In this document: one piece after another, positions 1-42,199 of the stretch
Numbering within the stretch: the first letter of the stretch is position 1
How the letters are laid out: the number at the start of each line of letters is the position of its first letter
DNA from: Verrucomicrobium sp.
GTDB taxonomy: Bacteria; Verrucomicrobiota; Verrucomicrobiia; Methylacidiphilales; UBA1321
Assembly (NCBI GenBank): GCA_017849585.1
Contig: JAFIGT010000040.1
Coordinates: 1-42,199, forward strand
Length of the DNA: 42,199 nucleotides
Reading direction: 5' to 3'
Program-made: the position numbers and the translations under genes
Notes under the pieces: generated by a model
What the model saw: only the letters and a program-made list of their open reading frames with translations
Databases searched by the model: none
What the model was told of the DNA's origin: nothing

Positions 1-7
1 GAGGATT

Positions 8-30
8 CTCAAGGGTGTCACACCCTTGAG
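8..30. repeat. Perfect 10-bp inverted repeat downstream of the polyprenyl synthase gene
   Basis: Two 10-bp arms (8-17 and 21-30) are exact reverse complements around a 3-nt loop. The site lies just past the stop codon of the minus-strand polyprenyl synthase gene, so it may end or stabilise that transcript. No T-run follows on either strand, so a classical intrinsic terminator is not shown. Confidence 0.5.
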
Positions 31-49
31 TGGGGGAGGGAGGGAGCCC

Positions 50-1105
50 CTAGCTTTGGAGCGAGGCGACGTGATCGCGCAGGGCTTGCGGGATGGATTG
101 GAGCGCTTCGCGGGCGGGGGAGGGCGGGAGTAGATCGAGGCTGCCGACGGCTTGGTCGAGGTAGCTTTGGATCTTGCGGATGGACGCCTTCAGTCCGCCG
201 CGGTCGAGGACCAGAGCGAGCAGGCTCAGTCGATCTTCGGGCGTGCCGTGGAGAATGATTTCGCTGAGCGCCTCGTGTTCCTCGCCCTGTGCTTGTTGCA
301 GCACATGGAGGAGTGGGAGGGTCAGTTTACCCTTGGCCAGATCGGTGCCGACGGTTTTGCCGGTGGCGTTTTCACTGCCGACGAGGTCGAGGCAATCGTC
401 GTAAATCTGGTAGGCGATGCCGAGGCTTTCGCCGTAGGTCTTGCAGGCGGCGATCTGGTCGGGCGGGCAATTGCTGAGCACGGCGGAAAGTTCCGTCGAT
501 ACGCGGAAGAGCGCAGCGGTCTTCATCTCGATGATGCGGAGATATTCCGGGATGCTGAGCTTGAGATCGAAACGGCGTTGCGTTTGTAAAATCTCGCCGG
601 TGCAGACTTCATTGGCGGCGTCCGCGATGGTGCGGCTGATCTGCGTGGTCGGGAAGTGGGCGCACAGTTTGAGCGCGTGGCTGAAGAGGCAGTCACCGAG
701 CAGGACGGAGAGTTCCGCCCCCCACTTGGAAAAGACGGTTGGTTCGCCGCGGCGCTTGGTGGCACCGTCGAGGATGTCGTCATGGACGAGCGTGGCCAGA
801 TGGATCAGCTCCACCACCACGGCGAGGTCGAGATGACCCGAGGTCGGCTTGCCCGTGGCGTGGGCGGTGAGCATCGTGAGCGCGGGGCGAATCCGTTTGC
901 CCTGGCTTTCGCAGGCGTACTCGATGTACCCGACGATGCCCGGATCGAACTCGCGTGCCTGGAAGCGGATGCGATCCTCAACGGCGGCGATGTCCGGTTC
1001 GATCAGCGTGAAATAGCGCTTTAAATCCAGCTTGGAGCTCAGTGTCGGGAAGGCCGCAGAGATCTCAGAACCAGTCAATTTTTTGGGGAGGAAATTAAAG
1101 CGCAC
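50..1105 (-). CDS. Trans-polyprenyl diphosphate synthase (octaprenyl/heptaprenyl type)
   Basis: A 351-aa all-alpha isoprenyl chain-elongating enzyme that condenses isopentenyl diphosphate onto an allylic diphosphate, probably to make the side chain of menaquinone or ubiquinone. Visible family motifs are GKRIRP near residues 69-74, the first aspartate-rich motif DDILD at 109-113, and the second, DDCLD, at 236-240. The spacing of the first motif and the length fit long-chain synthases of the IspB/HepT group. The exact chain length cannot be read from sequence. The start is GTG with no clear ribosome binding site, so the first 20-30 residues are uncertain. It stands alone on the minus strand, divergent from the HEAT-repeat lipoprotein gene. 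Confidence 0.9.
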   Translation of the reverse strand: MRFNFLPKKLTGSEISAAFPTLSSKLDLKRYFTLIEPDIAAVEDRIRFQAREFDPGIVGYIEYACESQGKRIRPALTMLTAHATGKPTSGHLDLAVVVELIHLATLVHDDILDGATKRRGEPTVFSKWGAELSVLLGDCLFSHALKLCAHFPTTQISRTIADAANEVCTGEILQTQRRFDLKLSIPEYLRIIEMKTAALFRVSTELSAVLSNCPPDQIAACKTYGESLGIAYQIYDDCLDLVGSENATGKTVGTDLAKGKLTLPLLHVLQQAQGEEHEALSEIILHGTPEDRLSLLALVLDRGGLKASIRKIQSYLDQAVGSLDLLPPSPAREALQSIPQALRDHVASLQS

Positions 1106-1292
1106 GCAAAAAGCTAATTTTAGGGGGTTGATCTGTCAAACGTCGGTTTCCTCATACTGGCAAAGAGTCGCTCTCACTTCAAGTTTTGCTGAGCGTACTA
1201 ATGATCTCTTGGGTGGTTTCTTAAACAGCGATGGAGTGTAAAGGGTTTTTCCTTGCTTGGCAGGGCTTGGTGGCCTTTATAGTGGATGCTCT

Positions 1293-2348
1293 ATGAAACG
1301 CACCGTTTTGATGTGTGGCGGTCTTTTGGCACTTTGTTCGATCTTTTTTCTTTCGGGCTGCGGGGGACGCCATGCGGAAACGATTCGCAAGGTAAAGACC
1401 CTCATGGATCAGCAGCAATTCGTGCCGGCACTGGATGAGTTGACTGTGGCTATCCGGCAGGACCCCAAGAATATCGAGTTGAAGCGGTTGCGGGTGATGC
1501 TGTTGATCCGCTACGAGCGGGTCGATATGGCCTATGCCGCGTATGTCGAGTTGCAGAAGCTCAGCCCCAACGACCAGGTGCTCATGGATGCCTTGCGCGA
1601 CAAGGACCCGAAAGTCCGCATGGGAGCGGCGCGCGTTTTGGGATTTGTCGGCACGCCTATGGCGGTGCAGGGACTGGAGCGGTTGTTGTCCGATCCGGAT
1701 CGTGATGTGCGTCGGGCTACGGTCTCGGCCCTTGGGGAGATTCGCGATTCCCGCGCCACGCAGCCGTTGATCAAGGCATTGAAGGACGAATGGTGGTTTG
1801 TTCGCTCGGAAGCGGCGCAAGCGTTGGGAAAGATTCGTGATGTTGCGGCAACGGAGCCGCTATTCGTTGTGATGAGCGATACGGATTCCTCCGTGCAACT
1901 GTCTGCCGAGAATGCGTTGTTGACGATTTCCCGGTTGCCGAACGCCCCGCGCGAGGTTTTTTCCAAGTATGCCCACGACGAAAAGAGCAATCCCGAAGCG
2001 CAACGGGTGGCGTTACTCTCGCTCTCGGTCATGAAGGATCACTCCGTCGTGGCACCGTTACTGCAACTGATCGTATCTCCCGAACCACGCAAGCGCGCGC
2101 AGGCGACGAGGGCATTGGGTATCTTGCAAGATCCCACAGCGCTGCCAGCCGTGCGCAAGGCGCTCACTGATCCAGAAGCGATGGTGCGATTGCAGGCCGT
2201 GGAAGCGTTGGGCGAATATCGCGATGTACCATCCGCCGCTCAAATCAAGGCCATGGTTGAAAATGCCAGCGAATCACCGCTGGTACGCCGGGGTGGGGTG
2301 GTGGCGCTGATGAAAATTGCCCAAGCTAGCGCCCCAAAAACTCCCTGA
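1293..2348 (+). CDS. HEAT-repeat lipoprotein
   Basis: A 351-aa exported protein when started at the ATG that immediately precedes a lipoprotein signal peptide; the frame is open further upstream but that part is not signal-like. A hydrophobic stretch ends in a lipobox (LSGC, Cys about residue 23). A short TPR-like helical segment follows (about 27-90). The rest is tandem PBS-lyase/HEAT-like repeats of about 30 residues, with recurring patterns such as DPKVRMGAARVLG, DPDRDVRRATVSALG and DEWWFVRSEAAQALG. Such solenoids are protein-binding scaffolds; the partner is unknown. Convergent with the PUR-like gene downstream and followed by a good intrinsic terminator. Confidence 0.85.
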   Translation: MKRTVLMCGGLLALCSIFFLSGCGGRHAETIRKVKTLMDQQQFVPALDELTVAIRQDPKNIELKRLRVMLLIRYERVDMAYAAYVELQKLSPNDQVLMDALRDKDPKVRMGAARVLGFVGTPMAVQGLERLLSDPDRDVRRATVSALGEIRDSRATQPLIKALKDEWWFVRSEAAQALGKIRDVAATEPLFVVMSDTDSSVQLSAENALLTISRLPNAPREVFSKYAHDEKSNPEAQRVALLSLSVMKDHSVVAPLLQLIVSPEPRKRAQATRALGILQDPTALPAVRKALTDPEAMVRLQAVEALGEYRDVPSAAQIKAMVENASESPLVRRGGVVALMKIAQASAPKTP

Positions 2349-2358
2349 ATTCAATCCG

Positions 2359-2394
2359 CTATTTTGCATGATTCCCAAAAGTCATGCAAAATAG
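2359..2394. repeat. 13-bp perfect inverted repeat between convergent genes
   Basis: Arms at 2359-2371 and 2382-2394 are exact reverse complements around a 10-nt loop. It lies 10 bp after the HEAT-protein stop codon and is AT-rich. It may be a transcript 3'-end structure or a protein-binding site; no T-run follows it directly. Confidence 0.55.
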
Positions 2395-2413
2395 TCGGTT
2401 TAAGTTGTTGTGA

Positions 2414-2436
2414 TCCGGCGAAGGCCGGACCTTTTT
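2414..2436 (+). terminator. Intrinsic terminator after the HEAT-repeat lipoprotein gene
   Basis: A 6-bp GC-rich stem (2414-2419 with 2424-2429) with a GAAG loop is followed by CCTTTTT. This is the standard rho-independent form on the plus strand, 66 bp past the lipoprotein stop codon. Confidence 0.8.
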
Positions 2437-2475
2437 GGTTACAATTGTGATACGGTTTGAAGGCGTAAGCCGATT

Positions 2476-2492
2476 GGGCATAAACTATGCCC
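2476..2492. repeat. 7-bp hairpin near the 3' end of the PUR-like gene
   Basis: GGGCATA and TATGCCC are exact complements around a 3-nt loop. The hairpin lies 34 bp past the stop codon of the minus-strand PUR-like gene and may mark its transcript end, though no clear T-run follows on that strand. Confidence 0.4.
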
Positions 2493-2525
2493 TGAAAACC
2501 GCCTAATTATACGCGAAAACAGGTT

Positions 2526-2735
2526 TTACGTACCGGCGGACTGGGTAGCTTCGATCATCTGATCGATGACACGACGAAACTCTTCCAAGCCAGGGGCAGG
2601 AATAATAATGGTATCGCGTCGGCCATTCACATCTTCCGTGATGCGCAAGAAACGACCCCGGGGGTTTTCCTTGAGATCAAAGAAAAAGTTCTTTCTCTCT
2701 ACCGAGAGCTTTTCACTCTTTAAAACATCATCCAT
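2526..2735 (-). CDS. PUR-alpha-like (PurA family) ssDNA/RNA-binding protein
   Basis: A 69-aa single PUR repeat protein. The family core is visible: a basic/aromatic first strand, then NPRGRFLRITED, then a strand of type DTIIIPAPGL, then a C-terminal helix. Bacterial PUR proteins of this size occur in spirochaetes, Bacteroidota and Verrucomicrobiota, dimerise through the helix and bind single-stranded nucleic acid. It is monocistronic, convergent with the HEAT lipoprotein gene and divergent from the aldo/keto reductase gene. A second, diverged copy lies in the mobile element at 27689-27871, sharing the NPRG.(F/Y)LRITE core. Confidence 0.85.
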   Translation of the reverse strand: MDDVLKSEKLSVERKNFFFDLKENPRGRFLRITEDVNGRRDTIIIPAPGLEEFRRVIDQMIEATQSAGT

Positions 2736-2840
2736 AATTTATCGATCTATTGATTTGCACGCGTATACAAAACGTAGGGGTCTCTCGCTTCTTGTCAAAT
2801 AATCGAGTTGAAATTTTTATTAATAATTCAACATGCCAGT

Positions 2841-3785
2841 ATGAATGCAACTAATTTACTACAGTGTAACCTGAAGGTATCACGGATTGCTTATGGTTGC
2901 ATGCGATTGGCCGGAGGATGGGATCGGCATCGGGTCGGAGCGAAAGAAATCGAGCAAGGAGTCGCCATTGTCGAGGCGGCGGTGGAGTGTGGCTATACGT
3001 TGTTTGATCATGCGGATATTTATGGCGACACGGCCTGCGAGATGATCTTCGGCCAGGCCATGCTGAAGCATCCGGAATGGAGAGAGCGACTGGTGGTGGC
3101 CACGAAGTGTGGCATCCGTTGGGCGGACCAGCCGGAGCCGGGCGCTCCGTATCGTTATGATTTTTCGTGCGAACACATCAAACGTTCTGTAGAGGGCTCG
3201 TTGCAGCGGCTGCAAATTGAAGCCATTGACCTGCTGCAATTGCACCGACCAGATTATCTGGCCGATCCGGCGGACATTGCGCGCGCGTTTGTCGAACTGC
3301 ACACGGAAGGAAAGGTTCGCTATTTTGGGGTGAGCAATTTCCGGCCCTCGCTGGTGCGGGCGTTGCAGCAAGCGTTGCCCTGGCCGCTGGCCGTGAACCA
3401 GGTGGAGATTCATTTGAACCGACTGGATTGCCTGACGGATGGGACGTTGGACCAGTGTCTGGAGTTGGAGATGACGCCGCTGGCGTGGAGCCCATTGGAT
3501 CGCGGCCGACTCGCCACCGGGTATACTCCGGAGGAGAACGATCCGCGCGCGGCGGATCGGTTACGCTTGTTGCGGGAGTTGGATGCAATCGGAACGGAAC
3601 TGGGGTATGGACGTTCGGAAGTGGCGCTGGCGTGGCTGCTGAAGCATCCGAGCGGGATCATTCCGATCATCGGTAGTGTGAAGCCGGAGCGCATTCGCGA
3701 ATCCGTGCGGGCGCTGGAAGTGCCGATGAGTCGTGAGAATTGGTATCGCCTTATGGAAGCTGCACGGGGAGCGCGTGCGGCATAA
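2841..3785 (+). CDS. Aldo/keto reductase family oxidoreductase (YdhF-like)
   Basis: A 314-aa TIM-barrel NAD(P)H-dependent reductase. Visible catalytic signature: DHADIYGD with the Asp and Tyr of the tetrad (about residues 56-61), Lys in VVATKCGI (about 89), and His in LLQLHRPD. C-terminal cofactor-binding segments IIPIIGSVKPERI and VRALEVPMSRENW match the family, and the GWD near the N-terminus resembles YdhF-type members. I chose the ATG at 2841; an upstream TTG in frame at 2808 is less likely. No strong ribosome binding site is visible. Substrate unknown. It ends 22 bp before the stop codon of the convergent kinase gene. Confidence 0.9.
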   Translation: MNATNLLQCNLKVSRIAYGCMRLAGGWDRHRVGAKEIEQGVAIVEAAVECGYTLFDHADIYGDTACEMIFGQAMLKHPEWRERLVVATKCGIRWADQPEPGAPYRYDFSCEHIKRSVEGSLQRLQIEAIDLLQLHRPDYLADPADIARAFVELHTEGKVRYFGVSNFRPSLVRALQQALPWPLAVNQVEIHLNRLDCLTDGTLDQCLELEMTPLAWSPLDRGRLATGYTPEENDPRAADRLRLLRELDAIGTELGYGRSEVALAWLLKHPSGIIPIIGSVKPERIRESVRALEVPMSRENWYRLMEAARGARAA

Positions 3786-3807
3786 GCGGAGCGTGCCGAA
3801 AGACAGA

Positions 3808-4968
3808 TCAATGAAGCTCGCCGCGAGGTGCCGCATGGCGTGGCGTCGATTTTGCTGGTGAGGCATCACTGGAGCTCAGGCGGGAAGCCGGAGCGTTGGC
3901 CGGGAGGCGCACCGTGAAGGTTGACCCTTTGTGTGGGACGCTTTGCACGGAGATGGTGCCGCCGAGCCACTCAACATAGTTTTTTACAATGAAAAGTCCG
4001 TAGCCGGTGCCGCGTTGGAGGTTGATGTTGGACCCGCGCTGAAATGGCTGGAAGATCTGTTCGATTTCGGGCTCGGAAATGCCGATGCCGTGATCGACGA
4101 CGCGCAACACCACTTGCTCGCCTTCGGAACTGTAGTGAATTTCGATGGTGGTGTTGGGGGCGGAGTACTTGACGGCATTAAGCAGGAGATTGGAAATGAT
4201 CTGGCGGGTGAGAAGGGGGTCAAGGCAGACGGCTTCAGCAAGCGTGCCGGGCACGCTCTCGAAGTGATGTTCACGTCCATCGATGAGTTTGACCTCTTTC
4301 ACCACGCGGTTGACGAGGTCGGAGAGGTTGAGCGGCATGCGTTGCAGGGGCAATGTGCCGGCCTCTTTGCGGCCGAAGGTGAGAATATCCTCAATCATGC
4401 GGTTCATGAGCGTGATTTGGCAGCGCATTTCGTGCATCAATTCCTGGCGCTCGCTCGGCAGAAGGGAGTCCTTGTCGTACTCGAGGCTGTCGAGATTGAG
4501 CAGGAGCACGGCGAGCGGACTGCGCAGATCGTGGGTGACGGAGGTGACGAAATTCGATTTGTAATCGAGTTTATTTTTCGTGTCGATGTTCCACGTGTCA
4601 TGTTTTTGCAGCACGCTTTGGATGGCGTGCAGAAGATCTTCAGGCGTGAAGGGCTTGGAGAGATAATCGTCAGCGCCGAGAGTCATGCCCAGGCGCTGAT
4701 CGGATTTTTCTCCTTTGGCCGTAAGGAAGATGAAGGGGATCAGCGAGGTGGAATGCACAGAGCGCAGTTGTTTGAGCACGGCCAGTCCGTCCATTTCGGG
4801 CAGGGTAATATCGCAGAGGATCAGGTCGGGGTGTTCCCGTTGAATCAGGTCCAATCCTGAGGCGCCGTCCGCAGCTGTCAGGGCGTTGTAGTTTTCCAGC
4901 TCAAGAATGCGACTGAGATTTTTCCGCATCTGGGGCTCGTCCTCGATGATGATGACTTTTTTTTTCAT
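3808..4968 (-). CDS. REC-histidine kinase hybrid
   Basis: A 386-aa cytoplasmic signalling protein. An N-terminal receiver domain (about 4-120) has the acidic pair at 10-11, phosphoacceptor Asp about 53 (LCDITLPEMDG) and conserved Lys about 105. A histidine kinase follows: H-box about residue 146 (VTSVTHDLRSPLAV), N-box ISNLLLNAVKYS, G1 VVDHGIGIS, G2 GTGYGLFIVK. There is no membrane segment. Its start codon overlaps the stop of the upstream PAS kinase gene (ATGA), so the two are translationally coupled and probably form a relay: PAS kinase to this receiver to its kinase domain. Nine consecutive A residues follow the ATG (codons 2-4), a possible slippage site. Confidence 0.9.
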   Translation of the reverse strand: MKKKVIIIEDEPQMRKNLSRILELENYNALTAADGASGLDLIQREHPDLILCDITLPEMDGLAVLKQLRSVHSTSLIPFIFLTAKGEKSDQRLGMTLGADDYLSKPFTPEDLLHAIQSVLQKHDTWNIDTKNKLDYKSNFVTSVTHDLRSPLAVLLLNLDSLEYDKDSLLPSERQELMHEMRCQITLMNRMIEDILTFGRKEAGTLPLQRMPLNLSDLVNRVVKEVKLIDGREHHFESVPGTLAEAVCLDPLLTRQIISNLLLNAVKYSAPNTTIEIHYSSEGEQVVLRVVDHGIGISEPEIEQIFQPFQRGSNINLQRGTGYGLFIVKNYVEWLGGTISVQSVPHKGSTFTVRLPANAPASRLSSSDASPAKSTPRHAAPRGELH

Positions 4969-6104
4969 ACGTGCGGAGTCGAGGGTTCATACAGTGGGAG
5001 CGAGACATGGAAAAGGGTGCCGCCGCGTTGGGGGCAGTCATAGGTGATGGTGCCGCCCTGCAGGATGACGCATTGACGAACGATCGCGAGGCCCAAACCG
5101 TTGCCTGTGATGTCGCCTACATTGGAACCGCGGGAGAATGGTTTGAAGAGGCGATCTCTGTCGATGTCTGGAATGCCGATCCCAGAATCGATGATGGTGA
5201 AGTGGCAAAGGGGGCCTTCACGGCGCACTTGCAACTGCACGGCTTGGTTGCTGTCGGTGAATTTCAGCGCATTGCCGAGTAGATGTAGCAGCAGGAGCCG
5301 GAGGAGGGATTCATCGGCCTGAATTTCCGCAGGGGCTTGGGCGGCGTGAAACGTAATGGGCGTGGCTTTACCCGAGGCGGAACGCGCTTCTTCGATGACG
5401 AGATGACAAAGTTGCAAGAGGTTTTCCGTTTTGGGTTTGCACTGGATTCCACCCGATTGCAACTTCCCCAGCCAAACGACATCGTCGAGGAGGTTGGTAA
5501 TCCGGTTTACGGAGTCAGAAATGGCCTGGATGTATTCATGTTGCTGGCTGGTATCGAAATCCCGGCCGTAACGGCCAAGGATGCCGGCAGAGGAGAGTAT
5601 GATGCCGAGTGGAGTGCGGATTTGGTGGGAAATTTTGGAGAAGAACTGTTCGTTGAGCGGGTCGGGCCGGGGAGGATGTTGCAGCGTGCGCAGGGCTTGC
5701 GTTTCGATAAGATGCCGTGCCTGCACCTCAACCGAATCGGGTGTATGGGTGGGGGCATGGAGCACGGCCATTTTCATGTGCCGCCGATCATGAGCGTGGA
5801 GGGGGCTGAAGGTGACATCGAATTCGCGACGACTATTGTCGGCGCAGAGGAAAGCGAGACGACGGGTTTCGCCGCTGGCCCAGGTGGAGGAGCGATTAAG
5901 ATCGTTGGTGGTGTAAAGTGTGGAAAATTCGCGACCGACAATATCGATCGTTTCCAAACCGATGAGCTGATGAATGCCATTGGTGACACCGATGACTTTT
6001 TCATTCTCCGGATCGATCAAAAAAACCACTTCGCGACTGGTCTCCGGGAGGGGATCGGCGGATCGGCGGGCGGATGCAGACGAGAGAGGGCCGTGGGTAC
6101 TCAT
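4965..6104 (-). CDS. PAS-domain sensor histidine kinase
   Basis: A 379-aa soluble kinase. An N-terminal PAS-like domain (about 24-120) is followed by HisKA with the phosphoacceptor His about 160 (FFSKISHQIRTP) and a HATPase_c domain with N-box (LHLLGNALKFT), G1 (IIDSGIGIP) and G2 (GNGLGLAIVRQ). No transmembrane helix is visible, so it senses a cytoplasmic signal; no cofactor can be assigned to the PAS domain. It is the first gene of a two-gene unit with the REC-kinase hybrid, and is divergent from the NtrC-type regulator, the likely output of the circuit. Confidence 0.9.
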   Translation of the reverse strand: MSTHGPLSSASARRSADPLPETSREVVFLIDPENEKVIGVTNGIHQLIGLETIDIVGREFSTLYTTNDLNRSSTWASGETRRLAFLCADNSRREFDVTFSPLHAHDRRHMKMAVLHAPTHTPDSVEVQARHLIETQALRTLQHPPRPDPLNEQFFSKISHQIRTPLGIILSSAGILGRYGRDFDTSQQHEYIQAISDSVNRITNLLDDVVWLGKLQSGGIQCKPKTENLLQLCHLVIEEARSASGKATPITFHAAQAPAEIQADESLLRLLLLHLLGNALKFTDSNQAVQLQVRREGPLCHFTIIDSGIGIPDIDRDRLFKPFSRGSNVGDITGNGLGLAIVRQCVILQGGTITYDCPQRGGTLFHVSLPLYEPSTPHV

Positions 6105-6277
6105 AATTGAATTATTACTTAGGCAAGTAATGCAGCCCGATTATGTATCACAATGTGGTTCGTGACAAGCTCTCAGTGCGCTTAAATCAAGGCCGATAGT
6201 GACTCTAACTTTCCCCAAATAAAGGCCAAAATGAATGAATTTTTCTTCATTTTCTCTTTTCTTAGCCTCTCTGTATT

Positions 6278-6297
6278 AATTGGTTGCAACACCAATT
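6278..6297. promoter_or_regulatory. Inverted repeat upstream of the NtrC-type regulator
   Basis: The 6-bp arms AATTGG and CCAATT flank an 8-nt centre that itself contains TTGCAA. It lies 36 bp before the regulator start codon in the divergent intergenic region and could be an operator for that regulator. Inference only. Confidence 0.3.
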
Positions 6298-6333
6298 CTG
6301 CTGAGCTAGGATTTATTTGACTCACCTTCTCAC

Positions 6334-7740
6334 ATGTCTTTACAACGCGTTCTTGTTGTTGATGATGATCCCGCGATTCGCCGTATGCTGGTGTCTCGCC
6401 TGCAGCGGCAAAACATACCTACTTTGGGTATTGCCACGATGCAGCAGACGCTCGAAGAGTTACGCAAGGAGCCGGCTGACTTGTTGATCGTGGACCTGCA
6501 GTTACCTGATGGAAACGGGCTGGAAGTTCTCCAGGCAGTCAAACAACTGGGCATGAATGTGGATGTGATCATGATGACCGGCTTCGGGACGATTGAGACG
6601 GCCATCGAGGCGATGAAATTGGGGGCGAGCAATTACCTGCTCAAGCCATTCAGCCTGGGACAATTTGAACTCGCGATTAATGCGGTAATTGAGCAGCGCA
6701 ATCTGCGTGATGAGAACCGTACGCTGAAGGAACGCCTGGCGGAAGAGAGCGGCTCGAATCCGCTCTTGTACCGAAGCGAGGAAATGACGCGGGCAATGAG
6801 TCTGGTGAAGCGGGTGGCGACGACGGATGCCACGGTTCTGATTCAAGGGGAGAGCGGGACGGGCAAGGAGTTGATCGCGCGAGCGATTCACGAGAACAGC
6901 AATCGCCGGGAGAAGCCGTACATCAAACTGAATTGTGCGGCGGTGCCGGATAATCTTCTCGAGAGCGAATTTTTTGGTCATGAACGCGGCGCGTTCACTG
7001 GAGCGACGGCGCGCCGGGAAGGGCGCTTTGAGCAGGCCAATGGTGGCACGTTGTTGCTGGATGAAATTTCGGAGATTCCGCCGAACCTGCAGTCGAAGTT
7101 ATTGCGGGTATTGCAGGAGCAGGAATTCGAGCGTGTAGGCGGCAACCGGACGTTGCGCGTGGATGTACGCATCATCGCGACGACAAATCGCGAACTGTTG
7201 AAGTCGGTCGAGGCGGGTGAGTTTCGCCAGGATTTGTATTTCCGTCTGAACGTGGTGCCGCTGAAGGTGCCGCCACTGCGGCAGCGATCGCACGAAATCG
7301 AGTTTCTGGTGCAGGAGTTCCTGAAAATTTTCGCGCAGAAACATGGCAAGCCGACGCCGCGGATCAGTCCGTGGGCGCTGGAGCAATTATCGGCCTATTC
7401 GTGGCCGGGTAATGTGCGCGAGCTGCGCAATTACACGGAGCGGGCGCTGATTTTGTGGGAAGGAACAAAGGACTTGGAGGCGGCGGATTTCTCGCTCACG
7501 CCTTCGCCGACGGATGATGGATTATTTCCCGTAACGGGCAATGCCTTCCCGACGATCGCTGACGTGGAGAAGCGGTTGATCAATCTGGCGTTGAAGAAGA
7601 CGGGCGGTCAGCGGACGGAGGCAGCGCGGTTGCTGGGTATCAATGTCCGGACATTGCGCAACAAGCTGCACGAGTACGAGGGCGGCCGGGAGTCGGACGA
7701 GACGAGCGGGAAGACGGACGAAGCTCCGGCTTCGGCCTGA
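6334..7740 (+). CDS. NtrC-family sigma-54-dependent response regulator
   Basis: A 468-aa transcription activator in three parts. The receiver (about 4-120) has the acidic pair at 10-12, phosphoacceptor Asp54 and Lys104. The sigma-54 AAA+ domain (about 140-370) has Walker A GESGTGKE at 172-179, the sigma-54 contact loop GAFTGA at 219-224 and Walker B LLLDE near 240-244. A C-terminal Fis-type HTH (about 405-450, GQRTEAARLLGINVRTLRNKL) binds enhancer DNA. All motifs needed to remodel sigma-54 holoenzyme are intact. Its divergence from the two kinase genes makes them the probable phosphodonors. The tail after the HTH is charged and low-complexity. Confidence 0.93.
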   Translation: MSLQRVLVVDDDPAIRRMLVSRLQRQNIPTLGIATMQQTLEELRKEPADLLIVDLQLPDGNGLEVLQAVKQLGMNVDVIMMTGFGTIETAIEAMKLGASNYLLKPFSLGQFELAINAVIEQRNLRDENRTLKERLAEESGSNPLLYRSEEMTRAMSLVKRVATTDATVLIQGESGTGKELIARAIHENSNRREKPYIKLNCAAVPDNLLESEFFGHERGAFTGATARREGRFEQANGGTLLLDEISEIPPNLQSKLLRVLQEQEFERVGGNRTLRVDVRIIATTNRELLKSVEAGEFRQDLYFRLNVVPLKVPPLRQRSHEIEFLVQEFLKIFAQKHGKPTPRISPWALEQLSAYSWPGNVRELRNYTERALILWEGTKDLEAADFSLTPSPTDDGLFPVTGNAFPTIADVEKRLINLALKKTGGQRTEAARLLGINVRTLRNKLHEYEGGRESDETSGKTDEAPASA

Positions 7741-7749
7741 GCTTACAAA

Positions 7750-7767
7750 GGCGCGTGGTTTCGCGCC
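7750..7767. terminator. GC-rich hairpin between convergent ntrC-type and nuoA genes
   Basis: GGCGCG and CGCGCC pair exactly around a 6-nt loop, 10 bp after the regulator stop codon and about 36 bp past the nuoA stop on the other strand. It could serve both transcripts, but there is no T-run. Confidence 0.35.
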
Positions 7768-7803
7768 CATTGAATTGTCACCTGCAGGCCGGTGGACGCA
7801 CCG

Positions 7804-8196
7804 TTACACTTTCGGCGGGCGGGCGACCCAGTCGAGCGCGCCTTTTTTCCAGGCGTAGAGTTCGCCCACGAAGAAGATCCCGACAAAGGGGAGCATCGCG
7901 TAAAGGATAGTCAGGCTGTTGGCGAGTTGCTCACGGTAAACGATGGCCCATGCGTACATGAAAACCACTTCGATATCGAACAGGATGAAGAGCATTGCCA
8001 CCATGTAGAACTTAATGGAGAAGCGGGGCTGGTTGGTGGTGAAGGGGTCCTTGCCGCACTCGTAGGAGATGTCCTTGGCGGGGCTGGTGCGACCGCGCTG
8101 ACCGAGCACCACGCTGGCGATGATGGCGGCGGCGGCGAAGAAAATGGCGAAGCAAATCTGGATGAAAACGGGCACGTAATCGATCATGACGCTCAT
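7804..8196 (-). CDS. nuoA: NADH-quinone oxidoreductase subunit A
   Basis: A 130-aa inner-membrane subunit of respiratory complex I with three predicted transmembrane helices (about 8-30, 65-87, 92-115). The family-specific loop with YECG (about 46-49) precedes FSIKFYMVAMLFILFDIEVVF, with the conserved acidic residues of helix 2. Length is normal for NuoA. The start could be either of two ATGs three codons apart. No other nuo gene is adjacent on either side, so the complex I genes are split in this genome or this is an extra copy. Confidence 0.92.
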   Translation of the reverse strand: MSVMIDYVPVFIQICFAIFFAAAAIIASVVLGQRGRTSPAKDISYECGKDPFTTNQPRFSIKFYMVAMLFILFDIEVVFMYAWAIVYREQLANSLTILYAMLPFVGIFFVGELYAWKKGALDWVARPPKV

Positions 8197-8373
8197 CAGC
8201 TAAACAGGAACCGCGCGTGGGATCAAGCCCCGCTTTGGCCCTTGTTCTGGGCCAGATAAAAAACGGCCTCCGGGCGGTGACCACGACGAGGAGGGCTCCC
8301 GCACCGAAGATCTGCCCGGGAGGATCAATTCCCGGCGCCGGTCATTGGGGAGAGGCCTGTGTAGCGGGGGAGT

Positions 8374-8904
8374 TCAGATGTCATTGGGATCGATTGCGGC
8401 ACCGATGGCGCGGGCGGTTTCCTCGGCGGCAAGGCGGCGGCGGCGCACTTTTACGAGCAAACCGTGCATGAGGATGTACGAGGCGATGGCGATCGGCAAT
8501 CCGATGACTACGGAGCCAATGAACACGGGATAGATGTAGTGGTTGAAGAATTCCCAGTTCCAGAGCGAAGCCAGATTTTGCCAGAAGTGGCCATGCTGCC
8601 GGGGTGGGGCGAGATGGGCCGGACGTTGCAGCACCCAGATGCCGATGTGGTACTCGACCCAGAGGAGCACGGGAGCGGCGAACAAGGTGACGTCGTGGAG
8701 CGTGACGGTGATAACGGCGGCGATCTTGCTGCAGCGGGCGATCCACGCGATGAAGAGTGCGAGAAGGGTTTTGAATCCGATGAAAGGGGTGAATCCCATG
8801 AACATGCCGATGGCGACGCCGCCCGCGACCGCTTCCGGTTCGGCGCGGATGTCGTGCAGCGCGTTAAACTGGCGCAGGAAGTAGGCTTTTACGTCGGTCA
8901 GCAT
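8374..8904 (-). CDS. DUF2062 family membrane protein
   Basis: A 176-aa protein when started at the methionine of MLTDVKAYF; 21 further residues are open upstream but look unlike the family. The DUF2062 hallmark is clear: a short cytoplasmic N-terminus, then AVAGGVAIGMFMGFTPFIGFKTLLAL, then two or three more hydrophobic helices (about 60-85 and 120-150) and a basic Arg-rich tail. The function of DUF2062 is not established. It is separated from nuoA by about 180 bp of GC-rich DNA in which I see no gene. Confidence 0.8.
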   Translation of the reverse strand: MLTDVKAYFLRQFNALHDIRAEPEAVAGGVAIGMFMGFTPFIGFKTLLALFIAWIARCSKIAAVITVTLHDVTLFAAPVLLWVEYHIGIWVLQRPAHLAPPRQHGHFWQNLASLWNWEFFNHYIYPVFIGSVVIGLPIAIASYILMHGLLVKVRRRRLAAEETARAIGAAIDPNDI

Positions 8905-9019
8905 TTCGGGTTTCTTGGTGCGTTCAGTGAAACAGTCAATGCGCAGTGGGGGTAAGTCAAATTGCAAACGTCAAAAGGCAAAGCTACTACACAACTCTCA
9001 CAACGGCTTGCCTCTTCCC

Positions 9020-9847
9020 TCATTTCTTTTCCTTGTCCTCTTCGGCGATGCCTTCGAGAGCGAGGAGTTTCGTGGGGAGGTAGGTTTTTGGGACGGTGAA
9101 AAGCGTGGGAGACACTTCCTTGGTCTGGATGCTGGTGAGCGTGAGGCGGACCTTGTCGTCATCGCGGGCATTCTTCGTGCCGCCCCAGGCGATTTCCACG
9201 GGGGTGACCTGCGCCTTGTAGAGCGAATCGACGGCGACGAAAAATTCCGGCGGCATGACGGGTCGCACGGCGACGAGGGCGATCGGTTCGTTGACTTCCT
9301 TGATGCGGTCGAGGTTTTCCTTGAGCCCGCCGACGCGCTGCTCGACACACCACGCCTCGAGATCCTTGCCGCCGCGGTTGTCGCCGAGCCAGAGCTGGCA
9401 TTCGTAGCCGCTGATTTTCTTTTTGCCCTCGCTCGTGCGCCAGATGAACTGGGGCGATTCCGGCAGCGTGGGAGTCGGATCGGGTCGGGTGATGTCGTAG
9501 CTGGCGAAGCCTTCGATGTTGAGATCCTGCAGGCGGCGCTGATAACGTTTCGTGCTCTGCACATGGGCCTGCACCTTGGGCCAGCTAAAGCTCCAGTAAT
9601 GCGCGTCGCGCAGTTCGAGTCCGGTGTAGGTCTTCGTGGCGACGTCGTAGATGAAGGCGAACTTGTCCTCGGGTTGCTCGACACGAATTTTGTCCGGCGT
9701 GAGGTAGATGATGATGCGTTTGGCTTCGACCTGATCGCGCAGGTAGAACTCCATGCGTTGCGCCTGGATCGGCGCGTCGTCCGCGGCGAAGGTGGAGAGG
9801 AGCGAGAGCGCGAGGACGGTGAGGAGATGAAAGCGGGGGAGAATCAT
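9020..9847 (-). CDS. Secreted DUF4412-like protein
   Basis: A 275-aa exported protein: signal peptide over residues 1-21 (hydrophobic run ending STFA-ADD), then a mostly beta-strand body. The arrangement of a strand of type RIIIYLTPDKIRVEQ, then an internal SEGKKKISGYECQLWL, resembles DUF4412/outer-membrane-lipoprotein-sorting-like proteins, where such a GYxC segment is recurrent. That family link is from pattern memory only. Periplasmic or surface location is expected. Single gene, with a lysine/glutamate-rich C-terminus. Confidence 0.6.
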   Translation of the reverse strand: MILPRFHLLTVLALSLLSTFAADDAPIQAQRMEFYLRDQVEAKRIIIYLTPDKIRVEQPEDKFAFIYDVATKTYTGLELRDAHYWSFSWPKVQAHVQSTKRYQRRLQDLNIEGFASYDITRPDPTPTLPESPQFIWRTSEGKKKISGYECQLWLGDNRGGKDLEAWCVEQRVGGLKENLDRIKEVNEPIALVAVRPVMPPEFFVAVDSLYKAQVTPVEIAWGGTKNARDDDKVRLTLTSIQTKEVSPTLFTVPKTYLPTKLLALEGIAEEDKEKK

Positions 9848-10184
9848 GGCAGTGGGGACGGTGACGTCGTGTGTGGCTCTGAAAATGGATTGTGTTCCGG
9901 TCCGGGGGGCGAAGTCAAAAAGATTGCATCGCGCTCCGAACCGCTCCCAACGGCTCCACTTGGTGTAAGGGGTTGATTCCGTGGCGCGCGGTCGGTGGCG
10001 GAAGACGCGGGAATGCGTCGCGTGATTTCAAATTGGAAATCGCAAATCGGAAAGGGGATCGGGGATTGAGCCGAGGTCACGCGCATGAGGGTATTCAACC
10101 ACAATTTGCGCAAAGAGGTTTGCGTTAGGTTGGCTACGTTGGCTAGGTGCGCGATATTTTTGCAGCGGGAGGACTAGATAGCGT
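9848..10184. other. Intergenic stretch without a gene
   Basis: About 340 bp between two minus-strand genes. I see no supported coding region. It contains a small hairpin (10024-10041, GATTTC/GAAATC) of a type that recurs in other gaps of this window (for example 13380-13400), probably interspersed repeat debris, and a shift from GC-rich to AT-rich composition at about 10150. Confidence 0.5.
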
Positions 10185-10538
10185 TCAGCCTTTTTTAAGT
10201 ATCTTATCAAAGAAGTCATCTATATTTAGATGCTTGGCAGTCATAAATTCGTACAGTTTCTTTAAGAGCGTAGTATCTGCTTGCCCCTCTGATTCATATC
10301 GAACAAAACTAGCATCCGGGTCTTCCTGGCCAAAGCCAACCGTGTCGATGAGCGGCGGAATTCCTGACTTCCATCGCGGATAAATATAGAAAGAAAAACC
10401 ATTTTCAGGAGAGTGGGTGATGGAGAATGTCCTTGATCGAAATGTAAAATAGTACTCATTTCTATCTGGAATAATGGATTCGATATCCTGTGGGTTATCG
10501 AGAATTAGATTAATAGTATCTGTAACTCTAGGATCCAT
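10185..10538 (-). CDS. Hypothetical protein of an AT-rich two-gene cassette
   Basis: A 117-aa soluble protein that I do not recognise. It has a predicted beta-rich centre with many aromatics (EYYFTFRSRTFSITHS, GFSFYIYPRW) and a helical, lysine-rich C-terminus. Its start overlaps the end of the upstream membrane-protein gene by 11 bp, so the two are co-translated. Codon use is markedly AT-rich compared with the GC-rich genes on both sides, which suggests recent acquisition. Confidence 0.65.
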   Translation of the reverse strand: MDPRVTDTINLILDNPQDIESIIPDRNEYYFTFRSRTFSITHSPENGFSFYIYPRWKSGIPPLIDTVGFGQEDPDASFVRYESEGQADTTLLKKLYEFMTAKHLNIDDFFDKILKKG

Positions 10539-10959
10539 TGTTTTGCTCCAATATGGTCAACGCTGCTTCCGTTGTTTTTGCATCTAGTAAGGCATCAAGC
10601 TCAGAAACAATACGTCGTTTTGCTGGTTCATTTAGCGCCTTAGTTCTATTCAGATATTCGTGTATTTCAACGTGTAACTCTTTGAATTTGGGATCGTGAT
10701 CTGCGAATTGCTTCACTTGCCCGACTACCGCACCAAGTAGTGCATAGATCTCCTGACGATTCTCTTTATCATTAAAATTTATAGACTGAAGAGATCTGAG
10801 AGTTTCTTTAATTCTTTTAACACGCTCGTTTAAAATTGTGCTGGAGAGCAATTTGACAAAGGCTGATATTTTTTTTCGATGCCAAATGATATTCCAGAGG
10901 GCTATCACGCCCAAAATAATCGTGATTAGATCGGCAAATGTATTGATGATCGCAGCCAT
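10528..10959 (-). CDS. Hypothetical membrane-anchored protein of an AT-rich two-gene cassette
   Basis: A 143-aa protein with one N-terminal transmembrane helix (about 8-26, LITIILGVIALWNIIW) followed by a charged, helical cytoplasmic-looking domain with coiled-coil character (about 35-140). No family is recognised. First gene of the pair; it overlaps the 117-aa gene by 11 bp. AT-rich codon use contrasts with neighbours. A membrane anchor coupled to a small soluble partner would fit a sensing or immunity role, but nothing in the sequence shows one. Confidence 0.65.
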   Translation of the reverse strand: MAAIINTFADLITIILGVIALWNIIWHRKKISAFVKLLSSTILNERVKRIKETLRSLQSINFNDKENRQEIYALLGAVVGQVKQFADHDPKFKELHVEIHEYLNRTKALNEPAKRRIVSELDALLDAKTTEAALTILEQNNGS

Positions 10960-11066
10960 TGAAGAGACTTTACTAAGTCAATTGTGATACACCATTATCA
11001 CGACTGGGTGCTATTACAAGTTAAATGCCGTTCGTAAAAAGTTTCCAATATATTACTTGGTCGTAT

Positions 11067-11780
11067 TTAGATTTCATCACTCGCGCGGCGCAGCTTGGTG
11101 GCTTTGCGTTCGCCGAAGAGGGTGGTGCCGAGGCGGATTTGGGTGCTGCCTTCTTCGATGGCGATTTCGTAGTCGCCGCTCATGCCCATGGAGAGCTGGG
11201 GGAGTTGGAGTCCGGTTTCTTTCTCGATGGTGTCGCGGCATTCGCGCAGTCCGGCGAAGACGGGGCGGGCGCGTTCGGGGTCGTCGCTGTAGGGGGCCAT
11301 GGTCATGAGACCGTGGACTTCGAGTCGCGGGAGGGCGTTGATGGCTTCGGCGATGCGGGGGGCGTCGAACGGCTTGACGCCGTACTTGGTGCTTTCGCCG
11401 GAGACGTTGACCTGGAGGAGGACGGGAAAGGTTTTGCCGATTTCGTCGGCGCGACGATTGATTTCCTCGGCGAGCTCGAGTGTGTCGACGGCGTCGAAGC
11501 GGTCGAAGAGGTGGACGGCTTCGCGCACTTTGTTTTTTTGCAGATGACCGATCAAGTGCCAGCGCGCGCGCGAACCGAAGCGGTCGACTTTCAATCGGGC
11601 TTCTTGCACTTTGCTCTCGCCGAATTCGCGCAGGCCTAATTCGAGCGCCTCGGCAAGCGCATCTAATGACTGGGTTTTGGTGACGGCGATAAGTTGGATG
11701 TCATCAGCGGAGCGATTGGCACGCGCTGCTGCGTTGGCGATCTTTTCGCGAATTCGCTCTAAGTGGGTGGCGATTTCCAT
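11067..11780 (-). CDS. YggS/PLPBP family pyridoxal-phosphate homeostasis protein
   Basis: A 237-aa single-domain TIM barrel of the YggS/PROSC family. It carries PLP on the Lys of IQLIAVTKTQ (Lys35) and takes part in PLP homeostasis. Other family segments visible are LREFGESKVQEA, RWHLIGHLQKNK, LLQVNVSGESTKYG, HGLMTMAPYSDDP and LSMGMSGDYEIAIEEGSTQIRLGTTLFG, which includes the phosphate-binding region. Length is standard. It is divergent from the LysR gene, with a 125-bp AT-rich promoter region between them. Confidence 0.93.
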   Translation of the reverse strand: MEIATHLERIREKIANAAARANRSADDIQLIAVTKTQSLDALAEALELGLREFGESKVQEARLKVDRFGSRARWHLIGHLQKNKVREAVHLFDRFDAVDTLELAEEINRRADEIGKTFPVLLQVNVSGESTKYGVKPFDAPRIAEAINALPRLEVHGLMTMAPYSDDPERARPVFAGLRECRDTIEKETGLQLPQLSMGMSGDYEIAIEEGSTQIRLGTTLFGERKATKLRRASDEI

Positions 11781-11905
11781 AAGTGGGGCTTAAACCTTAA
11801 TAATGCGAGAGAATTTCTGTCGTAATAATAGCTAATACCAAATCAAATAAGATAAGAAAAATTTGTATTGAAAATATATTAGGCTCCCTTATTATCTGTA
11901 ACACA

Positions 11906-12811
11906 ATGCAAGTTGAATCCTTTCGAGTCTTTCGCGACCTGGTTGATTCCCAGAGTTTCAGCAAAGCGGCCCAGCTTAATTCCATCACTCAATCTGCTGT
12001 CAGTCAACAGATTCGCGCCATGGAAGAGCGCTTCCGTGTCCCGCTGATTGAGCGTAGTAACAAGCGCTTTGCGCTGACTCGCGAGGGTCAGGCGCTCTAT
12101 GATACCAGTAAACAAGTGACGTTCCACTTTGATTCCTTGCAGCATCAGCTGGAAGAAATGCGCAACGTGGTGTCCGGCACGATCCGGGTGAGCACGGTGT
12201 ACAGCGTGGGCTTGCATGAATTGCCGCCGTACTTGAAGAGTTTTCTGCGCGAATTTCCGAATGTGTTGGTGCATATCGAGTACCGCCGTTCGAACCAGGT
12301 TTACGACGAAGTCATCGAGGGTACCTCGGACATGGGTCTGGTGGCGTTCCCGGTGCAGAAGAAGACGATCAAGGTGGAGCCGTTCCGCAAGGATCGTCTC
12401 GTAGTCATCACGAGTCCGCAGCATGCGCTTTCCAAGCGGTCGGAAGTGGTGGTGGCGGATCTGGCGAAGGAAAAGTTCGTCGGCTTTGAACCCGATATCC
12501 CCACGCGCAAAGCGGTGGACAAGATTTTCCGCGATTCCGGTCTGGATATGAAGCCGGTGATGGAGTTCGACAATATCGAAACCGTCAAGCGTGCGGTGGA
12601 AATCGATGCGGGTATCTCCGTGGTGCCTCGCGCGACGGTGGAGCAGGAAGTCAAGAACGGCACGCTGGCCGCTCTCGAGTTCAAAGGGCAGCCGTATCAT
12701 CGTCCGCTCGGTATCATCTACAAGAGTGGTCGCGTGCTTTCCCCGGCGATGAAGCGTTTCTTGAAGACGTTGCACGAACCGTTGGATGGCGCGACGGAAG
12801 AATCGAAATAA
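11906..12811 (+). CDS. LysR-type transcriptional regulator
   Basis: A 301-aa regulator. The N-terminal winged HTH (about 1-65) shows SQSFSKAAQLNSITQSAVSQQIRAMEERF and LTREGQALYD. A periplasmic-binding-protein-like effector domain (about 88-290) follows. The domain order and length are standard for the LysR family; the effector is not evident, though overall spacing is like CysB/CbbR-type members. It is divergent from the YggS-type gene. A strong GC hairpin at 12836-12857 follows the stop codon. Confidence 0.92.
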   Translation: MQVESFRVFRDLVDSQSFSKAAQLNSITQSAVSQQIRAMEERFRVPLIERSNKRFALTREGQALYDTSKQVTFHFDSLQHQLEEMRNVVSGTIRVSTVYSVGLHELPPYLKSFLREFPNVLVHIEYRRSNQVYDEVIEGTSDMGLVAFPVQKKTIKVEPFRKDRLVVITSPQHALSKRSEVVVADLAKEKFVGFEPDIPTRKAVDKIFRDSGLDMKPVMEFDNIETVKRAVEIDAGISVVPRATVEQEVKNGTLAALEFKGQPYHRPLGIIYKSGRVLSPAMKRFLKTLHEPLDGATEESK

Positions 12812-12835
12812 GCCGTCGTATTCCTTTGGGTTTAT

Positions 12836-12857
12836 CGCCAGCCTTCCCAGGCTGGCG
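12836..12857 (+). terminator. Hairpin after the LysR gene
   Basis: CGCCAGCC and GGCTGGCG pair exactly around TTCCCA, 24 bp past the LysR stop codon and before the Fur-family gene. The stem is strong but the T-run is missing, so termination is likely only if assisted. Confidence 0.45.
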
Positions 12858-12914
12858 CGATTCCGGCAGTCGGACTTGCCATGGGCCTGCTGGCTCGGCT
12901 AGCGTATTTCTCCC

Positions 12915-13376
12915 ATGAACGAGTCCGTGCGCACGAAATATCGCGAAGCCCTGCAGTCGCAGGGGGCTCGCATGACGCCGCAACGGGCGGCGATTCTGGA
13001 GGCGGTCCTGGGCACCACCGAGCATCGCACCGCCGATGAAATTCTGGAGGCGGCGCAAAAAATCGATCCCACGGTGTCGCGGGCGACGGTGTATCGCACG
13101 TTGACGTTGATGGTGGAGACGGGTTTGTTGCGCCGTCTGGATCTGGGGCGCGATTTCACGTACTTTGATCCGAATTATCTCGAGAAGCCGAATCACAGCC
13201 ACATGATCTGCCTCGATTGCCAGAAGATTTTCGAATTCGAGGAGAAGGAGCTGGATGTGTGCGAGGATAAGATCGCGCGGCAACTGGGCTTTGAGCGGGC
13301 ATCGAGTTTCGTGCGCATGGAGGGCCGCTGTCAGCGGCTGAAGAAGACTGGCTCGTGCGTGGAGAAGACGGCGTAG
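12915..13376 (+). CDS. Fur family transcriptional regulator
   Basis: A 153-aa metalloregulator. The DNA-binding winged helix (about 15-85) has MTPQRAAILEAV and the recognition helix VSRATVYRTLTLMVETGLL. The dimerisation/metal domain (about 90-140) starts with the family motif NHSHMICLDCQKIFEFEE, supplying His residues and a CxxC. The second cysteine pair of typical Fur/PerR proteins is altered: only spaced single cysteines appear near the C-terminus (GRCQ and GSCVEK). Metal specificity (iron, manganese or zinc) cannot be assigned. Confidence 0.9.
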   Translation: MNESVRTKYREALQSQGARMTPQRAAILEAVLGTTEHRTADEILEAAQKIDPTVSRATVYRTLTLMVETGLLRRLDLGRDFTYFDPNYLEKPNHSHMICLDCQKIFEFEEKELDVCEDKIARQLGFERASSFVRMEGRCQRLKKTGSCVEKTA

Positions 13377-13379
13377 GGA

Positions 13380-13400
13380 TTGCCAATTTCCAATTGGCAA
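13380..13400. repeat. 9-bp inverted repeat after the Fur-family gene
   Basis: TTGCCAATT and AATTGGCAA pair exactly around TCC, directly after the stop codon region. Similar small palindromes occur at 10024-10041 and near 13500, suggesting a dispersed short repeat. It may also act in transcript ending. Confidence 0.4.
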
Positions 13401-13518
13401 ATTAAGAAGTCCGCTGATTACGCAGATTTTATACCTAAGAAAAAACAGAACCGCTCCATTCCCCATCGGCGAAATCGGCGGACTTTCCCCGCCTTTTTAA
13501 TTGGAAATGGGCCATGAC

Positions 13519-14538
13519 ATGAGCGACTCAACCAAACTGGCGTGGGGGATTTTGGCGACGGGCGGAATTGCGCACGCGTTTGCGCGGGGGCTGGCGTCGT
13601 CGCGCACGGGCAGGCTTGTGGCGGTGGCGAGTCGCGATCAAACCAAAGCGGATCAATTCGTGGCGGAGTTTGCGCCGGCCCACGGTCCGATTGCCGCGCA
13701 TGGCTCTTACGAATCGTTACTGGCCGATCCGGCGGTGCAGGTGGTGTATATCGCGACGCCGCATTCGTCTCATGCGGAGTGGGCCATCGCGGCGGCGCGC
13801 GCGGGCAAGCATGTGTTGTGTGAAAAGCCGATGACGATGACGGCCGTCGAGGCGGAGGAAGTCTTCGGGATGGCGAAGGAGCAGGACGTGTTTGTGATGG
13901 AGGCGTTCATGTACCGGTGTCATCCACAGACGAAGACGTTGGTGAAGCTGGTGCGGAGTGGCGCGATTGGCGAGGTACGCCAGATTCAGGCGACGTTCAG
14001 CTTTCTGTCGTTGGCGGGCGTGGAGAGTCGCCTGATCAATCCCGCGCTCGGCGGGGGCGGCATTCTGGATGTGGGTTGCTACGCGATGTCGATGGCGCGG
14101 TTGATCGCCGGAGTGGCGAGGGGAAAATCCTTTACGGAACCGCTGGAGCTGAAGGCGATCACGAATTGGGAGTTGGACGGCGCGGTGGATTCTACGTCGG
14201 TGGCGATTGCGAAGTTCCCCGGCGACATTCTCGCGCAACTGGCGTGCGGCGTGCGCCTGGCGCAGGAGAATGCGGTGCGGATTTACGGCACGCAGGGGAG
14301 TTTGGTCGTGCCCGCGCCGTGGGTGCCTTCGGGCGAAGGTGGCACGACGGAGATTCGGATCGTGCGTGGAAGCGAAACGGAAGTGATCCGTATCGAGAGC
14401 GATCGTTCCATCTATGCGCACGAGGCGGATGTGGTGGCGCAGTCATTGGCGCTGTCGCAACGGCAGGCGCCGGAGATGTCGTGGGACGATACGCTGGGTA
14501 ATATGCGGGCGTTAGAGTGGTGGGCGGCGGGACGATGA
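13519..14538 (+). CDS. Gfo/Idh/MocA family oxidoreductase
   Basis: A 339-aa NAD(P)-dependent dehydrogenase when started at the ATG of MSDSTKLAWGIL; two earlier in-frame starts exist within 18 bp. The Rossmann fold is at the N-terminus (WGILATGGIAHAFARGL). The family's conserved EKP motif is visible in HVLCEKPMTMTAVEAEEVF (about 100-118), followed by VMEAFMYRCHP and the C-terminal beta-sheet domain with GGGGILDVGCYAMSMARLIAG. Substrate is probably a sugar or polyol-like molecule but is not evident. Convergent with amt. Confidence 0.9.
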   Translation: MSDSTKLAWGILATGGIAHAFARGLASSRTGRLVAVASRDQTKADQFVAEFAPAHGPIAAHGSYESLLADPAVQVVYIATPHSSHAEWAIAAARAGKHVLCEKPMTMTAVEAEEVFGMAKEQDVFVMEAFMYRCHPQTKTLVKLVRSGAIGEVRQIQATFSFLSLAGVESRLINPALGGGGILDVGCYAMSMARLIAGVARGKSFTEPLELKAITNWELDGAVDSTSVAIAKFPGDILAQLACGVRLAQENAVRIYGTQGSLVVPAPWVPSGEGGTTEIRIVRGSETEVIRIESDRSIYAHEADVVAQSLALSQRQAPEMSWDDTLGNMRALEWWAAGR

Positions 14539-14550
14539 TGCAGGTTTACG

Positions 14551-14589
14551 CTAAAAACAGAACAGCGGCCACCTTGCGATGGCCGCTGT
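14551..14589 (-). terminator. Intrinsic terminator of amt
   Basis: A perfect 10-bp stem (14562-14571 with 14580-14589, 8-nt loop) is followed on the minus strand by TCTGTTTTT. It lies about 70 bp past the amt stop codon and just after the convergent oxidoreductase, so it may work on both transcripts. Confidence 0.8.
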
Positions 14590-14657
14590 CATGAGTTTTC
14601 CGTGCCATCCGAACCGTGGGGAAAACGACCACGGTCCAGTGGGTGGAAAGGGATGTC

Positions 14658-16175
14658 TTACTTGGTGACGGGCTGGAAGTCGGGATAGGCTTCGTTGCCG
14701 TGTTCGCCCACGTCGAGACCTTCGCGTTCTTCGTCCGCGCTGACGCGGATGCCGAAGACGGCCTTGATCGCAAACCAGATGATGATCGAGGCGATGAACA
14801 CGAATGCGCCGACCAGGAGAACGCCCTTAAGCTGGGCGAAGAACTGGCCACCGGTGAGACCGCCGGTGAGCCCGGTGTCGAGCGCGGCAATGTTCTTGGC
14901 GATTTCGGTGTTGTAGAAGAGGCCGAGGGCGAGGGTGCCCCAGATGCCATTGACGAGGTGGACGGAGAGCGCACCGACGGGATCGTCGATCTTGAGCTTG
15001 TCGAAACCAACGACGGCGAGAACCGCCACGGCTCCACCGATGAAGCCGATGATGGCGCCACTGGTGTAGGTCACAAAGGCGCAAGGAGCGGTAACGGCGA
15101 CGAGACCGGCCAAGCAACCGTTGAGGATCATGGAGAGGTCAGGCTTCTTGAGCACGACCCACGCGACGAGCAGCGCGCCGAGGGAACCGGTGGCGGCGGC
15201 GAGGTTGGTGTTCACCAGCACGTGCGCGATGGCGGTGCCGTTCATGGCGGCCATGGTGGAGCCGGGATTGAAACCGAACCAGCCGATCCAGAGGATGAAT
15301 ACGCCGAGCGCGGCGGAGGTCATGCTGTGACCGGGAATCGGGTGAACCTTGCCGTCCTTGTATTTGCCGTTGCGGGCACCGAGGACGAGGATACCGGCGA
15401 GAGCCGCCCAACCACCGACGGAGTGCACCACGGTGGAGCCGGCGAAGTCGCGGAAGTTACCGAAGAATCCACCTTCCGCCGGAGCGGAGCCGAGGATGCC
15501 GCCACCCCAGATCCAGTGACCGGAGACCGGGTAGATCAAGGCCACAAGGATGAAGCTGAAGACAATGAAGCTGCCGAACTTGATGCGTTCGGCCACCGCG
15601 CCGGAGACGATCGTGGCGGCGGTGCCAGCGAATACGAGCTGGAAGAAGAACTTGGCGGCGAGCGGTACGGGAGTCCAGTTGATCGAGCCGTAGACGCCTT
15701 CGTACTTGGCGGTGGAGAAGGGGTTCATGGCCGCGTAGGCTTCGCCGAGGGCGGGGGAATTGTCCGCGCCGCTGACGAACCAGAGGCCGCTGGTGCCGAT
15801 CCATGGCGTGCCATCGCCAAACATCAGCCCCCAACCCAATACCCAGAAGGAAAGGGTGGAGATGGCGAACACGATGAAGTTTTTCGCCAGAATGTTGACG
15901 CAGTTTTTGGCCTGACAGAGACCGCTCTCCACCAGCGCGAAACCGGCATTCATGAAGAATACCAGCATCCCGGCGACGAGCACCCAGACGGTGTCGAGAC
16001 CGACCCGCAGATCGCTCAAGGCGCCGAGGGATGAGTCAAAGGTGGGAGCGGCCGGTGCGGCGGCGTCCTGGGCATTCGCGCCCATGGCGCTGAGCGCCAG
16101 TGCGCCCAAGGTTAACAGTAAGGCGGCCTTCGTCAGTCGGGCTGCCCAAGCAAAGCGAAAAAGTGTTTTGTACAC
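14658..16175 (-). CDS. amt: Ammonium transporter
   Basis: A 505-aa ammonium channel. An N-terminal signal-like hydrophobic segment (about 10-35) precedes a periplasmic linker and 11 membrane helices. Family segments are visible: AGMLVFFMNAGFALVESGLCQAKN, FWVLGWGLMFG, FAGSTVVHSVGGWAALAG (with the pore His), LGVFILWIGWFGFNPGS and VHLVNGIWGTLALGLF (second pore His region). The C-terminal cytoplasmic tail includes the family's DEEREGLDVGEHG-type motif used for gating by P-II proteins. The start is GTG, supported by AGGAGAATC upstream. No glnK/glnB gene is adjacent. The small membrane-protein gene upstream may be co-transcribed. Confidence 0.95.
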   Translation of the reverse strand: MYKTLFRFAWAARLTKAALLLTLGALALSAMGANAQDAAAPAAPTFDSSLGALSDLRVGLDTVWVLVAGMLVFFMNAGFALVESGLCQAKNCVNILAKNFIVFAISTLSFWVLGWGLMFGDGTPWIGTSGLWFVSGADNSPALGEAYAAMNPFSTAKYEGVYGSINWTPVPLAAKFFFQLVFAGTAATIVSGAVAERIKFGSFIVFSFILVALIYPVSGHWIWGGGILGSAPAEGGFFGNFRDFAGSTVVHSVGGWAALAGILVLGARNGKYKDGKVHPIPGHSMTSAALGVFILWIGWFGFNPGSTMAAMNGTAIAHVLVNTNLAAATGSLGALLVAWVVLKKPDLSMILNGCLAGLVAVTAPCAFVTYTSGAIIGFIGGAVAVLAVVGFDKLKIDDPVGALSVHLVNGIWGTLALGLFYNTEIAKNIAALDTGLTGGLTGGQFFAQLKGVLLVGAFVFIASIIIWFAIKAVFGIRVSADEEREGLDVGEHGNEAYPDFQPVTK

Positions 16176-16281
16176 TACGATTCTCCTATTTGGTATTTTA
16201 AGTGGTTCGAAGCCTCAGCTTCTGCGCGACATCCCAGAGGGATCGCGGCTTTTATCGATCGAAAGCGGGGAAGAAAATCTC

Positions 16282-16638
16282 TCAGGCGAGGGGCGGTCCC
16301 CGGTTGTCAGCATTGTGATAAAAGAACTGCGCGCGGGGATTGCCGGGATGACTGTGAGGCGTGGACGTATGTGCAGTCGCAATCGAAATGGCCTGATGGC
16401 CATGCAACCGGCGGCTGGAGACGAGGAGGGCGGTAGCCTTGGCCATGCGGTTCGAGAGGGGCGCTTCCAGCAGCAGGCATTCGGTGATGACTCCGGTGGT
16501 TTGTGCCCGGGTCAAATTGAAGTCTCGTGGTTGCGAAGGGAGGCGCTCTTCGATTCGAAAGCTCATGAGCTGACTAATCAAGCAGGCGGCCAAAATGAAG
16601 GAGCTAATCCAACGCAGCGGAGACATTGGTGCGATCAT
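16282..16638 (-). CDS. Small membrane or exported protein upstream of amt
   Basis: A 118-aa reading frame (possible alternative ATG at 16626) with one N-terminal hydrophobic helix (RWISSFILAACLISQLM) and a hydrophilic His- and Ser-rich remainder. I do not recognise it. It runs in the same direction as amt, 106 bp upstream, so it could share its promoter. No clear ribosome binding site is seen. Moderate support only: an open frame, an export-like N-terminus and placement. Confidence 0.45.
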   Translation of the reverse strand: MIAPMSPLRWISSFILAACLISQLMSFRIEERLPSQPRDFNLTRAQTTGVITECLLLEAPLSNRMAKATALLVSSRRLHGHQAISIATAHTSTPHSHPGNPRAQFFYHNADNRGPPLA

Positions 16639-16740
16639 TAGCAGCAATCGTGCCTACCCTTTTGCGTGGACCGGACTTTGACTGTGGTAGCGGGGCTGAT
16701 TGGAGATGGTTGAGAGTGGACGATAAAAGAGGGTTCTTAA

Positions 16741-16810
16741 CCTGTCATTTTTTCGACAGGAAAAAGGAGAGCCACGATGGCCATTTTTTTGTAGGTCAAG
16801 CTCCTACAAA
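16741..16810. promoter_or_regulatory. Two hairpins in the upstream region of the amt unit
   Basis: CCTGTC/GACAGG (16741-16760, 8-nt loop) and TTTGTAGG/CCTACAAA (16788-16810, 7-nt loop) are both exact inverted repeats. They lie 100-170 bp upstream of the small membrane-protein gene and 150-220 bp before the plus-strand tRNA. They could be operator sites for the amt unit; neither has the form of a terminator. Confidence 0.35.
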
Positions 16811-16961
16811 ATGTAGGAATTCCTCTCTGCATAGAGTGATCACGCCGTCATGCGGGGCGAAAGGGAGTGCCCGGCTCTTCCGCAGGGGTGCATTTTTGAG
16901 GTGCGGATATTGGAGTTGATTTCCGGGCGCGCTACGGGTATCAACCTACTGTCTTGTATTT

Positions 16962-17032
16962 GCGGGTGTAGTTCAATGGTAGAACGTCAGCCTTCCAAGC
17001 TGAACACGAGGGTTCGATTCCCTTCACCCGCT
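16962..17032 (+). tRNA. tRNA-Gly(TCC)
   Basis: A 71-nt cloverleaf without encoded CCA. Acceptor arms are GCGGGTG (16962-16968) and CACCCGC (17025-17031) with discriminator T at 17032. The D arm is GTTC...GAAC, the anticodon stem-loop is CAGC-CTTCCAA-GCTG giving anticodon TCC, and the T arm contains GGTTCGATTCC. It is the apparent integration target of the mobile element that begins immediately downstream. The element retains the intact gene on the chromosomal side. Confidence 0.95.
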
Positions 17033-17071
17033 CTCCTTCTTACAATCAATTACTTATGTGAAAACAGCCCT

Positions 17072-17195
17072 TGAAAATGGCTATTTTCAGAACAAAAGTC
17101 AGAACATGGTTTCCTATTTCATTAATGTTTGGAGACATCAATGTAGTAGCAAATTGGCCGAGTGAGCCTGTTAGGGACGTAGAAACAATTTGCTA
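17072..17195. repeat. Inverted repeats beside the tRNA attachment site
   Basis: The gap between the tRNA and the first element gene holds a 7-bp hairpin (TGAAAAT/ATTTTCA, 17072-17089) and a 10-bp exact inverted repeat (17147-17156 with 17186-17195, 29-nt spacer). Tyrosine recombinases and excisionases often use arm sites here, so these are candidate attL arm sites. Not proven. Confidence 0.4.
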
Positions 17196-17257
17196 GCTGT
17201 CGGAGAATTTGACCTAGTCTCCGCTATTTTAGACCTCAAGGGCAAAACTATTTTCGA

Positions 17258-17572
17258 CTATCTTGGGGTCATATTGCTTGCCTCACATTTCTCAATGTAT
17301 TCGAGGATAGAGGCAAGATGAAACAGCCGGGTTCCCTTGATTTGCCCCGGAGAACGAAGTGAAACGGAACGAATTTTACCTTTACCCGCCAACTCATAGA
17401 GCTTGGCGCGGCTAAGACCAGTGAAATGTTCCAAACCTCGTTTAGGTGAGCGTACCCAGACTGGAAAACATCCTTGCCTCTCACTTAGCAAATCTTGAGT
17501 ACGTTGATTAACTTCACTCTTTTGACTCTGACTGTTCTCAAGATTCATCACCTTCAATTCAGACGGTTTCAT
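17258..17572 (-). CDS. Helix-turn-helix protein, possible excisionase
   Basis: A 104-aa protein whose C-terminal half looks like a MerR/HTH_17-type winged helix (LEHFTGLSRAKLYELAGKGKIRSVSLRSPGQIKGTRLFHLASILEYIEK), the fold used by recombination directionality factors and small regulators. The N-terminal 30 residues are hydrophilic and may be extra. It is the first gene next to the tRNA attachment site, transcribed toward it, the usual place for an excisionase. It forms a tight set with the two genes upstream (23- and 15-bp gaps). Confidence 0.65.
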   Translation of the reverse strand: MKPSELKVMNLENSQSQKSEVNQRTQDLLSERQGCFPVWVRSPKRGLEHFTGLSRAKLYELAGKGKIRSVSLRSPGQIKGTRLFHLASILEYIEKCEASNMTPR

Positions 17573-17595
17573 ACGATGCGAATGGGTATTTGGAG

Positions 17596-17922
17596 TTACT
17601 TAGTTGACGGTGCGATTTGCCGAGGACGTTTTTTTGAATAGCGCTCTGTTTTTCTGGAGGCGTTTTTGTCCTGCCAGTGCTTGTTCATGAGGGCGGATGC
17701 TTTCTCAAGCCACTTGGTATCGAGCCGGAATTGTTCAATCTGGCAGGCGGCAAAATAACGCCTGCCAGTCGGGCCGGGATTGCCTAGCGGCTTGAGCAAG
17801 CGGTTGGTCACTAGCACTGGAATATCGTGGGCGTAGAATCCCAAGCACCATGCCGCTTCTTCAACCGTGAGGCGTCCGGGCAACCTCGCCAGATTGATGA
17901 ACTGATAGCGTTCCGAGTTCAT
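17596..17922 (-). CDS. Hypothetical HTH-like small protein
   Basis: A 108-aa basic protein that I do not recognise by family. The centre (LTVEEAAWCLGFYAHDIPVLVTNRLLKPLGNP, then RRYFAACQIEQF) has the spacing of an HTH_17-like DNA-binding domain: helix, turn, helix, wing, then a final helix. The C-terminus is rich in Lys and Arg. It lies between the excisionase-like gene and a 164-aa hypothetical, with short gaps, suggesting one transcript. Confidence 0.6.
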   Translation of the reverse strand: MNSERYQFINLARLPGRLTVEEAAWCLGFYAHDIPVLVTNRLLKPLGNPGPTGRRYFAACQIEQFRLDTKWLEKASALMNKHWQDKNASRKTERYSKKRPRQIAPSTK

Positions 17923-17937
17923 CGGCGCATTTTCCGA

Positions 17938-18432
17938 TTAATGGCTGACCTTCCGCTTTTTGGTCGGCTTGTATTTTTTCCAAGTGACCACGGGAGCATC
18001 TGACGTCATACACAGTTTCAAAAGTCGTCTTGCCGTGTCAGTCGGGAAGAGACTGGAAACCTGATTGGAGAACTGTTCGGGAATATTGATCCGTGTGACA
18101 ATCACCTCTCGAAAAAGCTGCGTGTAGTATTTCCCGCAGAGTTCTTTGACCGCTGAATACTCTGGCGCAGTCGAGCGTATTTCCGACTTGGGGTGTGGCG
18201 CAGGATTGGAAATATGACATTCGCCACCGCGTCCCAAAGCGATTTGAATTTTCCCGGCGTCGCTGTTGCGCTCGAAGAAATCGCAATGGATTCTCTTTTT
18301 GATTTCTTTTTCGATAGCGGCCAACTCCTTGGAGAGTTCGGCAACCCACTGTTGCAGGTCGCATCCTCTCTCGACAAGCAGGTAGGTGGGGGAATTTTTA
18401 TGGGGGAAGCAAGGCAGGCTGGGTGTTCTCAT
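17938..18432 (-). CDS. Hypothetical protein of the element's left module
   Basis: A 164-aa protein starting at the ATG of MRTPSLPCF, supported by an AAGGA 13 nt upstream; a 40-residue open extension upstream is not believed. It has a charged coiled-coil-like segment (about 30-55, ELSKELAAIEKEIKKR) and a basic Lys-rich C-terminus. No family recognised. First gene of the three-gene run toward the tRNA, so it may belong to excision or early-transfer control. Confidence 0.6.
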   Translation of the reverse strand: MRTPSLPCFPHKNSPTYLLVERGCDLQQWVAELSKELAAIEKEIKKRIHCDFFERNSDAGKIQIALGRGGECHISNPAPHPKSEIRSTAPEYSAVKELCGKYYTQLFREVIVTRINIPEQFSNQVSSLFPTDTARRLLKLCMTSDAPVVTWKKYKPTKKRKVSH

Positions 18433-18620
18433 TGAATAGGTGTTCCTTTCGATACGCCTATTCCTATCACCACAATTTTTTCGGCTAAAACGAGGTTGGC
18501 AAATTCCCTCAAAATCCCGCATTTTCCGGCATATTCTGGCGAATTCCGGCAAATAATAAATTTGACAGTTTTTTGGGGCTGGCCTGAGTGGGCGCAGATT
18601 GGGGAAGAAAAATCGACCGC

Positions 18621-18914
18621 TTACTTGGCAAGCAATCGCTCTACAGGAACCTTTAACGCCTTGGCGATGGCCAGCAATTCAAAGTCGGAGATGACGCGGC
18701 TACGCGATTCGATTTTGGCAATGGCGGTGCGACTCAACAAGATTCCCTGAGCGGCAAGTCGTCCGGCCAAGTCTTCCTGCGTGATTTTCGGAGTGGCTTT
18801 CAGGCGCAACTCACGGATGCGAGTGCCGGCGCAGTTCCAATGTCCGTCGACCTTGTTATGGTTGCGGAGGGGCGTTTTCTTTCTGGAAACGTTCTTGCGA
18901 AGCACGCTTGACAA
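18621..18914 (-). CDS. XRE-family helix-turn-helix regulator
   Basis: A protein of up to 97 aa with a Cro/C1-type HTH over about residues 30-95: IRELRLKATPKITQEDLAGRLAAQGILLSRTAIAKIESR, then SDFELLAIAKALKVPVERLL. Such proteins repress lysogeny or transfer genes in phages and integrative elements. The start is uncertain because the longest frame begins with TTG and lacks a clear ribosome binding site. It is divergent from the response-regulator gene, with about 80 bp between them, and could control both directions. Confidence 0.8.
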   Translation of the reverse strand: MSSVLRKNVSRKKTPLRNHNKVDGHWNCAGTRIRELRLKATPKITQEDLAGRLAAQGILLSRTAIAKIESRSRVISDFELLAIAKALKVPVERLLAK

Positions 18915-18995
18915 TAGGAGATAACGGCATTAAATGTGTCCTTGCGTAGAACATTCTTGATTTTGTTGAACAACCGCACAGGTGGGGTAGAAAGG

Positions 18996-19406
18996 ATGCC
19001 AGTGAAGGTACTTGTAATTGACGACCGGGAAGAGATTGGCTGGATAATCAAACGTGCGCTGGCGTTCAGCAAGACAATCGTGGAATGGGTGCCCAGCGGT
19101 CAACTGGGGATAGATCGCGCGAAGCAGGAGCCGTTCGATTTGATCCTGCTTGATGTGGAGATGCCGGGCATGGATGGCTTTGAAACGTGCCGTTATTTCA
19201 AGGCCGACAAAGCGCTCAAGTCCATGCCCGTTGTTTTTCTCTCGGGTCAAACCGATCCTGTGACCCAGATGAAGGGCTTGGAACTGGGAGCCGAATATTT
19301 CCTGTCCAAACCCATCGAGTTGGCCGAATTGTGGTCGGTCATCTCATTTCTGAGCATCCAAGAGAAAACGGTTACGGTACCGGATGCCGATCGGCTCATT
19401 CCGTGA
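18996..19406 (+). CDS. Single-domain response regulator (CheY-like) on the element
   Basis: A 136-aa receiver domain with no output domain. Acidic pair at 9-10 (VIDDREE), phosphoacceptor Asp53 (LILLDVEMPGMDG), Ser about 83 and Lys105 (LSKP) are all present, so it should be phosphorylatable. Start chosen at the ATG preceded by GGGGTAGAAAGG; a longer in-frame extension exists. No histidine kinase is nearby on the element, so it presumably takes phosphate from a host kinase. It is the only plus-strand gene in the left module, divergent from the XRE gene. Confidence 0.85.
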   Translation: MPVKVLVIDDREEIGWIIKRALAFSKTIVEWVPSGQLGIDRAKQEPFDLILLDVEMPGMDGFETCRYFKADKALKSMPVVFLSGQTDPVTQMKGLELGAEYFLSKPIELAELWSVISFLSIQEKTVTVPDADRLIP

Positions 19407-19427
19407 AGCGGGAATAAGCCTCATCCA

Positions 19428-19781
19428 TCAACACGCTTTCTTTCGAGGCAGGAACTTCTTCGGCATATACTGTTGCACAATTTCTTTCCCGGTTTTGGCG
19501 GGCTTGATCTTATACTTGCACGTCGCGCAATGCGCACAGGACGCGAATGGGTGCGGTTGTGAGATGATTTTCCCTTCGATGCTATCAGGATGCGTTTTGA
19601 TCCAGTGGATAAACCACTCTGGACGGCATTTATTATTGCGGAAGGGGCTGTCCTGGGCGTTTCGCACGCGAGTGACCAGATGTTGACCCACATTGCAAAG
19701 TTCGGCGATTTGCTCGCCTGTGAACAGATACCACGGATTGGTTATAGCGAATCTAAAAAGCTTCTCCAAATTTAACAACAT
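19428..19781 (-). CDS. Hypothetical protein with a C-terminal cysteine cluster
   Basis: A 117-aa protein. The N-terminal half has an HTH-like helical pattern (FTGEQIAELCNVGQHLVTRVRNAQDSPF), followed by a Cys-rich cluster (CAHCATCKYK, about 82-91) likely to bind zinc, then a basic tail. An AAAGGGAT sequence precedes the ATG. Family unknown; the layout suggests a small DNA-binding protein. Confidence 0.6.
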   Translation of the reverse strand: MLLNLEKLFRFAITNPWYLFTGEQIAELCNVGQHLVTRVRNAQDSPFRNNKCRPEWFIHWIKTHPDSIEGKIISQPHPFASCAHCATCKYKIKPAKTGKEIVQQYMPKKFLPRKKAC

Positions 19782-20148
19782 ATCCCTTTTACTCCATTAA
19801 TGACTATTGATTGATCTTGATTGAACTGCGGATGGGGCAATTTCCCGGATCAGGGTCAATAAGAGGGTAAAAGAGACAACCTAACCTCAGAGCCAGAGTG
19901 GCAAGAGGCCCAAGCAGACCATGCATAGAACAAACTCCTTTCCTTGGAGGCAGTGCTTATTTCCATTTAAACAACTCCTTCCGGCATGGAAGGTGTTGCT
20001 ATAGGCACTGATTGTTTAGGCAAACTATCTAAATAGTTTAGAAGGTCAATTCAAAAATGTAACACGTTATGGACAATAATTGCAGAACAGTGAAATACGC
20101 ACAAATGTGTGACCTTTGGACAAAATTGTTATTGCGTTAAAATCGCCA
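19782..20148. ncRNA. Gene-free 367 bp with a candidate structured RNA and operator-like repeat
   Basis: No coding region is supported. A two-layer fold is visible: outer arms CAGTGC (19951-19956) and GCACTG (20005-20010) enclose an 11-bp hairpin with one mismatch (19972-19982 with 19988-19998, 5-nt loop); a small CTCC/GGAG hairpin lies just before (19936-19950). Beyond it, AAACTAT-CTAA-ATAGTTT (20022-20039) is a perfect inverted repeat that looks like an operator. It could be a small RNA or a leader of the 117-aa gene. Inference from base pairing only. Confidence 0.35.
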
Positions 20149-20448
20149 CTAATCGTTGGAATTTTTTTGTGCCTTAAGCTTAGCGAGCCGCGCCGCTCGC
20201 GCTCTGGCTAATGAAGCTAACTTCTTCGGCGTGACAGTCTGCCCCCCCTTGGACTGAATCGAGGCGAGATGTGCCAGCTTTTTGGGTGTGACGGTTTTTC
20301 CGCCTTGTGAACGAATACTGGCCAAATGAGCCGCTTGCTTAGGAGTATAGGCTTTCCTGCCTTTGGTGCCGATTTTGGAAAGGAATTTAAAAACAGGATC
20401 GTCTGGTTTCAGGGAGCCCATATGTAGCTTGGATATGAGGCCAAGCAT
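20149..20448 (-). CDS. Small basic repeat protein
   Basis: A 99-aa protein (TTG start 24 bp upstream also possible). Its body is three tandem 19-residue repeats of the form (K/Q)GG.TVTPKKLAHLASIQS, encoded by about 20194-20367. The first copy is the most diverged. The tail is rich in Ala, Arg and Lys. Highly basic, so nucleic acid binding is likely; the KGG spacing is loosely reminiscent of KGG-motif stress proteins, but the family is not established. Last gene of the minus-strand maintenance unit, 15 bp after the zinc-ribbon gene. Confidence 0.6.
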   Translation of the reverse strand: MLGLISKLHMGSLKPDDPVFKFLSKIGTKGRKAYTPKQAAHLASIRSQGGKTVTPKKLAHLASIQSKGGQTVTPKKLASLARARAARLAKLKAQKNSND

Positions 20449-20487
20449 GGCGGGTGAATGGGGAAAGGGCAAGATCGCGCTGCCCCT

Positions 20488-20655
20488 TCACCTGTTCTTC
20501 TTCCGACGCGAACGAGGTGGCTTGGCAATTGTCCCGTTGCCGTAACAGCGGGGACAAGGCCGCCATTTCATCCGAAACCCTACGCTGCCGCAATTGCATC
20601 GGTCTCCATTGGGAGAAATGTAATCGCAGGGAGCGACGATGGGTTTAGTTTTCAT
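20488..20655 (-). CDS. Small zinc-ribbon protein
   Basis: A 55-aa protein starting at MKTKPIVAPC. It has two cysteine clusters (C at 10, CNC about 20, then CPRCYGNG about 34-41); the latter resembles the DnaJ-type CxxCxGxG zinc motif. The C-terminus is basic (RSRRKKNR). Its start overlaps the end of the 86-aa gene by 11 bp. Probably an accessory nucleic-acid or protein-binding factor of the element. Confidence 0.55.
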   Translation of the reverse strand: MKTKPIVAPCDYISPNGDRCNCGSVGFRMKWRPCPRCYGNGTIAKPPRSRRKKNR

Positions 20656-20905
20656 GGGCGTTGTCCCCGCCGAAATTTTCGAGTTCAAGCAACACGGCAT
20701 AAACAACGGCACTGATTAGTTTCATCGTGGACAGAGCCATGTGCGGGTCGTTGTTCCATTGATCGCGCTGCGTCATCAGGGCACGTAGGATTTCAAAACT
20801 GACGGCCTCTTTCTTTTGATATTTGGAAAGAAGATTCCATCCATTGCCCCAAGTCTCCTTGGCATGATTAATACAGTCTCGTGCGACTCGTTCCGAATGC
20901 GTCAT
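20645..20905 (-). CDS. Hypothetical protein downstream of the parB-like gene
   Basis: An 86-aa, mainly helical acidic protein with no recognised domain. GGAG lies 9 nt before the ATG. It is 66 bp downstream of the ParB-like gene and overlaps the zinc-ribbon gene by 11 bp, so it is part of the same minus-strand unit. Nothing in the sequence reveals a role. Confidence 0.6.
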   Translation of the reverse strand: MTHSERVARDCINHAKETWGNGWNLLSKYQKKEAVSFEILRALMTQRDQWNNDPHMALSTMKLISAVVYAVLLELENFGGDNAHEN

Positions 20906-20971
20906 GGCTACTCCAATCCAGAATTTCAGAATGTAGGGGAAAGGCCGGGGTCGAACTGGCCTTCCATACGG

Positions 20972-22642
20972 TTACTTTTTCGCGGGGACAAGCTGGCGCG
21001 GTTTCTGCGTCAACCGATTCACCGTCTTTACGGACGGCTCGGGTGATTCCTGCGCCTCGGCTGTCTCGGGCTTCTCCTTCGCGGCGGTTTCGATTTTCTT
21101 CAAGTCGATGCCGTAGATTTTGCAGGCCTCGGTGATGGCAGAAGGAAGCCCGTTATCCACGAAAAGCGAGTTTTCCCACATCAACGATTCAAGCGTGAAG
21201 ATCAAAGGATTGGTTCCAGCGTCCTTGGATTTCTTCAGGTAATAGGATCGCAACTCACCGTCTTTTTTCGGCGTGGTGAACCCGTGCCGCTTGGCCACAC
21301 GGCGCATCGTGTCGAAATGGGCGGTTTTCGTGGCGAGCATGAGGAGCAGACTGGCGCACTTCTTCCCGCCATCGGACAATTTCGACTGACGCTGGATCAC
21401 CTCAGAGATCACCAAGTCAACGGCGCGAATGGTGCGCTCATGCTTTTCCCGGCTGTCGCGCATCTGCTTGCGCTGCGCGATGGCCGAGGGGGACAGGTCG
21501 CCTCGCGTCTCGGAAGGCTGCGCCAAGTGCAACGTCCGTGCGGCTTCTCCCGCTTCCTTGCGTCCGATGAGTTCGTGAATCTCGCCGCTCTTATCGACGG
21601 CAACGATGATCTCTGGCCGCTCCTCCTTGGGAAGCTTGGCAATCACCTGCGCCCATGTCTTTTTCTCGGCGAATGCACACGGTTTGCTAAGTTCCATATA
21701 CGGCGCGTTGTAGTCGAGTTGGCCATGCTGGTACGGATAGAGCTTGGCCGATTCTACTGGCGATAGGACGCGCTTGCCGTCCGCCTTCGCCTTGTCGAGC
21801 AACCGGGAACGGGTGGCGTCCCGCTTCATGCGGAAACACATGGGATCGGTGCACACGTCGGCGCGTCCCACATCTGCAAAGAGTTCCTTCTCGTTTCCGG
21901 TGCGCTTGGGGCATGTGGCGCACACCCCTGCATCCGGCACAAGCGTTTTATCTTTGGCGTCAAAGGGAGCGTCCTTTAGCTGCGTCATGCACTCTTGGAG
22001 AATAATCCGGCTCGCCTCGTGATTGGAAAACGGGTCGCCCTGATGATTACCCTTCAAAATGCGACTGGTGGCATACTCTGCGACTGCGGGATTGGGAATG
22101 CGAGCGATGAGCAAGGCTACCGGGAGCGCCAGCTTTCCAGCGCGTAAGGCGGTCTTGGCCTTGTCGGGCAAACGGAGCAAGCTGATGCGTTGGTAAATGA
22201 AGGTGCGCGTTTTGCCGATCTTGGCAGCAAGCTCCTCAATGGTGGCTTTGCCCGATGTGAGTAGCCCATTGTACTGCTCGGCCTCCTCAATGGGCTGCGG
22301 GTCTTCACGCTGCGCATTCTCGATCACCTGCACCATGAGCGCGTCATGGTCATTCATCGCACGCACTACCGCTTTGATGTCGGTCTTTCCTGCGAGCTTG
22401 GAACCGCGATAGCGGCGTTCGCCCATCACGATTTCATATTTCGCCCCCGCTGCAAGGGCGGCGGCTCGGGTGGGTTCGTCCTCAATCGAGTCAACGGGAC
22501 GGACAACGATGGGCTGCAAGACTCCCTTTTCGCGGATGGAATCGGAAATCTCCTGCATCGCTTGCGGCGTGAAGGTTTTCCGGTTGGTAAGAGAGCGGAT
22601 GAGTTCAGACAGCGGGAGGTTCAACACAGTTTCAGTATTCAT
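20972..22642 (-). CDS. ParB-like nuclease/partition family protein
   Basis: A 556-aa protein starting at the ATG of MNTETVLNL; a longer frame upstream is not believed. The ParB N-terminal domain (about 5-115) includes SIREKGVLQPIVVRP, the GERRYRGSK box and ENAQREDPQPIEEAEQY. The KorB/HTH domain follows (EELAAKIGKTRTFIYQRISLLRLP). A distinct middle segment has a cysteine cluster (CATCPKRTG then CTDPMCF), probably a zinc site, and a long helical C-terminus. No ParA ATPase gene is in the window, so it may act as a regulator or transfer factor rather than in canonical partition. Third gene after DUF932 and the 316-aa protein. Confidence 0.85.
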   Translation of the reverse strand: MNTETVLNLPLSELIRSLTNRKTFTPQAMQEISDSIREKGVLQPIVVRPVDSIEDEPTRAAALAAGAKYEIVMGERRYRGSKLAGKTDIKAVVRAMNDHDALMVQVIENAQREDPQPIEEAEQYNGLLTSGKATIEELAAKIGKTRTFIYQRISLLRLPDKAKTALRAGKLALPVALLIARIPNPAVAEYATSRILKGNHQGDPFSNHEASRIILQECMTQLKDAPFDAKDKTLVPDAGVCATCPKRTGNEKELFADVGRADVCTDPMCFRMKRDATRSRLLDKAKADGKRVLSPVESAKLYPYQHGQLDYNAPYMELSKPCAFAEKKTWAQVIAKLPKEERPEIIVAVDKSGEIHELIGRKEAGEAARTLHLAQPSETRGDLSPSAIAQRKQMRDSREKHERTIRAVDLVISEVIQRQSKLSDGGKKCASLLLMLATKTAHFDTMRRVAKRHGFTTPKKDGELRSYYLKKSKDAGTNPLIFTLESLMWENSLFVDNGLPSAITEACKIYGIDLKKIETAAKEKPETAEAQESPEPSVKTVNRLTQKPRQLVPAKK

Positions 22643-22710
22643 ATTGGATCGGTGGCTAGAGTTTGGGGTGGTAAAGGGGGCGGGATATTCCCGCCCCCGG
22701 TAAAGTTCAT

Positions 22711-23661
22711 TCAATTGACGGCGTTGCACTCGACCGGAGCACCTGCAACTTCTGTCGCCGTGGCAAAGGTCGAATGGTTCCGATAGGCTTGCCAGCAACC
22801 GACTGTAGGAGACCATCGGAAGCCGGAAGATTTCAGGCGGGTTCTTACGCTGGCATCAGGTTTGCCGGGGAAGAAAAGGCGGATGCGATTGTCGGCGGGG
22901 CAATCTTCAATTCGTGCGCTTTCCCGTTCCAGCACGGTGTTGACGGCGGATTTGTTACGTTCGATCACGGTAAGACGTTCCTTCATGCGGCGAATATTCG
23001 CGCTGTTGTTGGTCAGCGCGTAGTCGGGGAAACCAATGCGACCGCAGCAATCCGGTTCCAGCATTTTAATGGCAATGCCTTCGGGGTGGCCTAATTCGAT
23101 CAAGGCTTTGACCTGCGCGTCCTTCCCTGCCTTGGCGTGCCTGCGGATCGTGGCGTTCGCCGTCCTCATGGCACCCTGAAGCTTTTCAGCCTCTTCGATA
23201 TTTTTCTTGAGCCGTTCAACGGCGTTGTCATCCCCGGCCATGATGGGGCGGCATTCGGGATGTAGTTTTTTAAGGATGGCATCCTTTGCCCGTTTGCGAA
23301 ATTCGAGGTATTCATTGATGCGCCTATGGGTGATGTCGGCGCGTTTGTTCATCCGCGCTGCCGGGAAATTGGAAGGCCCGGCGATGAGGGTTGAAACGCA
23401 ACGCGAACTGCTATGCAGGTACGCGCAATAATGTTTGCGGCATCCCTCGCGGTAGCGGTCGAATTCTGCATTGAGAAAGGCGAGTTTTTCGGGGGTTTGG
23501 GCATGTTTGCAAAGCTCCTCGTAATCAGCCATCAACGTACTTGCATAATCGGAGCGTGCGCGATTGGCTCGGCCTTCGGGGTCGTGCGAGACCCCTTGAA
23601 AGGCGGCATTGGCAAGCGATGCGGGGATTTCTGAAACGAACGATTCACGGTTGTAAGTCAT
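22711..23661 (-). CDS. Hypothetical protein of the DUF932-ParB module
   Basis: A 316-aa protein starting at MTYNRES, supported by AAGGAA 7 nt upstream. It is helical and charged in the middle (about 120-240). A short C-terminal domain, with RIRLFFPGKPDASVRTRLKSSGFRW then GCWQAYRN (about 265-300), resembles segments at the C-terminus of plasmid proteins such as the DUF3560 type; the link is tentative. It sits between DUF932 and ParB-like genes in one minus-strand unit (about 70-bp gaps). A role in element maintenance or anti-defence is inferred from context only. Confidence 0.65.
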   Translation of the reverse strand: MTYNRESFVSEIPASLANAAFQGVSHDPEGRANRARSDYASTLMADYEELCKHAQTPEKLAFLNAEFDRYREGCRKHYCAYLHSSSRCVSTLIAGPSNFPAARMNKRADITHRRINEYLEFRKRAKDAILKKLHPECRPIMAGDDNAVERLKKNIEEAEKLQGAMRTANATIRRHAKAGKDAQVKALIELGHPEGIAIKMLEPDCCGRIGFPDYALTNNSANIRRMKERLTVIERNKSAVNTVLERESARIEDCPADNRIRLFFPGKPDASVRTRLKSSGFRWSPTVGCWQAYRNHSTFATATEVAGAPVECNAVN

Positions 23662-23731
23662 AGAGAGTTCCTTTTGAAAAGTGGTTGTGAGAGGGGCGGG
23701 AAGACTCCCGCCCCTCTCCGGTGAATAACTA

Positions 23732-24574
23732 CTAGTTGAGATAACTTGCGGCCAACGCCCAGAGGTCGCGGTTGATCTGAAGTTGTGAATCCAATCCGGT
23801 GATTTTGCGCACACGCGCTATGCGGCGATCTTCCTGCAAGGCTTTGAGTCGGTCGGGACGTGAACCACGTATCATGCGCTCTTGAACGACATTGAACGTT
23901 TGCCATAGCGAATTGCCGTGATCCGCAGCGCGAAGGGGTTCCAGCAACTTGACAGGATAGACAGGCGACTCCTCAACGCTGTCGTAACGCAATGCCAAGG
24001 CACGGGAGGCAAAGTTAAGCTTTTCCTCGTCGCTCAATGTCCGCTGCCGGAATGATTCAATATGACTGCCGATCTGGTCGGAATTTCCCGCGATTTTCTG
24101 CGACACGGTAATCACTTCGTCAATCGTGCGGTGAGTATGCCGGACAGAAACCGCGCTGAAGGTGGCATCGGACACGACAAGGCCATTGGTGCACACCTGA
24201 CGAAATACCCCCGCATAGAGACGGAACGCGCAACCGCCGTCATGTGAGTTCATCATTACTAACTCAATGCGGCTGTCGCCGAGTGGCGTTGTATTCAATT
24301 CACTGCGCCGATGAAAGCGCACCAAGTGTTTTTGAAATCCTTTGCGGCCTTCTTCGCGTGCGGTCTGTTCTTGCACGGAAACGGGAGCCCATCCCGATTC
24401 CCGCAACGCATCAATAACGGTAGCGGTGGGAAAGAAGCTGTAACGCTCGGTGGTGGCTTCGTGCGCTTTCGCTGCGAAAGCGGAGGGAACACGCGCCGTC
24501 AATTCCTCGCGGGAAAGCTCGGCAGCGGCGGAACGCATCATGTAACGATTCGGGATTACGAGTGTTTGAGTCAT
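23732..24574 (-). CDS. DUF932 phage/plasmid-related protein
   Basis: A 280-aa protein of the DUF932 type, common on plasmids, phages and integrative elements. Visible features are the N-terminal RYSFFPTATVIDALRESGW, the HLVRFHRRS strand, then RLYAGVFRQVCTNGLVVSD, which is a recurrent core of this family. Biochemical function is unknown. First gene of a six-gene minus-strand unit. Immediately upstream are a hairpin (ACGTCT/AGACGT, 24593-24609) and an operator-like palindrome, so its expression is probably controlled. Confidence 0.85.
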   Translation of the reverse strand: MTQTLVIPNRYMMRSAAAELSREELTARVPSAFAAKAHEATTERYSFFPTATVIDALRESGWAPVSVQEQTAREEGRKGFQKHLVRFHRRSELNTTPLGDSRIELVMMNSHDGGCAFRLYAGVFRQVCTNGLVVSDATFSAVSVRHTHRTIDEVITVSQKIAGNSDQIGSHIESFRQRTLSDEEKLNFASRALALRYDSVEESPVYPVKLLEPLRAADHGNSLWQTFNVVQERMIRGSRPDRLKALQEDRRIARVRKITGLDSQLQINRDLWALAASYLN

Positions 24575-24639
24575 ATTTTAACTAGCCTTTTTACGTCTGG
24601 CTTAGACGTTTAAGTTTATTGTTCTGTGTGACTTACGAT

Positions 24640-24654
24640 GTGTATACTATACAC
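24640..24654. promoter_or_regulatory. Palindromic operator-like site upstream of the DUF932 unit
   Basis: GTGTATA and TATACAC pair exactly around a single C. A related half-copy (GTGTATTGTATAG, 24664-24676) follows at about two helical turns. Such paired sites suggest binding of a dimeric repressor, for example the element's XRE protein. It lies 66 bp upstream of the DUF932 start codon. Confidence 0.5.
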
Positions 24655-24721
24655 AAAACATGCGTGTATTGTATAGAGATAAATCTATATAAATCTTTGC
24701 TTTTCAGAGGGAAAACAGAGA

Positions 24722-25043
24722 AGTTGGCACGCGAAAAAACAGGCCAAAAAACGCTGCCAGCCGACCGGAGGCCAGCGCGACCTTTCTCTCTCTTTTCCTT
24801 CCCTCTCACCAACTCGGCGGCGACAGCGAGCGCCTCCCCGATTTCCCTAGGAGGCGCGAGCCGAGCCGCGACTAATTATTCGGGGCAAGCCGGAGGCTGT
24901 GACAGGTGGTGTTTCCTGGCACAACTCCGGCGCGGGGAGGCCGGAAGGAGGGCGTTGCGGGAGGAAACCAGCAGGGTTTCCTCCCGCTGGAAAGGGGAGC
25001 GGCGTAGCGAAGCTAGCCGCGCGGGGAAAGTCCCGTTTCCCCG
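24722..25043. ncRNA. GC-rich hairpin array: structured RNA or origin-like DNA
   Basis: In about 320 bp flanked by AT-rich DNA nearly every block can pair. AGTTGG (24722-24727) pairs with CCAACT (24809-24814). CTCGGC/GCCGAG (24813-24818, 24860-24865) encloses GCGCCTCC/GGAGGCGC. GCCGGAG/CTCCGGC (24889-24895, 24925-24931) encloses GTGACAGG/CCTGGCAC with one mismatch. A 13-bp perfect stem spans 24957-24987. Two more stems are at 24999-25020 and 25022-25043. The first two stems overlap by two bases and may be alternative. No convincing protein is encoded. It could be a non-coding RNA, a long leader of the DUF932 unit, or an oriT/oriV. Confidence 0.5.
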
Positions 25044-25603
25044 AGAAGAAAGGAAGCGAACAGAAAAAGTCGTTCATTCAAAGACACGAAAAATTTCTCA
25101 TAGGAATATGACGAGTCAAAGCAAAGTAGAGAGATCGACGTATGAAGAGTACGCCAAGCATCCTGTTACAGAGAAAGAATAATACACCAAGAGAGACGAA
25201 GAAATTGTAAGACAATCACGAGATAGCGCCGAGGCACTAGACGGCAGACATCTTCACCATAAGGAAAGAGATATGTAAAAAAATTAGATAGAATCGAATG
25301 CCCCAGAATTGGATTTAGAATACCGCTTTGCAAATAGGGCATTCAGGTCAGATGCTTGCAAGACGGATTATTCAGACTACGACGAGATCAAACACTCAAG
25401 AAATTAGCATGAGGGTAACGAATGGGAAATACGTGTCCGTTGATTGTCTTGCTGGGGCGTTTCCTTGCCTCTTTCGATTGTTTCGTTCTTTGGGAGCATT
25501 CGGGCTCCTGTCCGCATGGGTAAAAATGCCTCATTAATCAGTGAAAATAGTCCGTTAGTAGTCTCAGGAGGCTTGTAATTCGGGAGGGTTTTAGGGTGGG
25601 CAT
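25044..25603. other. Gene-free stretch before the FkbM methyltransferase gene
   Basis: About 560 bp. One 24-codon frame (25108-25182, ATG after AGGAAT) continues in the same frame past its TAA for 32 more hydrophilic codons to 25278; it may be a decayed small gene. A 42-codon hydrophobic frame (25409-25537) lacks a ribosome binding site. I see no supported gene, strong repeat or terminator. Confidence 0.4.
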
Positions 25604-26488
25604 ATGATTAATCCCAAAGAGTTGCTGTACGATATTATCCACAAGACGATTGGGGACGTTACGCCTATTGCCAAGGCTGAAGTCCTGAAAGCGGCAAATG
25701 CCTTGCCCTGCAAGCATGGAGATTGGGGGAGCAAGGCGTTCATGGTGTTTTGCGACACCTATGCCCGACGCTATCATAACATCAACTATGACCCAGCGGT
25801 AAACGGTGAGTACTGGGCGATGCAGCAAATAGCCTCCCTAGCCCCCAAAGTGGTTTTTGATGTGGGCGCTAATGAGGGAAACTGGTCGTTTATTGCATCC
25901 AAGCTCTTTCGTGAAGCGGCCGTACATGCCTTTGAAATTGTTCCCACTACCTTTGAGATATTTACTGCCCTAACCAAGGGACGTGATCGGGTTATTGGCA
26001 ACAATGTCGGCCTGTCGAATGAGGAAAAGATCATCGAGGTCAACGTATACGAGGCTTCAACCGGCTATTCTTCTCTCTACGCATATCCCCAGCATGGTAG
26101 TGGATCGAAAGTTCCCTGCCGCGTCATGCGAGCCGACTCTTACATTGCTCAAAACGGAATTGAGCACATTGACTTTCTGAAAATTGATACCGAGGGTGCG
26201 GAGCCGTTGGTGCTGGAAGGATTTGGGAAATACCTTTCGGACGAGTTTATCGATATCATTCAATTTGAATACGGGACTATGAATTCCCGGACGCAATTCT
26301 TCCTGCAAGATTACTATGAGCTGTTTGAAAAGAAGAACTTCAAGCTGGGGAAGCTCTATCCTGAAGGAGTCGAGTTCGTGGATTACGACATGGAAGATAC
26401 CGCCATGTTTGACGCCTATTTCGGCCCTAACTACATCGCGGTTTCCAATAAGCGCCAGGAAATTATCGAGATGCTGAAGGAAAAATAA
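25604..26488 (+). CDS. FkbM family SAM-dependent methyltransferase
   Basis: A 294-aa protein. The SAM-binding motif I is VVFDVGANEGNWSFIA (about 83-98); the family's second hallmark, HIDFLKIDTEGAEPLVLEG (about 187-205), is intact. Members methylate hydroxyl groups of sugars and natural products. A GGAGGG sequence lies 16 bp before the ATG. It is the first gene of the plus-strand cargo segment, followed after 82 bp by the FRG-domain gene. Target unknown; modification of a surface glycan or other small molecule is possible. Confidence 0.9.
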   Translation: MINPKELLYDIIHKTIGDVTPIAKAEVLKAANALPCKHGDWGSKAFMVFCDTYARRYHNINYDPAVNGEYWAMQQIASLAPKVVFDVGANEGNWSFIASKLFREAAVHAFEIVPTTFEIFTALTKGRDRVIGNNVGLSNEEKIIEVNVYEASTGYSSLYAYPQHGSGSKVPCRVMRADSYIAQNGIEHIDFLKIDTEGAEPLVLEGFGKYLSDEFIDIIQFEYGTMNSRTQFFLQDYYELFEKKNFKLGKLYPEGVEFVDYDMEDTAMFDAYFGPNYIAVSNKRQEIIEMLKEK

Positions 26489-26570
26489 ACGGTGGCTGAT
26501 GCTCCGGCTCCGCTTGGTCGTTTTCAATAATTCATATTGAGCGTCCTCGTAATACGGTGGATAAGAAAAC

Positions 26571-27425
26571 ATGGAAATTCTGAGTCCACGAAAAATCATG
26601 TCGCTACTGGAAGGCGATTCTTCATTTCGACCTGCTGGCAATCAGGAGATTCGCGCTGATCGTGGCATGCTGATTTCCAGTTTTCCTGAGCTAGTTGAAA
26701 AGGTGGCGCAACTTTCATTTCATAATCCTGAGCAAATCCTTTTATTCCGTGGGCAGTCGCGGGAATGGCGAAACAGTTGGAAGAACACCACGATCATGCC
26801 ATCCATTTCTCGCGTATTCAAAGGAACAAAACCACCTAGCTATCAGGAATTGGTAGAGCGTTATCACGCCCTCGACCATGCGGAGCAACTATTATTGGAA
26901 GTGTTCTCAAAAAGCCATTTGTTGGGTCGTCGGCGTATTGGTCAGCATCGGTTGTTGCGCTGGGCGATTCTGCAACATTATGAAGTGTGTGGAACCCCCT
27001 TGCTGGATGTCACCCAGTCCCTACGGGTGGCGGCTTCGTTCGCTGCCAATGACCAATCTGAATCAGACCCCGTCCTGTACGTGCTCGGCGTGCCAGCACT
27101 TTCAGGCAGTATCACAGCCTCCTCGGAACAAGGGATTCAAATCATACGACTCTCCAGCATTTGCCCGCCTGAAGCGAGGCGTCCTTATTTTCAGGAGGGC
27201 TATCTGGTGACGGAATATCCCGAGTTGGCGACTATCACCGAAAAGCAGAACTATCGTCCCCATGAGAACGATTTTGGTCGTCGCTTGATCTGCAAATTTC
27301 GTCTCGCCCGCACTGGATTCTGGTCAAAAGACTACCCGGCGATTCCCAATGAGGCGTTGTATCCAAACGAGCGAGATCCGCTGGTGGAGCTTACCAGCGA
27401 AGTGAAACGTCGCATGGTATCCTGA
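26571..27425 (+). CDS. FRG-domain protein
   Basis: A 284-aa protein. The FRG signature is clear: ILLFRGQSREW (about 63-73), then the central HYEVCGTPLLDVTQSLRVAASFA segment (about 140-162), where HYGxPTRLLDxT is the family norm. FRG domains occur in accessory and defence-associated loci and are thought to act as enzymatic modules, but the activity is not established. The replacement of the usual Arg-Leu by Pro-Leu before LDVT is worth noting. It follows the methyltransferase gene and precedes two unusual hairpins and a PUR-like gene. Confidence 0.8.
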   Translation: MEILSPRKIMSLLEGDSSFRPAGNQEIRADRGMLISSFPELVEKVAQLSFHNPEQILLFRGQSREWRNSWKNTTIMPSISRVFKGTKPPSYQELVERYHALDHAEQLLLEVFSKSHLLGRRRIGQHRLLRWAILQHYEVCGTPLLDVTQSLRVAASFAANDQSESDPVLYVLGVPALSGSITASSEQGIQIIRLSSICPPEARRPYFQEGYLVTEYPELATITEKQNYRPHENDFGRRLICKFRLARTGFWSKDYPAIPNEALYPNERDPLVELTSEVKRRMVS

Positions 27426-27443
27426 GAGATGGTCATCCGAGCG

Positions 27444-27463
27444 GGGATAGGCGTGCCTATCCC
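27444..27463. repeat. Hairpin with GGCGTGCC apex after the FRG gene
   Basis: GGGATAGGC and GCCTATCCC pair exactly around GT, 19 bp past the FRG stop codon. Its apex is identical to that of a second hairpin 90 bp downstream. No T-run follows. Confidence 0.55.
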
Positions 27464-27534
27464 AAGAGAGAGGCTCATTGAATGTCAACAGGATGAACCT
27501 GTGGTACGCCCCATCGCCTAGGCATTTCCCACAA

Positions 27535-27564
27535 CAAATGGGCGTGCCCATTTGGGCGGGTTTT
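27535..27564 (+). terminator. Second GGCGTGCC-apex hairpin followed by a short T-run
   Basis: CAAATGGGC and GCCCATTTG pair exactly around GT (27535-27554); GGCGGGTTTT follows. It is terminator-like for the FRG transcript and shares its apex octamer with the hairpin at 27444-27463. Confidence 0.5.
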
Positions 27565-27638
27565 AAATAATTAGCATTTACGCGGATTCCAGAGATCGTA
27601 AACTACCGCTGTGTTCAAAAGGAATCCACACCCCCATA

Positions 27639-27660
27639 CCCGTTCCAATAAAGGAACGGG
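27639..27660 (+). promoter_or_regulatory. Hairpin in the leader of the second PUR-like gene
   Basis: CCCGTTCC and GGAACGGG pair exactly around AATAAA. The purine-rich 3' arm contains the only Shine-Dalgarno-like sequence near the gene, so pairing could control translation, possibly by the PUR protein itself. Inference. Confidence 0.35.
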
Positions 27661-27688
27661 GGCGAATCAGTGCATTGCAGAAACCACC

Positions 27689-27871
27689 GTGCAGAGCGAG
27701 CGCAAGACTTTTCGTGTCGGTCGCTATGAAAACCCGAGAGGTGCCTACCTGCGCATTACGGAAGTTTCCAACGGCTATTCCAATAATATTGTCATTCCCC
27801 TAAGCGGTGTCGCGGATGTGATCGGGGCTTTGGACGCCATGTTGCAGCAAAGTCCAGACTTCAAGGGATAA
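27689..27871 (+). CDS. Second PUR-alpha-like nucleic-acid-binding protein
   Basis: A single PUR repeat of about 60 aa from the GTG at 27689; a longer frame begins with GTG at 27611, so the start is uncertain. The diagnostic strands FRVGRYENPRGAYLRITEVSNG and NIVIPLSGVADV match the chromosomal copy at 2526-2735 in order and spacing. An 8-bp perfect hairpin (27639-27660, loop AATAAA, GGAACGGG as its 3' arm) precedes this start and could mask or offer a ribosome binding site, a sign of translational control. A strong terminator follows. Confidence 0.75.
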   Translation: MQSERKTFRVGRYENPRGAYLRITEVSNGYSNNIVIPLSGVADVIGALDAMLQQSPDFKG

Positions 27872-27885
27872 CCGCCCGTTTTATT

Positions 27886-27946
27886 CGATGCAGCCACGAT
27901 ATCTGTCCGGCAATGGACACTGTACCTTGGCTGCATCGTTTTTTTT
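27886..27946 (+). terminator. Strong intrinsic terminator of the second PUR-like gene
   Basis: An 11-bp perfect stem (27886-27896 with 27928-27938) is followed by eight T residues. The 31-nt loop contains its own TGTCC/GGACA stem. It sits 14 bp past the PUR stop codon and before the convergent PEP-CTERM gene. Confidence 0.9.
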
Positions 27947-27958
27947 CGAGCGTGCTGA

Positions 27959-28714
27959 CTATTTGCAGAAATGGGCGCGATTGGTTTTCCAGCGCATCTG
28001 CCATACCAGTAGTGCCATGCCGGAAAGAATCATGGCAATACTGACTGGCTCCGGCGCGGCCTGTGCGACAGTTCCATTGAGGATCAACTCATTTCCGGTC
28101 AGATTGGTAAGTACGCGCAAATCGTTACCGTAGGAGATACCGCCTGCGGAGCTGTAGTAACCGTAAGCCCAGAATCCGAACTCAATATTTTGGCTTTGAG
28201 TGAGAGTCAATGGCTGCGTGAAATTCCACGCTACCAGCGCAGACGGTGCGGAACGCTGAATGTCGTAGGCTGATCCCTGCATGACCCATGATCCACCGTT
28301 AATGCGATAACCCCAGATACCCAGGCTTGGCGCTGAACTGTCGCTACTCCATGCGGGAGCATACTGAAACGAACTCAGGGTTAACGTGTAGCCCGTATTG
28401 ACTGCGACGGTGAAACTGGCGTAGGGATAAGAGGTATTCAAGGTAGTGGTTCCATATGACCAGTTATAAGCGCGAAACTCGCTATTGGATGCGCTTTGGA
28501 CGCCCCATGAATGCATGGCCAGATCAGTTTCAGTAAGGTGCGGATTTAATGTGCGCGTTGGCGTGACACAGTTTGCGGCATTGCCGGGGTCGTACACGTA
28601 GAGGTCATAATCCCATCCTGCGATAATGGCTGCTGAGGCGTGGCGAATGGAAAACAGGCCAATGACGGCGATAGCAAACAGGTTGAGCGTGATAATGGCG
28701 GTGAATTTTTTCAT
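27959..28714 (-). CDS. PEP-CTERM sorted secreted protein
   Basis: A 251-aa exported protein. Signal peptide at residues 1-28 (ends HASA-AI). The body is Ser/Thr/Tyr-rich and beta-predicted. The C-terminus has the full PEP-CTERM signal: APEP (about 221), then a hydrophobic helix (VSIAMILSGMALLVWQM), then a basic cluster (RWKTNR). Such proteins are processed by exosortase and displayed at the surface or in the exopolysaccharide. GAAGGA lies 6 nt before the ATG. The promoter region contains an 11-G tract. It is convergent with the PUR-like gene. Confidence 0.85.
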   Translation of the reverse strand: MKKFTAIITLNLFAIAVIGLFSIRHASAAIIAGWDYDLYVYDPGNAANCVTPTRTLNPHLTETDLAMHSWGVQSASNSEFRAYNWSYGTTTLNTSYPYASFTVAVNTGYTLTLSSFQYAPAWSSDSSAPSLGIWGYRINGGSWVMQGSAYDIQRSAPSALVAWNFTQPLTLTQSQNIEFGFWAYGYYSSAGGISYGNDLRVLTNLTGNELILNGTVAQAAPEPVSIAMILSGMALLVWQMRWKTNRAHFCK

Positions 28715-28745
28715 GCGATCCTTCGTTGTGATGGGGTTGGTGCGT

Positions 28746-28756
28746 GGGGGGGGGGG
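28746..28756. repeat. 11-G homopolymer tract upstream of the PEP-CTERM gene
   Basis: Eleven consecutive G residues on the plus strand (C on the coding strand) lie 32-42 bp upstream of the PEP-CTERM start codon, where a promoter or leader would be. Length change in such tracts can switch expression; it is also a place where sequencing errors are common. Confidence 0.6.
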
Positions 28757-28781
28757 TAAAAGTGGGCGACTGCGAACTTAT

Positions 28782-29093
28782 TTAGCTGGTGCGCGGGGCT
28801 GTAACGGCTCGCACTCGCGTGCCAGCCTTCTTCGGCATGAAGTTATTGGCCGTGGGAGGGAAAGAGGGGGACGGCAGTACGAACTGCGTCTTATTGAAAT
28901 CAATCGCTTGCTGGGCGAGAAAGATTGTCTTGTGCAGGTGAGGCTGCGAACGGTCGGCGATTAATCTCAGCACAATGCTGACACAATCGTTGATGAACTG
29001 GCCTTCGGAATAATCCAAGAGGCCGGAAATCTGTTTGATCCCGTCCCTGACGGGAGAATCGAATTTCACGCTGAGAGGTTTGAGGGGTTCCAT
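28782..29093 (-). CDS. Ribbon-helix-helix-like small protein at the end of the transfer operon
   Basis: A 103-aa protein. The N-terminal half has a strand then two helices (LSVKFDSPVRDGIKQISGLLDYSEGQFINDCVSIVLRLI), the pattern of ribbon-helix-helix DNA-binding proteins; the second half is unstructured and basic. GGAG lies 11 nt before the ATG. It is separated from the upstream 137-aa gene by a 7-bp GC hairpin (29113-29144). It could be a relaxosome or regulatory factor; the family is not certain. Confidence 0.55.
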   Translation of the reverse strand: MEPLKPLSVKFDSPVRDGIKQISGLLDYSEGQFINDCVSIVLRLIADRSQPHLHKTIFLAQQAIDFNKTQFVLPSPSFPPTANNFMPKKAGTRVRAVTAPRTS

Positions 29094-29112
29094 AGATAGA
29101 GTTCTCCGATAA

Positions 29113-29144
29113 GCGCGTGAAGGTGGTTAATAGCCTCCACGCGC
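29113..29144 (-). repeat. GC hairpin between small genes of the transfer operon
   Basis: GCGCGTG and CACGCGC pair exactly, with AGG/CCT extending the stem after a one-base internal loop. It lies between the 137-aa and 103-aa genes and may attenuate or process the operon transcript; no T-run follows. Confidence 0.4.
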
Positions 29145-29165
29145 CATGTCTTGTGAGTGATGGGC

Positions 29166-29579
29166 TTACTGGGTGATCGCGTGACCCTGCGATTGGCTTT
29201 CGCGTCGGCTGAAATCGAGTTTGTTCCGTTCCTCGCCGATAATATCGACCAGAGCTTTTTCACGATTCATTGGGCTGAACCGCTCCACGCGTTCATGGAC
29301 ACGTTGTTGCACTTCTGGCGTCTGCTTTTCGAGCCACTCCATTGCACCCGGAGCCAGATTCTTGGCGATACGGATTTCGGCTTCGTGACGGAACATCCGG
29401 TTGAGCATGAGCGTGCGGACGGCACGTTCGGGATGCGCTTTGACCAGTTCGGTATAGTGACTGGTCAATCTCGAATTGGTTTTGATGAATTCGTTGAGGC
29501 GTTGATCCACTTCGGGGGTGACTTTACTGAAACGATCATCGTCGGTCTGCGGTACGGAAGTTGAGCTTCTGTTAAACAT
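29166..29579 (-). CDS. Hypothetical helical protein of the transfer operon
   Basis: A 137-aa, hydrophilic, almost wholly helical protein without signal peptide or recognised domain. Charged throughout (for example EWLEKQTPEVQQRVHERVERF). It sits between two small genes downstream of the VirB10-type gene. Conservation of position within related elements would be needed to link it to transfer. Confidence 0.6.
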   Translation of the reverse strand: MFNRSSTSVPQTDDDRFSKVTPEVDQRLNEFIKTNSRLTSHYTELVKAHPERAVRTLMLNRMFRHEAEIRIAKNLAPGAMEWLEKQTPEVQQRVHERVERFSPMNREKALVDIIGEERNKLDFSRRESQSQGHAITQ

Positions 29580-29609
29580 AGGGATTCTTTCTTTGATGGG
29601 GTGTTGGTA

Positions 29610-29861
29610 TCAAGAGGCGTTGAGAGGTTCGTGGCCGAAGACATAAACCTCGGCCTCATCGGGCATGGGAGCTCCGGTGACATTGCGCAAGGCCAGATCG
29701 AAATGCCGGGCCACGTCGTCGGCGCTGAACTCGGCAAGAATGCAACGCATGAGCGTCTGGGCATCGGGAGCCGGGTCGCCAATGTAATTGGCCAGCTTTT
29801 CGGAGGCATCGTAATATCGCTGCGCCACTTGGTCAGGCAGCGAGACATTGATATGAATCAT
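29610..29861 (-). CDS. Small protein with ribbon-helix-helix-like N-terminus
   Basis: An 83-aa protein starting at MIHINVSLPD, supported by AAAGGA 8 nt upstream; the open extension before it is not believed. The strand INVSL followed by helix DQVAQRYYDASEKLA resembles a ribbon-helix-helix start. The rest is acidic and helical. It is 5 bp after the second lipoprotein gene, so it is co-transcribed with the secretion genes. Confidence 0.6.
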   Translation of the reverse strand: MIHINVSLPDQVAQRYYDASEKLANYIGDPAPDAQTLMRCILAEFSADDVARHFDLALRNVTGAPMPDEAEVYVFGHEPLNAS

Positions 29862-29866
29862 GTGGA

Positions 29867-30553
29867 TTATCCTTTCGTTGGGGGTTGTGGCGGGGTGGAT
29901 TTCGGCCAAAAGGAACGAAACCACTCGCGCCAAGTTTTTTGTTGAGAAACCGAAGGGGTGGTTGTTATCGGTTTTGTGGCTGACGGTTCGACAACTTGTT
30001 GTAGTGGAGGCGATGCGGTCGAAACAACCGGCTGCGACGGTTCTTCTGGCGCGCGAAGCTTCGGGAGCATGTCTTGCAATTTTTTGAGTTCCTGTACGAG
30101 TCGTTCATTTTGTTCATAACTGGTTTTGAGTAGTTGATCTTCCTCCTTGATTTTCTGTTCCAATTCGGCGGTAAGCATCACCTGCTGGCGGGTTGGTTCA
30201 GCGACGGCAACTGGGGCGGTTCCCGCTGCCTGTGCCGAACCGAGTGGTACAGACGTGGGAGCGTTGGGCGCGGTATTCCACTGGGGAGAGGTTTCCACCC
30301 GATAAATCTCATGCGCTTCATGCATGACCGTGGTAGAGTCGGGGTCGGCGTAACGGCCTACCGGGTAGGCTTTGAGATTTTCCGGGGTGCGCACGGTGGC
30401 ATACGGTGAACCGCTTGGCAGGGTGGGCGTTTCGACTGGGAGGGGCGTCGTATCGACCAATGGCTTGGACGTGGACACACAGCCAATGGGCAACAGGGAT
30501 GTCAGCAACAGGAACGCTGCATGGAGCAGTCGTATGTGGTAGGGATAGTTCAT
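29867..30553 (-). CDS. Lipoprotein of the type IV secretion operon
   Basis: A 228-aa exported lipoprotein with a lipobox LPIGC (Cys about 25). A Pro/Thr-rich linker follows, then a coiled-coil segment (about 128-165, LEQKIKEEDQLLKTSYEQNERLVQELKKLQ) and a Pro-rich C-terminus. The start overlaps the VirB10-type stop by one base (TAATG). Its position suggests a VirB7/TrbH-like outer-membrane partner that stabilises the secretion core, but there is no clear sequence family. Confidence 0.7.
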   Translation of the reverse strand: MNYPYHIRLLHAAFLLLTSLLPIGCVSTSKPLVDTTPLPVETPTLPSGSPYATVRTPENLKAYPVGRYADPDSTTVMHEAHEIYRVETSPQWNTAPNAPTSVPLGSAQAAGTAPVAVAEPTRQQVMLTAELEQKIKEEDQLLKTSYEQNERLVQELKKLQDMLPKLRAPEEPSQPVVSTASPPLQQVVEPSATKPITTTPSVSQQKTWREWFRSFWPKSTPPQPPTKG

Positions 30554-31548
30554 TATTTTTTACTTTCCGCTTTGGTGGTGATCCGGGAATTGCCGCGCAG
30601 GGCATTTTCCAGATCAATGGGTTGAGTGACGTAGAGGTAAAATTGCTTTCCAGCGGGGACACGGACATAAAAACCATTGCGTTTGATCGAGTTGGCGATT
30701 TGCTGGGCGTAGTTGAATAGAACGGCGCTTACGCCTTCGAGGGCGGCGTTTTTGGGAGTACTCAGAGCTGTTTGTGATGTCTGCCCGGTGAGCGTGTTGA
30801 TATTGTTTTGTGTGTCGAGCAACCCTGTCGTGGCTGCACTCAGGAACGTGGAGGCGAATAATTTGATCTCGGCCATGTTATCGGTTTTGAGAACTTCGCC
30901 CCTGAGTCCAGCAGAGCCATCGGTCAACTCCCATCTGCCTGACTTGTAATGGTGCTCCATATCCAGAGCGATTCCACGTAAGGGAAGTTCTGCTCCGTTA
31001 AGTTTGTCTGTCGTCCGCCATACGACGACCCAGTTGGTATCGCTGGCGATGCGCTCGCGGGAGGGATCGACTTGGGCTTTGCCATGGACTTCGGCACCTG
31101 CGGGAATAATCAATTTTCCGTCGTGCCAAAGGTCTTCCGTTACATAACCGATGATCGGAGTTTCAATCTTTGCCGAATCAATGGTGATGATTGTTTCGCA
31201 TGGAATGAGACGCCCGTAGGGGGCATAGGTATCGGACACCTCGGCCTGTGCTGACGATGTGCTGTGGTATAGCGAAATCGGCAACTGAGTCATTGGGAGG
31301 ACTACCGGAATGGCTGGAACGGGGCGGCGGGTTTTATTCAGGGCGTCTGCGTTGACTCCATTTCGCAATTCCGTTCGGACGTCCTGATTGGTTGCCTGAG
31401 GCAGTTCCTGTGGTTTAACCGATACTTTGCTCGGGCGATGATTATAGGTATAGAGAAGTATGCCTAGGACTGCGACGGCCAGGGCAAACAGGCAAAACTT
31501 CCCCGTATCGGTCTTGAAGGAATCAAAGAATTTCCGCGTATCAATCAT
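30553..31548 (-). CDS. trbI: VirB10/TrbI-type core-complex protein
   Basis: A 331-aa protein starting at MIDTRKFFD, with AGGAGA before the ATG; the start overlaps the VirB9-type stop (ATGA). One N-terminal membrane helix (about 15-35) leads to a proline-containing linker. The beta-barrel domain (about 100-325) has family segments: GRLIPCETIITIDS, IETPIIGYVTEDLWHDGKLIIPAGAEVHGKAQV, and the C-terminal VRVPAGKQFYLYVTQPIDL. It links inner and outer membranes of the type IV secretion channel. The antenna region between the halves is present. Confidence 0.88.
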   Translation of the reverse strand: MIDTRKFFDSFKTDTGKFCLFALAVAVLGILLYTYNHRPSKVSVKPQELPQATNQDVRTELRNGVNADALNKTRRPVPAIPVVLPMTQLPISLYHSTSSAQAEVSDTYAPYGRLIPCETIITIDSAKIETPIIGYVTEDLWHDGKLIIPAGAEVHGKAQVDPSRERIASDTNWVVVWRTTDKLNGAELPLRGIALDMEHHYKSGRWELTDGSAGLRGEVLKTDNMAEIKLFASTFLSAATTGLLDTQNNINTLTGQTSQTALSTPKNAALEGVSAVLFNYAQQIANSIKRNGFYVRVPAGKQFYLYVTQPIDLENALRGNSRITTKAESKK

Positions 31549-32417
31549 AGAGTCTCCTGGCGGAAAACAAGGACGTTGAATTTGTTGGTAACTGAAAGCA
31601 GGTTGCGTTCGCCGTTGCTGGTGCCACAAATTACGAAATAGCCGTTGCTGTGGCCGGGGATGATCTTCCCTGTCTTGGGGTCTTTAAACCCTGCGGGCAT
31701 GATCCCGGTGGCATCGGCTAATGCGCTCCAATAGACAGTCGATCCAACTCGAACAGCCAACGATTGGGGGACGTAGAGAATGGGATGGCTGGTGCGATTG
31801 ACCAATTCGATCTGGAAGACAAGCGTGTCCTCCGGGTCGAACCGGTAGACTTGCGTCAAGATAACGTCGAAGTCTTTATAGAGCGAACAGGTGTACGGGG
31901 TCGCTTTGTCGATCTGCGAAACCATCTCGGGGTATTGTTCGGACAGGAGTGGATAAGCTTTTGCCTTGTCGAGAATACCCAATAACCGGGCCGGATCGGC
32001 TTTACCTGTTCCCGATGCCTTGCCAAGTCCGTTTGAGGCATCGGTCGAATAAAACCGGACGGACTGGAACGGTTCCTTATCGGCTGCAAATTCCAGCACG
32101 TAAATCGATCGGTTGCAGATGACGTTCAAACTGCATTTGGCGGCGTCATTCACGGCGCGTATCGAAAAGAACCGGTCGCCGGAATGATAACTCAGTAACA
32201 TGGGAGCCGGTGTTTTCGGATCAAGTGACATACCGCTGCCTTCCATCGCGGTGATGGGCTGTGGAAAGGCGACGGTCGTGACCTTGTCGGTGCCGACTTT
32301 CAGGTGGTAAACCGTGTAGTCGTTAAGCGGCAATGTCTTGATGGCTTGGGCTGGTGCCAGAGCCAGGGACGAGGCGAAAACAAGGGCGGTGAGGATTAGT
32401 CGATTTGGAATTTCCAT
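31545..32417 (-). CDS. trbG: VirB9/TrbG-type outer-membrane-complex protein
   Basis: A 290-aa exported protein: signal peptide (1-25, ends PAQA). The N-terminal domain has the VirB9-like strand pattern KVTTVAFPQPITAMEG, then LLSYHSGDRFFSIRAV and CNRSIYVLEF. The C-terminal domain is beta-rich, ending NKFNVLVFRQETL. It forms the periplasmic/outer-membrane ring with the VirB10- and VirB7-type proteins. It overlaps the VirB8-type gene by 22 bp and the VirB10-type gene by 4 bp. Family assignment rests on fold-like patterns and operon order. Confidence 0.72.
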   Translation of the reverse strand: MEIPNRLILTALVFASSLALAPAQAIKTLPLNDYTVYHLKVGTDKVTTVAFPQPITAMEGSGMSLDPKTPAPMLLSYHSGDRFFSIRAVNDAAKCSLNVICNRSIYVLEFAADKEPFQSVRFYSTDASNGLGKASGTGKADPARLLGILDKAKAYPLLSEQYPEMVSQIDKATPYTCSLYKDFDVILTQVYRFDPEDTLVFQIELVNRTSHPILYVPQSLAVRVGSTVYWSALADATGIMPAGFKDPKTGKIIPGHSNGYFVICGTSNGERNLLSVTNKFNVLVFRQETL

Positions 32418-33043
32418 ATGGCGAGTGGGAAGCGACCGTTGGCGGTCAGGTTGGGATTGTGGAGGAGAGTGAAACGGACGGTGAAAGACGTTGTTTCTGT
32501 GAATGGCTGATCGTTAAACAGACCCACACGAATGAGCTGTCCTGCGGCTTCAACCAGCACTCGGTCGTTACGGGTCTGGAGTACGTCGATTCGGAACACT
32601 TCGACTTTTTGATGGATTTGCTTGGCCTTGAGTTCGGTCGCCTGCGCCGTCTGTAACGCCTTGGCCTGAATCAAAGCGTCTGGCAGAAAGAGCTTTTCAA
32701 GGAGTTCCGGGTAGTCGAATCCGTTGGGGTTTTTCTCCAGTAGCGCAAGACAAGCCAGCAACGTCTGTGATGTATGGAGCTTGGTGGCATCCTCAAAATT
32801 CAGCAGTGGGGAAATATGATAGGTTCCGGTCTCATCCAAGATGACCACTCGCTCCTTAGTTCGGACGGCTCCAATAATTAGGAAGGGTTGTATGAAGGCG
32901 GCCAATATCGAAATCAGTGCGATGGCGCACCATAAGCGTGTGGCTCGGCCATGATCGGCAAAGAGTCGAAATACGACGGGATCTGGCTTGGGTGATTTCA
33001 TTTGCGAACGGACTGGAACGGGAGTTTCTCTGGGAGCATTCAT
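32396..33043 (-). CDS. trbF: VirB8/TrbF-type inner-membrane protein
   Basis: A 215-aa bitopic protein: cytoplasmic N-terminus, one membrane helix (about 37-60, LWCAIALISILAAFIQPFLIIGA), then a periplasmic NTF2-like domain with alternating helices and strands to the end. Size, topology and operon position match VirB8/TrbF proteins, which nucleate assembly of the channel. Its start overlaps the VirB6-type stop by 4 bp (ATGA). Direct sequence similarity is weak. Confidence 0.68.
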   Translation of the reverse strand: MNAPRETPVPVRSQMKSPKPDPVVFRLFADHGRATRLWCAIALISILAAFIQPFLIIGAVRTKERVVILDETGTYHISPLLNFEDATKLHTSQTLLACLALLEKNPNGFDYPELLEKLFLPDALIQAKALQTAQATELKAKQIHQKVEVFRIDVLQTRNDRVLVEAAGQLIRVGLFNDQPFTETTSFTVRFTLLHNPNLTANGRFPLAIWKFQID

Positions 33044-34290
33044 ATGGAGGTTGGGATGGGATTTAAGAGGGACATTAATTTGGAGCGGGTTGGTGTGGGT
33101 TGTTCGCTCTGGGGCTGATACGTCACGACGGTTCCATTTGAAAAGGCCTGGGTGAATGGCTTGCCATCCTCATTGGCAAACATCTGTGCCTGTTGTGCGG
33201 TGATGGCATCGGCAGCACGGCCTACCGCTACGGAACCGCGTTGGGATTGGACGACGCCCTGATGCGTTTCACTGGGCGTTGACGAGTGTGACTGTGCTGT
33301 TGAACTGGGAAACTGTGCCGACGGCTGCAAGTCCACGCTGGTCTGTTGCTGACGGGGAGCGGGCGACTGGGGTGAGGCGGCGGGTGCTGATACTGAGGGA
33401 GCATTCTCGCTTGATCCCCCGGACTTCGGTGGTTGGGCTGAAGGACTTCCGCCTTTCCCGCCGATCATCCGACTGAAGCCTGCGGCGGCTAATCCCATCT
33501 GAATGGCATGTCCAACGGATGAGGAGAGTGGCGAACCGGAGCAGAAGAGCATCTGCATAATCACGGGAGTAACGAGACTTCCAAGTATCAGCCAGATGGC
33601 GACAATGCCCCCGATGACGAGGGTTGCCGGTGTAAAGCCCGTGGCGGCTCCATAAGCCAATGCACCTGCACTTACGGCTGAGGTAACACTGGTCAAAAGG
33701 CTGTAGCCGACGAGATCGACGACGGCAAAACCGATTGGCCATGCAAGGATAGCGAGGGTTTGCTGGACATAGCGCATGGCCAACCCCTTCGTACTTTCAA
33801 ACGCAAATAACGAGATGGCGATGGGCAGGAACAAATAGCACATGCACTCCATGACAAACTGCACGATCATCATCGGGAGCTGGATCAAGCAACCAATCCA
33901 GACGATCAGCCAGCCAAGCGCATACTGGATGGCCTTCATCAACGAATCGCCTACATCCAGCCAATTAATTCCGTCTTCGGGCGGCTTGATAAGCTGCATC
34001 AAGGCCGCTCCGGTGCCGTTCACGCTGCCGGTCATTTCACGACGGATGGATACGGCTATCGCCCAAAAACTCTCGCGGACGAGATTGAACCAGAATGGCA
34101 ATGTGGCGATGATGGCAGTGATGAAAATGGCGGTGAGAATCGGACGCATTAAATTGGAGATGTTTTTGCTCCCCGTTCCGGTGCGGACGATGACTGAGGT
34201 GGTGAGGACAAAGAAGCAGATGAAGCGGAATTGAACGCTCAGGTTTTCCACCATCGGCTTCAAATTGGGCACAAGATCGCTGATGCTCAT
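33040..34290 (-). CDS. trbL: VirB6/TrbL-type polytopic membrane protein
   Basis: A 416-aa protein from the ATG of MSISDLVPN (a longer frame upstream is not believed). At least six membrane helices lie between about 20 and 290, with a central amphipathic part (LGWLIVWIGCLIQLPMMIVQFVM). A disordered Pro/Ser/Gln-rich C-terminal tail follows (about 295-416). This topology is typical of TrbL, the inner-membrane channel subunit. It lies between VirB5- and VirB8-type genes as in Trb operons. Confidence 0.82.
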   Translation of the reverse strand: MSISDLVPNLKPMVENLSVQFRFICFFVLTTSVIVRTGTGSKNISNLMRPILTAIFITAIIATLPFWFNLVRESFWAIAVSIRREMTGSVNGTGAALMQLIKPPEDGINWLDVGDSLMKAIQYALGWLIVWIGCLIQLPMMIVQFVMECMCYLFLPIAISLFAFESTKGLAMRYVQQTLAILAWPIGFAVVDLVGYSLLTSVTSAVSAGALAYGAATGFTPATLVIGGIVAIWLILGSLVTPVIMQMLFCSGSPLSSSVGHAIQMGLAAAGFSRMIGGKGGSPSAQPPKSGGSSENAPSVSAPAASPQSPAPRQQQTSVDLQPSAQFPSSTAQSHSSTPSETHQGVVQSQRGSVAVGRAADAITAQQAQMFANEDGKPFTQAFSNGTVVTYQPQSEQPTPTRSKLMSLLNPIPTSI

Positions 34291-34313
34291 AAAGGTTCTC
34301 GCTCGGGAAACGG

Positions 34314-35099
34314 TTATTTGAATTCGCTGCGGTCGGAAGTGACCTGGCCTTCCCATTGCATGAAATTCTGCAAGGAGATATTCATCTCGTGGTCGGCGGC
34401 TTGATTGGCGGCCTGCGCTTTCATGGCACGGTCGTTCTCGTTGGCAATGCTTTGGGAAACCAGTTGATTGGTGGCGGTCTGTTGCTGTTGCCCCAACGCT
34501 GCGATCTGGCCGTCTAGCGCACTGAGCTGTGCCGTGAGTTTTTGAACGGTGCTTTGATCCGGGGCCGCCTGAATCTGTGCAAGCGTGGCCGCTTTCTGCT
34601 GTTCCAGTGCCGCGATGCGTGAGGTGGTATCGGACATGACGTTGTTCACGTTCGCGCCATGTTTTTGGATGGATGCGAGCGGTTTGAACTGGTCTACTGC
34701 ATAGCTCATAGAGAACCCGCCGGGTGTGATTGATTTGACGGAGCTAAATAACGTCGACCCGGTATTCTCCAAAGCGATGGCCCCGTTGGCCGTTTGATTC
34801 AAATTGGCGGTGAGTTGTCCGGCGGACTGGCTGATTTGGGACGAACCAAGAAGCTGCAACTGCATCGACTGCGCTGCCGCTGTGGGGTTGCCCACGACAT
34901 TTTTCATTTCCTGGGCGAGCTGCACTGTCTGCTGCATTTGCTGCAACTGCTGATTCAATTGCTGAATCGATTCGTTCCACTTGACCAATTCTTCCAAGTG
35001 ATTCTGAACTGCAATCGGATCGTTTACTATGGATACAGCGTATTGAGCCGGTGCCAGCGATGGCATGAGCCCGACAAGGATGAGGAGAAGTACTTTCAT
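34314..35099 (-). CDS. trbJ: VirB5/TrbJ-type secreted protein
   Basis: A 261-aa protein with a signal peptide (1-18, ends APA). The mature N-terminus has YAVSIVNDPIAVQNHLEELVKWNESIQQLNQQLQQM, the usual start of TrbJ/VirB5, and the rest is long helices rich in Gln and Ala (about 140-225). VirB5-type proteins sit at the pilus tip or in the channel. The gene follows the lipoprotein gene with a one-base gap (TAA-C-ATG). Confidence 0.85.
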   Translation of the reverse strand: MKVLLLILVGLMPSLAPAQYAVSIVNDPIAVQNHLEELVKWNESIQQLNQQLQQMQQTVQLAQEMKNVVGNPTAAAQSMQLQLLGSSQISQSAGQLTANLNQTANGAIALENTGSTLFSSVKSITPGGFSMSYAVDQFKPLASIQKHGANVNNVMSDTTSRIAALEQQKAATLAQIQAAPDQSTVQKLTAQLSALDGQIAALGQQQQTATNQLVSQSIANENDRAMKAQAANQAADHEMNISLQNFMQWEGQVTSDRSEFK

Positions 35100-35100
35100 G

Positions 35101-35514
35101 TTATCGTTCCACGCGGATGTATTCGGTGTGCGGAAGCGTGGTCACGCCATTGGTCGTGGCTCCCGGCACGGTGATGGGCAGATAAGCCGTCTGCGGGGCT
35201 GGCGTCTTGGGCTGCTTTTGCAGGTTTTGAACCAGCCAGTACTGCTGTTTCACCGCATCACTGCGGCCCTGTTGATATCCGTTGGTGTATTGCTTCTGTC
35301 CCTGCTTGGCGGAAAGGGTCTGTGCGATCTCGGAAACCGCCACGCCTCCTGCTGCCCCAACGCCCGTCATAAGCGGATCGCCGTCGCTGAGTTTACTGGC
35401 GAGCATGCCACCCGCTGCCGCGGCTCCGGCGTCATAGAGGCCACGGGTACTGGAGCAGGCTGTCAGCGCGAGTAGGCAGACCAGCGACAACATCGTGTAG
35501 AGCCGGAAACTCAT
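35101..35514 (-). CDS. Small lipoprotein of the type IV secretion operon
   Basis: A 137-aa lipoprotein from the ATG at 35514 (an upstream open frame is a shadow of the adjacent gene). The lipobox is LTAC (Cys about 20). A Gly/Ala-rich segment (about 27-60, AGAAAAGGMLASKL and VGAAGGVAVSEIA) resembles a glycine-zipper membrane motif, followed by a hydrophilic Gln-rich part. It overlaps the 317-aa gene (ATGA). It is likely a VirB7-like or TrbK-like accessory of the channel. Confidence 0.75.
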   Translation of the reverse strand: MSFRLYTMLSLVCLLALTACSSTRGLYDAGAAAAGGMLASKLSDGDPLMTGVGAAGGVAVSEIAQTLSAKQGQKQYTNGYQQGRSDAVKQQYWLVQNLQKQPKTPAPQTAYLPITVPGATTNGVTTLPHTEYIRVER

Positions 35515-36464
35515 TTCTCGCTCCCTTCTGGAAAAACGAGGGCATCGGTAGATGAGGTGTCTCCGGTATCGCCGTCGTTCCCGATAAAAAAATGAGCCAC
35601 ACTTCCGAGGACTCCCGCACCGCCTAACCCCAAGCCGAGCCAAGTCCAAGTGGAGTCCGACTTTTTGGAGCTACTAGCGGTGCTTGTGCTACGGGATTCC
35701 AGTGTGGTCACACGAGTGGTCAGCGTAGTGAGACTATCCGAGAGGTTGGAGTATTGGGTTTGGTGATCGGCCAGCGACTGTTGCAGTGCCGTAATCGCCG
35801 CCTGCTGATTGGCCAGTGCCGCCTGAATCGTGGCGAGTTGGGCCTGTTGAGCATCGGTTTGGCTCTGCGTGTTGGATTGGGACTGAATCAAGGAACTGAG
35901 GGTTGATTGCAGAGCCGAGGTCAACTGTTGCAAGGTGGCCAGTTGCGTTTGCTGGCTGTCGATCTGGTTTTGCATCGTCGTAAGCTGGCTTTGCACCAGT
36001 GACGTGATGAGAGATTGGAAATTAGACTGGTCCGTGGCGTTGGCATTCTCGTAAGCCAACGTGACATCGCTGAGAGTGAGTCCACCGCCACTGCTTTCAC
36101 CCCAGAGAATGACGGTCACCTGAGTCGCAACGGTGGCATCGCTCGCTACTTGATAGGTGCCGGCATCCAGCGTTCCGGTCGCTACCGAACTGGCCGTGAT
36201 GCCGGTGACGACTCCTAGCTCAGACATGGACGTACCGATGGCGAAGTAGTAGGTGGCTTTAACAGTACCAACACTCACATGAATGGGCGGGGTGGTTCGT
36301 CCGGTATTGCCGTATTCGTAGGCACCGACTACGGCGGCGGTGACAATGATGGTGACGTTCTGCTGTTTGGTGAGCGTGACGGAGGTGGGATCAACGAAAA
36401 CCTGCTGGGCCGGACTGGTCAAAACAGCAAGGAGGAGCAGGGTAATGGTGCAGAGCAATTTCAT
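35511..36464 (-). CDS. Secreted coiled-coil protein, paralogue B
   Basis: A 317-aa protein not assigned to a named family. A signal peptide (1-19) is followed by a beta-rich domain (about 20-140) starting QQVFVDPTSVTLTKQ and containing GTLDAGTYQV and VTVILWGE. A long Gln/Ser/Thr coiled coil (about 150-265) ends in a C-terminal membrane helix (about 275-295, WTWLGLGLGGAGVLGSVAHFF) and a short acidic tail. The N-terminal domain is clearly shared with the 252-aa neighbour. Inserted between VirB4- and VirB5-type genes, it may be a surface filament, adhesin or scaffold for mating contact. Confidence 0.75.
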   Translation of the reverse strand: MKLLCTITLLLLAVLTSPAQQVFVDPTSVTLTKQQNVTIIVTAAVVGAYEYGNTGRTTPPIHVSVGTVKATYYFAIGTSMSELGVVTGITASSVATGTLDAGTYQVASDATVATQVTVILWGESSGGGLTLSDVTLAYENANATDQSNFQSLITSLVQSQLTTMQNQIDSQQTQLATLQQLTSALQSTLSSLIQSQSNTQSQTDAQQAQLATIQAALANQQAAITALQQSLADHQTQYSNLSDSLTTLTTRVTTLESRSTSTASSSKKSDSTWTWLGLGLGGAGVLGSVAHFFIGNDGDTGDTSSTDALVFPEGSEK

Positions 36465-36497
36465 GGAGTGGATTCCTTTCGGATGTATGAGGCTGGG

Positions 36498-37256
36498 TTA
36501 CTTGCCGGGGGTGGTGGTGGCATTGCCGGAAGCCGCTTGTTTCTCGTCATCGGGCAAGGCGACATTGACGAGCGTGGCGACCAGTGCCGCCGCTCCGATG
36601 CCCATTCCGGCGTAGGCCATGGTGTTGTCGCCGCTGCGACCACTCGGACCGGTGGCACCATCCTGCCCATTGCGGGCGGTTACCACGGCGGTGATGGTTA
36701 AGCTGTTGGTCAGTTCGTCATAGACAGACTGAACGTTGACCAATTGCTGTTCCGCCGACATGACTTCGGCGTATTCACCGTTTTGGCGGAGTGAATCGAT
36801 CTGGATATGAAGCACGGCCATCTGCTGTTGGGCCTGTGAAGCAACGAAGGCTTGGAACCAGATTTGATCGGCGGTTGTGGCGGATGTGTTGACTAACTCC
36901 ACTTGCGAAACGGAGATGCCGTTGGATGGTTCATTCCAGAGGATCACCGTCACTTGTTGGGGATTACCGTTGATTTCAACCGGGTAGGTTCCGGCATCGA
37001 GCGTGCCGCTGGCTGCGCCGTTGGTCATGGTCACACTAGCTCCCTGGCTGGAGGAATAGGAACCCAGCGAATTGCTGGCCTGAATGCCGCCAATAGCAGC
37101 GGTATCCATATCAGGGGAGGAAACAGGATCGGAAACAATGACTGTGACAGCGCCCTGTCGTGTGAGGGTGACTGAAGTGGGATTGGTAAAGACTTGCTGG
37201 GCAAAGCAACTCGTGGCCGAGAGAAGAATCAGGGCGAGAATCGGAATATGTTTCAT
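36498..37256 (-). CDS. Secreted coiled-coil protein, paralogue A
   Basis: A 252-aa protein: signal peptide (1-19), beta-rich domain (about 20-125) beginning QQVFTNPTSVTLTRQ with SGTLDAGTYPVEI and VTVILWNEPS, helical segment (about 130-190), a short collagen-like stretch (NGQDGATGPSGRSGD), and a C-terminal membrane helix (about 215-235). The opening motif and the GTLDAGTY core match paralogue B, so the pair arose by duplication. It lies 14 bp after the VirB4-type gene. Role unknown; envelope location with the secretion channel is inferred. Confidence 0.75.
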   Translation of the reverse strand: MKHIPILALILLSATSCFAQQVFTNPTSVTLTRQGAVTVIVSDPVSSPDMDTAAIGGIQASNSLGSYSSSQGASVTMTNGAASGTLDAGTYPVEINGNPQQVTVILWNEPSNGISVSQVELVNTSATTADQIWFQAFVASQAQQQMAVLHIQIDSLRQNGEYAEVMSAEQQLVNVQSVYDELTNSLTITAVVTARNGQDGATGPSGRSGDNTMAYAGMGIGAAALVATLVNVALPDDEKQAASGNATTTPGK

Positions 37257-37270
37257 GGGGACCTTTCGGG

Positions 37271-39886
37271 TTAGTGGTTTGGGGTGGAAAGTGGCGTGGA
37301 AGCGCTGACATGGCGCAGCGTGCCGCAGAGCGCCGGTTGAGTGGAGGGCGCATAATAGCAGAGCGACGAAAACTTTCGGCCTTCGGCCTGTTGCTCGGGT
37401 AGCGGATAATGCTGCACGGCATCGACCATCACTTCGGGCAGCTTGATGTCGCGGGAGATGTCCTCCAGATCCGAGCCGTCGAATTGGCGCATGAGGAAGA
37501 ACTGTTTGCTATTGCCCATAACCACGGGACGGATACGGGAGGATTTGAATTTGCTGTACTGCTGAACAATCGAGATAATCCAGCAATTGAATTTGCGAAG
37601 CTGGGCATACCCTTCACCCATGATCTTTTCGCCGCCGGGGACATCAAGGAAGCGGGCGGCTTCCTCAAAGATCATGCGTTTCCAGAAATGCCGGGGGAGC
37701 GTAATGATGTGCTGGCGGGTAAACCCGGAAATCAATAATCCGGCGGCTGTTTTCAGCTCAACCGCCTGTTCGGGGATGTATCCCAACTCGAAATGAGCGA
37801 CCCGTCCTGTAAGGGAGATGTTAGTGACGCCATCGAAAAGTTTTCCGTACTGGCCGGAAGCTGTCCATGCAGTCAAGAGCGTTGCGATCTGGTCGATCTC
37901 TGTTTTGGGATGCTCGGGGAAACGTCCAAAAAACATCAAGTCGAGCAATGCGGAATGCGTGGGGTATTCATCGGGAGCAAACGCGCTATAGGCTGTCTGC
38001 ATCAGAAACCGCTCGGTCTGTGGCTCCTTGAGAAATCGGGTGATTTCCCCTTCTGTAATGGATGTATAGAAATCCAATGCTTGCGGATCGCAGCTTTCCA
38101 TCCGATCGCGCAAATCCGCAAAGGCATCCAAAAAGGTGGCACCCAGCCCCATCTTTTCCCTCCATCCATGGACAGCGCAGGCCAGTCGCTGAAGGCCATG
38201 AATCTTTTCCGGGTGTTTGCCAGACCATTCTTCAAACGTGTCTTGGTAGAGCTGATTGATGTACTGGCCGATTTGTGCCTGTCGAAGCTGTTGTTTCTCG
38301 GAATCGGATGATTCGCCAATCATCCGTGAGACCAGTGCCACGGCACTGGCTATCTGAAGTTGATTGAGAGGCAACCCCTGCGTATCGAGATAGTTGATGG
38401 TCAGTTGCCCATCGGGATGGATGAGAATGGGGGTACTGCCAAGGCTCTCCGTGAATTTCTTGTAAGAAAGACCTTCTTCGATAATGACGGTGTACTGGTA
38501 GTCGAGCTGCGTTTGGGTTAGCAGGTCTTCCATGAAGCAGGACTTGCCTGCTCCGGTCATGCCGATGAGGACGGCATGTTGTGGAGTGTTGCCAATAAAG
38601 GTGCGAACTCCGACCAGGTTGTTATTGGCACCGTCATAGATCGCTTCGGCATCGGTCAAATGGGCGGTAAAGGTCGATGAAAAGGGTAGAAGGTCGGCTA
38701 GATAACGATCCTCGGCGTAGAGGTCGCGAAACCGATAGCTGCTGGCTGTCCAGCCGGGCCAGGTTGCGTAGAAGAGTTTTTTGGCCGTGGTGGGCAGTGC
38801 CACTTCATAGAGTTGTGCACCGTTCATCTGATTCACGGCGTTTTTGATGGCCACGCATTTATTGCGCAGACCGGACTCCGTGGCATCCCAGACGCGGATG
38901 AAATACTGGACAAAAAACGGGAAGGAGAATCCTTGGGAAAGGGAGTCGATCTTGCGTTCCTTCTTGCGGAGAGCTACAGAAATCGAATATTTGCCTTCCG
39001 ATTCGTAATCACCCCGGAGCCTGTCCATGGCTTTTTCCTCTTTTGAAATCTCTTCACGAACCGGGATGGGTTCGATGTTGATGGTGATTTGATAGTTGAG
39101 GAAAGGCAGTGCGGTAAGGTGATGAATAATGCCGGGGTAAGTCTTCTGCGGCCACCGTTTCATGGTGAACATCGCGTGGTAATTAGCGTTCAGGAAAAAA
39201 CCATTGGAATGGTCTCCTGCGCCGTCGCCATTCCAGAACCACTCCTGAATGGAAAGGCCTGACAAATCAAGCGAACCGATATCCAGACTATTTTCTTGGT
39301 TCGCCTCGGTGGGATTGAGGAATTGCCAATAATAGAAGAAGTGTTCGGCATCGGACATCGGGGTGACTGTCGTGCCTGCTCCGAAGATGGTCGTGAGGGT
39401 GATGGCCATCTCATTAAAGGCGGCGCGGAATTGCTTTCGCGTCTGATCGTAAGAGTCCAGAAGCCCCTTGTGGCTCTCGAACATTCCGGGGGAGATGTCG
39501 AGGTCATGGGAAATAAACAAAACGAGATGTTCACGGCGCAAGGTTCGCTCATGCATGCGCTGGCAATAACGGGAGAAACGTTCCTCACGCGCGGCCCTGA
39601 CGTAGTCATCGGTGACGGAGCCGGTCTGTTCGTGATAGCGGTTGAGTTCCCGGCTATAGTCGGAATGACAAGTCCATTGAAGCTGCGCCCGCTGTTTCGG
39701 GCCTAACGTGGCGAGAAAGATGCGAAGTTTATCCTGAAATTCATTACGCTGTGCGATGGAGGCATTGTGCAAGTCGGGTGGCTCCAGGATGAATCCCTGA
39801 CTCACCATGCAGTCTTTTTCAAATTCGCCGTAAATGATCGTTCCGCTGGCGAAATGACCATTGGGTTCATGTTCGTGTCGTTTCAT
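37271..39886 (-). CDS. trbE: VirB4/TrbE-type secretion ATPase
   Basis: An 871-aa cytoplasmic ATPase. The N-terminal CagE/TrbE-like domain (about 100-400) precedes the motor: Walker A GMTGAGKS at 442-449, then HPDGQLTINYLD, and a Walker B-like RMIFEEAARFLD in which EE replaces the usual DE. LRKFNCWIISIVQQ and VVMGNSKQFFLMRQ follow, as in the family. It energises pilus assembly and substrate transfer. The start overlaps the VirB3-type stop (ATGA). Length and order are normal for VirB4. Confidence 0.93.
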   Translation of the reverse strand: MKRHEHEPNGHFASGTIIYGEFEKDCMVSQGFILEPPDLHNASIAQRNEFQDKLRIFLATLGPKQRAQLQWTCHSDYSRELNRYHEQTGSVTDDYVRAAREERFSRYCQRMHERTLRREHLVLFISHDLDISPGMFESHKGLLDSYDQTRKQFRAAFNEMAITLTTIFGAGTTVTPMSDAEHFFYYWQFLNPTEANQENSLDIGSLDLSGLSIQEWFWNGDGAGDHSNGFFLNANYHAMFTMKRWPQKTYPGIIHHLTALPFLNYQITINIEPIPVREEISKEEKAMDRLRGDYESEGKYSISVALRKKERKIDSLSQGFSFPFFVQYFIRVWDATESGLRNKCVAIKNAVNQMNGAQLYEVALPTTAKKLFYATWPGWTASSYRFRDLYAEDRYLADLLPFSSTFTAHLTDAEAIYDGANNNLVGVRTFIGNTPQHAVLIGMTGAGKSCFMEDLLTQTQLDYQYTVIIEEGLSYKKFTESLGSTPILIHPDGQLTINYLDTQGLPLNQLQIASAVALVSRMIGESSDSEKQQLRQAQIGQYINQLYQDTFEEWSGKHPEKIHGLQRLACAVHGWREKMGLGATFLDAFADLRDRMESCDPQALDFYTSITEGEITRFLKEPQTERFLMQTAYSAFAPDEYPTHSALLDLMFFGRFPEHPKTEIDQIATLLTAWTASGQYGKLFDGVTNISLTGRVAHFELGYIPEQAVELKTAAGLLISGFTRQHIITLPRHFWKRMIFEEAARFLDVPGGEKIMGEGYAQLRKFNCWIISIVQQYSKFKSSRIRPVVMGNSKQFFLMRQFDGSDLEDISRDIKLPEVMVDAVQHYPLPEQQAEGRKFSSLCYYAPSTQPALCGTLRHVSASTPLSTPNH

Positions 39887-40212
39887 CGGGGTTGGCGGAA
39901 AGGGGCTTGTTTATGTGGGTTGAAGGAGAAGCCACGGCCTACGATCCAAAGCTCGAAGAGATCGCGGTCGTATCCGGGCGGTTTGCCCTGCTTGAAAAGA
40001 AGGACATAGGCCAGGGTCAAAGTGAATGGCACCGCCCCGATTGGAAAACTCAGCCACCAGACAACATGAAGGCAACTGAACAGGATCAGGATCACCCCGA
40101 TGGAGAGGGCGGCTGAGGCGACGACTGGCATAAATAGGTTGCCGTCGAGGCCCCATACCGACCCGGCGGAATCGTCCGCAGCGTTGGTGTCTGTCAGTCT
40201 CAGTTCGTTCAT
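39883..40212 (-). CDS. trbD: VirB3/TrbD-type small membrane protein
   Basis: A 109-aa protein starting at MNELRLTDTN (a TTG 36 bp upstream is also open). It has two adjacent membrane helices (about 30-52 and 56-76) followed by a cytoplasmic tail with FELWIVGRGFSFNP. Size, topology and position between VirB2- and VirB4-type genes match VirB3/TrbD. It overlaps the VirB4 start by 4 bp. Confidence 0.75.
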   Translation of the reverse strand: MNELRLTDTNAADDSAGSVWGLDGNLFMPVVASAALSIGVILILFSCLHVVWWLSFPIGAVPFTLTLAYVLLFKQGKPPGYDRDLFELWIVGRGFSFNPHKQAPFRQPR

Positions 40213-40252
40213 GGCGTCACGAAAGGTTGAGTACCGGAGCGGTGCCAAAGTG

Positions 40253-40552
40253 TTAGAACGTCGGGGTCAAAACGGCCCCGCTCAAATTGAAGATGGCGAA
40301 GAGTGCGCCCATGATGGCGGCGGCTCCGGCAATAATGATGCCGGCCACAATGCCCATCTTTCCGTCAGCATCGCCTTTGCTGATGGCGTTGGCTCCTGAC
40401 CAGATTTTGATGACTCCCCAGAAGAATCCGAAAAAGAACAGGATGCCGAGGGCGGCGCTGAAACCTTGTTTGAGTTGGGCGATGTCTCCGCCCGCGACCT
40501 GTGCCAGCGAATTCGTGGCCAGGACAACCAGTGAAGGAGTGGTGTTTGTCAT
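40253..40552 (-). CDS. trbC: VirB2/TrbC-type pilin
   Basis: A 99-aa prepilin (start uncertain: an ATG 27 bp upstream is also in frame; GGAGCC immediately precedes the chosen ATG). Two hydrophobic helices (about 33-55, LGILFFFGFFWGVIKIW; 68-92, GIVAGIIIAGAAAIMGALFAIF) are separated by a short polar loop rich in Gly, Lys and Asp, the standard VirB2 form. First gene of the minus-strand secretion operon, so the operon promoter should lie in 40553-40692. Confidence 0.8.
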   Translation of the reverse strand: MTNTTPSLVVLATNSLAQVAGGDIAQLKQGFSAALGILFFFGFFWGVIKIWSGANAISKGDADGKMGIVAGIIIAGAAAIMGALFAIFNLSGAVLTPTF

Positions 40553-40692
40553 GGCTCCATTAAGCCAAAAAACTGTCATGGAGCGTTAAGGTGCTAGTGG
40601 AGAGCCGGTGCGATTATTCGGGGAGTATTTGAGGAGTACTTTTTTAAGCTTTGAAAACGGGTGTTTTGAAGGCGTAAGGTGCGCGAAATTCT

Positions 40693-41562
40693 ATGAATAC
40701 TTTTTCTTGTGAAACTCTCGACAGGCTCCGTGATCTGGAGCGTCACCTTCTCGATGCCATCAAAGGACAGGATCATGTGATCCCCCGTGTCGTATCCGTA
40801 CTCCGTCGCGGCGAAATGGGGTTGGCGCATCCGTCCCGCCCGAAAGGATCGTTCCTGTTTGTCGGGCCAACGGGTGTCGGTAAGACGGAGTTGGCCAGTT
40901 GTTTCACGGAGTATCTTTTTGGAAGCGGCCATCTACACCGGTTTGATATGTCTGAATTTCAGAATCAATCGTCGGTTGGCTTGTTGCTAGGACAGACGCC
41001 TACTGAGATTGGAATGCTTGGCAAGGCGATGGAACGCTCTGATAAGGGGACATTGCTTTTTGACGAAATGGAAAAAGCTCACCCTCTCGTCCTGGATCTA
41101 TTTCTACAAATTCTCGACGTGGGACGTATTACCTTGGCCACTGGAGAAACGAAGAACCTGAATGGTTACTATATCGTATTCACGTCCAACATCGGATCGG
41201 CTGAGGCGATGCGAATGGAGAGTTCGGCCTTTGCAACAATCGAACGGACGGTGCTGCGGCGGGTAGATCAGGTGCTGCGTCCTGAACTGGTCGCCCGCAT
41301 CAATGAGAAAGTGGTGTTTAACCGGCTGTCGTATCTGGTTCAGCGGGAAATCTGCGAGCAAATGCTCGACCGAGAGATCAAACGACTGGAGTCATTGGGA
41401 TTTGAGGTTCATCTGGATGCCCATGCCATCGAACAGCTCGTTCGGGAGGGATTTCATCGCACACTCGGTGCACGCCCCATGCGCAATACGGTGGATCGCT
41501 ATTTGCAAGAGCGGGTGGTCAATAGGGTAATGGAGTCGAAGTGTACATTGCGCCCTTTTTGA
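40693..41562 (+). CDS. Stand-alone Clp-type AAA+ ATPase
   Basis: A 289-aa protein equal to the second AAA+ module (D2 plus small domain) of ClpA/ClpB. Present: GQDHVI start, Walker A GPTGVGKT (58-65), Walker B LLFDEMEKAH (121-130), sensor 1 FTSNIGS, Arg finger region RPELVARINEKVVFNRL, and sensor 2 GARPMRNTVDRYLQERV. Absent: the GYVGY pore loop between DMSEF and Walker B, replaced by GQTPTEIGML, and the N-domain and D1. So ATP-driven assembly is likely but threading of substrates is doubtful. It is divergent from the secretion operon, next to the pilin gene. Confidence 0.88.
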   Translation: MNTFSCETLDRLRDLERHLLDAIKGQDHVIPRVVSVLRRGEMGLAHPSRPKGSFLFVGPTGVGKTELASCFTEYLFGSGHLHRFDMSEFQNQSSVGLLLGQTPTEIGMLGKAMERSDKGTLLFDEMEKAHPLVLDLFLQILDVGRITLATGETKNLNGYYIVFTSNIGSAEAMRMESSAFATIERTVLRRVDQVLRPELVARINEKVVFNRLSYLVQREICEQMLDREIKRLESLGFEVHLDAHAIEQLVREGFHRTLGARPMRNTVDRYLQERVVNRVMESKCTLRPF

Positions 41563-41630
41563 TTTTGATCGAGCTATGCTGGCGGCTTTGACGTCGAAAG
41601 TTTTGTGGTATCTGTTCAGGGTATTTAAAA

Positions 41631-41650
41631 AGTACTATTCGAATATTACT
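41631..41650. promoter_or_regulatory. 20-bp near-perfect palindrome upstream of the TcmP-like gene
   Basis: AGTA, then TATTCGAATA, then TACT form a palindrome with one mismatched pair. It sits 38 bp before the TcmP-like start codon, in the gap after the AAA+ gene, and looks like an operator. A wider inverted repeat GCTATGCT (41573-41580) and AGCATAGC (41669-41676) surrounds it. Confidence 0.4.
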
Positions 41651-41688
41651 TGGATTTTCCACGCTGAGAGCATAGCCTTTATTTTTAA

Positions 41689-42084
41689 ATGGGTGTCACG
41701 GTTAATGCACAAGTGGAATCCAAGGCCTTTAATTGGAAGGAGTGGCAAAAAGGTATTCTTCCAGCACTGGAGCCGCATAGTGAAAAGAAACTCCAGCTCC
41801 TTCGAGATTATTTGGTTTTATATTTAAAAATTCTCTGCCAACGAAATCTTGGTAAAACGACATTTCCTATTTCTATTGTTGATGGTTTTGCAGGCGGGGC
41901 TTTGTATTCAGGTCACAAAGATGGATCACCCTTGGTGCTGCTTAAGGCAATCGAGGAGGCGGAATTTGAGGTTAATCGTGGCAGACAGATCCACATTAAA
42001 ATCCAACCGATTTTCTACTTTATTGAAGAAAACAAGTATGCATTCGAGTGCTTAAATCATTGCACTGTAGAAACCTTTTTCTGA
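41689..42084 (+). pseudogene. Truncated TcmP-like protein (three-Cys-motif partner)
   Basis: A 131-aa frame matching the N-terminal part of TcmP proteins, usually about 300 aa or more: an N-terminal helix with EKKLQLLRDYLVLYLKIL, then IVDGFAGGALY, GSPLVLLKAI, and FYFIEENKYAFECLN. The first glycine motif resembles a methyltransferase fold. The frame stops at 42084 just as an apparent insertion sequence begins, so the gene is probably interrupted. TcmP is normally encoded beside a three-Cys-motif (Gp37/68-type) protein; none is in the window. Confidence 0.7.
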
Positions 42085-42090
42085 CTTTGG

Positions 42091-42096
42091 TATAAT
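42091..42096 (+). promoter_or_regulatory. Extended -10 promoter of the transposase-like gene
   Basis: A perfect TATAAT preceded by TGG (extended -10 form TGnTATAAT) lies 6 bp before the ATG at 42103. This leaves almost no leader, so translation may be leaderless or nearly so. No good -35 is seen. Confidence 0.5.
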
Positions 42097-42102
42097 CAGC
42101 GT

Positions 42103-42199
42103 ATGGAGCAACCTGTAGAGAAAGTGATCAAACTGGCCCTTGAGCTGACGCAGCAGTACATGACGCCGTACGGGGCGGTGAGGAGTCGCAAGGACTTCA
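42103..42199 (+). CDS. Partial transposase-like gene (N-terminus only)
   Basis: The first 32 codons of a frame open to the window edge. The segment LALELTQQYMTPYGAVRSRKDF resembles the N-terminal region of some DDE transposases, where a further glutamine-rich motif is expected next. This rests on pattern memory; the catalytic residues are not in the window. It directly follows the interrupted TcmP-like gene. Confidence 0.45.
   Translation, partial: MEQPVEKVIKLALELTQQYMTPYGAVRSRKDF

Follow-up and report, generated by a model that had tools for sequence, protein, structure and literature searches.

A two-stem structured nucleic-acid element absent from Rfam and carried mostly by MobF integrative conjugative elements of one Verrucomicrobial family

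The window studied here comprises 42,199 nucleotides of a Verrucomicrobium sp. contig (JAFIGT010000040.1, assembly GCA_017849585.1). As the preliminary description had reported, positions 24722-25043 are dense in stem-loops and form a GC-rich island between AT-richer flanks, with a GC content of 0.62 (24700-24999) compared to 0.463 and 0.433. The 13-bp perfect stem mentioned there pairs 24957-24969 with 24975-24987, and 8-bp hairpins could be identified at 24830-24837/24850-24857 and 25022-25029/25036-25043. The AT-rich gap at 24575-24720 contains a promoter-like site for the neighboring DUF932 gene, the consensus of which is at chance level. A near-palindromic AT-rich box, TGTGTATACTATACACA plus GTGTATTGTATAGAG, was observed at 24638-24680 between the element and DUF932 and resembles an operator or promoter for this gene. 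An FkbM-type methyltransferase recurs as nearby cargo in three elements of the same genome (window 25604-26488, L019 460-1344 and L296 5081-5965). A search of the contig for a repeat of the tRNA-Gly 3' end, which would mark the far attachment site, gave no match.

Table 1. Features of the hairpin-rich element and its DUF932 neighbor, in positions of the window.
Feature	Position	Strand	Basis or occurrence
DUF932 gene, neighbor of the element	23732..24574	-	Pfam
5' segment AGCCGACCGGAGGCCAGCGCG (GACC..GGA)	24758..24780	+	Alignments
Conserved polypyrimidine tract, CTCACC at its end	24781..24813	+	Alignment A1/A4
Stem A: three stacked helices (GCGGC, GC, GCGCCTCC), C-rich apical loop	24817..24869	+	Covariation
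Linker GACTAATTATTCGGGGCAA	24870..24888	+	Alignment
Stem B: outer helix, GUGA/GC(G/A)C internal motif, inner helix of variable length	24889..24931	+	Covariation
13-bp perfect hairpin	24957..24987	+	Stem-loop search
Hairpin GCGGC.TAGC-GAA-GCTA.GCCGC	24999..25020	+	Also in C4:104k and G008:C79:41k
Terminal hairpin CGGGGAAA/TTTCCCCG	25022..25043	+	Also in C4:104k and G008:C79:41k

The sole long open reading frame across the island runs from 24619 to 25182 on the + strand. Copies of the island in the same genome differ by indels of 1-2 nt, which do not preserve the frame, and by substitutions without codon periodicity. Therefore, this reading frame is not a gene and a protein-coding reading of the island was rejected, in line with the earlier remark that no convincing gene is present. 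Minimum free energies of the island gave z-scores of -3.3 for the + strand and -4.4 for the - strand, and none of 100 shuffled sequences folded equally well on either strand. The hairpin-rich stretch is a real, previously undescribed folded element of RNA or single-stranded DNA.

In the same assembly, a whole-genome search identified three copies of diverged sequence (C4:104k, C4:179k and C23:196k). With a covariance model built from ten copies, 14 strong copies were found in this genome and in genomes of the family, ten of them in the latter. No copies were present among 384 genomes of the class outside the order, the phylum-wide search gave weak partial matches only, and plasmids, phages and viral contigs contained no real near relatives. 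When contigs were scanned with an exact pattern, 107 stretches were obtained; among the 80 taken as loci, L117 (G004:C156) was the sole true member by model score. The preliminary description had proposed a comparison with Rfam models, and the element matches no Rfam family: at the gathering threshold of Rfam 15 the only match in the window was a tRNA, the best sub-threshold match at E ≤ 10 was RAGATH-10 (17.8 vs 41.2 bits), and nine related loci likewise gave no match. A search with a model of stem B (27 sequences) recovered further copies within the family, of which 14 represent a second subfamily, B. The element is thus a nucleic-acid family of two subfamilies that is absent from Rfam.

Both subfamilies share the same architecture, in which a stem A with a C-rich loop is followed by a linker and by a stem B with a CGUGAC/GGCGCG internal motif. 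Subfamily B has a stem A of CCGCGTTTTGAA-CCCCGGCCCC..GGGGCCGGGG-ATCGAAACGCGG with a pyrimidine loop, a linker with a CAGCAAAAAGCAG end and then stem B, and carries the similar GACCAACGGAAGCC at the position equivalent to the 5' segment. Stem B, the internal motif of which contains a U.G (or U-A) pair and an A.G mismatch, is the most widely conserved portion of the element. Besides the stems, the unpaired sequences of the loop, the linker and the 5' GACC..GGA are conserved. The three 3' hairpins (24957-25043) are retained in just two other copies, C4:104k and G008:C79:41k, where the 13-bp hairpin contains G-U pairs and one mismatch. A pseudoknot between CGGGG of the linker and CCCCG of the stem-A loop is possible, as judged from pairing potential, in most copies of subfamily A; it is not claimed, because both G008:C79 copies lack the GGGG.

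Covariation among homologues, which the preliminary description had named as the way to check the fold, was strong and supported one secondary structure. Within the core (24791-24937) of ten copies, 98% of the cells were paired, compared to 31-44% when the partners were slid, and 13 of 30 pairs had changed on both sides. The three helices of stem A each reached 98.8-100% paired cells, with compensation of GCGCCTCC/GGAGGCGC to GCACCCCC/GGGGGTGC. For stem B, 27 diverse sequences yielded 80 double-change cells and 91% paired cells (at most 45% when slid), and GCCGGA/TCCGGC was replaced by GCAAA/TTTGC or GCCAGT/ACTGGC. In the 14 copies of subfamily A, which are related by descent, 22 G-U cells were counted and only 4 A-C cells. 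The U.G pair of the motif itself accounts for half of these G-U cells, and the excess persists once this pair is removed; in subfamily B, G-U cells were again far above A-C cells. As a two-strand cruciform would not give such a bias, the + strand is the folding strand, a test that fits RNA and single-stranded DNA of this strand alike. Since the sequences are related, no p-value is assigned to the asymmetry. The two-stem core is under selection for structure on the + strand.

Most copies are located on elements encoding a TrwC-type MobF relaxase, TrbI/TrbL-type secretion genes and a tyrosine integrase, which shows that the carriers are mostly MobF integrative conjugative elements of one Verrucomicrobial family. 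Where the limits of an element can be drawn, it holds about one copy. The genome of the window encodes seven relaxases vs five stem-B copies, and four of its relaxase contigs are without a copy. Copy and relaxase gene share a contig in 15 cases, and in every one of them the copy lies on the relaxase-coding strand; these elements are related by descent, so that they do not amount to 15 independent cases. A three-gene operon (HTH, ParA-like and a third gene) precedes the copy in L023, L026, L056, L298 and L301. Beyond it, and divergent from it, the relaxase gene is found in L023, L026, L056 and L301, while L298 ends before the relaxase. Copies without this adjoining operon lie about 6-66 kb from the relaxase. 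In L051 (4209-5317; G004:C156), a truncated relaxase fragment was observed 10 nt from the element end, as if joined by a deletion.

In several relatives, the DNA immediately upstream of the relaxase gene carries a hairpin and then a nic-like motif (CCTAAGC..GCTTAGG-GGTGGCGTGTCC; CTAAGCGGGGCTTAGACCTATTGCGTCTGTC), the variants of which after the hairpin are GGTGGCGTGTCC or CCTATTGCGTCTGTC. This site is 2.5 kb to tens of kb away from the element. Among L066-L091 (e.g., L068, L067 and L073), a putative MobF oriT, assigned by sequence resemblance, consists of CTAAGC..GCTTAG and then GGTGGCGTGTCC or ACCTATTGCGTCTGTC; the relaxase starts about 100-200 nt further on.

The genes next to the copies vary and include DUF932-ParB (three copies), ImuB/DnaE2, an integrase, the relaxase operon, a TOTE system and an Eco57I-type enzyme. 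The position upstream of a DUF932-ParB module given in the preliminary description is correct at this locus, but in general applies to only 3 of the 14 strong copies. Because sister copies adjoin Gabija, integrase, DnaE2, relaxase-operon or cas9 genes, the link to DUF932-ParB is considered incidental. L020 (5611-8981; C4:179k; G000:C4 179-183k) encodes a Gabija-like AAA/OLD TOPRIM protein and a UvrD helicase at the position of DUF932-ParB in sister elements. On G004:C85 (L294 2150-7430), 60 nt separate a subfamily B copy from a compact cas9 downstream, and cas1, cas2 and an array are present as well. A complement of the CRISPR repeat adjoins this array and most copies have no cas9, and therefore the element was rejected as the tracrRNA of this cas9.

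The proposal of a candidate new structured RNA stands at the level of structure, given the covariation, the strand preference, the non-coding character and the missing Rfam match. The favored reading, to which we give an even chance, is that the element is a noncoding RNA gene of the integrative conjugative element, of roughly 180-320 nt and on the + strand. The excess of paired cells, the double changes, the strand asymmetry, the conserved unpaired sequence and the recurrence of the same layout in a second subfamily are consistent with it, although the structure, polarity and element association fit RNA and single-stranded transfer DNA alike. The element would then be transcribed as a free-standing RNA. 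A protein might bind at stem B, as the GUGA/GCGC motif is preserved between helices that covary, and the pyrimidine-rich stem-A loop (UUUCCCU, UCUUCCUUCU) may pair with purine-rich mRNA starts, which would make the RNA a regulator of host genes or of genes on its own element. Against an RNA gene, the scan of the + strand at the element found no promoter above chance and no terminator after it, the apical loops are unlike the usual stable RNA tetraloops, and some MobF elements of this genome lack a copy, as counted above. Moreover, transferred single-stranded DNA would likewise be expected to keep one orientation with respect to the relaxase.

The main rival is accordingly a site on the transferred strand, which we regard as possible but rather unlikely. 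The element would be a priming or single-strand initiation site, or an Frpo-like single-stranded DNA promoter, that folds upon arrival of the strand in the recipient and there attracts primase or RNA polymerase. The constant position on the relaxase-coding strand suggests this, since that strand would be the transferred one, judged by the order of hairpin and nic-like motif and thus by a presumed nic orientation. In addition, DUF932, ParB and Gabija genes just beyond the element are on the opposite strand, so that the transferred strand would be their template, as for genes of leading regions (PMC11541004). However, no -35/-10-like pair is found within stems A and B, and promoter-like sites occur at about chance. 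With the presumed nic orientation, entry of the copies next to the stb-like operon would come last rather than first; adjacent genes run the opposite way in G008:C79:41k, and the common descent of the 15 cases weakens the polarity argument.

Stem B also occurs more widely in the phylum. The exact inner stem-B hairpin was found 13 times in 10 of 388 genomes, compared to two occurrences of the reversed control, and these wider hairpins lie within GC-rich islands, sometimes in tandem. In four genomes the hairpin precedes a RAYT gene by about 150-650 bp and has the opposite orientation (G216, G074 and G433, loci L235, L236 and L226, and G082, locus G082:C1:2527165). RAYT and IS110-like names were read from translations, RAYT also from PF01797. 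L227 (1210-1330; G585:C19) has a pair of stem-B hairpins with a spacing of 83 nt; the region is dense in hairpins, and an IS110-like transposase gene adjoins the pair. An improbable reading that would include this proximity of stem B to RAYT genes is a conserved device of Verrucomicrobial conjugative elements, made of RNA or strand-specific single-stranded DNA; the protein that binds its GUGA/GCGC stem would be a relative of HUH enzymes (relaxase, RAYT) or one used in common with them.

It is decidedly improbable that a RAYT (TnpA_REP) transposase spread the element as a REP/BIME-like hairpin, which then stayed in the conjugative elements. The hairpins of REPs contain a bulge and are strand-specific (PMC8266576), and an imperfect palindrome on one strand is indeed present here (A.G mismatch, U.G pair, G-U over A-C); together with the four RAYT-linked genomes this points toward REPs. 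Nevertheless, stem B reaches 5 copies in the genome of the window, at most 10 among relatives and 1-6 in distant genomes, hence 1-10 per genome vs hundreds. A GTAG-type tetranucleotide is absent from the feet, the motifs tried being found in 1 of 14 5' feet per subfamily; own and family genomes have 0-3 Y1 transposase genes, none near any copy, and stems A and B are retained together. As two defining features fail, copy number and tetranucleotide, REP identity was rejected.

A transfer origin had also been suggested, and mostly one copy per element in noncoding, hairpin-rich DNA near tra or integrase genes would agree with it. This was not borne out. In a MobF oriT the hairpin is 5' of nic (PMC9868005), and this order at the relaxase locus is not found at the element; instead, the MobF-type hairpin and nic-like motif of several relatives are directly upstream of the relaxase gene. 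This separate site makes it very improbable that the element is the nicked origin of its conjugative element, and the four relaxase contigs without a copy argue in the same direction. By its sequence context, the element is probably not the transfer origin of its islands. Least probable of all is that the element acts in cis as a regulatory leader for the gene beside it, which at this locus is DUF932. The strand that folds runs antisense to DUF932, and almost every copy has a different gene downstream, even though the element adjoins DUF932 in three copies and precedes cas9 on G004:C85.

The element is new to Rfam, has a clear structure, keeps its polarity on conjugative elements and contains a core motif that recurs across Verrucomicrobiota; it marks spots where defense and other cargo are exchanged on conjugative elements. 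It offers a concrete target for distinguishing structured RNA from folded transferred DNA during conjugative transfer. If an HUH-related protein reads the GUGA/GCGC stem, one hairpin motif would link conjugation, RAYT transposition and cargo exchange.

Among known systems, stbABC of R388 (PMC3098194) is resembled by the three-gene operon before the copies, for which Pfam gives no membership. With the MobF oriT of R388, F and pKM101, the element shares hairpin DNA on a MobF element, whereas its islands have the hairpin-plus-nic site directly before the relaxase gene, away from the element. The likeness to REP/RAYT systems consists of a strand-specific imperfect hairpin with internal mismatches and of RAYT genes nearby in some distant genomes; low copy number, no GTAG tetranucleotide, a two-stem unit and no RAYT gene near the conjugative-element copies set it apart. 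Like Frpo/ssi sites of conjugative plasmids, it is a folded strand of fixed polarity beside leading-region-type genes, but it has no promoter elements in the stems, is GC-rich, varies in position between conjugative elements and has a deeply conserved two-stem architecture. The STAXI motif, for which its authors left RNA or single-stranded DNA open (Weinberg 2010; PMC2864571), and similar candidate RNAs of mobile elements are also structured, covarying and near DNA-transfer, integrase or antirestriction genes. STAXI consists of tandem pseudoknots with UUCG loops, whereas the element described here has two stems, a C-rich loop and the GUGA/GCGC motif.
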